Shown: one piece after another, positions 1 through 44,491 of the stretch
Position numbering within the stretch: the first letter of the stretch is position 1
Layout: each line of letters starts with the position of its first letter
Assembly: GCA_017550105.1 (NCBI GenBank)
Contig: JAFYLQ010000026.1
Span: 1 to 44,491 of the forward strand
Reading direction: 5' to 3'
Source of the DNA: Clostridia bacterium
Lineage (GTDB): Bacteria > Bacillota > Clostridia > Oscillospirales > Acutalibacteraceae
Length of the DNA stretch: 44,491 nt
Made by a program: the position numbers and the translations under genes
The notes under the pieces: model-generated
What the model was told of the DNA's origin: nothing
What the model saw: only the letters and a program-made list of their open reading frames with translations
The model's database searches: none

Positions 1-54
1 AGCGCCACCTTGCCAAGGTGGAGGTAGCGAGTTCGAGCCTCGTCATCCGCTCCA
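1..54 (+). tRNA. tRNA-Gly(GCC), 3' part only
   Basis: The window opens inside this tRNA. The anticodon arm is visible as CCACC/GGTGG around a loop with anticodon GCC, followed by a T arm with GTTCGAG and a 3' end ending in an encoded CCA. The D arm and 5' acceptor strand lie upstream of the window. The isotype rests on the anticodon alone but is unambiguous. It is followed after about 80 bases by a tRNA-Trp that has its own promoter. Confidence 0.9.
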
Positions 55-73
55 TTTTAATAGAATTTTGTTG

Positions 74-101
74 TTGACAAAACATAAAAACTGTGTATAA
101 T
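74..101 (+). promoter_or_regulatory. promoter of tRNA-Trp
   Basis: Consensus -35 TTGACA at 74-79 and consensus -10 TATAAT at 96-101 are separated by 16 bases. Transcription should start near 108, leaving a short leader with a small TTTTGC/GCAAAA hairpin before the tRNA. This is the closest match to the housekeeping sigma consensus in the window. Confidence 0.85.
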
Positions 102-135
102 ATAGTAGTGTTTTGCGAGAGCAAAATTTATATAT

Positions 136-211
136 AGGGGTATAGCTCAGCAGGTAGAGCAGCGGTCTCCAAAACCGCGTGTCGTGAGTTCGATTCTTAC
201 TGCCCCTGCCA
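136..211 (+). tRNA. tRNA-Trp(CCA)
   Basis: A complete cloverleaf is visible. The acceptor AGGGGTA pairs with TGCCCCT. The anticodon stem GCGGT/ACCGC encloses a loop with anticodon CCA. The T arm contains GTTCGATTC, and the 3' CCA is encoded. A consensus promoter lies upstream and an intrinsic terminator starts three bases after the gene, so this is a monocistronic tRNA unit. Confidence 0.95.
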
Positions 212-213
212 GA

Positions 214-243
214 AAAAGCACTTGCGAAAGCAGGTGCTTTTTT
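214..243 (+). terminator. intrinsic terminator of tRNA-Trp
   Basis: Stem AAGCACTTGC (216-225) with GAAA tetraloop and GCAGGTGCTT (230-239), running into six Ts. One G-T wobble occurs in the stem. A hairpin-repeat element begins directly after the T tract. Confidence 0.9.
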
Positions 244-301
244 CAATGAAATTTGCCTTACGGCAAGTGAAATTATTTCACATTGCGTAGCAATATTTCA
301 T
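244..301. repeat. short palindromic hairpin repeat, minimal copy
   Basis: 58-bp element bounded by the inverted pair ATGAAAT (246-252) and ATTTCAT (295-301). Inside it are a hairpin TTGCC/GGCAA, a central palindrome GTGAAAT-t-ATTTCAC (267-281) and a second hairpin ATTGC/GCAAT. The same start, linkers and end occur in the larger element at 21923-22094, also directly behind a tRNA terminator. It looks like a short non-coding dispersed repeat; no open reading frame of its own is credible. Confidence 0.7.
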
Positions 302-307
302 CAGAAT

Positions 308-340
308 TCACCCCACACCTGCAATGCAGACGTGGGGTGA
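308..340 (-). terminator. 3' hairpin after the radical SAM gene
   Basis: CACCCCAC (309-316) pairs with GTGGGGTG (332-339), and inside it CTGC pairs with GCAG around an AAT loop. It sits two bases beyond the stop codon of the minus-strand gene ending at 343. The minus-strand tail after the hairpin is poor in T, so it may be a weak terminator or a stabilising 3' hairpin. Confidence 0.55.
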
Positions 341-342
341 TT

Positions 343-2001
343 TTAGTTATCCAATATATCAAATTCAAAAAACTCATACGGATATCTGCCGTGGAGGTCT
401 TTTTTGCCACTTTGGTTAACAACGAATATTTTTTCGCTCTTTCCCAAAACGGCTACCTTGACTTTATCGTGGGTGTTATACGTAAAATGATTTTTAGCCC
501 GTCTGTAAAGTGGGTGTTTGGCTTTAAATATTTCGGGTATCTGTAACGCTGACGAGCAGGAAAGCAAATCACAGTGAAGCCTTTCTGTTAAAATATCCTT
601 ATCGCATTTATCTGAAAAATATTCATACACCCTCAGAGCGTATTCAGACAGATTCATTTTACTACCGTCAACGAAATTACCGAAATCAAAAAACAATCTA
701 AAAGGCTCAAAACCGATTTCATTAATTAAATAATCAAGTGTAAGCAAAAACCTTCCGCTGTTATAAAGCCTTTCAAGGGCATCCTCGCATTTTTTCAAGC
801 CATATATTTCTTCTTCAGATAGCCACGGAGTTGACGTAACCTCATACGGAGGCTCGGGGTTAAACTCACAGGGATATTTATCGGGCTTTTCGCGCATATC
901 GGCACCGTGTAAAAGCTTCAGGAAGCCCATTTGGAGCATATGAGCACCGAGGGTATATCCGATATTAAAGCTACGCTCAAAGCTCCTGATATCCTCCCCT
1001 GTAAGCCCTGCAATAAGGTCTATGTGAACGTGCATATTATTAAAGCTGATAAGTCGCTTTATATTTTTAATAAGCCTTTCTGTATTGGTTTTTCGGTTAA
1101 TAGCCTTTAAAGTATCCTCATTAAAGGACTGCATACCGATTTCAAGCTGAAAAAGTCCAACAGGTGCAGTTTTAAGAAGCTCAAAGGTTTCCTCGGTCAG
1201 TATATCCCCTGCTATTTCAAAGTGAAAGCACACGTTTTCGGGAATGTGTATTCCCCTTTGCTCAAGAATGAATTTAATAATTTCGTTTGCACGTTTACTG
1301 TCCGCATTAAAGGTTCTGTCAACAAGCTTAATGGTTTTAGTGCCACTTAGTGCAAGGTTTAAAATGTCCGTTTTAACCTGTTCCATATCAAAAAAGCGTA
1401 GCTTTGAGCATCTGCCCGATAAACAGAAAGCACATCTGTAAGGGCAACCGCGACTCGTTTCAAGATAGGCAATTCTACCCTTAAGATTATCGTAAAAATC
1501 CTCGGTATAGGGTGACGGAGGGGTGCCGATGCATTCTGCCTCAGGATTTTTCAAAATCACACCTTTTTCACGATAACAAAGTCCATCAACATCGGTAAAA
1601 TCACCATTCGTTACAAGCGTATCAACTAACTTCGCAAAACTGACTTCACCCTCACCGCAAAGGACAAAATCTATAAAATTATTATCATTCAAAACGCTCA
1701 CGGCTCTGTAAGATACCTCGGGCCCACCAAGAACTATAACAGCGTTGGTTTTTGTTTTGATATATTCACATATTTCAAAAGTTTTGTTTACGTTCCAAAT
1801 ATAGCAGGAAAAAGAAATAACGTCGGGTTTCTCGTTAATTATACTGTCCGCAAAAGCAATGATATCTGCATTTATAGTGCTTTCAAGCACCTTGCACTGA
1901 GCCTTACTTTCACAAAATTTTTCAACACCCGATTTAAGACACCAGGGCGCTAAGGAAGCGTGAATATATTTAGAGTTAAGACAACATATTGCAATTTTCA
2001 T
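343..2001 (-). CDS. B12-binding radical SAM protein with DUF4080-type C terminus
   Basis: About 552 residues. The N-terminal third looks like a cobalamin-binding Rossmann fold (PDVISFSCYIWNV, LGGPEVSYRA, CGEGEVSF). A radical SAM domain follows with its 4Fe-4S motif SRGCPYRCAFC (Cys about 186, 190 and 193). The C-terminal 200 residues match what I recall of DUF4080 proteins. The substrate is unknown; the family is related to B12-dependent radical SAM methylases and cyclases. The ATG at 2001 is chosen over an in-frame GTG at 2007 because the GGAGGG site at 2013-2008 is then well spaced. A promoter with TTGATT and TAAAAT lies upstream. The gene is monocistronic and divergent from the lipoprotein gene. 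Confidence 0.85.
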   Translation of the reverse strand: MKIAICCLNSKYIHASLAPWCLKSGVEKFCESKAQCKVLESTINADIIAFADSIINEKPDVISFSCYIWNVNKTFEICEYIKTKTNAVIVLGGPEVSYRAVSVLNDNNFIDFVLCGEGEVSFAKLVDTLVTNGDFTDVDGLCYREKGVILKNPEAECIGTPPSPYTEDFYDNLKGRIAYLETSRGCPYRCAFCLSGRCSKLRFFDMEQVKTDILNLALSGTKTIKLVDRTFNADSKRANEIIKFILEQRGIHIPENVCFHFEIAGDILTEETFELLKTAPVGLFQLEIGMQSFNEDTLKAINRKTNTERLIKNIKRLISFNNMHVHIDLIAGLTGEDIRSFERSFNIGYTLGAHMLQMGFLKLLHGADMREKPDKYPCEFNPEPPYEVTSTPWLSEEEIYGLKKCEDALERLYNSGRFLLTLDYLINEIGFEPFRLFFDFGNFVDGSKMNLSEYALRVYEYFSDKCDKDILTERLHCDLLSCSSALQIPEIFKAKHPLYRRAKNHFTYNTHDKVKVAVLGKSEKIFVVNQSGKKDLHGRYPYEFFEFDILDN

Positions 2002-2028
2002 AAGCACCCTCCTTTTATTAATGCTATA

Positions 2029-2056
2029 ATTTTATCACAAATAAAACAATAATCAA
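2029..2056 (-). promoter_or_regulatory. promoter of the radical SAM gene
   Basis: On the minus strand, -35 TTGATT (2056-2051) and -10 TAAAAT (2034-2029) are 16 bases apart, and TGA immediately precedes the -10 box (extended -10). Found by eye only. Confidence 0.5.
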
Positions 2057-2075
2057 CATTCTTTTTAAAATAGCC

Positions 2076-2104
2076 TTTTAAAACTTTGCTATTTATGATA
2101 TAAT
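2076..2104 (+). promoter_or_regulatory. probable promoter of the lipoprotein gene
   Basis: A consensus -10 TATAAT at 2099-2104 is preceded by TGA, an extended -10 arrangement. The -35 position holds only the weak TTTTAA. The start codon follows at 2123 with a GAGGTG ribosome binding site. Confidence 0.45.
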
Positions 2105-2122
2105 CCAACCCGAGGTGAATTT

Positions 2123-3202
2123 ATGAAAAAAATAGCCCTTAAATTATGTGCTTGTGTTCTTATGCTTTCAATGCTTTCATCCTGCGGCGGCACCAAGGTA
2201 ACAAGAACAAAAGATATTACTGATAAAATCACTCAGACCTCTGTTATTGAAAAAACAGATATATACGAGCTTGAGAATTACGGAACCTTTTTCAATAATT
2301 TCAGCGAACGCTTTATTGTGCCGGGCTTATACGAGGGTATTATTCCACAGGGAATTTGCTTTGACGAAACAACCGGTTATATGCTTATAACAGGCTACTA
2401 CGAGGACGGTATTTACCCCTCAATGCTAATGTGTGTTGACCAAAAAACAGGTAATTTCATCAGTGCTCACCCCCTTTCAAACACCGAGGGCGAGGCGTAC
2501 TACGGTCACGCAGGTGGTATAGCATCTTCACAAAACACAGTGTATATAACAACGGACGGTGAATGTTATACTTTTTCCTCATCTGTTTTAAAGGAAACAA
2601 AAAACAATGAAGAAATCAGATTTACAGGCAAATTCAAAATCAACACCCTCGGCTCCTTTGCCTGTATAAGCAATAACGTTTTGTGGACGGGCGATTTTAT
2701 AGAAAGCGACGACAAGGAGCGTGAAAAGGTTACCAACGTTACCACCCTTAATAACGGCGAAACCTTCTATGCCTATTGTGAGGGCTACGTACTTGAAGAC
2801 GGCTTGCCCGCTATAAAAAACATAAATAGCGAAGGCAACGGGTACATTCCCGACTATTACCTTGCAATACCCGAACAGGTACAGGGAATGGCGTTTACAA
2901 AAACCGATAAAATCATTTTCAGCACAAGCTATGGCAGAAAAAACGATTCAAAAATTTATATTTTTGACGACGTTTTAATTTCCGAAAAGGTTGGCACCGT
3001 AAAGGTGGATGACAAAAACGTTGATTTGTTTGCCTGTGATAATGAATCGTTAATCAAAGAAATTACCGCTCCGCCTATGGCAGAAGGTCTTGCAATACAT
3101 TATGACGGCATTTATATGATATTTGAATCGGGTGCCGAAAAGTACAGAAATCACGGCGGCAAAAACCCACTTGAAAATGCATTTTTTACAACTATAGAAT
3201 AA
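2123..3202 (+). CDS. secreted lipoprotein, possible beta-propeller, function unknown
   Basis: 359 residues. A lipoprotein signal peptide is clear: a positively charged start, a hydrophobic stretch and the lipobox LSSC with the modified Cys at residue 21. The mature protein would be anchored on the outer face of the membrane. The body has short repeated beta-rich units (GYMLITGYYEDG, NTVYITTDGECY, DKIIFSTSYGR, DGIYMIFESGAEKY) about 50-70 residues apart, which suggests a propeller-like fold such as bacterial WD/NHL-type proteins. I do not recognise a named family or catalytic motif. The gene stands alone between a divergent radical SAM gene and the convergent addA, with a shared terminator at its end. 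Confidence 0.75.
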   Translation: MKKIALKLCACVLMLSMLSSCGGTKVTRTKDITDKITQTSVIEKTDIYELENYGTFFNNFSERFIVPGLYEGIIPQGICFDETTGYMLITGYYEDGIYPSMLMCVDQKTGNFISAHPLSNTEGEAYYGHAGGIASSQNTVYITTDGECYTFSSSVLKETKNNEEIRFTGKFKINTLGSFACISNNVLWTGDFIESDDKEREKVTNVTTLNNGETFYAYCEGYVLEDGLPAIKNINSEGNGYIPDYYLAIPEQVQGMAFTKTDKIIFSTSYGRKNDSKIYIFDDVLISEKVGTVKVDDKNVDLFACDNESLIKEITAPPMAEGLAIHYDGIYMIFESGAEKYRNHGGKNPLENAFFTTIE

Positions 3203-3206
3203 AATC

Positions 3207-3243
3207 AGTACCGAAGCTTCAAAAGAAACTTCGGTACTTTTTT
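3207..3243. terminator. bidirectional terminator between the lipoprotein gene and addA
   Basis: Stem AGTACCGAAG (3207-3216) with CTTCGGTACT (3229-3238), followed by a T run on the plus strand and preceded by AAAA that gives T residues on the minus strand. It lies between two convergent stop codons and overlaps the addA stop, so it can serve both genes. Confidence 0.85.
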
Positions 3244-6200
3244 ATATTTCTATAAATTTATTCAGTTTGAATGAGTAAACGTACTTCTCCTTTACCCTTA
3301 TACCCTCGCACTGTTCAAGTGCCTCGGTATAAATGCTAAGCTGGGGTGAATACATCTGCACAAAAGCATTTTCATCGGTAATATTATCCGTCTTATAGTC
3401 AATAAGCACGGCTTCACCATCTTCAATAAAAGCACAGTCAAGCTTACCCTGAATAACTATATCCTCATCTGCTATATCTGCCGATAAATTATTATACAAC
3501 TCCCCTGCTTTTTTCAGGAAAGCAAATTCATACTCCTTAAGCACCCTTGAGGAATTAAGCAAACGTTCACCCAAAGGATTATTAAAGAATTTAAAAATTG
3601 ACTGAGCATCAAGAACCTCGGCTTCCCTTTCATTAAGAATACCTGCAGTTTTCAGTCTTTCAATTTCTGCTTCGGGGTTTTCGTTAGCACAAGTAAAGTC
3701 ACAAAGTTCAAGGAATTTATGAATTGCCGTACCTCTTGAAGCGCCCGTAAATGCTTTATTTAGAAATGCAGGCTTTTCGGTTGCGAAATAACCTCTTTGA
3801 GTCTTGTTATTTTCTGTAGAGGAAGCGGCAACCTTTGCAAGAACACCCGAGTAATCATAGGGGTATTTATACTCTGTTTTTTCTTCAATAAGTTTTAATA
3901 ACTCATCATCAACGGCTACAACTCCGTTTTCGTTGGTTTTTTCATCCACTTCAACAAAAACGCCGTCTTCCGTAAAATCAACGTAGGTTGTATCCATCGA
4001 GAAGCTATCGCCATTAAAAGTAGCAGTCTCGTACTCTGCTTTTTCTCGTAAAATACCGCAATCCTTGTGCTTTGCGAAGGCACTTAAAAGCCATTCGCTC
4101 ATACTTGATGCACGATAAACCGCATAGGGGTGAAGTTTGCCGTTAGCATCAAAGGATAAGGTATTATTAAGTCTTATGCGCTTAGCAGTTGATTTGCCTG
4201 TAACTGTGCAAACAAAGGCAAGGTGTTCCTTAGCACGGGTCATGGCAACGTAAAGCACACGAAGTTCCTCAGATGCACTGCCGAAAAGAACTGATTTTTC
4301 GGTTGCTGCAGAAGAAACTGTATGATACTTTGTGAAGTTTTCGTCATCACGAATTTTAAGCCCAATACCCGTTTCCCTTGATAACAGCAAGGATTTATAG
4401 CTATCCTGCTTATTAAAGCCCTTTGAACAATCGGCAATAATAACGTACGGGAACTCAAGACCCTTGCTTTTGTGAATTGACATAAACTGAACTCCGTCAA
4501 CCCCGCCACTTGCTCCGTAGCTTCGCAACGAGCCGTTTGCGACTGCATTGTCATAGTAACGGACAAAGGCGTTAAGCCCGTTCCTGCCGCTATTTATAAA
4601 ATCCTCTGCAAACTTAACAAATCCGCGAATATTGGCTTTGCGGGATTCACCGTCGGTCATTGAAAGGAAGATATCATTTATGCCGGTATCCTCAACAAGA
4701 AACTTAATAAATTCATCCATAGGTAACGACGAAGCCGTATTCCTGTAAAGAGCAAGTTTTTTTAGAAAATTGCGGGTTTTAAGTGAAGTTTTTCCGTAAT
4801 CCTCTGCGCAGGTATAGAGTTCTGCTCTACGGTCGACCATTCTTATTTCCGCAATCTCGTCAGGAGTAAAGCCGAATATGGGTGAAAGCATAACTGCAAT
4901 AAGCGAAATATCATCAAGGGGGTTATTTACGCTTTTAATAAGCACACCAAGAAGTCTGATTTCCTTAGTGTCACTAATGTCGCCATCTAACACAGCAGAA
5001 GAGCTAATGCCTAATTTTTCTAAGGCTTCGGTGTAAACCTTAACTTTATTTTTGATGCTTCTTAAAAGCACACAAATATCCGAGGAGCGTATAGGTCTTA
5101 CACCCTGCTTTGTGGTAATTGAAACCTTTGAATCAAGAACCCTTTTAATGTATTCTGCTACTACTTTAGCTTCAGCCTCTGTGGCTTCTGCAGTTTTCAT
5201 AGAGCCTGCGTCAACATAAATCATCTCGGTATCGGGTGTTGATTTTTCGGGATAGTAGGTTGCACCAAAGGTGAGCTCCTCACGTTCGTTATAATCAATT
5301 TCACCGATTTCAGGACTCATAAGTGCTTTAAAAACAAAGTTTACTGCCTCGTCAATACCCTTTCGGCTTCTGAAGTTGCGGTCAAGTGTAATCTGTGAAG
5401 GCTTTTTTGAGCCATCGTAGTCGGAAAGATTACGTCTGAGGTTCATAAACAACTCGGGACTTGCAAGTCGAAAACGATAGATGCTTTGTTTTACGTCACC
5501 AACGCAGTAAAGATTAGTACAATCCCTTGACAAGGCTTCAAATATAATGTTCTGAGCCTCATTGGTATCCTGATACTCGTCTATGAGTATTTCCTTATAT
5601 TTAGAACGTAAAGCCTGTCCTATAGCTGTTAAATGCCAACTACCTGCATCATCATAGGCAATGAGCAGCTTAATGCATTTATGAAGAATATCGTCAAAGG
5701 AATAGGAATTAAGGTCTTTCTTAGTTGCAGAGAGAATAACACCAAGTCTGTTTACCGATTCGCAAAGTTTTTTAATTATGGGATATAATTTTCGGGCGTC
5801 CTCTTTATGCTCGTCAATTGTGGGAAGCGCCCTTTTTTCAAGAGCAGAAACCTCGTCCTCATACTCCTGAAAAACCTCCTGTGTTAACTTTTTAAGGCCT
5901 TCGTCAACCTTGGAGTTTCTTGCAGGAACCTTTACGACAAGACCCTCGCGTATAACACCGACTAAGCCATCCCAATCCCTTGAGGAAACAAGGTTATTTA
6001 AAATTTGCACTCTTTCTGCGGTAGCGTTAAAACGCCTTAAATATTCTGCACTAAAGCCGCTTGATTCCTCCATCAAAGCAACACATCGCATAAGTCGTTT
6101 ATAATGGAAATCACAGAACATCGACAAAAACTTATATATCGTTTCTGCCCAAACTGTATCATTGGGTGTTTTATCACAACTAAATGCTTCCGCCAGGTCA

Positions 6201-6781
6201 TTCAACCATATTTCAGGAGACGGATATGAACGGGAATATTCATAAAGTGTCTTAATGATTTCGGCAAGTTGTTTATCATCACGCTCATTAAGAAACATTG
6301 AAGTAAGCGAACGGAACGCTTCATCATTTTCATCATAAAGTTCGTTAATAAGAAGCTCGAGGGCGTCGCCCATAAGTTGGGCAGAATCCTTTTCATCAAG
6401 GAGTCTGAAGTCAACACCCACGTCTGCCATAGCAAAATTTTCACGAACTATTTTTGAACAAAAGGAGTCGATTGTGTAAATATCCGCAGTCGGCAAAAGG
6501 GTCATCTGACGTCTGAGGTAATCAGAATTAGCGTCATCAACGGCACAACCTTCTCGTAATGCATCATAAATTCTGTCGCGCATTTCAGTTGCGGCGGCCC
6601 TTGTGAAGGTTACAACAAGAATTTCAGAAACAGAGCAAGGATTGTCGGTATCACTGAGAATATTTTTAACTCTTTCGGTAAGAACCGTGGTTTTACCCGA
6701 ACCTGCCGCCGCAGAAACAAGCACCTGCATACCTCGGGCTTCAACTGCCTTCAGCTGACTTTCAGTCCATTGTCTGCCCAT
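3242..6781 (-). CDS. addA: ATP-dependent helicase/nuclease subunit A (AddA)
   Basis: About 1179 residues, normal for AddA. It is the UvrD-type 3'-5' helicase and nuclease half of the AddAB complex, which processes double-strand breaks for RecA loading. Visible are the Walker A motif SAAAGSGKTTVL (about residues 23-34), the DEXX box DEYQDTN, the helicase motif MSIHKSKGLEFPYV and LRVLYVAMTRAKEHL. The C-terminal RecB-type nuclease has GKLDCAF and LIDYKTD. The ATG at 6781 is preferred over 6787 because GGAGGG (6795-6790) is nine bases from it but only three from the other. The start lies inside the last codons of addB, so the two subunits are probably translated in a coupled way. Confidence 0.97.
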   Translation of the reverse strand: MGRQWTESQLKAVEARGMQVLVSAAAGSGKTTVLTERVKNILSDTDNPCSVSEILVVTFTRAAATEMRDRIYDALREGCAVDDANSDYLRRQMTLLPTADIYTIDSFCSKIVRENFAMADVGVDFRLLDEKDSAQLMGDALELLINELYDENDEAFRSLTSMFLNERDDKQLAEIIKTLYEYSRSYPSPEIWLNDLAEAFSCDKTPNDTVWAETIYKFLSMFCDFHYKRLMRCVALMEESSGFSAEYLRRFNATAERVQILNNLVSSRDWDGLVGVIREGLVVKVPARNSKVDEGLKKLTQEVFQEYEDEVSALEKRALPTIDEHKEDARKLYPIIKKLCESVNRLGVILSATKKDLNSYSFDDILHKCIKLLIAYDDAGSWHLTAIGQALRSKYKEILIDEYQDTNEAQNIIFEALSRDCTNLYCVGDVKQSIYRFRLASPELFMNLRRNLSDYDGSKKPSQITLDRNFRSRKGIDEAVNFVFKALMSPEIGEIDYNEREELTFGATYYPEKSTPDTEMIYVDAGSMKTAEATEAEAKVVAEYIKRVLDSKVSITTKQGVRPIRSSDICVLLRSIKNKVKVYTEALEKLGISSSAVLDGDISDTKEIRLLGVLIKSVNNPLDDISLIAVMLSPIFGFTPDEIAEIRMVDRRAELYTCAEDYGKTSLKTRNFLKKLALYRNTASSLPMDEFIKFLVEDTGINDIFLSMTDGESRKANIRGFVKFAEDFINSGRNGLNAFVRYYDNAVANGSLRSYGASGGVDGVQFMSIHKSKGLEFPYVIIADCSKGFNKQDSYKSLLLSRETGIGLKIRDDENFTKYHTVSSAATEKSVLFGSASEELRVLYVAMTRAKEHLAFVCTVTGKSTAKRIRLNNTLSFDANGKLHPYAVYRASSMSEWLLSAFAKHKDCGILREKAEYETATFNGDSFSMDTTYVDFTEDGVFVEVDEKTNENGVVAVDDELLKLIEEKTEYKYPYDYSGVLAKVAASSTENNKTQRGYFATEKPAFLNKAFTGASRGTAIHKFLELCDFTCANENPEAEIERLKTAGILNEREAEVLDAQSIFKFFNNPLGERLLNSSRVLKEYEFAFLKKAGELYNNLSADIADEDIVIQGKLDCAFIEDGEAVLIDYKTDNITDENAFVQMYSPQLSIYTEALEQCEGIRVKEKYVYSFKLNKFIEI

Positions 6782-9700
6782 CTTCATTTCCCTCCAATCT
6801 TTCAAGAGCCTTAGCGTGAGTAAGTGAGGTTATTTCAACGGTTTCGTCACCATATTCATAACCGCACACAGATTTATAGGAGCAATACTTACACATTTTA
6901 CCCTCTCCGTCCTTTGCGGTGGGAACGGGTGCAATTTCACCATTGTGCAATGCATTACCCATATCAATAATTTTTTTATCAATTACATGTGATAAATTCC
7001 TGAAATTCTCAAGACTGTAGTAATCACCCTTAGCTGAACCGTCTTTTTTATAGCCAACAGGGAAATAATCGGGCATTTTATCAACACCCATACCATTGAA
7101 AACAACGGGACTGTCAAGAACCATTCCGCTTAATTTACCACTGACACGTTTTTGTGCTGCTACGTTTTCGGGTGAAGGCGAACGCTCATCAAGGAAATTA
7201 CCAATACCTATTCTTGACGGCAAATACAGAACGCCCGACGGTACTACGTCACCATAATAGTCCTTTCCGTTCTTTTCAAGAGCCATAAGATACAGCACCA
7301 TCTGAATATTAAGACCGTCAAAAAGCTCTGATAATTTAAATTCCTTTTTACCTGTTTTGTAGTCAACAACACGAATGTATTTTACCCCGTCTTTTTCCAT
7401 TAAATCAACACGGTCAACTGAGCCTGTAATTGTTACCTGACCCTTGTTGAGAGGTAATTGATATGATGGTATCTCATCACCACCAATTTTAAGTTCAAAA
7501 TCAACCGGCTCAAAGGAGCCAACGTCAAACTCGCCCTTTAATCGCTCAATAATTGCCATTGAGATATCAAGAAGCCTGTTAAAAAGGAACATAAAACGCT
7601 TCGATTTTTCGGCTGAGCCGCCCATTTTCTCATCAAGATACTCAGTAAGCACTCTTGAAACGGTGCTTCTTAATGCATTCTCATCTGCAGTCAAAAACGA
7701 AGCTTTGGGGTATTCCTTTAACACAGTTTCCATTACCAGATGGACAATTGTACCACTTTGTGCAGGGTCAAGCTCCGCAACACGTAGGGGCTCCGCCTTT
7801 AAACCATATCGCATAAAATACGAGAAGGGGCAGTTATAAAAGCCTTCCACTCTACTTGCAGAAAGATAAATATCATCACCAAACAGTTTTTCGCTTACTG
7901 CAGAATTTTCAAAAGAAAGTCTTGAAGAGTTATTTATATTTTCTAAAGCAGAAATTTTACCCTTGTATTCATCATTACTCCTAAAATGTTCAAAAAGCGT
8001 TGACTTTAACACAGAGTCTGAATTGAAGTATTTGGAAAGCAACGAAAAAGCGCCGTCCTCACCCTCAATTTTTTCAATATCATCAAGGGAAGAATAAACT
8101 TTTACCGTCAAACCATCAACCACATCAAGTGCAGTCTGCCCAATTTCGGATATAAGTCCCTTGGAGCCATCATCGTTTGTGGTTTTATATGATAAATAAA
8201 GTCTTTCGGAAGCGGCAGTCGCAGCACAATAGGCAATAAACCTTTCCTCATCAATGCTATCCTCAAAGGGAGGCTTAACCTCAAGCCCAATTGCAGTTAA
8301 ATTAACCCTGTCGGAATCCGTCAGAATACCGTTTTTAACACTAACCAAGGGGAAATCGTCCTTATTAACACCAACAAGGAAAACCACCTTAATCTGCTCA
8401 ATTCGTATTCTGTCTGCACTGCCTATACGAACCTCGTCAATACCCTGAGGAATCTCACCGATTTCCTTGGAGTTAACAAGTAGCGCAAACATTTCGAACC
8501 ATCTTTTTAAGCCGAGATATTTATTCTCACCAAGAACTGCCATTGTATCAAGAAGTTCGGTAAGAATAGCCCATGAAACCCTGTGTCTTTCTGCTTCAAC
8601 GGGAAAACCGTCATCATTTAATGAAGAATAAAGTCTGAAAAGCTTGTCGGGAACTTTTTGGTCAACAAGGAAGTTATATATAATTTCAGTTATTTCTTTA
8701 CCGTCCTTGTCCTGCGTCTCTTTTTTAAGCATAACAAGAGGTAAAATGGCGGATTTTCTTAATTCGTTAAGCTTTGTTAATTTGACCTCTGCCTTTGAAT
8801 CGAAGTCGTTACCAAAGCCGTCGGGATGCATTTTAAAGTCATCAAGCCAAGCTTTACCGTTAACTCCCCATATCAAGGCATATTTTTCTAAAGCACAAAC
8901 CTCTGAAACATCTAAATTACCAAAGCCTGTTTTTAAATAATTGAAAACACTTTCAGTAGAAAACCCATCAGTAATACAGGACAAAACACTATTCAAATAA
9001 ACGAAAAGTGTTTCAAAGGAAAGTGAACGCTTACTGTCATCAAACACAGGAACGTCAAGTCGTTTCAAAGCAGATATCAAGCGTTGCTTATAAACACCGC
9101 TTGTTCTTTCAATAACTGCAATATCGCGACATCTGTAGCCCTCGGTACGTAAAAGCTTTTTTATAGTGTTTGAAACAAATGCGCATTCCTCGTCACTATC
9201 ACAGCACTCAAAAACCTGAACGCTACCATCATCACCGCATTTATCTGCTATATCAGAAAACAAGCATTTTTCCAACTGAAAAATATCTTGTGGGAAAACC
9301 GAGTCACTCTGAACACAAAAATGCTCGTCAACACTCACGTTGCATTTAGCGGCAACTGTTCTTAATCTGTTTTCAAACCTTTTTATAAAATCAAAGGACG
9401 AAAAACGCTTCGGACGTTCGTCTGTGCATAGGGTTATATAAACGTTATCTGCCTGACTGAACATAACCTCAAGGCAGTCAAACTCCTGCTTAGTAAGTGT
9501 TCTGAAGCCATCAATAAAGACTGTTTTGTTCTTAAAAAGACCCGTTTCAATAGCATAATCTGTAAGAATACTGACTGCATCGGTATCGTCGAAAAAGCTT
9601 TGAGAAACAAGGGCATTATATGCCTCGTCAATAAGTGAAAGCTCCTTTAATTTTTCTTTAAGAAAGCCACTCTCAAGTGCTTCGGTTTTTTCGTTTAACA

Positions 9701-10106
9701 AATCGCCATCTATTGAGCAATATTTTAATTCCTTTGAAAAATCAACTAAGGCACTAAGTGTATCGTTATTTGCTTTTGAATAAGTGAAAATCTTAAGGCG
9801 TCCCTCAAGTTCCCTTAACGCCTCACTCATAAGCACATTTCGTACACCTGCATCCGGAATATTCTTGGTAAGGTGCATAGTGTTTTTTAAGGAGGATAAA
9901 GCTAATCTTGAAAAACTGAAGATATCAAATTGCTTCATTCTTTTTGCACCGAGAAGCCTTAACATTGCTTTTTCGGTATCAAATGAAAACTGCTCGGGAA
10001 TAATAAGGAGCGGTCTGCTTTTTGAATTATTTAAAGTTTCAACTAACTTTTGGCGCAAAAAATTGGTTTTACCACTTCCTGCACGACCTTTAATAAGATA
10101 AAGCAT
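6762..10106 (-). CDS. addB: ATP-dependent helicase/nuclease subunit B (AddB)
   Basis: 1114 residues. AddB partners AddA; it holds an inactivated helicase fold, a second nuclease domain and a 4Fe-4S cluster. Seen here are an N-terminal Walker A (LIKGRAGSGKTNF), the first cluster Cys in VEGFYNCPFSYF, the nuclease motif RVVDYKTGKK, and the last three cluster Cys in MCKYCSYKSVC. All four iron-sulphur Cys of the family are therefore present. The ATG at 10106 follows GGAGG with a six-base spacer. The gene heads the two-gene addB-addA operon and overlaps addA by about 20 bases. Confidence 0.97.
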   Translation of the reverse strand: MLYLIKGRAGSGKTNFLRQKLVETLNNSKSRPLLIIPEQFSFDTEKAMLRLLGAKRMKQFDIFSFSRLALSSLKNTMHLTKNIPDAGVRNVLMSEALRELEGRLKIFTYSKANNDTLSALVDFSKELKYCSIDGDLLNEKTEALESGFLKEKLKELSLIDEAYNALVSQSFFDDTDAVSILTDYAIETGLFKNKTVFIDGFRTLTKQEFDCLEVMFSQADNVYITLCTDERPKRFSSFDFIKRFENRLRTVAAKCNVSVDEHFCVQSDSVFPQDIFQLEKCLFSDIADKCGDDGSVQVFECCDSDEECAFVSNTIKKLLRTEGYRCRDIAVIERTSGVYKQRLISALKRLDVPVFDDSKRSLSFETLFVYLNSVLSCITDGFSTESVFNYLKTGFGNLDVSEVCALEKYALIWGVNGKAWLDDFKMHPDGFGNDFDSKAEVKLTKLNELRKSAILPLVMLKKETQDKDGKEITEIIYNFLVDQKVPDKLFRLYSSLNDDGFPVEAERHRVSWAILTELLDTMAVLGENKYLGLKRWFEMFALLVNSKEIGEIPQGIDEVRIGSADRIRIEQIKVVFLVGVNKDDFPLVSVKNGILTDSDRVNLTAIGLEVKPPFEDSIDEERFIAYCAATAASERLYLSYKTTNDDGSKGLISEIGQTALDVVDGLTVKVYSSLDDIEKIEGEDGAFSLLSKYFNSDSVLKSTLFEHFRSNDEYKGKISALENINNSSRLSFENSAVSEKLFGDDIYLSASRVEGFYNCPFSYFMRYGLKAEPLRVAELDPAQSGTIVHLVMETVLKEYPKASFLTADENALRSTVSRVLTEYLDEKMGGSAEKSKRFMFLFNRLLDISMAIIERLKGEFDVGSFEPVDFELKIGGDEIPSYQLPLNKGQVTITGSVDRVDLMEKDGVKYIRVVDYKTGKKEFKLSELFDGLNIQMVLYLMALEKNGKDYYGDVVPSGVLYLPSRIGIGNFLDERSPSPENVAAQKRVSGKLSGMVLDSPVVFNGMGVDKMPDYFPVGYKKDGSAKGDYYSLENFRNLSHVIDKKIIDMGNALHNGEIAPVPTAKDGEGKMCKYCSYKSVCGYEYGDETVEITSLTHAKALERLEGNEDGQTMD

Positions 10107-10271
10107 TATTGACCTCCTGAAAATTTAATACATCTATGATATCACACAAATTTGAAAATTAAAAGAAAATTATTCATTTTATTGACCAATAAAAGGTACA
10201 CCTTAAATTTTGAATAAAAAAATCGGCTCGGCAAATAATATTATAAGAAATTCAATGAAAGGAGATTGTTT

Positions 10272-10502
10272 ATGATTGACAGAATCGCTTTAATACTCGT
10301 AACAATCGGTGCTTTAAACTGGGGCAGCATCGGTCTTTTTAAGTTTGACCTTGTAGCATGGTTGTTCGGCGGTCAGGCGGCAATTTTATCGCGTGTTGTT
10401 TACGTGCTTGTTGCCTTGGCGGGTATATGGTGCATTTCACTTCTTTTCAGAGAAAACGAAATGGTAGCACCCGTTACCACAACCGACGACAGAATAGAAT
10501 AA
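10272..10502 (+). CDS. DUF378 small membrane protein
   Basis: 76 residues with two hydrophobic helices (about residues 3-20 and 37-58) separated by a short loop with WLFGG. The N-terminal IGALNWGSIGLF pattern is typical of DUF378 (YuzA-like) proteins, whose function is unknown. The ATG at 10272 is chosen over an in-frame TTG at 10266 because AAAGGAG (10258-10264) is then well spaced. The gene stands alone with a terminator shared with convergent greA. In the 165-base upstream gap I see an inverted pair AAGGT/ACCTT near 10191-10202 but no clear promoter. Confidence 0.85.
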   Translation: MIDRIALILVTIGALNWGSIGLFKFDLVAWLFGGQAAILSRVVYVLVALAGIWCISLLFRENEMVAPVTTTDDRIE

Positions 10503-10508
10503 AAAAAT

Positions 10509-10546
10509 GGTCTGTAATACATTACGTACTACAGACCTGTTTTTTA
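10509..10546. terminator. bidirectional terminator between DUF378 gene and greA
   Basis: Stem GGTCTGTA/TACAGACC with a 13-base loop, a T6 tract on the plus side and an A7 tract on the other side. It lies between the convergent stop codons. Confidence 0.85.
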
Positions 10547-11029
10547 TAATTTTTCGTTATGAAGCTTTGTGATTTTATAAGTCATAATGCCACGGGGAGC
10601 CTCAACATCAACCTTATCGCCAACCTTGTGCCCTAAAAGAGCCTTACCAACGGGTGACTCGTCTGAAATCTTACCTTCTGCGGGGTTTGCCTGTGCAAAA
10701 CCTGTGATTGTGTAGGTTTTTTCTGCAGAACCACGAACTGTTGACTTAATAGTAACAACGGAACCAAGATGAACAACCTCAGAATTAACGGTTTCTTCAT
10801 CAATGATAGTTGCTCTTGAAAGCATAACCTCAATATCACTGATTTCTGCTTCAAGCTTAGCCTGTTCGGATTTAGCCTCATCGTACTCGCTATTTTCGGA
10901 AAGGTCACCGAAAGAACGTGCAACTTTGAGCTTTTCTGCAATATCGGAACGACCTTCGGACTTAAGAACACGAAGTTTTTCCTTAAGTTCGTCATAACCT
11001 TCCTGGGTTAAAACAATATCCTGAGCCAT
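10544..11029 (-). CDS. greA: transcription elongation factor GreA
   Basis: 161 residues, standard length. GreA enters the RNA polymerase secondary channel and triggers cleavage of backtracked RNA. The N-terminal coiled coil carries the acidic tip in SFGDLSENSEYDEAK, with the two acidic residues that coordinate the catalytic magnesium. The C-terminal globular domain shows SPVGKALLGHKVGD. The ATG at 11029 is preceded by GAGAGGATG. A strong promoter lies 53 bases upstream, so greA is transcribed on its own. It uses the bidirectional terminator at 10509-10546. Confidence 0.97.
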   Translation of the reverse strand: MAQDIVLTQEGYDELKEKLRVLKSEGRSDIAEKLKVARSFGDLSENSEYDEAKSEQAKLEAEISDIEVMLSRATIIDEETVNSEVVHLGSVVTIKSTVRGSAEKTYTITGFAQANPAEGKISDESPVGKALLGHKVGDKVDVEAPRGIMTYKITKLHNEKL

Positions 11030-11081
11030 TATAAAAACATCCTCTCAAAAATATAAATATTTGCGGAAATAATACCAAGTA

Positions 11082-11110
11082 ATTATACTAAACGAAAACT
11101 AAAAAGTCAA
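11082..11110 (-). promoter_or_regulatory. promoter of greA
   Basis: On the minus strand, -35 TTGACT (11110-11105) and consensus -10 TATAAT (11087-11082) are 17 bases apart. Confidence 0.8.
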
Positions 11111-11122
11111 GTAAAATAAACT

Positions 11123-11806
11123 TTAAGTTATAACTGAAAAAGCAGAACACACTATCTTTGGGTTAATCCCCATATTAACCAGCGGTAGCAAATCCTCTTT
11201 TACAACAAAATATCGTGGGTCAGGATACAAAAGCTGGTTCCTTCCGTCCCTTGTTATTAACGTTTTACCGTCAGTTTCAAGATTTTTGAAATCAACAATT
11301 AAATCCGCAGAAACAACTTCATCGGAAATGGTAATGAAATTCCCATATTCTTCAAAGCAACGACTCGAAAATTCGACAACCGCCTTATTTTCTTTAGAAA
11401 CTAACGTAAATGATTTGACACAATTGGCAAGAGTTAAATATTCATCAGAAAAAACAAAAGCCGAATCCCTTATACAAACACTTAAGTTCCGTGCAGACTC
11501 CCCTAAATTATTAATCAATGAAGACAGCAAGGCTCTTTTAAAATACTGTTCGCAATCAAATCTAAATTCTACAGGAACGAGTTTTTCTGAAACGTTAGCC
11601 GAACACAAAATATCACCCTTGAAGGTATTAAGCAGTCGTTCAAGATTAATAGTACCTAACGTTTTTTCACAAAGTTCTAAAAGCACACAGTATTTACCGC
11701 AAATTTTAATCGTGCTACGCTTGAATGGTTCAGGGCTTATCTGCTTTTTGAAGAAACGCCCCTTAAAATCTTTTTCGTAAGAAGTATTAATAGTAACAAT
11801 AAACAA
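11123..11806 (-). CDS. conserved-looking protein of unknown function, non-ATG start
   Basis: About 227 residues. I do not recognise a family; there is no signal peptide, membrane segment or metal-binding pattern. The frame is intact and has no ATG before its last third, so initiation must be non-ATG. TTG at 11806 is eight bases from GAGGGG (11820-11815); TTG at 11812 is only two bases away. That ribosome binding site lies inside the terminator hairpin of the upstream M23 gene. Expression may therefore depend on readthrough and on opening of that hairpin. The gene ends 93 bases before greA and its promoter. Confidence 0.6.
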   Translation of the reverse strand: MFIVTINTSYEKDFKGRFFKKQISPEPFKRSTIKICGKYCVLLELCEKTLGTINLERLLNTFKGDILCSANVSEKLVPVEFRFDCEQYFKRALLSSLINNLGESARNLSVCIRDSAFVFSDEYLTLANCVKSFTLVSKENKAVVEFSSRCFEEYGNFITISDEVVSADLIVDFKNLETDGKTLITRDGRNQLLYPDPRYFVVKEDLLPLVNMGINPKIVCSAFSVIT

Positions 11807-11809
11807 AAA

Positions 11810-11842
11810 CAACGCCCCTCTTTCAATATATGAAAGAGAGGC
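11810..11842 (-). terminator. terminator of the M23 hydrolase gene, overlapping the next gene's start
   Basis: On the minus strand TGAAAGAG/CTCTTTCA with outer GCC/GGC pairs forms a hairpin at 11842-11814. It is followed by GTTGTTTTTGTTT, a T-rich tail. The 3' arm contains the GAGGGG used as ribosome binding site by the next gene, whose TTG start lies in the T-rich tail. Confidence 0.75.
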
Positions 11843-11853
11843 AAATTTTATTA

Positions 11854-13173
11854 TTAGTCAGTACACTGAATTGTTGAGCCGCCATCAAGATATTTTAAGG
11901 GGTCAACCCAGCTACCGTTAATCATAAGACCAAAATGAAGGTGTGCACCGAAGGAGTAACCCGTGTTACCTGCCTGACCGATTACCTGACCCTTCTGAAC
12001 CCTTTGGCCGGGAGAAACAGTGATATTGGAAAGATGAGCGTAATAGGTAACTACACCTTCGCCGTGGTTTACAACAACGTAGTTGCCGTAACCGCCGCCG
12101 TAGCCCCAGCTTGCAACGTCAATAGTGCCATCTTTAACAGAAACAACGTCAGCACCGTGAGTACCTGACCAACGGCAGGTATCAATACCGTTGTGCTGCT
12201 TACCCCAACGCCATTTAAAACGTGATGAAACGTAAACGTCGCTATAAGGCAAGGGCCAACACATATCACCTGTAGAGCCTGAGCCGTAATAAATATTCTT
12301 TTCTGCTAATTTATTCTCAAGCTCAAGAATTGCATCTTCACGCTTATCTATAGCATCCTTGTACTGCTGGCTTTCGCGGTCATAACCATTAACAATTGCC
12401 ATAACCTTGTCAAGATCAGCCTGAATAAGGGCTTCTGCATCTTCAACTACCTTACGGGCATCAACCTGCTCCTGCTTCTTTACCTCGTACTCTTTCTTGG
12501 CTTCGTCAAGCTCAGTAATTTTAGAAGCAAGTCTCACCTTAACGTCTTCGATTTCAGTTACCTTTACGGCAATATCTTCAATATTCTTTTCAAGCTGCTT
12601 AACAACCTTATCGTCATGCTCAGCTATTCTCTGAAGAAGTTCAACTCTTTCAAGATATGCCTGGAACTCAAAATTATCTGAAGTAAGTAAATACTCAAGA
12701 GGTGTGCTTGCACCGGACATATAAGATGCTCTAATTCTTTCACCTAAAAGCTCATAGGTTTCAGTCTTTTGGGCTTCCAATTCATCAAGCTGTATATCAA
12801 GCTCTTTAATCTGCTCATTAAGGTTATTGATTTCTGTTTCAACCGAATCAATCTGAGCATCAATTTTATTGATATCCTCATCAATAAGAGCAATTTCCTG
12901 GTTATAAAGATCAATCTGATCATCAAGGACGCTTATTTTGTCCTGCAAAGCAGAAACATCATCGTCATATTGGGAAGCAGCTTCATCAAGTTCTGCTATT
13001 TTTTTATTATTTTCTTCAATCTGAGCTTTTAGCTCTTCTATTTTCTTTTGATACTCTTGCTTTTCAGCATCTGTAAGAGCATAAGCAGATATTGTAAATG
13101 TACCTGCAATAAAAACAAGAGCGAGAAACAAAGCTAAGAGTTTTTTAGATTTATTAATCGTTTTCGACAACAT
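11854..13173 (-). CDS. secreted coiled-coil M23 peptidase, FtsEX-associated murein hydrolase (EnvC/PcsB-like)
   Basis: 439 residues. The N terminus has a signal peptide (basic start, hydrophobic LLALFLALVFIAGTF, then ISAYA). Residues about 35-290 form a long coiled coil, and the C terminus is an M23 domain. The zinc ligands are visible as HNGID and AHLHFG, so the peptidase looks active. Coiled coil plus peptidase directly after ftsEX is the layout of murein hydrolases and activators controlled by FtsEX (EnvC in E. coli; PcsB in streptococci has a different catalytic domain). It probably cleaves peptidoglycan cross-links at the septum when FtsX changes conformation. The ATG at 13173 overlaps ftsX by 20 bases and has AAGGAG. 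Confidence 0.92.
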   Translation of the reverse strand: MLSKTINKSKKLLALFLALVFIAGTFTISAYALTDAEKQEYQKKIEELKAQIEENNKKIAELDEAASQYDDDVSALQDKISVLDDQIDLYNQEIALIDEDINKIDAQIDSVETEINNLNEQIKELDIQLDELEAQKTETYELLGERIRASYMSGASTPLEYLLTSDNFEFQAYLERVELLQRIAEHDDKVVKQLEKNIEDIAVKVTEIEDVKVRLASKITELDEAKKEYEVKKQEQVDARKVVEDAEALIQADLDKVMAIVNGYDRESQQYKDAIDKREDAILELENKLAEKNIYYGSGSTGDMCWPLPYSDVYVSSRFKWRWGKQHNGIDTCRWSGTHGADVVSVKDGTIDVASWGYGGGYGNYVVVNHGEGVVTYYAHLSNITVSPGQRVQKGQVIGQAGNTGYSFGAHLHFGLMINGSWVDPLKYLDGGSTIQCTD

Positions 13174-14068
13174 TACTGTGCTCCTTAAGATATTTGTTAA
13201 GTGAAATCAAGCTACCAAACGAACCGATAAATACACCGATAAACATAAAAATACCGAATATCAGAAGTATATATTCAGCGAATGATACTACGCTACCACC
13301 AATCATAGCCATAACGTCTGAAAGCCAGATACATGCAACTGAATAAAGACCATACTCAACACCCAAGGCAATAACAGCAGAGAAAACACCCAAAAGCGTA
13401 CCCTCTACAATGAAAGGCCAACGAATGAACATATTGGTTGCACCAACGGCCTTCATAATGCTGATTTCAAGTCGTCTGTTATAAATGGTAATACGTATTG
13501 TGTTGGAAACAATGAACAATGAAACAAAGAAGAGAACTGCTACAACACCGATACATACGTATGATACTGCATTACGGATACTTGCAATTTTACCTGCAAG
13601 TTCACTATTTTCTCTGATTTGTAAAACATACTCAAGTTTTTTGATGTTTTCGGCCGTTGCATCGAACTGTTCAAGGTCTTTAACAGTAACCTTATATGCA
13701 TCAGGTAAAATATCGTTGGGAAGACCTTCAAGAAGAGCCGCCTTCTCGCCGTACTCTGCTTTCTGACGTTCAAGGGCATCTTCTTTTGCCACAAACTCAA
13801 TAGTACCAACGTTATCCAATGCATCCAACTGAGCTTTGAGTGAATCCATCTGCTCTTGTGATGAACCATCCTCAATGAAGACCATAATAACGTTCTGAGC
13901 ACCGATAAGGTCAAGTGCAGCAGTGATATTAAGATAAATCAACGTACCGCTACCAACAATAACAAGGCAGGATACAAGAACGAAAACAGTTGCTAATGTA
14001 AGCAATCTGTTAACCCAGATATTTCTGAAGCCTTCTCTGGTAAGGTAACCTAAGCTTGCGCCCTTCAT
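13154..14068 (-). CDS. ftsX: cell division protein FtsX
   Basis: 304 residues, the usual Gram-positive FtsX length. One membrane helix near residues 20-45 is followed by an extracellular domain of about 120 residues and then three more helices (about 170-195, 220-240 and 265-290). FtsX does not transport; it passes ATP-driven motion of FtsE to an external cell wall hydrolase. The partner hydrolase is probably the M23 protein encoded next. The start overlaps the ftsE stop in an ATGA arrangement. Confidence 0.95.
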   Translation of the reverse strand: MKGASLGYLTREGFRNIWVNRLLTLATVFVLVSCLVIVGSGTLIYLNITAALDLIGAQNVIMVFIEDGSSQEQMDSLKAQLDALDNVGTIEFVAKEDALERQKAEYGEKAALLEGLPNDILPDAYKVTVKDLEQFDATAENIKKLEYVLQIRENSELAGKIASIRNAVSYVCIGVVAVLFFVSLFIVSNTIRITIYNRRLEISIMKAVGATNMFIRWPFIVEGTLLGVFSAVIALGVEYGLYSVACIWLSDVMAMIGGSVVSFAEYILLIFGIFMFIGVFIGSFGSLISLNKYLKEHSNVVEND

Positions 14069-14967
14069 TCTGCATCACCCTCCTTTGTTAAAGGTTCAGT
14101 CTCAAACGAAGCGTCCTGAGGGATTTCATAAACGTCGGACTCAGCCATTTCAAATGAATCAGAAATGGATTCGGCATCAATATCGACTGCATAGTTTTGG
14201 AAAAGATAATCCAAATCGTCGCCGCTCTCCTCAACGAAGTAAGAGCCGACTGTATCCTCGGGATTATCGAATTTATAGGGCTCAACGTCAATATGTGATG
14301 CATCGGGATAATCGGATTCAATAACACCATTTTTAATGGTAATAACTCTGTGGTTAAAGGTTTTAACAAGATGTAAATCGTGAGTAACCATAATAACGGT
14401 TGTGCCGTCTGCATTGATGTGATTAAGAAGGTCAACAATCTCGTAAGACATTTTGGGGTCAACGTTACCTGTGGGCTCATCGGCAATAATGGTATTGGCA
14501 TTATTAGCAAGTGCACGTGCAAGTGCAACACGCTGCTGCTCACCACCTGAAAGCTGATTAGGCTTTGAACGAGCCTTTGAGTTAAGACCAACAAGACCCA
14601 AAAGGTAAGGAACACGCTTTCTGATTGCATTTTCCCTTGCACCGATAACACGCATAGCATAAGCAACGTTATCGTAAACGTTCATTGTGGGAATAAGACG
14701 GAAATCCTGAAAAACAATGCCCAATGAACGTCTGAAATATGGAATCTTGCTTTTCTTAATAGAATTCAAATCAAAACCGTTTATATTAATAGTACCACTT
14801 GTGGGAACTTCTTCACGCATCATAAGCTTAAGTAAGGTACTTTTACCTGCCCCTGAAGAACCAACAATAAACACAAACTCGCCCGTTTCAATTTCAACAC
14901 TGAAATTGTTAAGGGCTTTTGTGTTGGTGGACTCATATACTTTAGACACACCTTCAAACTTAATCAA
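14065..14967 (-). CDS. ftsE: cell division ATP-binding protein FtsE with long C-terminal extension
   Basis: About 300 residues. The ABC ATPase core is complete: Walker A GSSGAGKSTL, signature LSGGEQQR, Walker B TIIADEPTGNVD and the switch His in VTHD. Typical FtsE proteins end near residue 225-230; here about 75 more residues follow, strongly acidic and without an obvious fold. The TTG at 14967 gives the typical start MIKFEGVSKVY and has AGGTG six bases upstream. An in-frame GTG at 14976 is the alternative. ftsE heads the ftsE-ftsX-M23 operon and has an extended -10 promoter at 15005-15033. Confidence 0.93.
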   Translation of the reverse strand: MIKFEGVSKVYESTNTKALNNFSVEIETGEFVFIVGSSGAGKSTLLKLMMREEVPTSGTININGFDLNSIKKSKIPYFRRSLGIVFQDFRLIPTMNVYDNVAYAMRVIGARENAIRKRVPYLLGLVGLNSKARSKPNQLSGGEQQRVALARALANNANTIIADEPTGNVDPKMSYEIVDLLNHINADGTTVIMVTHDLHLVKTFNHRVITIKNGVIESDYPDASHIDVEPYKFDNPEDTVGSYFVEESGDDLDYLFQNYAVDIDAESISDSFEMAESDVYEIPQDASFETEPLTKEGDAE

Positions 14968-15004
14968 AAGTAACACCTATCCTCTAAAAATTTATAACGC
15001 AAAA

Positions 15005-15033
15005 ATTATAGCACATTTAATTACAAAATGTAA
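15005..15033 (-). promoter_or_regulatory. promoter of the ftsEX operon, inside the upstream terminator hairpin
   Basis: On the minus strand, consensus -10 TATAAT (15010-15005) is preceded by TGC (extended -10). A weak -35 TTACAT (15033-15028) lies 17 bases upstream. These elements overlap the hairpin that ends the PucR-type gene. Confidence 0.6.
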
Positions 15034-15056
15034 CCCTTTTGTAATAAAAATGTGCT
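15010..15056 (-). terminator. terminator of the PucR-type gene
   Basis: A long two-part stem: AGCACATTT pairs with AAATGTGCT, and inside it TTACAAAA pairs with TTTTGTAA around an eight-base loop. On the minus strand it is followed by ATAATTTTT. It lies between the stop at 15099 and the ftsE start. Confidence 0.8.
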
Positions 15057-15098
15057 AATTTTCAAAAAATTTACATTTTAGCTATCTGACGGGTTAAA

Positions 15099-16184
15099 TT
15101 AATATTTAACAGGGTTAGCATCAAGGTATTTCTTAACCATAAGAGCTACCTTGAACACGATAGCATCATCAAACTCTCTTAAATCAAGGCCTGTAAGCTT
15201 CTTGATTTTTTCAAGACGATAAACGAGAGTGTTTCTGTGAACGAATAATTTTCTTGATGTTTCGGAAACGTTAAGGTTATTTTCGAAGAAACGCTGAATT
15301 GTAAAGAGAGTTTCCTGGTCAAGAGTCTCAATTGAACCAACCTTAAAGATTTCTCTGAGGAACATTTCACAAAGAGTTGTGGGAAGCTGATAAATAAGAC
15401 GTGCAATACCAAGATGCTCGTAGCTTACGATATTGCGCTCGGTATCAAACACCTTACCAACCTCAAGTGCAACCTGAGCTTCCTTGAAAGAACGGGCAAG
15501 GTCCTTAACGCCAACAACGGGAGTACCGATACCAACAAGGGCGTGGGTATAGAACTCGGAAGAAAGAGCGTCGGAAATTGAACGTGCAAGTTTTTCAAGG
15601 TCCTTGCCATCAACGTCACTCTTAATTTCTTTAACAAGAGCGATGTCGTTCTCGCTGATGTTTATAACAAAATCCTTTGTTTTGTCGGGGAAAAGGTTCT
15701 GAATAACGTCAAAAACGGAAACGTCGTTTTTGTCAAGAAGTCTGATAAGTAAAACAACTCTTGAAGATTCATTATTAAAATGAAGCTCACGAGCTTTAAG
15801 ATAAATGTCACCGGGAAGAATGTTATCAAGAATGATATTCTTAATAAAATTGCTTCTGTCGTACTTTTCATCATAAAACTGCTTAATGCTTGAAAGAGAA
15901 ACGCCGAGAACACCTATGTAGTTGTGAGCAACGCTATCCTCACCTTCAACAAAAACTGCATATTCGGGATGCATATGTGAGCCAAAGGACTGATAAAGAT
16001 AACCGTCACTTACAACAGCGGCTGCTGATGAAAAAATGCTAACAAGATTATTGGTACGAATTTCACCGATGCGACTAAGGTCGCTACAGGAAATTACGGC
16101 ACCTGTTTCGTCAATAACACCGATGGTTCTGTCAACAACGTCACGCATCTGATGTATGATACCCTGAAATAATCTATTGGACAT
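15099..16184 (-). CDS. PucR/CdaR-type transcriptional regulator
   Basis: 361 residues. The C-terminal 60 residues are a PucR-type helix-turn-helix: NLNVSETSRKLFVHRNTLVY followed by RLEKIKKLTGLDL. The central part (about residues 170-300) resembles the GGDEF-like domain found in CdaR and PucR proteins, with SFKEAQVALEVGK. The N terminus (VIDETGAVISCSD) looks like a sensor domain. The family controls sugar-acid, purine or amino acid pathways; the signal and target here cannot be told from the neighbours. The ATG at 16184 follows GGAGG, and the gene has its own promoter and terminator. Confidence 0.85.
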   Translation of the reverse strand: MSNRLFQGIIHQMRDVVDRTIGVIDETGAVISCSDLSRIGEIRTNNLVSIFSSAAAVVSDGYLYQSFGSHMHPEYAVFVEGEDSVAHNYIGVLGVSLSSIKQFYDEKYDRSNFIKNIILDNILPGDIYLKARELHFNNESSRVVLLIRLLDKNDVSVFDVIQNLFPDKTKDFVINISENDIALVKEIKSDVDGKDLEKLARSISDALSSEFYTHALVGIGTPVVGVKDLARSFKEAQVALEVGKVFDTERNIVSYEHLGIARLIYQLPTTLCEMFLREIFKVGSIETLDQETLFTIQRFFENNLNVSETSRKLFVHRNTLVYRLEKIKKLTGLDLREFDDAIVFKVALMVKKYLDANPVKY

Positions 16185-16235
16185 AAATAATGACCTCCGA
16201 TAATTTTAAACAAATTAACCATTTATCAGTTATAC

Positions 16236-16264
16236 ATAATACACAACTTTAACCACTTTTGCAA
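16236..16264 (-). promoter_or_regulatory. promoter of the PucR-type gene
   Basis: On the minus strand, -35 TTGCAA (16264-16259) and -10 TATTAT (16241-16236) are 17 bases apart. Confidence 0.6.
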
Positions 16265-16359
16265 GTGCTATTTTTATATTTTTCAAATTTTTTTATGCAA
16301 TTTGTTAATTTTACGCCATAAAACTTGTTCCAAATGCAAAAATCGACAAACAAAACAAA

Positions 16360-17109
16360 TCAAAATCTTTCGTCATTTTCAACAATTGATTTTAACTCTT
16401 CATCGGTCAAAAGCCTTGCAAAACCCTCGGGAAGACTATTATCTAACGGCAATCCACCGATTGCAATACGCTTAAGTTCAATAACCGTGGTACCAAGTGA
16501 AGCAAACATTCGCTTAATTTGGTGATATTTACCCTCTTTGATTATTACCTTAAACAAATGCTTGTCCGCACAGGGCATTTCCTCAAGAATTGCGGAAAGA
16601 AGAACAGTCCCATCGCCAAGAACAACCCCATCAAGGAAGGCTTTTTTGGCATTTTCAACGTCAATAGGTCTGTCAACCTCGGCAATATAAGTCTTTGTAA
16701 CGTGACGTGAAGGTGAAAGAATATTATGGGCAATTTCACCGTCATCGGTAATCAGACAAAAGCCAGTTGTATCCTTATCCAGTCTACCTGCAGGAAAAAG
16801 ATTTTTACGCTTTAATTCATCGGGTAATATATCCACAACGGTTTTATCACGCTTATCATCAGTCGAGCTTACAACACCCTTGGGTTTATTGAGCATTATA
16901 TAAGTGTATCGTGATTGAGAAAGACTTTGTCCGCAAACCACAATAGCGTCATCATAAGAAACCTTAATTGACGAGTCCTTAATGACGTTACCGTTTACTG
17001 AGACCTCCCCCTTTTTTACAAGTTGCTTAACTTCACTTCGGGAAATAAGCCCCTGAGATGATATAATTTTATCAAGCCGTTCTGTTTTAGGTGTATTATT
17101 CTTTGCCAT
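16360..17109 (-). CDS. rsuA: 16S rRNA pseudouridine synthase, RsuA family
   Basis: 249 residues. An N-terminal S4 RNA-binding domain (ERLDKIISSQGLISRSEVKQ) is followed by the synthase domain. The catalytic Asp lies in GRLDKDTTG, and a second family motif is GKYHQIKRMFA. RsuA modifies U516 of 16S rRNA; the related RluB and RluE modify 23S rRNA and cannot be fully excluded. The gene starts three bases after the DUF4830 gene and takes its ribosome binding site (AAGGAA) from the end of that gene, so the two form an operon. Confidence 0.88.
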   Translation of the reverse strand: MAKNNTPKTERLDKIISSQGLISRSEVKQLVKKGEVSVNGNVIKDSSIKVSYDDAIVVCGQSLSQSRYTYIMLNKPKGVVSSTDDKRDKTVVDILPDELKRKNLFPAGRLDKDTTGFCLITDDGEIAHNILSPSRHVTKTYIAEVDRPIDVENAKKAFLDGVVLGDGTVLLSAILEEMPCADKHLFKVIIKEGKYHQIKRMFASLGTTVIELKRIAIGGLPLDNSLPEGFARLLTDEELKSIVENDERF

Positions 17110-17112
17110 TTT

Positions 17113-17601
17113 CTATTCCTTTTCTAACGCAAAACCGTGCATAAATCCATCAAGCTTAACTGAGCACACGTCACCACCTATAACCTCCCCTTCGAAAACA
17201 AGAACGTTGATTTTTATAAAATCCTGTTCCTCGTAATCGGGATAGTTTGTGATAGTAAAGCTCCATTTTTTTACACGTTCACCTGCATATTTTTCAAGAT
17301 TGTAGCCCTGAGCAAGCTGAATCTTATTGTAGTTAACGTAAACATCATCAAACTCCACGGGAATTACAACCTCACGTACGTCATCGGGTTCTTCTATAAC
17401 CTCCCAGCCGAAGCCTGAAATAAATTCAAGGATTGCATCGGTGCCGTCAACAGTATTGTTAATTGCCGTTGATTTATCGGGGGTTTTGTTTTTACCCGAA
17501 AAGCAACTGTACATGGTGACAACACCCAAAGCAATTACTACAGTTACCACAATCGGAATTAACCTTTTAAACCTTTTAGAAGAAATTGAGTACACAAACA
17601 T
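17113..17601 (-). CDS. DUF4830 membrane-anchored protein
   Basis: 162 residues. One N-terminal membrane helix (about residues 15-33) is followed by a short polar linker and an extracytoplasmic domain of about 110 residues. The domain has the DUF4830 pattern: ILEFISGFGWEV, VEFDDVYVNYNKIQ, GYNLEKYAG and the C-terminal GGDVCSVKLDGFMHGF. The function is unknown and the family seems largely limited to Clostridia. The ATG at 17601 has GGAGGG five bases upstream. A stable leader hairpin ends directly before that site. The gene is upstream of rsuA in the same operon. Confidence 0.85.
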   Translation of the reverse strand: MFVYSISSKRFKRLIPIVVTVVIALGVVTMYSCFSGKNKTPDKSTAINNTVDGTDAILEFISGFGWEVIEEPDDVREVVIPVEFDDVYVNYNKIQLAQGYNLEKYAGERVKKWSFTITNYPDYEEQDFIKINVLVFEGEVIGGDVCSVKLDGFMHGFALEKE

Positions 17602-17611
17602 ATAAGCCCTC

Positions 17612-17651
17612 CCGTAACCATATATGCTAAATATATGCTCACGAGTTACGG
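17612..17651 (-). promoter_or_regulatory. leader hairpin abutting the DUF4830 ribosome binding site
   Basis: CCGTAAC (17612-17618) pairs with GTTACGG (17645-17651), and inside it CATATAT pairs with ATATATG around a five-base loop. On the minus strand the 3' arm touches the GGAGGG site. It could affect translation of the DUF4830 gene or be the 5' end of its mRNA; no known riboswitch pattern is visible. Confidence 0.45.
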
Positions 17652-17743
17652 ATAATGATGTTAATCAATATTATAACTGTGTATAGTGTTAAAGTCAACA
17701 AATCATAATCTGAGTTTTTGTGTAAAAATATATTATAATAGTA

Positions 17744-17772
17744 TTGTAATTTAAAAAGAAATGTGGTATATT
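17744..17772 (+). promoter_or_regulatory. promoter of the secreted hydrolase gene
   Basis: -35 TTGTAA (17744-17749) and -10 TATATT (17767-17772) are 17 bases apart, with TGG directly before the -10 box. An AAGGAGGAG ribosome binding site follows at 17792-17800. Confidence 0.7.
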
Positions 17773-17808
17773 TTAGTATGTATAAAAACCTAAGGAGGAG
17801 CTTTTTCT

Positions 17809-19920
17809 ATGAAAAAGACAGGCAAACGTGTAATTGCTATAGCTCTTGCTGTAATTATGACTCTCTCTGTTGTTAGTGCAGCCGCTATTGCTATTACAAG
17901 TATCATCAACACAAGCAAAAATTACAGTGAAGTTGCTGACGGTTCAAACATCATCAACGCAAACAGCATTGATGAAGCTATTGAGCTTATGCAGTCAACA
18001 CCGGAGTTCTTCTCAGGTGCACCCGAGGGTTCAACCGGTGGAGAAAACTCAGAGGAGAATGAAGTGGTTTATCCTACAATCATCATCCCCGGTATCAGCC
18101 AGTCCATCTCTTACCTTGCTGACGAAAACGGTGACCCCGTAGTAAATGCGAATGGTGACGAGCTTTCAGGTGGTCTTCTTATTCTTGACACATCAAACCT
18201 CGTTCCCACAATCACAAATAACCTTGCTGCTCCCCTCGTAAGAGCTCTTATCCGTCAGAATGATGACGACGGTAAGCTCAGAGCAGGTGTTTCAAACACT
18301 GTTAAGGAAGTTTTCTCAATCCAGGCATCCGGCAAAGACGGTAAGCCCGTAAACAACCTTAAAACTGTATACTACGGCACATCTGTTGGCGGTATGACTC
18401 AGGATGATAAGGATTATTTCTACAGAATGATTCCTATGAGAATGCTCACTGAGGATACAATCGACGCTACAACAGGCGAAGTTGCTAAGAAGGCAATTCT
18501 TGATGAAAACGACCTTTATCTCTATGCATTCCCCCTTATCGGCGATCCCTTCGAATCAGCTAAGGGTCTTGACGAGTATATCCAGTTCGTTAAGTCCGAA
18601 AAAGGTGTTGATAAGGTTAACATCGTTACAATCTCTCTCGGCGGTACAATCCTTACTGCTTACTTAGAGATGATGAAGGGTTCAGGCTACCCCGATGTTA
18701 ATATGGTAGTAAACGTTGTTTCCTGTCTTCAGGGTACCGACATCATGGGTGACTTCTACCTCAGAGAGTTCAAAATCAATGACCCCGAGCATCCCGAATA
18801 TGAGCATTTCTTCTTCAACGAATTCTTACCGATGGTTATGAAGGAGAACAGCGACTCAGCTACTTTGGGTTACATAATTAACATCGCACTCAAGATTATG
18901 TCCAAGGACGTTGTTTACTCAATACTTTCAGGTGCGGTTGACGGTATTGTTGATTCACTTATGCTCTACTGTCCTCAGTTCTGGGCTATGATTCCCACAG
19001 ACAGATTTGAAGACGTTAAGGCAATGTACTATGATAGAATTTGGGGCGACCCCGAATGTGCAGAGCTTGCTCAGACAATCGATAACTTCCAGACCGCAAG
19101 ATTAAACCTTGTTGACAACCTTAAGGCTTTTGCCGAAAAGGATAACAGACTTGTTCACAACGTTGCAGGTTACGGTATTGACTATACTGTTGCTGACTAC
19201 AACTTCTTCGGTGCAATGAGAAGCTCAGACGTTACTAACAGTGACGCTATCATCGATATCGACTCAACAACACTCGGTGCTACATACGTTCCCGCAGGTC
19301 AGATTCTTCCCGATGAGATTTTATTCTCTGATGATGCTATCATCTCCCCTGACGGAAGCCTTGATATTTCAACCTGTGCATTCGTAGACACAACATGGTT
19401 CTTCCAGAATCAGCATCACGAGGTTGGTCGAAACGACGTTGTTATCCAGCTTATCGGTCACCTTATTAACAATGACCTTAAGAACGTTAACAGCGACCCC
19501 AACTTCCCCCAGTTCAACGGTACTCGTAACACAAGAGATATCTTCCGTTGGAGACTTGAAGACGCATCTGCATTAATTACAAACTACAACGATGGTGTTA
19601 CTGTTGACATCGAAGGCAACGAGCTTGTTTGCTCCGAAGCAGATATGGAAGAGCTTAAAGCTGCTTATCTTGAATGCCTCTACCTTCTTAACGATACAAT
19701 TTGCGAGCCCACATCTGCTGAAGCTGCAACAGAGAGAATTAATGATGCTATCTACAGAGTAGGTCACAACGGTGAAGAACCCGTAGAAGAAGACGATACA
19801 ACAGCAAAGCTTCTTGAAGCAATCTGTGAATTCCTTGATAAGGTTATTACTGCTGTTACAGGCTCATGCAACGGCTTCTCCGACATTGCTCAGAACGGTG
19901 TTTTCCCCGGAAATGAATAA
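17809..19920 (+). CDS. large secreted alpha/beta hydrolase, LCAT/lipase-like
   Basis: 703 residues with a clear signal peptide (residues 1-27). After an acidic linker the lipase-like part starts with PTIIIPGISQS (about 89-99), the usual oxyanion strand. It continues with LYLYAFPLIGDP (236-247) and the nucleophile elbow VTISLGGT (Ser about 276), preceded by VDKVN, as in LCAT and related acylhydrolases. The first Gly of GxSxG is replaced by Thr. A late HHEVGRND (His about 536-537) fits the catalytic His. The substrate is unknown; a lipid or ester outside the cell is likely. C-ending codons are more common here than in the neighbours, and promoter and ribosome binding site are good, which suggests high expression. 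Confidence 0.75.
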   Translation: MKKTGKRVIAIALAVIMTLSVVSAAAIAITSIINTSKNYSEVADGSNIINANSIDEAIELMQSTPEFFSGAPEGSTGGENSEENEVVYPTIIIPGISQSISYLADENGDPVVNANGDELSGGLLILDTSNLVPTITNNLAAPLVRALIRQNDDDGKLRAGVSNTVKEVFSIQASGKDGKPVNNLKTVYYGTSVGGMTQDDKDYFYRMIPMRMLTEDTIDATTGEVAKKAILDENDLYLYAFPLIGDPFESAKGLDEYIQFVKSEKGVDKVNIVTISLGGTILTAYLEMMKGSGYPDVNMVVNVVSCLQGTDIMGDFYLREFKINDPEHPEYEHFFFNEFLPMVMKENSDSATLGYIINIALKIMSKDVVYSILSGAVDGIVDSLMLYCPQFWAMIPTDRFEDVKAMYYDRIWGDPECAELAQTIDNFQTARLNLVDNLKAFAEKDNRLVHNVAGYGIDYTVADYNFFGAMRSSDVTNSDAIIDIDSTTLGATYVPAGQILPDEILFSDDAIISPDGSLDISTCAFVDTTWFFQNQHHEVGRNDVVIQLIGHLINNDLKNVNSDPNFPQFNGTRNTRDIFRWRLEDASALITNYNDGVTVDIEGNELVCSEADMEELKAAYLECLYLLNDTICEPTSAEAATERINDAIYRVGHNGEEPVEEDDTTAKLLEAICEFLDKVITAVTGSCNGFSDIAQNGVFPGNE

Positions 19921-19928
19921 GTTACAAC

Positions 19929-19957
19929 TTGAACTTATTTAAAAACTGTGCTATAAT
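19929..19957 (+). promoter_or_regulatory. promoter of mtaB
   Basis: -35 TTGAAC (19929-19934), a 17-base spacer and consensus -10 TATAAT (19952-19957) preceded by TGTGC. The expected start, near 19964, falls in the 5' arm of the terminator that follows. Confidence 0.75.
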
Positions 19958-19959
19958 TT

Positions 19960-19989
19960 CACTCCCGAGTTATTCGGGAGTGATTTTTT
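19960..19989 (+). terminator. terminator of the secreted hydrolase gene
   Basis: CACTCCCGA (19960-19968) pairs with TCGGGAGTG (19974-19982) around a five-base loop, followed by a T6 tract. The mtaB promoter sits just upstream, so mtaB transcripts would lack part of the 5' arm and escape termination. Confidence 0.85.
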
Positions 19990-20005
19990 ATTTCAGAGGC
20001 ATAAT

Positions 20006-21286
20006 ATGAACGTATATTTTTATACCCTTGGTTGTAAGGTTAATCAATACGAAACTCAGGAAATGAGCGAAATTTTAGAACGTGAAGGCTATACTATTAT
20101 ATATAATGTAGCTGACGCGGATATTGCCGTTATAAATTCCTGCACCGTAACTGCCGAAAGCGTTCGAAAAACAAGGCAAACAGTACGTAAAATTAAAAAG
20201 CAGAATCCTGATTGTGAAATTCTTCTTACAGGCTGTGCCTCACAGGCAGAAAAGCATATAATAAACGACCTTCCCGAGGTTGATATACTTATGGGTAACC
20301 GAAGCAACCAAAAAATTGCCGAGGCTATAAAATCACACGTTAATTCTAACGAGTTTACCGATTACCATATAGAGCACGAAACGGGTGACCCACTTTATAG
20401 TAGCGGTATCACAAGATTTGACGGTCACACACGTGCATTTTTAAAAATACAGGACGGTTGCGACAGATTCTGTTCATACTGCCTCATTCCCACGGCACGT
20501 GGAAGGTCACGTTCAAAAGGCCTTGATGACATTGACAAGGAGTTAAAAAGTCTTGCAGAAAACGGCTATACAGAAATTGTTTTTGTAGGCATCAATTTAT
20601 CCGACTACGGCAAAAAAACGCCTTATTCACTCCCTGATGCCTTACTTCTTACAGAAAAATACGATAATATAAAAAGGGTTCGTCTCGGTTCACTTGAGCC
20701 CGACCACATTACCGATGAAATGATTGAAAGGCTTTCAACCGTCACCAAATTATGCCCTCAGTTCCATATTTCAGTTCAAAGCGGATGTAACTCGGTTTTA
20801 AAGAAAATGAACCGTCACTACACCGCCGAGGAATATGAGGCTCTTGCGAAAAAATTACGTGAGACTTTTACAGATGCAACAATTACCACGGACGTTCTTG
20901 TAGGATTCCCAAGTGAAACAGAAGAAGATTTTTTAACAACCTGTGAGTTTGTTAAACGTGTGGGCTTTGAAAAAGCACACGTATTCCCCTATTCAGTACG
21001 TGAAGGTACCGTTGCCGCTAAAATGGTGCAGTTAGAAAAAGCCGTAAAAGAAAGCAGAGCCGCACGATTAACCGAAATTGCAGAATACATAAGAAAGGAA
21101 TTTTTAAATAAACAAATCGGTAAAAAAACAGAGGTTCTTTTTGAAACTGCAAAGGACGGCTATAACGAAGGCTACACAAAAAACTATACACCTGTGCGTG
21201 TATACACTGACCGTAATTTGAAAGGTATAATTGCAGAAATTACAATTACAGATGCAACAAATGATTACTGTATTGGTGTGGAATAA
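20006..21286 (+). CDS. mtaB: tRNA threonylcarbamoyladenosine methylthiotransferase MtaB
   Basis: 426 residues. MtaB inserts a methylthio group into t6A at position 37 of ANN-decoding tRNAs, giving ms2t6A. The N-terminal methylthiotransferase domain has three cluster Cys (YTLGCKVNQYE, INSCTVTA, LLTGCASQAE). The radical SAM domain has its 4Fe-4S motif in GCDRFCSYC, and a TRAM-like tail ends the protein. YTLGCKVNQYET marks the MtaB branch rather than MiaB or RimO. The ATG at 20006 follows AGAGG. A tRNA cluster follows about 80 bases downstream, but it has its own promoter. Confidence 0.94.
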   Translation: MNVYFYTLGCKVNQYETQEMSEILEREGYTIIYNVADADIAVINSCTVTAESVRKTRQTVRKIKKQNPDCEILLTGCASQAEKHIINDLPEVDILMGNRSNQKIAEAIKSHVNSNEFTDYHIEHETGDPLYSSGITRFDGHTRAFLKIQDGCDRFCSYCLIPTARGRSRSKGLDDIDKELKSLAENGYTEIVFVGINLSDYGKKTPYSLPDALLLTEKYDNIKRVRLGSLEPDHITDEMIERLSTVTKLCPQFHISVQSGCNSVLKKMNRHYTAEEYEALAKKLRETFTDATITTDVLVGFPSETEEDFLTTCEFVKRVGFEKAHVFPYSVREGTVAAKMVQLEKAVKESRAARLTEIAEYIRKEFLNKQIGKKTEVLFETAKDGYNEGYTKNYTPVRVYTDRNLKGIIAEITITDATNDYCIGVE

Positions 21287-21322
21287 TTTGCAATATTTTT
21301 CCCAATTTATTAAATAAATAAC

Positions 21323-21351
21323 TTGACAACAAATTAGTGTTGTGGTAAAAT
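21323..21351 (+). promoter_or_regulatory. promoter of the tRNA cluster
   Basis: Consensus -35 TTGACA (21323-21328), a 17-base spacer ending in TGG, and -10 TAAAAT (21346-21351). It lies about 20 bases before the first tRNA. Confidence 0.8.
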
Positions 21352-21370
21352 GTCTGTTGTTGTGACACAC

Positions 21371-21444
21371 GCGGGTGTAGTTCAATGGTAGAATCCCAGC
21401 CTTCCAAGCTGGTCGTGTGGGTTCGATTCCCATCACCCGCTCCA
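21371..21444 (+). tRNA. tRNA-Gly(TCC)
   Basis: Complete cloverleaf: the acceptor GCGGGTG pairs with CACCCGC, the anticodon stem CAGC/GCTG has loop CTTCCAA with anticodon TCC, and CCA is encoded. First gene of a four-tRNA cluster. Confidence 0.95.
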
Positions 21445-21450
21445 CAACGC

Positions 21451-21527
<77 letters not shown>

Positions 21528-21533
21528 ATATAT

Positions 21534-21611
21534 GGTGGATGTAGCTCAGTTGGTTAGAGTGCCAGGTTGTGGCCCTGGAGGTCGTCGGTTCGACCCCGAT
21601 CATCCACCCCA
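21534..21611 (+). tRNA. tRNA-His(GTG)
   Basis: The anticodon stem CCAGG/CCTGG encloses loop TTGTGGC with anticodon GTG. The extra G(-1) typical of tRNA-His is encoded at 21534 opposite C73 at 21608, and CCA is encoded. Confidence 0.95.
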
Positions 21612-21621
21612 TTTTTAAAAG

Positions 21622-21648
21622 GTCAAACTCTTTGAGTTTGACTATTTT
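21622..21648 (+). terminator. hairpin between tRNA-His and tRNA-Gln
   Basis: GTCAAACTC (21622-21630) pairs perfectly with GAGTTTGAC (21634-21642), followed by TATTTT. It looks like a terminator. tRNA-Gln may then depend on partial readthrough or on processing of a longer transcript; I see no convincing separate promoter. Confidence 0.6.
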
Positions 21649-21653
21649 AATAT

Positions 21654-21728
21654 AGGGATGTAGCCAAGCGGTAAGGCAACGGACTTTGACTCCGTCATCC
21701 GTGAGTTCGAACCTCGCCATCCCTGCCA
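21654..21728 (+). tRNA. tRNA-Gln(TTG)
   Basis: Acceptor AGGGATG/CATCCCT, anticodon stem CGGA/TCCG with loop CTTTGAC (anticodon TTG), T arm GTGAG/CTCGC and encoded CCA. Its last 21 bases are repeated exactly at 21873-21893. Confidence 0.95.
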
Positions 21729-21732
21729 AAAT

Positions 21733-21767
21733 ACGAACCAACCCTTTTGGGTTGGTTCGTGTTTTTT
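21733..21767 (+). terminator. terminator behind tRNA-Gln
   Basis: Perfect 12-bp stem from 21733-21744 and 21749-21760 with a TTTT loop and a GTTTTTT tail. It lies within the segment between the two copies of the tRNA-Gln 3' end. Confidence 0.9.
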
Positions 21768-21774
21768 GTATAAT

Positions 21775-21893
21775 GCGAGGTTCGAAAAGGGCAAACGCTT
21801 TTGCGTTAAAAACAGTCCGGGGGACTGTTTTGGTGCCCGTGTGCGTGCCGAAATGCGCAGAAGCATTTCGGGCGAACCTCGCCATCCCTGCCA
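21775..21893 (+). other. structured insert ending in a copy of the tRNA-Gln 3' end; possible small RNA
   Basis: The outer stem GCGAGGTTCG (21775-21784) pairs with CGAACCTCGC (21873-21882). It encloses stem GGGCA/TGCCC (21789-21793 with 21834-21838), which holds hairpins AACGC/GCGTT and AAAACAGTCC/GGACTGTTTT. A further hairpin, CCGAAATGC/GCATTTCGG, spans 21848-21871. The tail through 21893 repeats the tRNA-Gln 3' end including CCA. A TATAAT at 21769-21774 with TTGGGT 16 bases upstream could start an RNA here, and a terminator follows at 21895. It may be a small RNA, or the end of a small element inserted at the tRNA 3' end. No protein-coding frame is credible. Confidence 0.55.
21873..21893 (+). 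repeat. direct repeat of tRNA-Gln 3' end (21708-21728)
   Basis: An exact 21-base copy of tRNA-Gln positions from the T loop to CCA. Such duplications are the usual footprint of integration at a tRNA 3' end (attL/attR), but only about 145 bases separate the two copies and no integrase is present. Confidence 0.8.
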
Positions 21894-21894
21894 G

Positions 21895-21922
21895 AAAAAA
21901 GCAGCCGTTCGGCTGCTTTTTT
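21895..21922 (+). terminator. terminator after the structured insert
   Basis: AAAAAAGCAGCC pairs with GGCTGCTTTTTT around a GTTC loop. It follows the duplicated CCA by one base, the same spacing and style as the tRNA-Trp terminator at 214-243. It may be the original tRNA-Gln terminator displaced by the insert. Confidence 0.85.
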
Positions 21923-22094
21923 CAATGAAATTTGCCCTTACAGGCAAGTGAAATAGCTTCGCTGTGAAATATTTACTTCGTAAATGTGAAATATTCGCTT
22001 ACGCGAATGTGGGCAAATTTTATTTCACATTTTGTCGACGACAAAATATTTCATAATCCGAAGGATTATTTCACATTGTGTAACAATATTTCAT
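21923..22094. repeat. hairpin-array repeat, expanded copy
   Basis: 172 bp with the same beginning (CAATGAAATTTGCC) and end (CAATATTTCAT) as 244-301. Seven small hairpins with different stem sequences are visible, including ATTTAC/GTAAAT, ATTCGC/GCGAAT, ATTTTGTC/GACAAAAT and AATCC/GGATT. Linkers read GTGAAAT(ATT) in the left half and the reverse complement ATTTCA(CA) in the right half, so the whole is also one large imperfect palindrome. It begins right after a T tract and is non-coding. Confidence 0.75.
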
Positions 22095-22125
22095 TAATAG
22101 CAACTCCCTATTCGTTAATCGCACA

Positions 22126-22154
22126 TTGCTTTCCCTTTACTTTTATGATACAAT
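22126..22154 (+). promoter_or_regulatory. promoter of the dCMP deaminase gene
   Basis: -35 TTGCTT (22126-22131), a 17-base spacer ending in TGA (extended -10) and -10 TACAAT (22149-22154). Confidence 0.65.
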
Positions 22155-22187
22155 CTGTTTATCGAATATCTTTAAAGGAGTAAATTT

Positions 22188-22673
22188 ATGGTCTATCCCG
22201 AACACAACAAGCTTGTTTCAAAAATTGATACATATCTTAACTGTGCCGAGGTCTTTGCTTACCGAAGCACTTGCTTAAAACGTAAATACGGTGCCGTAAT
22301 CGTAAAGGATGACGTTGTTGTTTCAACAGGATATAACGGCTCACCGCGAGGCTTTGAAAACTGTTGTGAAATAGGTTTTTGCCCGCGAATGGAGCAGAAT
22401 ATGCACCAGGGTGAGGGCTACGGCATTTGCAGGGCTGTTCACGCTGAAATGAACGCTTTACTCAATTGCTCACGGCAACAGACCTTGGGTGCGGATTTAT
22501 ACCTGACAGGAATTAATCCGCAGGATAATTCGGTTTACAAATCAAAACCCTGCCCCGTATGTGCAAGAAACATCATTCAAGCAGGAATAAGAAACGTTTA
22601 CCTGAGAGTCGGCGACGGACCCGATAATTATATTGTAATTCCCGCAAATGAATTGCAATGGTTACAGAAATAA
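22188..22673 (+). CDS. deoxycytidylate (dCMP) deaminase
   Basis: 161 residues. The enzyme deaminates dCMP to dUMP, feeding thymidylate synthesis. The zinc site is complete: HAEMNA (His ligand and catalytic Glu) and PCPVC (two Cys ligands). The insert with CCEIGFCPR and the GYNGSPRGF substrate loop are typical of dCMP deaminases (ComEB-like) rather than cytidine or guanine deaminases. The ATG at 22188 follows AAAGGAG. The gene is monocistronic, with its own promoter and a strong terminator. Confidence 0.93.
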   Translation: MVYPEHNKLVSKIDTYLNCAEVFAYRSTCLKRKYGAVIVKDDVVVSTGYNGSPRGFENCCEIGFCPRMEQNMHQGEGYGICRAVHAEMNALLNCSRQQTLGADLYLTGINPQDNSVYKSKPCPVCARNIIQAGIRNVYLRVGDGPDNYIVIPANELQWLQK

Positions 22674-22679
22674 AATGAT

Positions 22680-22712
22680 AACCGCAAGGAAAGTTCCTTG
22701 CGGTTGTTTTTT
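22680..22712. terminator. terminator between dCMP deaminase and metallophosphoesterase genes
   Basis: AACCGCAAGGA pairs with TCCTTGCGGTT around a tight loop, followed by a T7 tract on the plus strand. It lies between convergent genes; the minus-strand side lacks a strong T run. Confidence 0.85.
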
Positions 22713-23665
22713 TACTTCAATTCAATTTCAAATCGGCTATACTCAGCCTCTACCCTTTTGCCCTCGACAAATTTACGTGCGGTGAAGATAACCTTATCAT
22801 CGTAAATTTCACCATAATAGCCCGTGCCGCAATCGGTGTAACCAAAGTTATTCTTTTTGCGGTAACCGGGAATACTCAGTGAATAAACATTGTTTTCTTC
22901 ATTAAGAACCTCAAAGGTCTTTTCAAAAACACCGCCGTGAAGGTGCCCGTTAATGAAGAATACGTTTTTATATTTCTCCATAACTGCACGAACGTCATCA
23001 TTCTGTTCACCCATATCCCCTGTTTTCCAGACCTCGGGAAGTCCGTGGGTAAATGCAAACGCCTGATGACACATAACAAAAGCCGGTTTGCCGTCCTTTG
23101 TAGCTCTTGCAAGCTCTTTATCAAGAAAATCAATCTGCTCTTTGGTGATGTGTGCTTTTTCAAGTACTCGTTTTTCGGTACCTATTACTATAATAGTATA
23201 GCCGTTAACGTCGTATGAATAGAAGCTTTTGCGGTTAGTTTTGATACCAAGATATTCCTCTGCCTTATTCATAATAATCTTCTGATTCTTGCCAAAGGTG
23301 AAGCGAACGTCGTGGTTGCCCATAGTCACAAAAAGCTTGTGTTCATTCTTATATTTATCAAAAACATCAAAAAAACGATTATACTCACTCTTTAAACCAT
23401 AATCGGCAATATCACCCGCCATAAGTACGGCGTCAAATTTGCCGTCGGCATTTTTTAAATCCTGAAAGAAGTTATTAAGATTAACCGTTGCCGCTTCGTT
23501 ATTTACAAGGTGAGTATCCGCAATAGAAGCGAAGGTCATTTTAACCTTGTCTTTATCCCGGAACCTAATCGGTTCATTATCGGACAAAGAGAAAATCTCG
23601 TCATACTTGGGATTCATAGCCTTAAGCTGATTTTTATACTTTAAAACAAAAACTTTAAGTGACAT
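22712..23665 (-). CDS. calcineurin-like metallophosphoesterase
   Basis: 317 residues, no signal peptide, so probably cytoplasmic. The dimetal site motifs appear in order: ADTH (about residue 50), AGDIAD, TMGNHD, a His in MCHQAF and GHLHGG. These define a calcineurin-like phosphoesterase, but the substrate (cyclic nucleotide, phosphodiester or other) cannot be told. The ATG at 23665 follows GGAGG. The cation transporter gene ends 79 bases upstream on the same strand, so readthrough is possible. Confidence 0.85.
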   Translation of the reverse strand: MSLKVFVLKYKNQLKAMNPKYDEIFSLSDNEPIRFRDKDKVKMTFASIADTHLVNNEAATVNLNNFFQDLKNADGKFDAVLMAGDIADYGLKSEYNRFFDVFDKYKNEHKLFVTMGNHDVRFTFGKNQKIIMNKAEEYLGIKTNRKSFYSYDVNGYTIIVIGTEKRVLEKAHITKEQIDFLDKELARATKDGKPAFVMCHQAFAFTHGLPEVWKTGDMGEQNDDVRAVMEKYKNVFFINGHLHGGVFEKTFEVLNEENNVYSLSIPGYRKKNNFGYTDCGTGYYGEIYDDKVIFTARKFVEGKRVEAEYSRFEIELK

Positions 23666-23744
23666 AATTAACCTCCGAGGATTTCTAAGGATAATTATAT
23701 AAAAATCAATTTATATTGTCAATTAATTAAAGAAATATAATAAT

Positions 23745-24638
23745 TTAGTGATGGTGATGATGCTTGTGTCGAGAATTGTTTTCTGCTTCAAGCTTACAAA
23801 TTTTATCGGCGCATACCTCATTCACGCTTTCGATTTCTATTGTCGAGTGCTCAACACCATTAGCCTTAAGAAATTCACGTACCCTTCCCCTAATGATACT
23901 ACCCTCAGAATCGGTAACAACGTGCATTGTTGAGCAATTATTGATTCCATCAAAGCTTCTTAAATGAAAATGGTGAACGTCACTAACACCCTCAATCCCG
24001 TTTAATTCGTCACAAAGTTTTTTTACATCAATATCTTTAGGTGCTTTTTCAAGGAAGACATTTACTACCTCAAGCAGATTTTTAAGTGCATTAATTACAA
24101 TAAATACCGCAAGACAAATTGACATTATAGAATCAAGATAGCTAAAATCAGTAAACCGCATAACAATTGCACCAATTAACACTACAACCCATCCGAGAAC
24201 GTCCTCAAGCATATGGAGATTCACCGCCTTCTGATTGAGTGAACCGCCACCTCGGGTAAAGAACACCGCAACAAAATTCACAATAACGCCCACAACGGCA
24301 AAAACAATCATACCGTTATAATTAATTGGTTCGGGAGTTATAATACGTAATATTGCGTTATAAATTACTATAACCGAGCCTAACAGAAGAATAATGCAGG
24401 TTATAACACACCCTAAAAGAGAGTACCTTGAATAACCGTATGTATATTTTACATCTGCTTCTCTTTTACTCTTTTTTTCAAGAAGAAAGGATACAAGAAT
24501 GGTGATTGCATCACCAAAATCGTGCACCGCGTCAGAAATTATTGCAACACTGCCCGTCAAGGCACCGCCGAAAAATTCAAACACAGAAAAGAACAGATTT
24601 AAAACAAAGGCAATAAGGATTTTAAATTCACTTTTCAT
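23745..24638 (-). CDS. cation diffusion facilitator, probable zinc exporter
   Basis: About 297 residues. Six membrane helices are followed by a cytoplasmic domain, as usual for CDF proteins. The transport-site motifs are DAVHDFGDA in helix 2 and HMLEDVLG in helix 5, the His/Asp pattern common in zinc and related exporters of the CzcD type. The C terminus ends in HKHHHHH, a metal-binding tail encoded in the genome. The ATG at 24638 follows GGAGGG; in-frame codons up to 24689 have no ribosome binding site. A TetR regulator is divergent, and an 18-bp inverted repeat lies upstream. Confidence 0.9.
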   Translation of the reverse strand: MKSEFKILIAFVLNLFFSVFEFFGGALTGSVAIISDAVHDFGDAITILVSFLLEKKSKREADVKYTYGYSRYSLLGCVITCIILLLGSVIVIYNAILRIITPEPINYNGMIVFAVVGVIVNFVAVFFTRGGGSLNQKAVNLHMLEDVLGWVVVLIGAIVMRFTDFSYLDSIMSICLAVFIVINALKNLLEVVNVFLEKAPKDIDVKKLCDELNGIEGVSDVHHFHLRSFDGINNCSTMHVVTDSEGSIIRGRVREFLKANGVEHSTIEIESVNEVCADKICKLEAENNSRHKHHHHH

Positions 24639-24664
24639 ACCAAACCCTCCGATTGACAATAAAG

Positions 24665-24682
24665 TATTGTAATGATACAATA
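24665..24682. promoter_or_regulatory. candidate operator before the cation exporter gene
   Basis: A perfect inverted repeat, TATTGTA-N4-TACAATA, 26 bases from the exporter start codon, in the gap between the exporter and the TetR gene. It has the right size and place for a TetR-type or metal-regulator operator. Confidence 0.5.
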
Positions 24683-24754
24683 TATTCAATACCGAACTAT
24701 GTGTTCATTATTTTATCTAAATAACAGGTCAGTTACAATAATCAAACCCTTTAA

Positions 24755-24764
24755 AACGTACGTT
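24755..24764. promoter_or_regulatory. palindrome before the TetR gene
   Basis: A perfect 10-bp palindrome, AACGTACGTT, 35 bases upstream of the TetR start. It could be part of an autoregulatory operator; the evidence is the symmetry only. Confidence 0.35.
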
Positions 24765-24798
24765 ACTGAACAAAACAGAGAAATTGTATGGTGTGAAA

Positions 24799-25359
24799 AT
24801 GGACAGAAGACAAAGAAAAACACGTGAAGCAATATTTGATGCCTTTATTGATTTATTATCCGAAAAAGACTTTAATCAAATTACAGTTGCGGAAATTATT
24901 GAAAAAGCGGATATCGGCAGAGCCACCTTTTATGCTCATTTTGAAACAAAGGACTATTTACTAAAGGAGCTTAGCGAGGAATTGTTTTGCCATATTTTCG
25001 ATTCGGTAAATAACGAAAATACTGAACACAGGCATATATTCAACTGTAATGAACACGATTCAATATTTTTGCACTTATTCCGACATTTTGAAAAAAACGA
25101 CAATAATATACTTAAATTACTATCCTGCAGAAACAACGAATTGTTTTTAAGGTATTTTAAAACCGATTTAAAACTATTAATTAAAAAACAATTACCTGCA
25201 TTGAATTATATTCAGTTCGAAGGATTACCCGAGGATTTTGTAATCAACCATATATCATCAACCTTTGTGGAAACAGTAAAATGGTGGGTAAATAACGGTA
25301 TGAAGGAATCGGATGAGGAGATAAACGAATATTTCAGTAAGTTTTTGCACATCAAATAA
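24799..25359 (+). CDS. TetR/AcrR-family transcriptional regulator
   Basis: 186 residues. The N-terminal helix-turn-helix is typical: ITVAEIIEKADIGRATFYAH followed by FETKDYLLKEL. The C-terminal ligand domain is unassigned but has the length of the family. The ATG at 24799 gives the usual start before the DNA-binding domain; in-frame TTG 24784 and GTG 24793 are alternatives, and the ribosome binding site is weak. Because it is divergent from the cation exporter and shares its regulatory gap, it may control the exporter and itself. That link is inferred from position. A perfect terminator follows. Confidence 0.88.
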   Translation: MDRRQRKTREAIFDAFIDLLSEKDFNQITVAEIIEKADIGRATFYAHFETKDYLLKELSEELFCHIFDSVNNENTEHRHIFNCNEHDSIFLHLFRHFEKNDNNILKLLSCRNNELFLRYFKTDLKLLIKKQLPALNYIQFEGLPEDFVINHISSTFVETVKWWVNNGMKESDEEINEYFSKFLHIK

Positions 25360-25396
25360 AAAAGTCTCTTTATCAGTGGATAAAGAGACTTTTTAT
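25358..25396. terminator. bidirectional terminator between TetR gene and cysK
   Basis: Perfect 12-bp stem AGTCTCTTTATC/GATAAAGAGACT around AGTG. T5 follows on one side and A6 precedes on the other, so it ends both convergent genes and overlaps the cysK stop. Confidence 0.9.
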
Positions 25397-26322
25397 TAAA
25401 ACAACTGAGTTGACATATATCTGCTGCCTGAGTCGGGAAGTAAAACAACTATTGTTTTGCCTTCGTTTTCGGGTAGCTTTGCTTTTTCTATGGCAGCTTT
25501 GAGTGCGGCACCTGAGGATATGCCTACTAAAAGCCCCTCTTTATTACCCAAAAGCCTTGCGAAATTATAAGCGTCCTCATCGCTAACGACTAATACCTCA
25601 TCAACGACATTTAAATCAAGCACAGTGGGTACAAGGCCTGCACCGATTCCCTGTATGCCATGTGTCCCTGACAAGCCTTTGGTTATAACCGGTGATTTTT
25701 CGGGTTCGACACCTATGATTTTAATATTGTTGTTTTGGGTTTTCAGGTATTCCCCTGTTCCTGTTATTGTACCGCCCGTGCCGATACCCGCAACAAAAAT
25801 ATCAACCTCACCGTCGGTATCTTCGTAAATTTCGGGACCAGTCGTTTTAAAATGAGCATTTGCATTAGCCTTATTATTGAATTGGTCGGGTATAAAGCTA
25901 TCGGGAATTTCTTTTAAAAGCTCCTCTGCTTTTGCAATAGCACCCGCCATACCCTTTGAGCCGTCGGTTAAAACCACCTCGGCACCGTAAGTCTTCATAA
26001 GCTTTATACGTTCAGGAGACATAGAATCGGGCATAACAATCATTGCTTTATATCCCTTAGCAAGAGCAACTGCCGCAAGTCCGATACCCGTATTGCCCGA
26101 CGTAGGCTCGATTATCACTGAGTTTTGGTTAATTAAGCCTTTTCTTTCCGCATCCTCAATTAACTCCAACGCGGCTCTATCCTTAACCGAACCTGTCGGA
26201 TTCAGAAACTCAACCTTAGCAAGTAATCGGGCTTTTAATTTATATTCCTTTTCAATATTTGAAAGCTCAACCAATGGAGTTCTGCCGATTAATTCGGTAA
26301 CAGATTTATAAACTCTTGACAT
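25396..26322 (-). CDS. cysK: cysteine synthase A (O-acetylserine sulfhydrylase)
   Basis: 308 residues. PLP enzyme making cysteine from O-acetylserine and sulphide. The PLP Lys is in GSVKDRA, the substrate loop is TSGNTG, and the phosphate-binding loop is GTGGT. GIQGIGAG and the C-terminal PDSGSRYMS are typical of CysK. The gene starts nine bases after the GTPase/NYN fusion, and its ribosome binding site AAGGTG overlaps that stop codon, so translation is likely coupled. It is the last gene of the long minus-strand run. Confidence 0.95.
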   Translation of the reverse strand: MSRVYKSVTELIGRTPLVELSNIEKEYKLKARLLAKVEFLNPTGSVKDRAALELIEDAERKGLINQNSVIIEPTSGNTGIGLAAVALAKGYKAMIVMPDSMSPERIKLMKTYGAEVVLTDGSKGMAGAIAKAEELLKEIPDSFIPDQFNNKANANAHFKTTGPEIYEDTDGEVDIFVAGIGTGGTITGTGEYLKTQNNNIKIIGVEPEKSPVITKGLSGTHGIQGIGAGLVPTVLDLNVVDEVLVVSDEDAYNFARLLGNKEGLLVGISSGAALKAAIEKAKLPENEGKTIVVLLPDSGSRYMSTQLF

Positions 26323-26331
26323 ATAATCACC

Positions 26332-28923
26332 TTATTCCGTTTCAAATGAAATCAGTTTTATAAGCTCACCAATCTTCTGTGGTCTTGGCTTGTTAATTTT
26401 AAAAAGCAGGTCATCAATATTCTTTTCGACTGCGATAATTTCACGCTCAAATTCCTTGGCAGAAACGCGAACAACACCGAAGCGCACCGCAGAAAGCTGA
26501 ATAAGATTATCAGAGGTTACTACCCTTACGTTGTCATTTTTACCTATATCACTTATGAGCTTTTCGATATAATTATCCCCAAGCTCTCTTTCCTTTGTAA
26601 AAACAACCTTAATGTTATTATACGTGAATTTTTCACCTTTATTTGACGGCACCTTATAGGCATCAAAAACAAGGACAGTTTCATATTTTGTAAAAGCACT
26701 GTAATTGCACAATATATCCATAAGCCTGTCACGTGCCGCCTCAAGATTGGTTTTGGCAAGTGCTTTTAATTCATCCCATGCAAAGATAACGTTGTAGCCG
26801 TCAATTATTACATATTTTTTACGGGGTGTTACGTTATATTCGGATTGAACAGGCTTTTTGGGTGTTTTGTTGTGTGAATATCTGTAATACGGGTGCTTAT
26901 CGGGACCAAATTCACGCTCCATTATTGCTTCGAGCTCTTTATCGTCAATATGAAAATTACGTTTATTAAGGTTTACCTCGTATGGTGTTTTTTCCTGAGT
27001 AAGGCAGGAATCAATATGCATATATTCTTTAACCTTATCCCATTTTACGTTAAAGCCTGCACCGTGAGCGCAAAAAACTGAATCAGGGGTATTCTCCAAA
27101 TCACTTTCGGGTGAATAACGTGCATTGGCTATAACCTCGTCTGAGTTATGGCAAATATCATACCCGCAAACGTCACAGAAAAAACGTCCCCTTCCACCTG
27201 TGTATGAAGCAACCTCGGTGGCGTAACCGTTTAATGAAACCACGGGTGCTTTACCTGTAATAATAGTAAATCCATTTGACTCCTCGGGTGAATCAAAGGT
27301 ACCGTTTTTCATTCTTATGTCACTTATTGCCCTGCCGATTTGCTCGGTGGGTACCTCTAACCTGAAGCTATAATAAGGCTCTAAAAGGACGGATTTTGCC
27401 TGCATTAAGCCCTGCCTTACGGCACGGTAGGTGGACTGTCTGAAATCGCCGCCCTCTGTGTGCTTTAAATGGGCTCTGCCTGCAGCAAGAGTAATTTTGA
27501 TATCCGTTATAGGCGAACCTGTAAGTACACCTAAATGCTCTTTTTCGCTTAAATGAGCAAGTATTAAATTCTGCCAGTTTCTATCGAGAGAATCCTCGTT
27601 GCATTTACTTGTGAACACAAGACCGCTACCACGTGGCAAGGGTTCTAAAATCAAATGAACCTCTGCATAATGTCGCAAGGGCTCATAGTGACCCACACCC
27701 TCAACGGTATCTTCAATAGTTTCTTTATAAAGTACTCTGCCCGAGTCGATTTCAACGTCAACGTCAAAGCGTTCCGATATAATGCCCTTTAAAATTTCGG
27801 TCTGTATATCACCCATTAATGATACGTGTATTTCCTGCAAAAAGGAGTTCCACGAAACGTGAAGCTGAGGGTCCTCGGACTCTAACAAACGAAGCTTGGG
27901 CAAGAAGCTTTGCGCATCGCAATTATCGGGCAACACAACCCTGTAATTCATAACGGGCTCAAGGAAGCTCTCGGAAAAGGACTCCTCAGAGCCTAAACCG
28001 TCACCGCAATTAAGTGCAGAAAGCCCTGTTACAACACAGACACCACCTGCAGTCATTTCGTCAACACTTACGTACTTCTGCCCCGAATAAATACGTATGC
28101 CGTTAATTTTCTCATTTCTGCCATTATATGACAACGTTTCCTTTACCTTAAGTGAGCCACCCGTTATTTTAAGATGAGTAAGTCTTTCGCCCTTGGGGTC
28201 GTGAGTAATCTTGAAGGCTTTGGCAGAAAACTCGTCAGGATAGCTTTTCACCCTGATATATTTGTAAAGCCCCTGCATAAATTCATCAAGACCCTGCGAT
28301 TTAAGACCCGAGCCGAAATAACAAGGTACAACAAGACGTTTAGCAACCATTACAACAATATCGCTATCATTAACAACACCTGTATTAAAATACTGTTCTA
28401 ATACGTTTTCGTCACATACTGCGATATTTTCATAAAATTCATCAGTATCAGGATTTGTAAAATCGACTATACATTCACCGCATAATTCCTTTAAATCATT
28501 AATTATTTCCCTTTCAGGAAGTCGGGCAAAGTCCATTTTCGTAACGAAAACAAACGTAGGTATATTGTAGCTTTTTAAAAGCTTCCAAAGAGTTCTGGTG
28601 TGTGATTGAACACCATCGGTACCGCTGATAACAAGAATGGCGTAATCAAGAATTTTTAAAATTCTTTCGGTCTCTGATGAGAAATCAACGTGACCCGGTG
28701 TATCAAGAAGGGTTATTTGTAAATCATCAATTTCAAAAACTGACTGACCCGCAAAAATTGTGATACCTCTTTCCTTTTCGAGGGTATGAGTATCCATAGT
28801 CGTATCACCATTATCAACACGACCCAATTTTCGTATTTTACCTGCTTTATACAACAAAGCTTCGGCTAAGGTTGTTTTACCCGCATCAACGTGCGCGAGT
28901 ATTCCTACTACTGTTTTTTTCAT
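26332..28923 (-). CDS. Tet(M)/EF-G-like translational GTPase fused to a Rae1/YacP-type NYN ribonuclease
   Basis: 863 residues. Residues 1 to about 640 form an EF-G-type factor close to ribosomal protection proteins: G1 AHVDAGKTT (10-18), RGIT (52-55), DTPGH (74-78), TKMD (128-131), then the later EF-G-type domains. Residues about 701-863 are a NYN/PIN-like nuclease: VIIDGYNVIFAW (Asp about 708), VFDAYK (Asp about 754), GDN (about 783) and TSDN (about 805). This pattern matches YacP (Rae1), which in Bacillus subtilis cleaves mRNA in the ribosomal A site. A linker has several Cys (583, 586, 591, 618). ATG at 28923 follows AAAGGG. Automatic annotation as tetracycline resistance would be misleading. 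Ribosome-targeted mRNA cleavage is inferred. Confidence 0.88.
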   Translation of the reverse strand: MKKTVVGILAHVDAGKTTLAEALLYKAGKIRKLGRVDNGDTTMDTHTLEKERGITIFAGQSVFEIDDLQITLLDTPGHVDFSSETERILKILDYAILVISGTDGVQSHTRTLWKLLKSYNIPTFVFVTKMDFARLPEREIINDLKELCGECIVDFTNPDTDEFYENIAVCDENVLEQYFNTGVVNDSDIVVMVAKRLVVPCYFGSGLKSQGLDEFMQGLYKYIRVKSYPDEFSAKAFKITHDPKGERLTHLKITGGSLKVKETLSYNGRNEKINGIRIYSGQKYVSVDEMTAGGVCVVTGLSALNCGDGLGSEESFSESFLEPVMNYRVVLPDNCDAQSFLPKLRLLESEDPQLHVSWNSFLQEIHVSLMGDIQTEILKGIISERFDVDVEIDSGRVLYKETIEDTVEGVGHYEPLRHYAEVHLILEPLPRGSGLVFTSKCNEDSLDRNWQNLILAHLSEKEHLGVLTGSPITDIKITLAAGRAHLKHTEGGDFRQSTYRAVRQGLMQAKSVLLEPYYSFRLEVPTEQIGRAISDIRMKNGTFDSPEESNGFTIITGKAPVVSLNGYATEVASYTGGRGRFFCDVCGYDICHNSDEVIANARYSPESDLENTPDSVFCAHGAGFNVKWDKVKEYMHIDSCLTQEKTPYEVNLNKRNFHIDDKELEAIMEREFGPDKHPYYRYSHNKTPKKPVQSEYNVTPRKKYVIIDGYNVIFAWDELKALAKTNLEAARDRLMDILCNYSAFTKYETVLVFDAYKVPSNKGEKFTYNNIKVVFTKERELGDNYIEKLISDIGKNDNVRVVTSDNLIQLSAVRFGVVRVSAKEFEREIIAVEKNIDDLLFKINKPRPQKIGELIKLISFETE

Positions 28924-28936
28924 ATAACCCTTTTGC

Positions 28937-28968
28937 AAAAACCGACAGAACAGCCTTGCTCTGTCGGT
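28937..28968 (-). terminator. terminator or attenuator between clpE and the GTPase fusion
   Basis: ACCGACAGA (28941-28949) pairs with TCTGTCGGT (28960-28968); on the minus strand the hairpin is followed by TTTTTGC. The downstream gene starts only 14 bases later, so it must rely on readthrough or on a promoter I cannot see. Confidence 0.8.
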
Positions 28969-28976
28969 AATTAAAT

Positions 28977-31286
28977 TTATTTAAAAGTAACTTCTATTTC
29001 GCCGTCAACAGCCGTAACAGAAATCTCGTTAACGAGTGCACCTGCATTATCAATAAGAATATTTGCAACCTTATCTTCAACACATTTACGGATAGTACGT
29101 CTTATATCACGTGCACCTCTGCCACCGTCTTCACTCTTTTCGGCAATAATTTCACATACGCCGTCACCAACAACAAGCTCGATGCCCTTGTCCTTAAGGG
29201 GTTGACGGAATTCCTCAATAAGAATTGCCGCAATTTTTACAAGCTCTGCCTTACCCAAGGTATTGAAAACAACAATTTCATCAACACGGCCTAAAAACTC
29301 GGGTCTTAAGAATTCCTTAAGAGCCTTCATGGCTTTGTCCTTTGATGCGGTATTCTTATCACGATTGAAACCAAGAGCATTTTCAGTAATATGACTGCCT
29401 GCATTAGAAGTCATAATTATAACTGTGTTTTCAAAGCTTACTGTTCTGCCCTGCGCATCGTTAGTTTTGCCTTCATCAAGAATTTGAAGAAGGATATTCA
29501 TAACGTCGGGATGTGCCTTTTCAATTTCATCGAAAAGCACAACTGAATAAGGCTTTCTTCTTACCTTTTCGGTAAGCTGACCTGCCTCGTCATAGCCCAC
29601 GTATCCGGGAGGCGAACCGATGAGCCTTGAAACGCTATGCTTTTCCATAAACTCGGACATATCAAGCCTTATAAGAGTTTCGGGAGTTTCAAAAAGCTCG
29701 TTTGCAAGTTGTTTTACAAGTTCGGTTTTACCAACACCTGTAGGACCAACAAAAATGAATGATGCAGGCTTTCTCACGGCAGAAATCTGAACTCTGCTAC
29801 GTCTGATAGCAGCCGCAAGAACCTCAACTGCCTCGTCCTGCCCGATAATTCTTGCTTTAAGCTTATCGGCAAGGTTTGAAAGCTTACGCATATCATTTTC
29901 GATGATTTTAGACGTAGGTATACCCGTCCAAAGGTTAATAACCTTAGCAACGTCCTCCTCGGTAACATCGTTATCATCGGCTTTTACTTTAACGGCGGCA
30001 ATCTCCTTTTCAATTGCCATTTTATCCGCCTTGAGCATTGAAATTGCTTCGTAATCAGGACCGTTTTCATCGGTAACGTTAAGAAGCTCTTCCTCTTGCT
30101 CTGCAAGGTCCTCAAGCTTTTTAGTAAGCTTCTGATAGTCGCTTATAGCAACGTTTCTGAGGTTAGCGCAGGTGCATGCCTCATCAAGAAGGTCAATTGC
30201 CTTATCGGGCAAGAACCTGTCGTTAATATATCTTTCAGAAAGTAACACGGCTCTGTAAACAAGAGCGTCGGAAATCTTAACCTTATGGAAATCCTCGTAA
30301 TATTCCTTAATGCCTAAAAGCATTTTGTAACAGTCGGCAACTGAGGGCTCCTCAACCTTAACGGGTTGGAAACGTCTTTCGAGTGCCGCGTCCTTTTCAA
30401 TATGCTTACGGTATTCGTTAAAGGTAGTGGCACCAATTACCTGAATCTGCCCTCTTGAAAGAGCGGGTTTAAGGATATTAGCGGCGTTCATTGAGCCTTC
30501 GGCATCACCTGTACCAACAAGATTATGAACCTCGTCAATAAAGAGAATGATATTGCCCTCCGCCTTAACCTCGTCAACAAGACCCTTAATACGGCTTTCA
30601 AACTGACCACGGAACTGAGTACCCGCAACAAGAGAGGTAAGGTCAAGAAGATGTATTTCTTTATCGGCAATGCGAGCAGGAACGTCGCCCGAAGCAATCT
30701 TCAAGGCAAGACCCTCGGCAATTGCAGTTTTACCTACACCGGGCTCACCGATAAGGCAGGGGTTGTTCTTGGTTCTTCTGCAAAGGATTTGTGTTACACG
30801 ATAGATTTCGGTTTCTCTGCCGATTATACGGTCAATTTTACCCTCACGAGCCTTAGCAGTAAGGTCGGTACAATAAGAGCCAAGGAATTTACGCTTGGTT
30901 TTACGTTTTTTCTTCTTTTTCTTATCGTTTTTATTATCGGATTCTTCAGGCTCTTCGTCCTCTTCAACCTCGGCTTCAGCATTTTCACCCTGAGGAATGG
31001 CATTATTGCCACCGAAAAGATTTTGCATAAAGGGCATTGTACCTGCACCGCCCAACTGAAAATCATCCATATTCTCCATCATATCACCGAATTGTTCGCT
31101 GACTGCGTCAATATCCTCCTCGGTGATACCCATATTCTGCATCATCTGTTTTATGGGACCGATATTCATTTCTGAAGCACACTTAAGGCACAAGCCCTCC
31201 TGTGTGGTCTTTTCGCCCTCAACCTTGGAAATAAAAATAACTGCAGGGCGTTTTTTGCATTTACTGCATAACATTTTATTATTCAT
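28977..31286 (-). CDS. clpE: ClpE-like AAA+ unfoldase with N-terminal zinc finger
   Basis: 769 residues. The N terminus has a four-Cys zinc finger (C7, C10, C33, C36) like ClpE and McsA, instead of the Clp_N repeats of ClpC. A Met-rich segment follows, then an acidic stretch (102-117) and a Lys/Arg-rich stretch (122-133). Two AAA modules come next: GEPGVGKTA with IDEVHNLVG, and GPTGVGKTEL with FDEIEKAHPDV, separated by a coiled-coil middle domain. Such proteins feed substrates to ClpP. The charged linker is longer than in Bacillus ClpE. The ATG at 31286 follows GGGAG. pgsA ends 19 bases upstream. No CtsR or CIRCE site is evident. Confidence 0.85.
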   Translation of the reverse strand: MNNKMLCSKCKKRPAVIFISKVEGEKTTQEGLCLKCASEMNIGPIKQMMQNMGITEEDIDAVSEQFGDMMENMDDFQLGGAGTMPFMQNLFGGNNAIPQGENAEAEVEEDEEPEESDNKNDKKKKKKRKTKRKFLGSYCTDLTAKAREGKIDRIIGRETEIYRVTQILCRRTKNNPCLIGEPGVGKTAIAEGLALKIASGDVPARIADKEIHLLDLTSLVAGTQFRGQFESRIKGLVDEVKAEGNIILFIDEVHNLVGTGDAEGSMNAANILKPALSRGQIQVIGATTFNEYRKHIEKDAALERRFQPVKVEEPSVADCYKMLLGIKEYYEDFHKVKISDALVYRAVLLSERYINDRFLPDKAIDLLDEACTCANLRNVAISDYQKLTKKLEDLAEQEEELLNVTDENGPDYEAISMLKADKMAIEKEIAAVKVKADDNDVTEEDVAKVINLWTGIPTSKIIENDMRKLSNLADKLKARIIGQDEAVEVLAAAIRRSRVQISAVRKPASFIFVGPTGVGKTELVKQLANELFETPETLIRLDMSEFMEKHSVSRLIGSPPGYVGYDEAGQLTEKVRRKPYSVVLFDEIEKAHPDVMNILLQILDEGKTNDAQGRTVSFENTVIIMTSNAGSHITENALGFNRDKNTASKDKAMKALKEFLRPEFLGRVDEIVVFNTLGKAELVKIAAILIEEFRQPLKDKGIELVVGDGVCEIIAEKSEDGGRGARDIRRTIRKCVEDKVANILIDNAGALVNEISVTAVDGEIEVTFK

Positions 31287-31305
31287 TTAGTACTCCCGGG
31301 AAATC

Positions 31306-31920
31306 TTATTTTTTTGAAAACTTTTCTTTAAACTGACGGAAGGTGTCAGGTAAATAACTTATAAATGCAACAATTGTTAGTATTGCCGAAATAACAACCA
31401 GTATCATCATTACAACGGGCGGTAAAGTGAAGGTAACGTCTCTGAGCAAGCCAACCTCGGGTCCGAAGGCAACAATTACAAGCATAATTGCATAGAATGC
31501 AAAGGTTGCAACCTTACCGAAAATCTCGGCAGCAGAGGGACGAAGATTTAAAAGAAGCATAATACCGCCGAAAACAACCATTATTAACTCTTTAACGATA
31601 AACACAAGGAAAATCCAACTGAATGCTTTAAGGGTTGCATCGGTTGCCTTGTTGAAGGAAATAAAAAGTAACACAGCAAGTGTAATCTGTGTAAGCTTAT
31701 CTGCAACAGGGTCAAGCACCTTACCTAAAGCACTTACCTGATTGAATTTACGTGCAATTTTACCGTCAAGGAAATCAGAAATACCCGAAAGTGCAAGCAT
31801 TACAATAGCCCAGATAGGTTCACCGCTCATAAAGAAATATGCAAATACGGGAATTACAAGTATTCTTAATACGCTTAAAAGATTAGGTATTGTTAAACAA
31901 CCTTCAAATAAACCTTTCAT
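31306..31920 (-). CDS. pgsA: CDP-diacylglycerol--glycerol-3-phosphate 3-phosphatidyltransferase
   Basis: 204 residues with several membrane helices. The enzyme makes phosphatidylglycerol phosphate, the committed step to phosphatidylglycerol and cardiolipin. The CDP-alcohol phosphatidyltransferase signature is complete across SDFLDGKIAR and GKVLDPVADK, with all catalytic Asp present. The N-terminal IPNLLSVLRI is typical of PgsA. It lies between cvpA and clpE in the long operon, with GAGGT before the ATG at 31920. A different CDP-alcohol transferase cannot be excluded but is less likely. Confidence 0.9.
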   Translation of the reverse strand: MKGLFEGCLTIPNLLSVLRILVIPVFAYFFMSGEPIWAIVMLALSGISDFLDGKIARKFNQVSALGKVLDPVADKLTQITLAVLLFISFNKATDATLKAFSWIFLVFIVKELIMVVFGGIMLLLNLRPSAAEIFGKVATFAFYAIMLVIVAFGPEVGLLRDVTFTLPPVVMMILVVISAILTIVAFISYLPDTFRQFKEKFSKK

Positions 31921-31930
31921 CTTTATTACC

Positions 31931-32641
31931 TCACATCACAAAATTATTAAAGGGATTATTTTTAATTATAAATTGATATACGTAAGAATCAGAAATAACT
32001 TCCTCAAGCCACGGTATATCAACAACAAAAACTAACGGACAAATGGCAAGACAAATAATTGAAACTGCAATTATTGCCTTTATAATTCCTAAGCCACCAC
32101 CCAACAAGGTGTTAAGCTTTCCAACCACAGGTAACTTTTTAACTATTTTACTGAAAAGTGCAGAAACGTATTTAAGCACAAAGGAAAGAAGTATAAAAAG
32201 CACCACGAAGACAACAACCTCAAGAACTGACGTTATAATGTCTGAAGCCACGTTATCCATAAAGGCTTTTATTATATCTTCATTAGTAAAAAGTTCCTGA
32301 GTAATTGTGCTTAAATCCGTATCAATTTCAAACCCGAGACCTTGTGATAAATTTAAAACTCCCTCGGGCAAAGAACCCATCATTGCCTGAATTTTATCGT
32401 CAAAAGAGGAATCCTGAGACAAATTCAAAAGCACGTCTGTAAGCTTAGCCTCGATTTTATCATATAAAAATGAACTGTATATGAATTCAGTAACAGGTTT
32501 TGTAAATTTATATGACAGAAATCCCGAAAGGACAACCGAAACCGTGCCGAGCAAGGATAAAACAAAGCCTTTTTTTGCAGTTAAAATTATAATGCTTGCC
32601 GCAACTATTACTAAAACTATGTCAAAAATATAGTTTTCCAT
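31931..32641 (-). CDS. CvpA-family membrane protein
   Basis: 236 residues. Two helices at the N terminus (about residues 5-45) and two in the C-terminal half (about 135-165 and 185-210) surround a soluble segment, matching CvpA-family topology. The family is linked to colicin V production in E. coli and to envelope homeostasis elsewhere, but its biochemical role is unsettled. The end of the protein extends about 20 residues past the last helix. It lies between the DUF5711 gene and pgsA with gaps of about ten bases, and GAGGGG precedes its ATG. Confidence 0.85.
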   Translation of the reverse strand: MENYIFDIVLVIVAASIIILTAKKGFVLSLLGTVSVVLSGFLSYKFTKPVTEFIYSSFLYDKIEAKLTDVLLNLSQDSSFDDKIQAMMGSLPEGVLNLSQGLGFEIDTDLSTITQELFTNEDIIKAFMDNVASDIITSVLEVVVFVVLFILLSFVLKYVSALFSKIVKKLPVVGKLNTLLGGGLGIIKAIIAVSIICLAICPLVFVVDIPWLEEVISDSYVYQFIIKNNPFNNFVM

Positions 32642-32651
32642 AATGCACCCC

Positions 32652-33863
32652 TCAGTTACTCAATTTTATTTCGGAGTTACCGTAAGAGAAACATCTTGAA
32701 ATTTTATCAAGGGACACAACAAAAATGAAATCATCAGTGGGCAGAATACCCTGCGCATCTCCTTTATAAGTTATCTTGGAAACCTGTTTGCCGTTGTAAT
32801 TGTAAACATATATAGCCTTATCACCTAATGCAAATATATATTTATCACTCATCTTAACGCTCTTTATGGAATAATCGGCCTGAATTGTTGATTTGACCTT
32901 ACCGTTAGCCTTTAAAACGTGTATTTCAAAAACGTTTTCACTACCGTATTTAGCAAGACAAACAATACTTTTGCCGTTTACAGAGGTATCGCAGGAAGTA
33001 AACTCTGATGAGTAATATTTAATCGCCTCTGAGTATTTTTCATCCTTACGATTAAGTGTATACACACCCACGTCGGTCAACAAAGTCAAGGTGTTATAAG
33101 CCGTAAAATCTATATCAAAGGGAACGGCACCTGTTATGGTCTGAGTATTAAGGGGCTCCTTATAATCAATGCCAAAGTACTGAATATTGGTAAGAAGGTT
33201 ACCGTTTTTAGCGCCTAACGTAGCAACACCTACGTATTTGCCGTTATCGGATACACAAATAGAAACAATATTTTCATAAGCACAATTCCATTGAAATATA
33301 AGCTTGTTGCTTTTGTTAAAAACCTCAAGGACGCTTGTTGCACCATCAAACTTTGTACTTAATGCATAGGTTCCGTCTTTTCCGTAATCTGCAGTAATGA
33401 TTGCGTTTTCGGCTTCGCCCTCGTAGGCAACCTTTTTGTCATTTATAAGCAAGAAGCCTTTACCGCCACGGTCAAAAATCACAGCATTGTCACCATTTAC
33501 GGAAATACCCGGTTTTGAGAAAATATGAGGTTGTGAAAACTTCATTTTACCCTCGGGAGTGTATACCGCTACGTTATCGGTAGATAACACTACAACGCTT
33601 TCGCCCAAAACATCCGTACAAATAGTTGACTCACTGTTAATAAGCAAGGGGAACCGCTCATCATTACCCGAAACCGCAACCTTTGCTTTTAATAAAAGTG
33701 CACCAATTGGTATAACGCCAACTGAAGATAATATGTAAACGAATATAAAGGATAAAACCAAGGCGCCGACTATAATTGCCTTTGCCTGTGATTTTTTAGA
33801 AAGCTTTGATACACGGCGCTCACCTGAATATCCGCTTTTTAATTCGGTCAATTTAACTTTCAT
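32652..33863 (-). CDS. DUF5711-type membrane-anchored beta-propeller protein
   Basis: 403 residues. A cytoplasmic basic N terminus is followed by one membrane helix (about residues 33-55) and an extracytoplasmic domain of about 340 residues. That domain is made of repeated beta-strand units (STDNVAVYTPEGKMKF, DDFIFVVSLDKIS), consistent with a PQQ- or WD-like propeller as in DUF5711 proteins. No catalytic motif is seen and the function is unknown. The ATG at 33863, with AGGTGA six bases upstream, replaces a longer frame without a ribosome binding site. It overlaps the end of truA by 11 bases. Confidence 0.75.
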   Translation of the reverse strand: MKVKLTELKSGYSGERRVSKLSKKSQAKAIIVGALVLSFIFVYILSSVGVIPIGALLLKAKVAVSGNDERFPLLINSESTICTDVLGESVVVLSTDNVAVYTPEGKMKFSQPHIFSKPGISVNGDNAVIFDRGGKGFLLINDKKVAYEGEAENAIITADYGKDGTYALSTKFDGATSVLEVFNKSNKLIFQWNCAYENIVSICVSDNGKYVGVATLGAKNGNLLTNIQYFGIDYKEPLNTQTITGAVPFDIDFTAYNTLTLLTDVGVYTLNRKDEKYSEAIKYYSSEFTSCDTSVNGKSIVCLAKYGSENVFEIHVLKANGKVKSTIQADYSIKSVKMSDKYIFALGDKAIYVYNYNGKQVSKITYKGDAQGILPTDDFIFVVSLDKISRCFSYGNSEIKLSN

Positions 33864-34611
33864 TTTCGTCACCTGAAAAGAAAACTTTATTAAGATACAA
33901 CCCGTCGGGTATTGCCGTAATACCTGCGGTTGTTCTGTCCTTAGAAGCAATAATTTCGGGTATACTATTTGCCGAAATTTTACCGTTGTTTACGTAAAGC
34001 AAGGTACCTGCCATAATGCGGACCATATTGTATAAAAAACCGTTACCACAAACTGTAAAAACAACAAAATCGCCCTGCCTTTGAACGTTGGCATAGTAAA
34101 TGGTTCGTACCTTCGAAAGCACCTCGGTACCTGCTGCGCAGAATGCTGAAAAATCGTGTTCGCCCACAAAGTGCTGAGCCGCCCTATCCATCAACTCAAC
34201 ATCCATAGGATATTTATGATGCATTGCCCTTTTGTAATTAAAGGGTGAAGAAATTTTAGTGTTCTCAAAGTAATAGGTATACTCTTTTTTTACACTATCA
34301 AACCTTGCATTAAAATCATAATCAACCTCTTTGCAGGAGATTATGGAAATCTCACCCGGAAGCTTTGCCGAAGCCAGTGCCACAGGAAAGCTTTCACAAG
34401 GTATTGTGCTTTCGGTACGCACGTTGAAAAAATATTCCTTAGCGTGTACACCTGCATCGGTACGACTGCAACCGATAATATTGGGTTCCTCACCCGTTAA
34501 GCGATACCACGCTTTTTTTATTTCGCCCTGAACGGTAACGGCATTTTCCTGTTGCTGCCAGCCATGGAATTTTGACCCGTCAAAAGCGGCTTTAAAAAGT
34601 AAATTTCTCAT
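33853..34611 (-). CDS. truA: tRNA pseudouridine(38-40) synthase TruA
   Basis: 252 residues. TruA makes pseudouridine at positions 38-40 of the tRNA anticodon arm. The catalytic Asp is in SRTDAGVHA, and other family segments are FHGWQQQ, FVGEHDFSAFCA and NGFLYNMVRIMAG. The ATG at 34611 is one base after the ecfT stop (TAATATG) and has no clear ribosome binding site, so it is probably translated by coupling. The order ecfA1-ecfA2-ecfT-truA is common in Firmicutes. Confidence 0.95.
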   Translation of the reverse strand: MRNLLFKAAFDGSKFHGWQQQENAVTVQGEIKKAWYRLTGEEPNIIGCSRTDAGVHAKEYFFNVRTESTIPCESFPVALASAKLPGEISIISCKEVDYDFNARFDSVKKEYTYYFENTKISSPFNYKRAMHHKYPMDVELMDRAAQHFVGEHDFSAFCAAGTEVLSKVRTIYYANVQRQGDFVVFTVCGNGFLYNMVRIMAGTLLYVNNGKISANSIPEIIASKDRTTAGITAIPDGLYLNKVFFSGDENES

Positions 34612-34612
34612 A

Positions 34613-35428
34613 TTAAATAATCTTATCAAACAAAATATTGAGTGTTATAACTCCGCCGAGAACAAGCAGTGAAACAATAGTCGCAACTAAGTCACGCCAA
34701 GAAAACTTCATCTGTCTCATTCTTGTTCTGTTGTCACCGCCTGTATAACAACGGCAGGACATTGCGTCTGCAAGTTCTATTGCTCGTTTGAATGCAGAAA
34801 CGAACAAGGGAACAAATATGGGGAAAAGTGCCTTAACCTTTTTTAAAAGGTTACCCGATTCAAAATCCGCACCCCTCGCCTTTTGTGCAGACATAATTCT
34901 GTCGATTTCGTCAATAAGGGTGGGAATAAACCTTAATGCTATGGTCATCATCATAGCAAAGGTGTGAACCTCAATTTTAAAAATCTTAAGGGGTGAAAGA
35001 AGCTTTTCGATAGCATCAGTCAAATCTGTGGGTGCCGTAGTATAAGTAAGAAGTGAGCTTATGAGCAATAAAAGTAAAATTCTTACTGTAATAAATATGG
35101 CGGTATAAACACCTTTATCAGTAATCGTAAAGTGCTCCCACGGTAAAAGGACGTTACCCTCTTTAACGTAATAAAGCTGAAGAACGCTTGTTAAAAGAAT
35201 GATTGGTATAAGCGGTTTAAAGCTTTTTAAAACAAGCTTAACGGGAAGTCTTGATAAAAGGTATGAGACAATTCCAAACAACCACACAAGACCTAAAGCC
35301 CAGAAATTACCGCACACAAACACAAGTACAAGGAAAATAACCGTAAAAATTATTTTACTTCTTGCATCAAGATTATGGATAAAGGATTTCCCCGGGAAAT
35401 ACTGACCGATTGTAATATCCTTAATCAT
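34613..35428 (-). CDS. ecfT: energy-coupling factor transporter transmembrane protein EcfT
   Basis: 271 residues. EcfT is the membrane scaffold joining the two ECF ATPases to a substrate-binding S component. Five to six helices are present, and the two coupling helices carry AQKARGADFE and AMSCRCYTGG, the Ala-Arg-Gly-type motifs that contact the ATPases. No S component is encoded in the window, so this is a group II module that shares its S subunits from elsewhere. The start overlaps the ecfA2 stop in an ATGA arrangement. Confidence 0.94.
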   Translation of the reverse strand: MIKDITIGQYFPGKSFIHNLDARSKIIFTVIFLVLVFVCGNFWALGLVWLFGIVSYLLSRLPVKLVLKSFKPLIPIILLTSVLQLYYVKEGNVLLPWEHFTITDKGVYTAIFITVRILLLLLISSLLTYTTAPTDLTDAIEKLLSPLKIFKIEVHTFAMMMTIALRFIPTLIDEIDRIMSAQKARGADFESGNLLKKVKALFPIFVPLFVSAFKRAIELADAMSCRCYTGGDNRTRMRQMKFSWRDLVATIVSLLVLGGVITLNILFDKII

Positions 35429-36288
35429 AAGGTGCCCCCCTTCCTCAGGTAGGAAAGAATAGCATTCTTAGCACCTTCAACAGTATATTCCGTATCACCT
35501 AAATCGAAGCCTGATTTTTTAAGCTCGATGAATAACGAAGTGATTTCAGGAACGTCAAGACCCAATTCAGAGAGTCTTTCGCCCTGTGAATAAACCTCAT
35601 CAACGGTACCCTGCAGGGCGATTTCGCCATCATTCATAACGATAACACGCTGAGCAACCGAAGCAACGTCATCCATATTGTGGGATACAAAAATAACTGT
35701 ATTACCTGTTTTTTCGTTGTAGTTCTTAATAAGGTTTAATAAATTATTTTTACCCATCGGGTCAAGTCCTGCGGTAGGCTCATCAAGAATAAGAACCTTG
35801 GGCTCCATTGAAATTACACCTGCAATGGCAACCCTGCGTTTTTCACCGCCCGAAAGGTCAAATGGTGATTTTTCAAGATAATCCTCGGATAAACCTACAT
35901 AATTCAATGACTCATAAACACGTTTTTTTATTTCTTCTTCGGATAATTTCATATTATGGGGTCCGAAAGCTATATCCTTGTAAACGGTGGACTCAAATAA
36001 CTGTTGTTCGGGATACTGAAAGCAAAGACCAACGTTAAAACGACATTCACGAAGGGTTTTCTTGGATTCGTAGATGCTTTTACCCTCAAATAACACATCA
36101 CCTGAATCGGGCTTTAAAAGACCGTTCAAATGCTGTAATAGAGTGCTTTTACCGGAACCGGTATGACCAATAACGGCAACAATCTCACCCTGCTCAATAT
36201 CAACACTAACGCCCTTAAGAGCACCCTTTTCAAAGGGAGTGCCTTTGGAGTATCCGTATATTAAATTTTTAACGGAAATAACGGACAT
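35425..36288 (-). CDS. ecfA2: energy-coupling factor transporter ATPase EcfA2
   Basis: 287 residues. ABC ATPase powering vitamin or metal uptake through EcfT. Walker A is GHTGSGKSTL, the Q-loop region QYPEQQLFE, the signature LSGGEKRRVAIAG, Walker B VLILDEPTAGLD and the switch His SHNMDD. The position between ecfA1 and ecfT, plus the Q-loop sequence, supports EcfA2. It starts four bases after ecfA1 with AGAGGT. Confidence 0.94.
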   Translation of the reverse strand: MSVISVKNLIYGYSKGTPFEKGALKGVSVDIEQGEIVAVIGHTGSGKSTLLQHLNGLLKPDSGDVLFEGKSIYESKKTLRECRFNVGLCFQYPEQQLFESTVYKDIAFGPHNMKLSEEEIKKRVYESLNYVGLSEDYLEKSPFDLSGGEKRRVAIAGVISMEPKVLILDEPTAGLDPMGKNNLLNLIKNYNEKTGNTVIFVSHNMDDVASVAQRVIVMNDGEIALQGTVDEVYSQGERLSELGLDVPEITSLFIELKKSGFDLGDTEYTVEGAKNAILSYLRKGGTL

Positions 36289-36292
36289 TTTA

Positions 36293-37135
36293 TTAACCTC
36301 TGTTTTCAGTAATCTTTTTAAATTCTTCTGCGAATTCTGTGGGCGTTAAAGGCGTACCGCCTATTTCAACACCAGCTTTTTTTAATTTCTCGGCAAGTTC
36401 AAGGGGCTTGGGAACCGTAAGACCTATGGACTTAAGAAGCTCGGCTTTAACAAAAACCTCACGTGGTGTACCGTCCATACAAACCTTGCCTTCATTCATA
36501 ACCACTACCCTGTCCGCATTAACTGCTTCATCCATAAAATGGGTTACAAGAATAACGGAAATGCCAAGCTCATTTTTTAGTCTGTGAAGAGCCTCCATAA
36601 CCTCACGACGTCCTACGGGGTCAAGCATTGCGGTGGGTTCGTCAAGCACTATGCAATTAGTCTGCATAGCAATAATACCCGCAATAGCAATTCGTTGCTT
36701 CTGACCTCCCGAAAGACGGTGGGGCTCGTGCCTTCTGTATTCATACATATTTACGATTTTTAAAGCCTCGTCAACCCTCTTACGAATTTCCTCGCGGGGT
36801 ATACCGAGGTTTTCGGGACCGAAAGCCACGTCATCCTCAACAATGGTTGCAACAATCTGATTATCAGGATTCTGAAAGACCATACCAACCTTTCGACGAA
36901 TATCAATTTCAAGATTCTCGTCCGCTGTGTCATACCCGAAGGTATAAACCTTACCGTCGTTAGGAATAAGCAAGGCATTTATAAGCTTCGCCATTGTGGA
37001 TTTACCTGAGCCGTTGTGACCGAGCACACAGGTAAACTGCCCCTCATAAAAATCAAGGGATAAATTTTTTAAAACATAATCTTCCTCTTCCGAATAACGG
37101 AAGGAAACGTCTTTAAATTCTATAATTTTATTCAT
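36293..37135 (-). CDS. ecfA1: energy-coupling factor transporter ATPase EcfA1
   Basis: 280 residues. Walker A GHNGSGKSTM, Q loop FQNPDNQ, signature LSGGQKQRIAIAG, Walker B CIVLDEPTAMLD and switch His THFMDE. It pairs with EcfA2 as a heterodimer. The ATG at 37135 follows the methyltransferase stop by one base (TAATATG) with no visible ribosome binding site, the same junction as ecfT-truA. A longer frame to 37177 runs into the upstream gene and is rejected. Confidence 0.94.
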   Translation of the reverse strand: MNKIIEFKDVSFRYSEEEDYVLKNLSLDFYEGQFTCVLGHNGSGKSTMAKLINALLIPNDGKVYTFGYDTADENLEIDIRRKVGMVFQNPDNQIVATIVEDDVAFGPENLGIPREEIRKRVDEALKIVNMYEYRRHEPHRLSGGQKQRIAIAGIIAMQTNCIVLDEPTAMLDPVGRREVMEALHRLKNELGISVILVTHFMDEAVNADRVVVMNEGKVCMDGTPREVFVKAELLKSIGLTVPKPLELAEKLKKAGVEIGGTPLTPTEFAEEFKKITENRG

Positions 37136-37136
37136 A

Positions 37137-38003
37137 TTATTTTGACCAAACGGCAGTTGAACCACAGGGAAGAACAAGACCGCTCTGTGTTACGGGAAGT
37201 CCGATTTCATCTGCGTAAGCCTTTCCGCCGAATCTTTTTGCTACTGTGGAATTAAGTATGTAGCTCATTACCGCAGGTGAAACACCCGCAGTATACGAGT
37301 TAATAAGAACTGCAAGTGAATCATCGGTAAGAAGCTCCTTACAGCTATCAACAAAGCCGTATATTTCATTTTCAAGCTTCCAGACCTCACCACCCGGGCC
37401 CCTGCCGTAAGAGGGCGGGTCCATTATGATGATGTCGTATTTATTGCCACGGCGAATTTCACGGGCAACAAATTTCATACAATCGTCAACAATCCATCTG
37501 ACGCTTCTGTCGGCAATACCTGTTGAAGCCGCATTTTCCTTTGCCCACTGTACCATACCCTTTGAGGCATCAACGTGAACAACCGAAGCACCCTTCAGAA
37601 GCGCACTGACTGTAGCGGCACCTGTGTAAGCGAAAAGGTTAAGAACCTTAACGTCCTTTCTTCCGCTTTTTTCAATAATATCCCCTACTAAATCCCAGTT
37701 GCACGCCTGCTCGGTAAACACACCCGTGTGCTTAAAGCCCATAGGCTTTAAATTAAAGCGTAAATCCTTGTAGCCGATTTGCCATACCTCGGGGATTTTT
37801 TTATAAAACTGCCATGCACCGCCGCCCTGATTTGAACGGATATAACGAGCGTGGGCATTCTTCCAAAGAGGGTTCTCTCTTTTGGTATTCCAAAGAGCCT
37901 GAGGGTCGGGTCTTATGAGGAAAATATCTCCCCATCTTTCTAACCTTTCACCGTCAGAGCAATCTATAAGTTCATAATCCTTCCAACCGTCGGAAACTCG
38001 CAT
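37137..38003 (-). CDS. SAM-dependent methyltransferase, RlmI/RlmK-like
   Basis: 288 residues. The C-terminal two thirds are a Rossmann methyltransferase: motif I VLNLFAYTGAATVS, acidic VHVDASKGMVQWAKEN and motif IV DIIIMDPPSYGRG. The DPPSYGRG segment and the N-terminal part resemble class I enzymes of the RlmI/RlmK group, which methylate 23S rRNA (C1962 or G2069). There is no PUA domain as in RlmI, and the residue targeted is not known. The ATG at 38003 overlaps the glmM stop by one base (TAATG), and AAGGAGAG lies in the end of glmM. Confidence 0.82.
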   Translation of the reverse strand: MRVSDGWKDYELIDCSDGERLERWGDIFLIRPDPQALWNTKRENPLWKNAHARYIRSNQGGGAWQFYKKIPEVWQIGYKDLRFNLKPMGFKHTGVFTEQACNWDLVGDIIEKSGRKDVKVLNLFAYTGAATVSALLKGASVVHVDASKGMVQWAKENAASTGIADRSVRWIVDDCMKFVAREIRRGNKYDIIIMDPPSYGRGPGGEVWKLENEIYGFVDSCKELLTDDSLAVLINSYTAGVSPAVMSYILNSTVAKRFGGKAYADEIGLPVTQSGLVLPCGSTAVWSK

Positions 38004-39376
38004 TAAAGTAATCTCTCCTTAATAACCTGTGCAATTTCTTGTGCAAGAATATTAATCTTTTCTTCATCCTTACCCTCAAGCATAACACGAACAAGGGGTT
38101 CTGTGCCTGAAACACGAACAAGAACTCTGCCATCGTTACCAAGTTCTTTTTCTGCCGCTTCAATAGCTTTTTTGATTTCTTCATCTCTGGGGAATCTTGC
38201 TTTACCGAAATCGGAAACCCTTACGTTAACGAGAACCTGCGGGAATACTTCCATTTCAGAAGCAAGGTCGGAAAGTTTTTTGCCCGTTTCCTTCATAACA
38301 CAAAGAAGTTTAAGTGCAGAAAGCTCACCGTCACCTGTTGTTGCAAAATCACGGAAAATAATATGACCTGACTGCTCACCACCGATTACAAAATCGTTTT
38401 CGAGCATATTTTCAAGAACGTAGCGGTCGCCGACCTTTGTTTTTTCGCAATGAATACCATTCTCTTCGCAGAATTTGAAGAAGCCCATATTACTCATTAC
38501 GGTAACAACTGCCGCATTGTTTTTAAGTTTACCCTTATTCTTCATATGCTTTGCAAAAATTGCAATAAGCTTATCACCGTCTACAACGTCACCCTTTTCG
38601 TCAACAGCAAGGAATCTGTCGGCGTCACCGTCAAATGCAAGGCCTACGTCGCAATTATTTCTGACAACGAAATCCTGCAACACCTCAAGGTGTGTGGAAC
38701 CGCAATTTGCATTGATATTTGTACCGTTGGGATGACAAGCCATAAAGAAGCAATTATCACAAAGGCGCATAAACACACGGGGCGCAGTTACGGAAGCGGC
38801 ACCGTTAGAACAGTCAACGGCAATTTTAAGACCATTGAAATTCTCCATACCGTATTCTGCCAACTCATCCTGAGCCACGCTCTTAAGATAACTTGAATAG
38901 TCAATAATTGAGGTTCGAGAGCGGATAATACGACCAACCTCACCGCCAACCTTAATGGGAGGCACCTGAGTTTTATCAAGAATTATGCTTTCAATTTGCT
39001 CCTCAAGAGCATCGGGAAGCTTGTAGCCGTTACCCTGAAAAATTTTAATGCCGTTATATTCACAAGGGTTATGGGATGCGGAAATCATAACGGCGGCATC
39101 ATACTCGTATTTTTTAACAAGATATGCAACTGCGGGTGTGGGAATTTCACCAAGAAGCATTACATCCGCACCAACAGAGCAAAGACCTGCTGAAATTGCG
39201 GATTCAAGCATCTGCGAAGATGCACGTGTATCCATACCGATAAGAACCTTGGGTCTTTTGTTAGTGTGCTCTGTAAGAACCATTGCGGCGGCTCTGCCTA
39301 TCTGCATCGCAAGTTCGCAAGTAAGCTCGGAGTTTGCTACGCCTCTTGCACCGTCTGTACCAAAAAGTCTACCCAT
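38003..39376 (-). CDS. glmM: phosphoglucosamine mutase
   Basis: 457 residues. GlmM converts glucosamine-6-phosphate to glucosamine-1-phosphate for UDP-GlcNAc and thus peptidoglycan. It shows GTDGARG at the N terminus, the phospho-Ser loop ISASHNPCEYNG, the metal loop AFDGDADRF and the phosphate-binding SGTEPLVRVM at the end. The length fits the bacterial family. It starts 30 bases after ruvB with GGAGTG; no terminator separates them. Confidence 0.96.
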   Translation of the reverse strand: MGRLFGTDGARGVANSELTCELAMQIGRAAAMVLTEHTNKRPKVLIGMDTRASSQMLESAISAGLCSVGADVMLLGEIPTPAVAYLVKKYEYDAAVMISASHNPCEYNGIKIFQGNGYKLPDALEEQIESIILDKTQVPPIKVGGEVGRIIRSRTSIIDYSSYLKSVAQDELAEYGMENFNGLKIAVDCSNGAASVTAPRVFMRLCDNCFFMACHPNGTNINANCGSTHLEVLQDFVVRNNCDVGLAFDGDADRFLAVDEKGDVVDGDKLIAIFAKHMKNKGKLKNNAAVVTVMSNMGFFKFCEENGIHCEKTKVGDRYVLENMLENDFVIGGEQSGHIIFRDFATTGDGELSALKLLCVMKETGKKLSDLASEMEVFPQVLVNVRVSDFGKARFPRDEEIKKAIEAAEKELGNDGRVLVRVSGTEPLVRVMLEGKDEEKINILAQEIAQVIKERLL

Positions 39377-39406
39377 AAATAATCACTCCAAAATAAAAAT
39401 CAGAAA

Positions 39407-40459
39407 TTAATAAGATTCAAAACTGCCCTGAGCATTATCCTCGAAGGGAGGATTAATGCCAAGATGACGATATCCTGCGGGGGTTACCTTACGCCCTCTG
39501 GGTGTTCTTGCGATGAAGCCTAACTGCATAAGGTAGGGCTCGTAAACATCCTCAATAGTAACGGATTCCTCACCGATTAGTGCGGCAATTGTATCAAGAC
39601 CAACGGGTCCGCCATTGTAATTTTCAATCATTGCACGTAAAAGATTGCGGTCAACAAGGTCAAGACCAAGCTCGTCAATCTCCATACGGCTAAGTGCCTG
39701 TTGTGCACTTTCAACGTCGATAACACCGCTACCCATAACCTCGGCATAGTCACGTGTTCGTTTGAGCAATCTGTTTGCTATACGAGGTGTACCACGTGAA
39801 CGTGAGGCGATTTCAAGGGCGCCGTCCTTTTCGGATTCGATTTTAAGAATGTTGGCACTACGCTGAACTATCCTTGCCAACTCCTCAGGTGAATATAGCT
39901 CAAGTCTTAAAATGACGCCGAATCTATCACGTAATGGTGCGGAAAGCTGACCCGCTCTTGTTGTAGCGCCAATAAGTGTAAAGCGTTTCAAATCAAGGCG
40001 TATTGAACGTGCAGAAGGACCCTTGCCGATTATAATATCAAGAGCAAAATCCTCCATAGCGGGATAAAGAACCTCTTCAATGCTTCTTGAAAGGCGGTGA
40101 ATTTCGTCAATGAATAAAACGTCGCCGTCGTTAAGGCTTGTAAGAAGTGCCGCAAGGTCACCCGGCTTTTCGATAGCGGGGCCTGAGGTTACCCTGAACT
40201 GAACGCCCATTTCGTTTGCAACGATACCCGCAAGGGTGGTTTTACCAAGACCGGGAGGACCGTATAATAACACGTGGTCAAGGGGCTCGTGCCTTTTCTT
40301 GGCGGCTTCTATATAAATTTTAAGGTTTTCCTTTGCCTTTTCCTGACCGATATACTCGTCGAGACAATGGGGTCTTAAGGATGTTTCTATGTCGATATCA
40401 TCCGAAATATATTCGGGAGCAATAACTCTTTGCTCATCCGCAATAAAAAAATCGTCCAT
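39407..40459 (-). CDS. ruvB: Holliday junction branch migration helicase RuvB
   Basis: 350 residues. AAA+ motor of the RuvABC resolvasome. Walker [13 protein letters not shown], Walker [11 protein letters not shown], sensor 1 [10 protein letters not shown], the Arg finger region APLRDRFG and the C-terminal winged helix ([18 protein letters not shown]). The ATG at 40459 follows AGGAG. It is third in the ruvC-ruvA-ruvB order. Confidence 0.97.
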
Positions 40460-40480
40460 ATTATTATCTCCTGTTATTGT

Positions 40481-41092
40481 TTAAAAACGCAAGGTCATAT
40501 TTTTTAATGCACCCTTAATAAGGTCTTCAACTGAAAGGTCGGGTGAAAGTTTGCTGACTGCAACGGAAGCCTCGGACTGTGAATAACCGAGAGCCGCAAG
40601 AGCTGCGATTGCCTCAGAGGTATTGCTCATATTATTAACCGCATTTACAGCCGTAGATGTTGCCACACTCTGCTCGGAAACAAACGAAACGTTTGAAATT
40701 TTATCCTTAAGTTCCATAATAACTCTTTGAGCAAGCTTGGGTCCCACACCGTTAGCCGCAGTAATTGCCTTGGTATCACCTGAAGCTACTGCAATGGCAA
40801 AATCATCAGGACTGAGTTCTGAAAGAATTGCGAGTGCCGCCTTTGGTCCAACACCCGAAACACCGATAAGCAATTTAAATGCATCAAGCTCCTGCTCGGT
40901 GGCAAAGCCGAATAAATCAAGGGCGTCCTCACGTACGTTAAGATGAGTAAAAACCGTAACGTCACCGTTTTTGCCGTTAAGAACTGCTAAGGTGTTACGT
41001 GTTGCAAAGCACTTGAAGCCAACACCGCCGCAGGATACGGCGAATGACTGTTCGCCCATATATATTATTTTACCCGTAAGGCTATAGAACAT
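40481..41092 (-). CDS. ruvA: Holliday junction DNA-binding protein RuvA
   Basis: 203 residues. An N-terminal OB fold (MFYSLTGKIIYMGEQ) is followed by two helix-hairpin-helix motifs (GVSGVGPKAALAIL, AANGVGPKLAQRVI) and the C-terminal domain that binds RuvB (EAIAALAALGYSQSEA). It forms the tetramer that holds the four-way junction. The ATG at 41092 follows the ruvC stop by one base and has GGAGG inside the end of ruvC. Confidence 0.97.
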   Translation of the reverse strand: MFYSLTGKIIYMGEQSFAVSCGGVGFKCFATRNTLAVLNGKNGDVTVFTHLNVREDALDLFGFATEQELDAFKLLIGVSGVGPKAALAILSELSPDDFAIAVASGDTKAITAANGVGPKLAQRVIMELKDKISNVSFVSEQSVATSTAVNAVNNMSNTSEAIAALAALGYSQSEASVAVSKLSPDLSVEDLIKGALKNMTLRF

Positions 41093-41093
41093 T

Positions 41094-41594
41094 TTATTTT
41101 CCTCCTAAGATTCCGAGAATTGAAGAACCACTTGCATGACCGTGACAGATAGCAAGTGCAAGAGCGTCGGCGGCATCATCGGGCTTGGGGATTTTATCAA
41201 GATGTAAAAACGTTCTTGTCATTTCCTGAACCTGAAATTTTTCTGCACGGCCGTAGCCGACTATACTCTGCTTAACCTGTAAGGGTGTGTATTCAAAAAT
41301 CGGAATACCGAGATTCTGCACCGCAAGGACTATTACTCCCCTTGCCTGTGCAACGTCAATTGCGGTTTTTTGGTTGGTATTAAAGTACAGTCTTTCGATA
41401 CTGACTGCATCGGGTTTAAACTTCAGAAGAAGCTCGGTAATATCGTCATAAATCTTTTTAAGACGTTCGTTAAAAGGCATATCTTTATCGGTAGTAACTG
41501 CACCGTAGCCCATTAATGAAAAGTTATTGCGTTCGTAACGGATAATACCGCAACCCACAATTGCATAACCGGGGTCAATGCCGAATATTACCAT
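41094..41594 (-). CDS. ruvC: crossover junction endodeoxyribonuclease RuvC
   Basis: 166 residues. The resolvase cuts Holliday junctions. Catalytic acidic residues are visible in FGIDPGYAIVG, SIERLYF and DDAADALALAICH. The ATG at 41594 is chosen because the protein then starts MVIFGIDPG as in the family; the longer frame to 41663 crosses the promoter. ruvC is the first gene of the long minus-strand run and has a strong promoter upstream. Confidence 0.96.
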   Translation of the reverse strand: MVIFGIDPGYAIVGCGIIRYERNNFSLMGYGAVTTDKDMPFNERLKKIYDDITELLLKFKPDAVSIERLYFNTNQKTAIDVAQARGVIVLAVQNLGIPIFEYTPLQVKQSIVGYGRAEKFQVQEMTRTFLHLDKIPKPDDAADALALAICHGHASGSSILGILGGK

Positions 41595-41633
41595 AAAAAC
41601 ACCACACAATACCGCACTATAATTTTTCAAATT

Positions 41634-41663
41634 ATTATACCATATTATAGTTAAAAATATCAA
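41634..41663 (-). promoter_or_regulatory. promoter of the ruvC-led operon
   Basis: On the minus strand, -35 TTGATA (41663-41658), an 18-base spacer ending in TGG and consensus -10 TATAAT (41639-41634). It is the only clear promoter found for the run down to clpE. Confidence 0.75.
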
Positions 41664-41720
41664 CAGTTTATAACTTATTTTTTATTATAATTATTAATAT
41701 ATACTGAGGGTAAAAAAATG

Positions 41721-41749
41721 TTGATTTTAGTCGATTTAACTGATATAAT
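41721..41749 (+). promoter_or_regulatory. promoter of the SH3-domain gene
   Basis: -35 TTGATT (41721-41726), a 17-base spacer ending in TGA and consensus -10 TATAAT (41744-41749). The gap between ruvC and this gene (about 186 bases) thus carries two divergent promoters. Confidence 0.75.
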
Positions 41750-41780
41750 TGAACCATAAAATCCGAAAGGCGGAGAATTT

Positions 41781-42443
41781 ATGGCTAAAAAGCTTGATGC
41801 CAACAAAATTATACTTATTATTGCGGCGGGATTGATTGCAATTGCGGTTCTTATAACCTGTGTCGCTTCAATTTACGAGCATTCATTAAAGGATAAGGGT
41901 GAAACAAAGCCCGACGTCAGTGTTTCTGAAACTGTAAATAAGGACGACAAGACTCCCGACACAACAAAAGCCGACGCTAACAAGCCCGATACAACCAAGT
42001 CCTCTGCAACAACAAACAAAAACGGTGCAGGCAAATACAAGGTTATAACCAAGGACGACCCCCTCGGTATTCGTATTCAGGCGGCTAAGGACTCCGAAAG
42101 AGTAAGCGAAATCCCCAAGGGCGCAGAGGTTGAAATCCTCACGGTGTTCGACAAGTGGGGCTACGTAAGCTACAACGGTGTTGGCGGTTGGGTTTCAATG
42201 GAATACGTTGAGCTTGTTTCTGCAACGAACGTAACCGTTAAGCACGAGCCCGGCAAATACACTATAGCAACGCAAGACGACCCCCTCGGCATAAGAACAA
42301 AGCCCGAGCAGGATGCTGAACGTGCAGGTGAAGTACCTAAGGGTGAGGAAGTTGAAATACTTGCAGTTTACGGCGAATGGGGTTACGTTGAGTACAACGG
42401 CATTAACGGTTGGCTCTCATTCCAATACCTTAAAAAGGCATAA
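41781..42443 (+). CDS. membrane-anchored protein with two bacterial SH3 domains
   Basis: 220 residues. One membrane helix (about residues 10-28) is followed by a Thr/Lys/Asp-rich linker with repeated PDTTK units and two SH3b repeats of about 65 residues. Each repeat has the core DDPLGIR, then P-KG-EVEIL, WGYV-YNG and GW. The domains face outside, and SH3b domains often bind peptidoglycan or peptides, so a cell wall role is likely. No catalytic domain is present. GGCGGAG precedes the ATG. The radical SAM gene starts three bases after its stop. Confidence 0.85.
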   Translation: MAKKLDANKIILIIAAGLIAIAVLITCVASIYEHSLKDKGETKPDVSVSETVNKDDKTPDTTKADANKPDTTKSSATTNKNGAGKYKVITKDDPLGIRIQAAKDSERVSEIPKGAEVEILTVFDKWGYVSYNGVGGWVSMEYVELVSATNVTVKHEPGKYTIATQDDPLGIRTKPEQDAERAGEVPKGEEVEILAVYGEWGYVEYNGINGWLSFQYLKKA

Positions 42444-42446
42444 TTT

Positions 42447-43337
42447 ATGTATATCTGTAACGATTGTCCAAGAAAATGTAACGTAGAAAGAAAAGCTCTT
42501 ACCCATAAAGGTAAGGGCTTTTGCCGTATGGGTGAAAACCCTGTTATTGCACGTGCGGATTTGCACTTTTGGGAAGAGCCACCCATCAGTGGCACCAATG
42601 GTAGCGGAACTGTGTTTTTTACGGGTTGTAATTTGCAATGCAGTTTTTGCCAGAATGAGAAAATCAGCCGTGGTAAATTCGGCAAGGTAATCAGTGTTGA
42701 TGAACTAAAAGACATTTACAACGAGCTAATTTCAAAGGGTGCTCATAACATCAATCTTGTTACAGGCTCACATTTTATTGATGCAATTGTTAAATCTTTA
42801 GATGAGCCCCTCCCCGTTCCTGTTGTATATAACTGCGGCGGTTACGAAAGCATAGATTCTTTGAAAAAGCTTGAAGGTAAAATTGACATCTACCTGCCCG
42901 ATTTAAAATATTCGGACAATTCCCTTGCCAAAAGATATTCAAACGCACCCGATTATTTTGAAATTACAACCAATGCTATAAAGGAAATGCACCGTCAGGT
43001 GGGCTACCCCGTTTTTAATGATGATGGAATTATGCTAAAGGGCGTAATTATACGTCACCTTATTTTACCCGGTCAGCTTGACAATACCAAAAGAGTTATT
43101 GACTGGGTTAAAAATAATTTTAAAGACGGTGAAGTGCTTTTTAGTCTTATGAGTCAGTTTACACCTATAAGCACCTGCAATATTGATTCGCTTAACCGAA
43201 GAATCACCCAAGAGGAATATGATGAAATTGCCGATTACCTTTATGATTCGGGAATTGAAGACGGCTTTATGCAGGAGTTATCCTCTGCCTCCGAGGAATA
43301 CGTTCCGCCCTTTGAAAACGGCAAAAATTTAGATTAA
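42447..43337 (+). CDS. PflX-type radical SAM protein (PFL-activase-like)
   Basis: 296 residues. An N-terminal Cys cluster (C4, C7, C11 and C26 within MYICNDCPRKCN and KGFCRMG) precedes the radical SAM motif GCNLQCSFCQN. The barrel continues with VTGSHFIDAI, YNCGGYES and DIYLPDLKYSD. This pattern fits the uncharacterised pyruvate formate-lyase activase homologues called PflX (COG1313). It lacks the glycyl radical enzyme partner next to it, so its substrate is unknown. The start is three bases after the SH3 gene, with AAGG in the end of that gene, so they are co-transcribed. Confidence 0.85.
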   Translation: MYICNDCPRKCNVERKALTHKGKGFCRMGENPVIARADLHFWEEPPISGTNGSGTVFFTGCNLQCSFCQNEKISRGKFGKVISVDELKDIYNELISKGAHNINLVTGSHFIDAIVKSLDEPLPVPVVYNCGGYESIDSLKKLEGKIDIYLPDLKYSDNSLAKRYSNAPDYFEITTNAIKEMHRQVGYPVFNDDGIMLKGVIIRHLILPGQLDNTKRVIDWVKNNFKDGEVLFSLMSQFTPISTCNIDSLNRRITQEEYDEIADYLYDSGIEDGFMQELSSASEEYVPPFENGKNLD

Positions 43338-43373
43338 ATAAGTAACAAACAGTTCAGAACACCATATTATGTA

Positions 43374-43399
43374 TTGAAGTTTTAACCCGATAACTTCAA
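43374..43399 (+). terminator. hairpin between the PflX-type and Cys-rich genes
   Basis: TTGAAGTT (43374-43381) pairs with AACTTCAA (43392-43399) around ten bases, followed by ATAATTTTC. A weak terminator or a leader hairpin for the next gene. Confidence 0.4.
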
Positions 43400-43420
43400 A
43401 TAATTTTCAGGAGGCATAAT

Positions 43421-44263
43421 ATGGCTGACAAAAAGACATTTGGTACAAATGACCTCAACCATATCAAAGAAGCCATCTGCGTTGACACAAACCGTGTTTA
43501 CGATTCCTGTGCCGACAAGGATTGCCTTACGGATTTAAGAGTTTACCTTACGGACTGCAATCAGAATATTCTTGAATCCGCCACATCTGTACGCCCCAGA
43601 TGTGCACAGATACTTAACTGCGTTATTGAGGTTGAAAGGGTGCCTTTTAACAAGGGCTGCTATTCAGTTGACCTGACGTTCTTTGTAAAGGTTACTCTTG
43701 ACGCTTTAACCTGCCCCACGTCACCTCCCGCCACAATTGAGGGTCTTGTAACCTTCAACAAAAAGTGCATTCTTTATGGTAGTGACGGCAACGTCAAAAT
43801 ATTTACATCAAGCTACGTTAGTAACGGCAACGATGAACAGATGCCTGTTACAAACTCTAACCCCAAGGCAAAGGTTCAGTGTGTTGACCCCATTGTGCTT
43901 GACGCAAAAATATGCAGAATATGTGATTGCTGTAACACCTTGGGTGACTGCTGTGACTGTGTACCCCGAAATATATGTTGTTGCTTTGATGGTAGCTTTG
44001 GTAATTACGGTGAAAAAGCAATTAAGGTTACATTGGGTGTATTTACCATTATTCAGCTTGAACGCGATGTGCAGATGCTCATACCCGCTTACGATTTCTG
44101 TGTACCCACAAAGGAATGCTGTTGCGATACAGAGGACCCCTGTGACACGTTCAGAAGAATCAGCTTCCCTATTGATGAATTCTTCCCGCCCAACAGTAAC
44201 GACAGCAATTGCGGATGCAGTTGCTCCTACACACCTAATAACAACTGCGGATGCGGTAAATAA
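43421..44263 (+). CDS. Cys-rich conserved protein of unknown function
   Basis: 280 residues with 30 Cys, many in pairs and triplets (RICDCCN, GDCCDC, ICCCFDG, ECCCDTEDPC) and a Cys/Gly tail (CGCSCS, NCGCGK). No signal peptide or membrane segment. The non-Cys core (TFGTNDLNHIKEAICVDTNR, VPFNKGCYSVDLTFFVKVTL, LIPAYDFCVP, FPIDEFFPP) looks like a beta-rich conserved scaffold; I recall similar unnamed proteins in Clostridia. Cytoplasmic metal binding or a disulphide-linked shell such as a spore layer are both possible, and neither is shown. CAGGAGG precedes the ATG. A strong terminator follows. Confidence 0.8.
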   Translation: MADKKTFGTNDLNHIKEAICVDTNRVYDSCADKDCLTDLRVYLTDCNQNILESATSVRPRCAQILNCVIEVERVPFNKGCYSVDLTFFVKVTLDALTCPTSPPATIEGLVTFNKKCILYGSDGNVKIFTSSYVSNGNDEQMPVTNSNPKAKVQCVDPIVLDAKICRICDCCNTLGDCCDCVPRNICCCFDGSFGNYGEKAIKVTLGVFTIIQLERDVQMLIPAYDFCVPTKECCCDTEDPCDTFRRISFPIDEFFPPNSNDSNCGCSCSYTPNNNCGCGK

Positions 44264-44267
44264 AAGC

Positions 44268-44302
44268 AAGGAGATACAGAAAACCTGTATCTCCTTAATT
44301 TT
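44268..44302 (+). terminator. terminator of the Cys-rich gene
   Basis: AAGGAGATACAG (44268-44279) pairs perfectly with CTGTATCTCCTT (44285-44296) around AAAAC, followed by AATTTTAT. Confidence 0.85.
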
Positions 44303-44321
44303 ATCCCTCATATACGAGAGA

Positions 44322-44439
44322 ACGGTTCTGTGTCTTATTGATTATTCACACGAACAATCCCCGAATCCTAATTTTAAAATAAAAAAACTATCGGTTTTAA
44401 AGAAATTTTAAGACTCTCAAGACCGAGACACAGAACCGT
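44322..44439. repeat. REP-like inverted repeat pair
   Basis: ACGGTTCTGTGTCT (44322-44335) and its exact reverse complement (44426-44439) flank about 90 AT-rich bases. This sequence type is one I associate with repeats around REP-type (IS200-like) transposases in Firmicutes; no transposase lies inside the window. Confidence 0.65.
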
Positions 44440-44491
44440 CCCCTGTCTTACTCAATGCAATTTCGGAGCGTTAAGACCGAGACATAGAACC
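44419..44491 (+). repeat. direct repeat running off the window edge
   Basis: The 19 bases at 44419-44437 recur at 44473-44491 with one C-to-T change. The second copy ends exactly at the window edge, so the repeat array continues to the right. Confidence 0.7.

Follow-up and report, generated by a model that had tools for sequence, protein, structure and literature searches.

The Bacillus subtilis nuclease Rae1 (YacP) has been described as cutting mRNA in the ribosomal A site (PMC12320835; PMC6613710). Tet-type factors, for their part, overlap the EF-G site on the ribosome and reach into the A site, and a role has been described for Pro509 in loop III of TetM (PMC8161019). The two kinds of protein have also been met in one chain: the same architecture as that studied here was reported in ten Clostridiales species, with the suggestion that the nuclease is an RNase-based addition to resistance, and the same report cites an older suggestion that YacP-like NYN domains act in RNA maturation (Atkinson 2015, PMC4342817). 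The parts of these papers that we drew on include, in the last case, no tie to A-site cutting by Rae1 or to loss of yacP. The architecture itself is not new; what is new is a census of 393 genomes, in which the fusion appears to have displaced the separate yacP gene. A search of the open-access literature, which was not complete, returned no other paper on the fusion.

The fusion gene lies in a 44,491-nt stretch of DNA (the window; contig JAFYLQ010000026.1 of the Clostridia bacterium assembly GCA_017550105.1) and is made up of the following parts.

26332..28923, minus strand: complete fusion gene from ATG to stop, 863 aa; the start is common to orthologues
28258..28923, minus strand: G domain, about residues 1-222 (approximate boundaries, from Pfam and alignment)
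27742..28257, minus strand: domains II and III, about residues 223-394 (EF-G_D2 and EFG_III, Pfam)
27391..27741, minus strand: domain IV, about residues 395-511, with tip loops GHYEPLRHYAEV and AHLKHTEGGDFR (Pfam and alignment)
27154..27390, minus strand: domain V, about residues 512-590 (EFG_C, Pfam)
26998..27153, minus strand: C-terminal extension, about residues 591-642, with conserved C591, C618 and WDKVKEYMH
26815..27015, minus strand: linker, residues 637-703 (67 aa), overlapping the end of the extension, with the motif DKELEAIMEREFG at residues 661-673
26335..26814, minus strand: Rae1/YacP NYN domain and tail, residues 704-863, with D708, D754, D783 and D805

The original prediction, made from the sequence without database searches, had claimed an uninterrupted frame, and inspection bore this out: the 863 codons counted from the ATG at 28923 follow one another without a break, and an in-frame TTG at 28938 would extend the protein to 868 aa. 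Within this single frame Pfam recognizes GTP_EFTU (4e-48), EF-G domains II, III and IV, the EF-G C-terminal domain and NYN_YacP (5.8e-44; 150.4 bits against a curated cut-off of 24.6). These matches and those to solved structures agree with the names given earlier to both modules, a Tet/EF-G-type GTPase and a Rae1/YacP-type NYN domain. The first of these has the marks of the EF-2 family, namely the G motifs with the switch-II His, followed by EF-G domains II-V. A full set of G motifs had been claimed, and all can be located (G1 AHVDAGKTT, G2 RGIT, G3 DTPGH, G4 TKMD, G5 SGLK; we assume these labels from general knowledge of GTPases), with the reservation that G4, usually NKMD, is a variant: TKMD occurs in the window and six relatives, and N occupies the position in 34 of 41 readable sequences. 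Lys16, Thr55 and DTPGH are invariant wherever readable, and most of EF-G's G4-G5 insertion is missing. The predicted nuclease motifs VIIDGYN, VFDAYK and TSDN were all found, with the four Asp residues inside the NYN part; homology to NYN domains begins near residue 704-705, slightly later than the residue of about 701 proposed before. Because the same fusion recurs in assemblies of other species at 42-91% identity (19 sequences), an assembly error is unlikely, and the joining of a translational GTPase to a Rae1-type nuclease in one protein is real. NCBI names an 862-aa member from Monoglobus (WP_320690501.1) a 'translation factor GTPase family protein'; the GTPase of this protein, which shares its architecture with the NYN-bearing Tet proteins of Atkinson (2015, PMC4342817), falls in the fused group described below. 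A cultured species, Kineothrix alysoides (L027), is among the carriers. Separately, fusion genes with broken frames occur in three genomes (loci L178 and L173 in G102 and G246, and G291:C121), reflecting either decay or assembly error.

The NYN part matches only two solved sequences, the B. subtilis YacP entries 5mq8 and 5mq9 (8e-23); the homology spans about 145 residues, and the Asp positions coincide. The B. subtilis protein, in contrast, forms 181-residue chains in its PDB copy and has no GTPase attached. Loss of the Asp residues across orthologues, which the original prediction had named as evidence against itself, was not seen, all four being invariant in 43/43 fusions and in the 20/20 stand-alone YacPs aligned. 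We take these four residues to be catalytic. Compared with five other members of its genus, the window's NYN part has a dN of 0.055-0.204 and a dS above 2 or saturated, a rough estimate given that dS is near saturation. A tree of 43 fused and 34 stand-alone NYN sequences, built on few columns, contains four changes between the two labels, and an arrangement of the fused NYN sequences in one clade was not rejected (p-AU 0.353); the tree speaks neither for nor against their single origin.

The linker is 62-127 residues long (median 77) in 41 of the 43 fusions, L023 and L037 being left out, and every measured linker thus has at least 62 residues. Its sequence is variable outside a helix-like motif, the one represented by DKELEAIMEREFG in the window. 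A pattern for this motif, written after inspection of the same linkers, fits 40/43 of them compared with 0.005% of shuffled ones.

The nearest solved relative of the GTPase part is TetM (3j9y, 1.7e-74), and TetM and TetO are its best solved matches. It shares with TetM, TetO and TetS the domain order, a loop III that has the same length and closes with DFR, and possibly a C-terminal helix-like motif, but differs in its separate tree group, in the absence of Pro509 and in its C-terminal extension, which is longer and has two conserved Cys. The extension's WDKVKEYMH resembles TetM's IDKVRYMF, although the aligner did not pair the two. Identity of the window's GTPase is 28-29% to the Tet(M) rows, 25% to its own genome's EF-G and 41-48% to unfused sister GTPases of Clostridia; these sisters (frames of 624-729 aa) have the same domain-IV tip, but their chain stops after the extension, without linker or NYN. 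In a tree of 76 proteins, 70 family members cluster (SH-aLRT 99) apart from TetM/S/O and EF-G; within them, one group (SH-aLRT 95) holds 46 fused GTPases together with a single protein that lacks NYN, from a Ligilactobacillus plasmid, and 23 unfused clostridial GTPases fall outside it. This tree was made by a quick method with SH-aLRT support only and a midpoint root, and the incomplete rows L023, L033 and L037 were left out. The plasmid protein (L205, Ligilactobacillus salivarius pR1, 2986-4920) has 644 aa and lies near rpsN; it was probably transferred and then stripped of its NYN domain.

Fused and unfused members have 111 positions in common, each conserved in no fewer than 93% of either set. 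Of these, 24 are absent from the compared TetM/S/O, OtrA, EF-G and EFGII sequences; domain IV holds 12 of the 24 and the C-terminal extension 8. The tip of domain IV carries a set of residues (H418, E421, H463, H488-T489, G491-G492, R500 and R503) that is nearly invariant in the 70 members and likewise absent from the compared proteins. Where TetM has Pro509, 65/70 members have Lys (Lys487 in the window) and 0/70 have Pro. Judging by these family-specific domain-IV positions and by the Lys at the Pro509 position, the factor should contact the decoding centre in another way than TetM does. Against the NCBIfam resistance equivalog NF012153 the fusion scores 439.2 bits and an unfused sister 457, compared with a cut-off of 775. 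The GTPase forms a distinct clade and, by score and by loop III, is not a tetracycline-resistance protein. We rejected the resistance gene as a candidate on the NCBIfam score, the low Tet(M) identity and the loop III without proline; the earlier view that this is not an acquired tetracycline-resistance gene agrees with the curated score and loop III.

To place the fusion among its relatives we compared 393 genomes of a single class, Clostridia, with a GTPase threshold of E 1e-60; the window's own genome excepted, completeness was 90% or more throughout. NYN_YacP was present in 250/393 and the GTPase in 163/393. The fusion occurs in 136 genomes, and for 38 of these the assignment relies on the length of the frame plus a lone NYN match. 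A further 113 have only a stand-alone YacP (21 of them with an unfused GTPase), 7 have an unfused GTPase but no YacP, 136 have neither, and one (G317, with a 19-residue fragment below the cut-off) was left unassigned. Of the fused genomes, 123 combine a GTPase frame at least 780 aa long with a NYN match, which in 85 of the 123 is listed with its frame (in G129 the frame leaves the contig inside NYN). The other 13 are the window's own (G000), four with long frames (G060, G177, G254, G392), four with short frames (G120, and G351, G241 and G212, in which contig ends cut the frame), three with broken frames (G246, G291, G102) and one split over two contigs (G228). Among the remaining classes, one stand-alone YacP lies in a 342-aa frame (G342) and one unfused GTPase is in two pieces (G259).

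An intact stand-alone YacP was found in 1/136 fused genomes and in 113/256 genomes without the fusion (G317 left out; Fisher p 8e-25, in a test that ignores relatedness). The sole fused genome with an intact separate copy is G340. Another, G426, has broken stand-alone fragments, and second matches in G176, G230 and G264 are incomplete and fall short of the cut-off. The original prediction had proposed a search for a stand-alone yacP in the window's genome, and a domain search found no second NYN_YacP there (assembly 84% complete).

The site from which yacP is missing can be examined directly. The gene lies less than 100 bp from rlmB in 12/13 stand-alone genomes inspected (3 kb away in G173), and a sigH-like gene follows it in 8/8 stand-alone regions fetched. 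The SigH identity was assigned from Pfam and NCBIfam names on sample members, two of which are above the cut-off and one (G387) below. In 8/11 fused genomes inspected, rlmB is followed on the same strand by the sigH-family gene and yacP is gone; in G355 a 51-aa frame on the opposite strand lies between them. The rlmB-sigH gap measures 552-717 nt in six stand-alone genomes, while in fused genomes it is 125-296 nt in six and 578-586 nt in two. In one of these two, G081, a decayed yacP is recognizable in the gap (tblastn 3.8e-9, 37% over 84 residues). Chance matches on the wrong strand reached 1.1e-4, and the best match in G247 was 0.008. In G340 yacP is still at its old site beside rlmB and the fusion is elsewhere. 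Other genes follow rlmB in three fused genomes (G191, G223 and the window's own). In the window's genome rlmB is on contig C4 next to a non-sigH gene and the fusion is on C30; clean excision of yacP is not visible in this lineage. Many of the rlmB regions have an RNase III-domain gene upstream of rlmB, presumably mrnC.

Because fused genomes almost never keep a stand-alone yacP, and because yacP is gone from the rlmB-sigH site in most of those inspected, the fusion probably does Rae1's job. Rae1-type chemistry of the NYN part is backed by the conserved residues and by gene replacement, and for the NYN part on its own we hold this role to be very probable. The most economical reading would be that the fusion took over Rae1's work and that the separate gene then decayed. 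On balance we lean, by a modest degree, towards regarding the fusion as the form that Rae1 takes in part of the class Clostridia, a nuclease linked by a tether to a translational GTPase of its own. Whether the GTPase would also deliver the nuclease to the A site in a GTPase-dependent manner seems to us evenly poised, and yacP displacement is also to be expected where a common polypeptide is all that links the two modules.

If delivery does depend on the GTPase, homology suggests how it might proceed. The GTPase in its GTP form would enter the paused ribosome where EF-G and TetM bind, with its distinctive domain-IV tip in the decoding centre; GTP hydrolysis would then pull domain IV back and leave the A site open. 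The linker-borne NYN domain would enter the vacated A site and cut the mRNA, at a site assumed from B. subtilis Rae1, and tmRNA would rescue the truncated complex. The window's genome encodes a tmRNA (175.8 bits). By analogy with what the cited sources describe of Tet-type factors and Rae1, the A site would be required by domain IV as well as by a Rae1-type nuclease, and the two could not act there together; sequential, tethered action follows from this, with the order of events a conjecture. This counts against the simple picture of the original prediction. A more specific proposal, which we advance tentatively and rate as somewhat doubtful, is a no-go-decay machine in one polypeptide, whose domain-IV tip would recognize a particular stalled A-site state and whose GTP hydrolysis would license the tethered nuclease to cut the mRNA. 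If true, such a fusion would replace the free Rae1 of other Firmicutes and parallel eukaryotic Hbs1-type surveillance, although the pair is not homologous.

The alternative that survives best is a fusion of convenience, in which the NYN domain is an ordinary Rae1, the GTPase has another task on the ribosome, and the shared chain raises local concentration without GTP gating. To judge from the 28/393 genomes that carry the GTPase unfused, 7 of them without any NYN match, the GTPase appears able to serve without the nuclease, and the domain-IV and extension signature shared by these unfused GTPases likewise suggests a role independent of it. Rae1 can in turn be independent of this GTPase, as 94 NYN-positive genomes have no GTPase match; 91 of these have a stand-alone frame of 160-226 aa, the size of the clostridial YacP relatives that sit beside rlmB and, unlike the fusion, have no GTPase attached. 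The variability of the linker outside its motif fits convenience as well, whereas the retention of that motif and of a minimum length does not. Neither does the fact that just 1 of 47 sampled members of the fused group, the Ligilactobacillus plasmid protein, is without NYN, nor the co-occurrence of unfused GTPase and stand-alone YacP (21/28 genomes, against 92/228 without the GTPase; Fisher p 0.0009, relatedness ignored). We consider this alternative unlikely, if still the strongest competitor of a tethered Rae1.

A second alternative makes the protein a factor for ribosome assembly or stable-RNA maturation, with a LepA- or BipA-like GTPase bringing an RNase to pre-rRNA or tRNA. In keeping with it, yacP normally adjoins rlmB, which encodes a 23S rRNA methylase, and several genomes have an RNase III-domain gene close by; the older suggestion cited by Atkinson (2015, PMC4342817) also fits. 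The description of B. subtilis Rae1 as an A-site mRNA cutter (PMC12320835; PMC6613710) speaks against it, and the gene was not found in 3 of the 11 genus mates with a completeness of 90% or more, a pattern that one would rarely expect of an enzyme required for maturation; we regard this explanation as improbable. More improbable still is a tetracycline-type ribosome-protection factor with the RNase as an added resistance mechanism, since this proposal (Atkinson 2015, PMC4342817), for which the TetM and TetO structural matches and the Tet family annotation of the close, unfused Ligilactobacillus plasmid relative speak, is contradicted by the resistance score, the Tet(M) identity and the proline-free loop III given above and by displacement of a separate nuclease gene.

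For the reading of the fusion as a GTPase-tethered Rae1, the natural GTPase fusion and the loss of the separate rae1 tie the nuclease to an A-site-type factor whose GTP switch can be mutated. A possible role of the fusion on stalled ribosomes thereby becomes directly testable. The results also suggest that some clostridial proteins with Tet-like names may be mRNA-surveillance enzymes and not resistance determinants.

Within its genus the fusion was seen in 12/21 mates of the window's genome, and in 8/11 of those at least 90% complete. In seven fusion-less mates whose region was fetched, another sequence follows the clpC-like gene. The fusion gene thus looks accessory. The original prediction, partly supported overall, holds for the fusion, both module names, the intact nuclease and the dismissal of Tet resistance; the gene, which it placed in a housekeeping run, is by this distribution not strictly housekeeping. 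Four neighbours were identified by Pfam as a Clp-type AAA+ ATPase, a PALP enzyme (cysteine synthase-like), a CDP-alcohol phosphatidyltransferase and a Colicin V production (CvpA-type) protein, and they offer no functional hint. We rejected an operon logic because no neighbour family recurs beside the fusion outside the genus beyond a few related loci, such as a 312-aa family at L028, L029 and L033. The Clp-type AAA+ protein (28977-31286, minus strand) scores below the cut-off of the seven NCBIfam models listed for it and has an N-terminal CxxC...CxxC segment, which we take to resemble the McsA zinc domain. One further element lies between its gene and the fusion.

28942..28967, minus strand: stem-loop CCGACAGA...TCTGTCGG followed by a T-run, ending 18 nt before the ATG

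The exact stem is present in 8/11 genus loci with readable upstream DNA, varies in L248 and is absent in L249 and L250; a search for the pattern in three genus mates without the fusion found none, and a terminator scan did not list it. Seven of the 8 exact-stem loci are beside a clpC-like gene, and on this ground, together with its absence from two fusion loci, we rejected the stem-loop as a regulator of the fusion. As a guess, it perhaps terminates the upstream genes.

Two further candidates were rejected. For a defence system there was no PADLOC match at 1e-3, and as to a phage gene, none of the matches listed for 69 viral-contig loci extends beyond query residue 647, so none shows NYN. Two of the viral loci (L263 and L264), at IMG/VR contig ends, are relatives of the GTPase part at about 48% identity and are possibly bacterial flanks of prophages.
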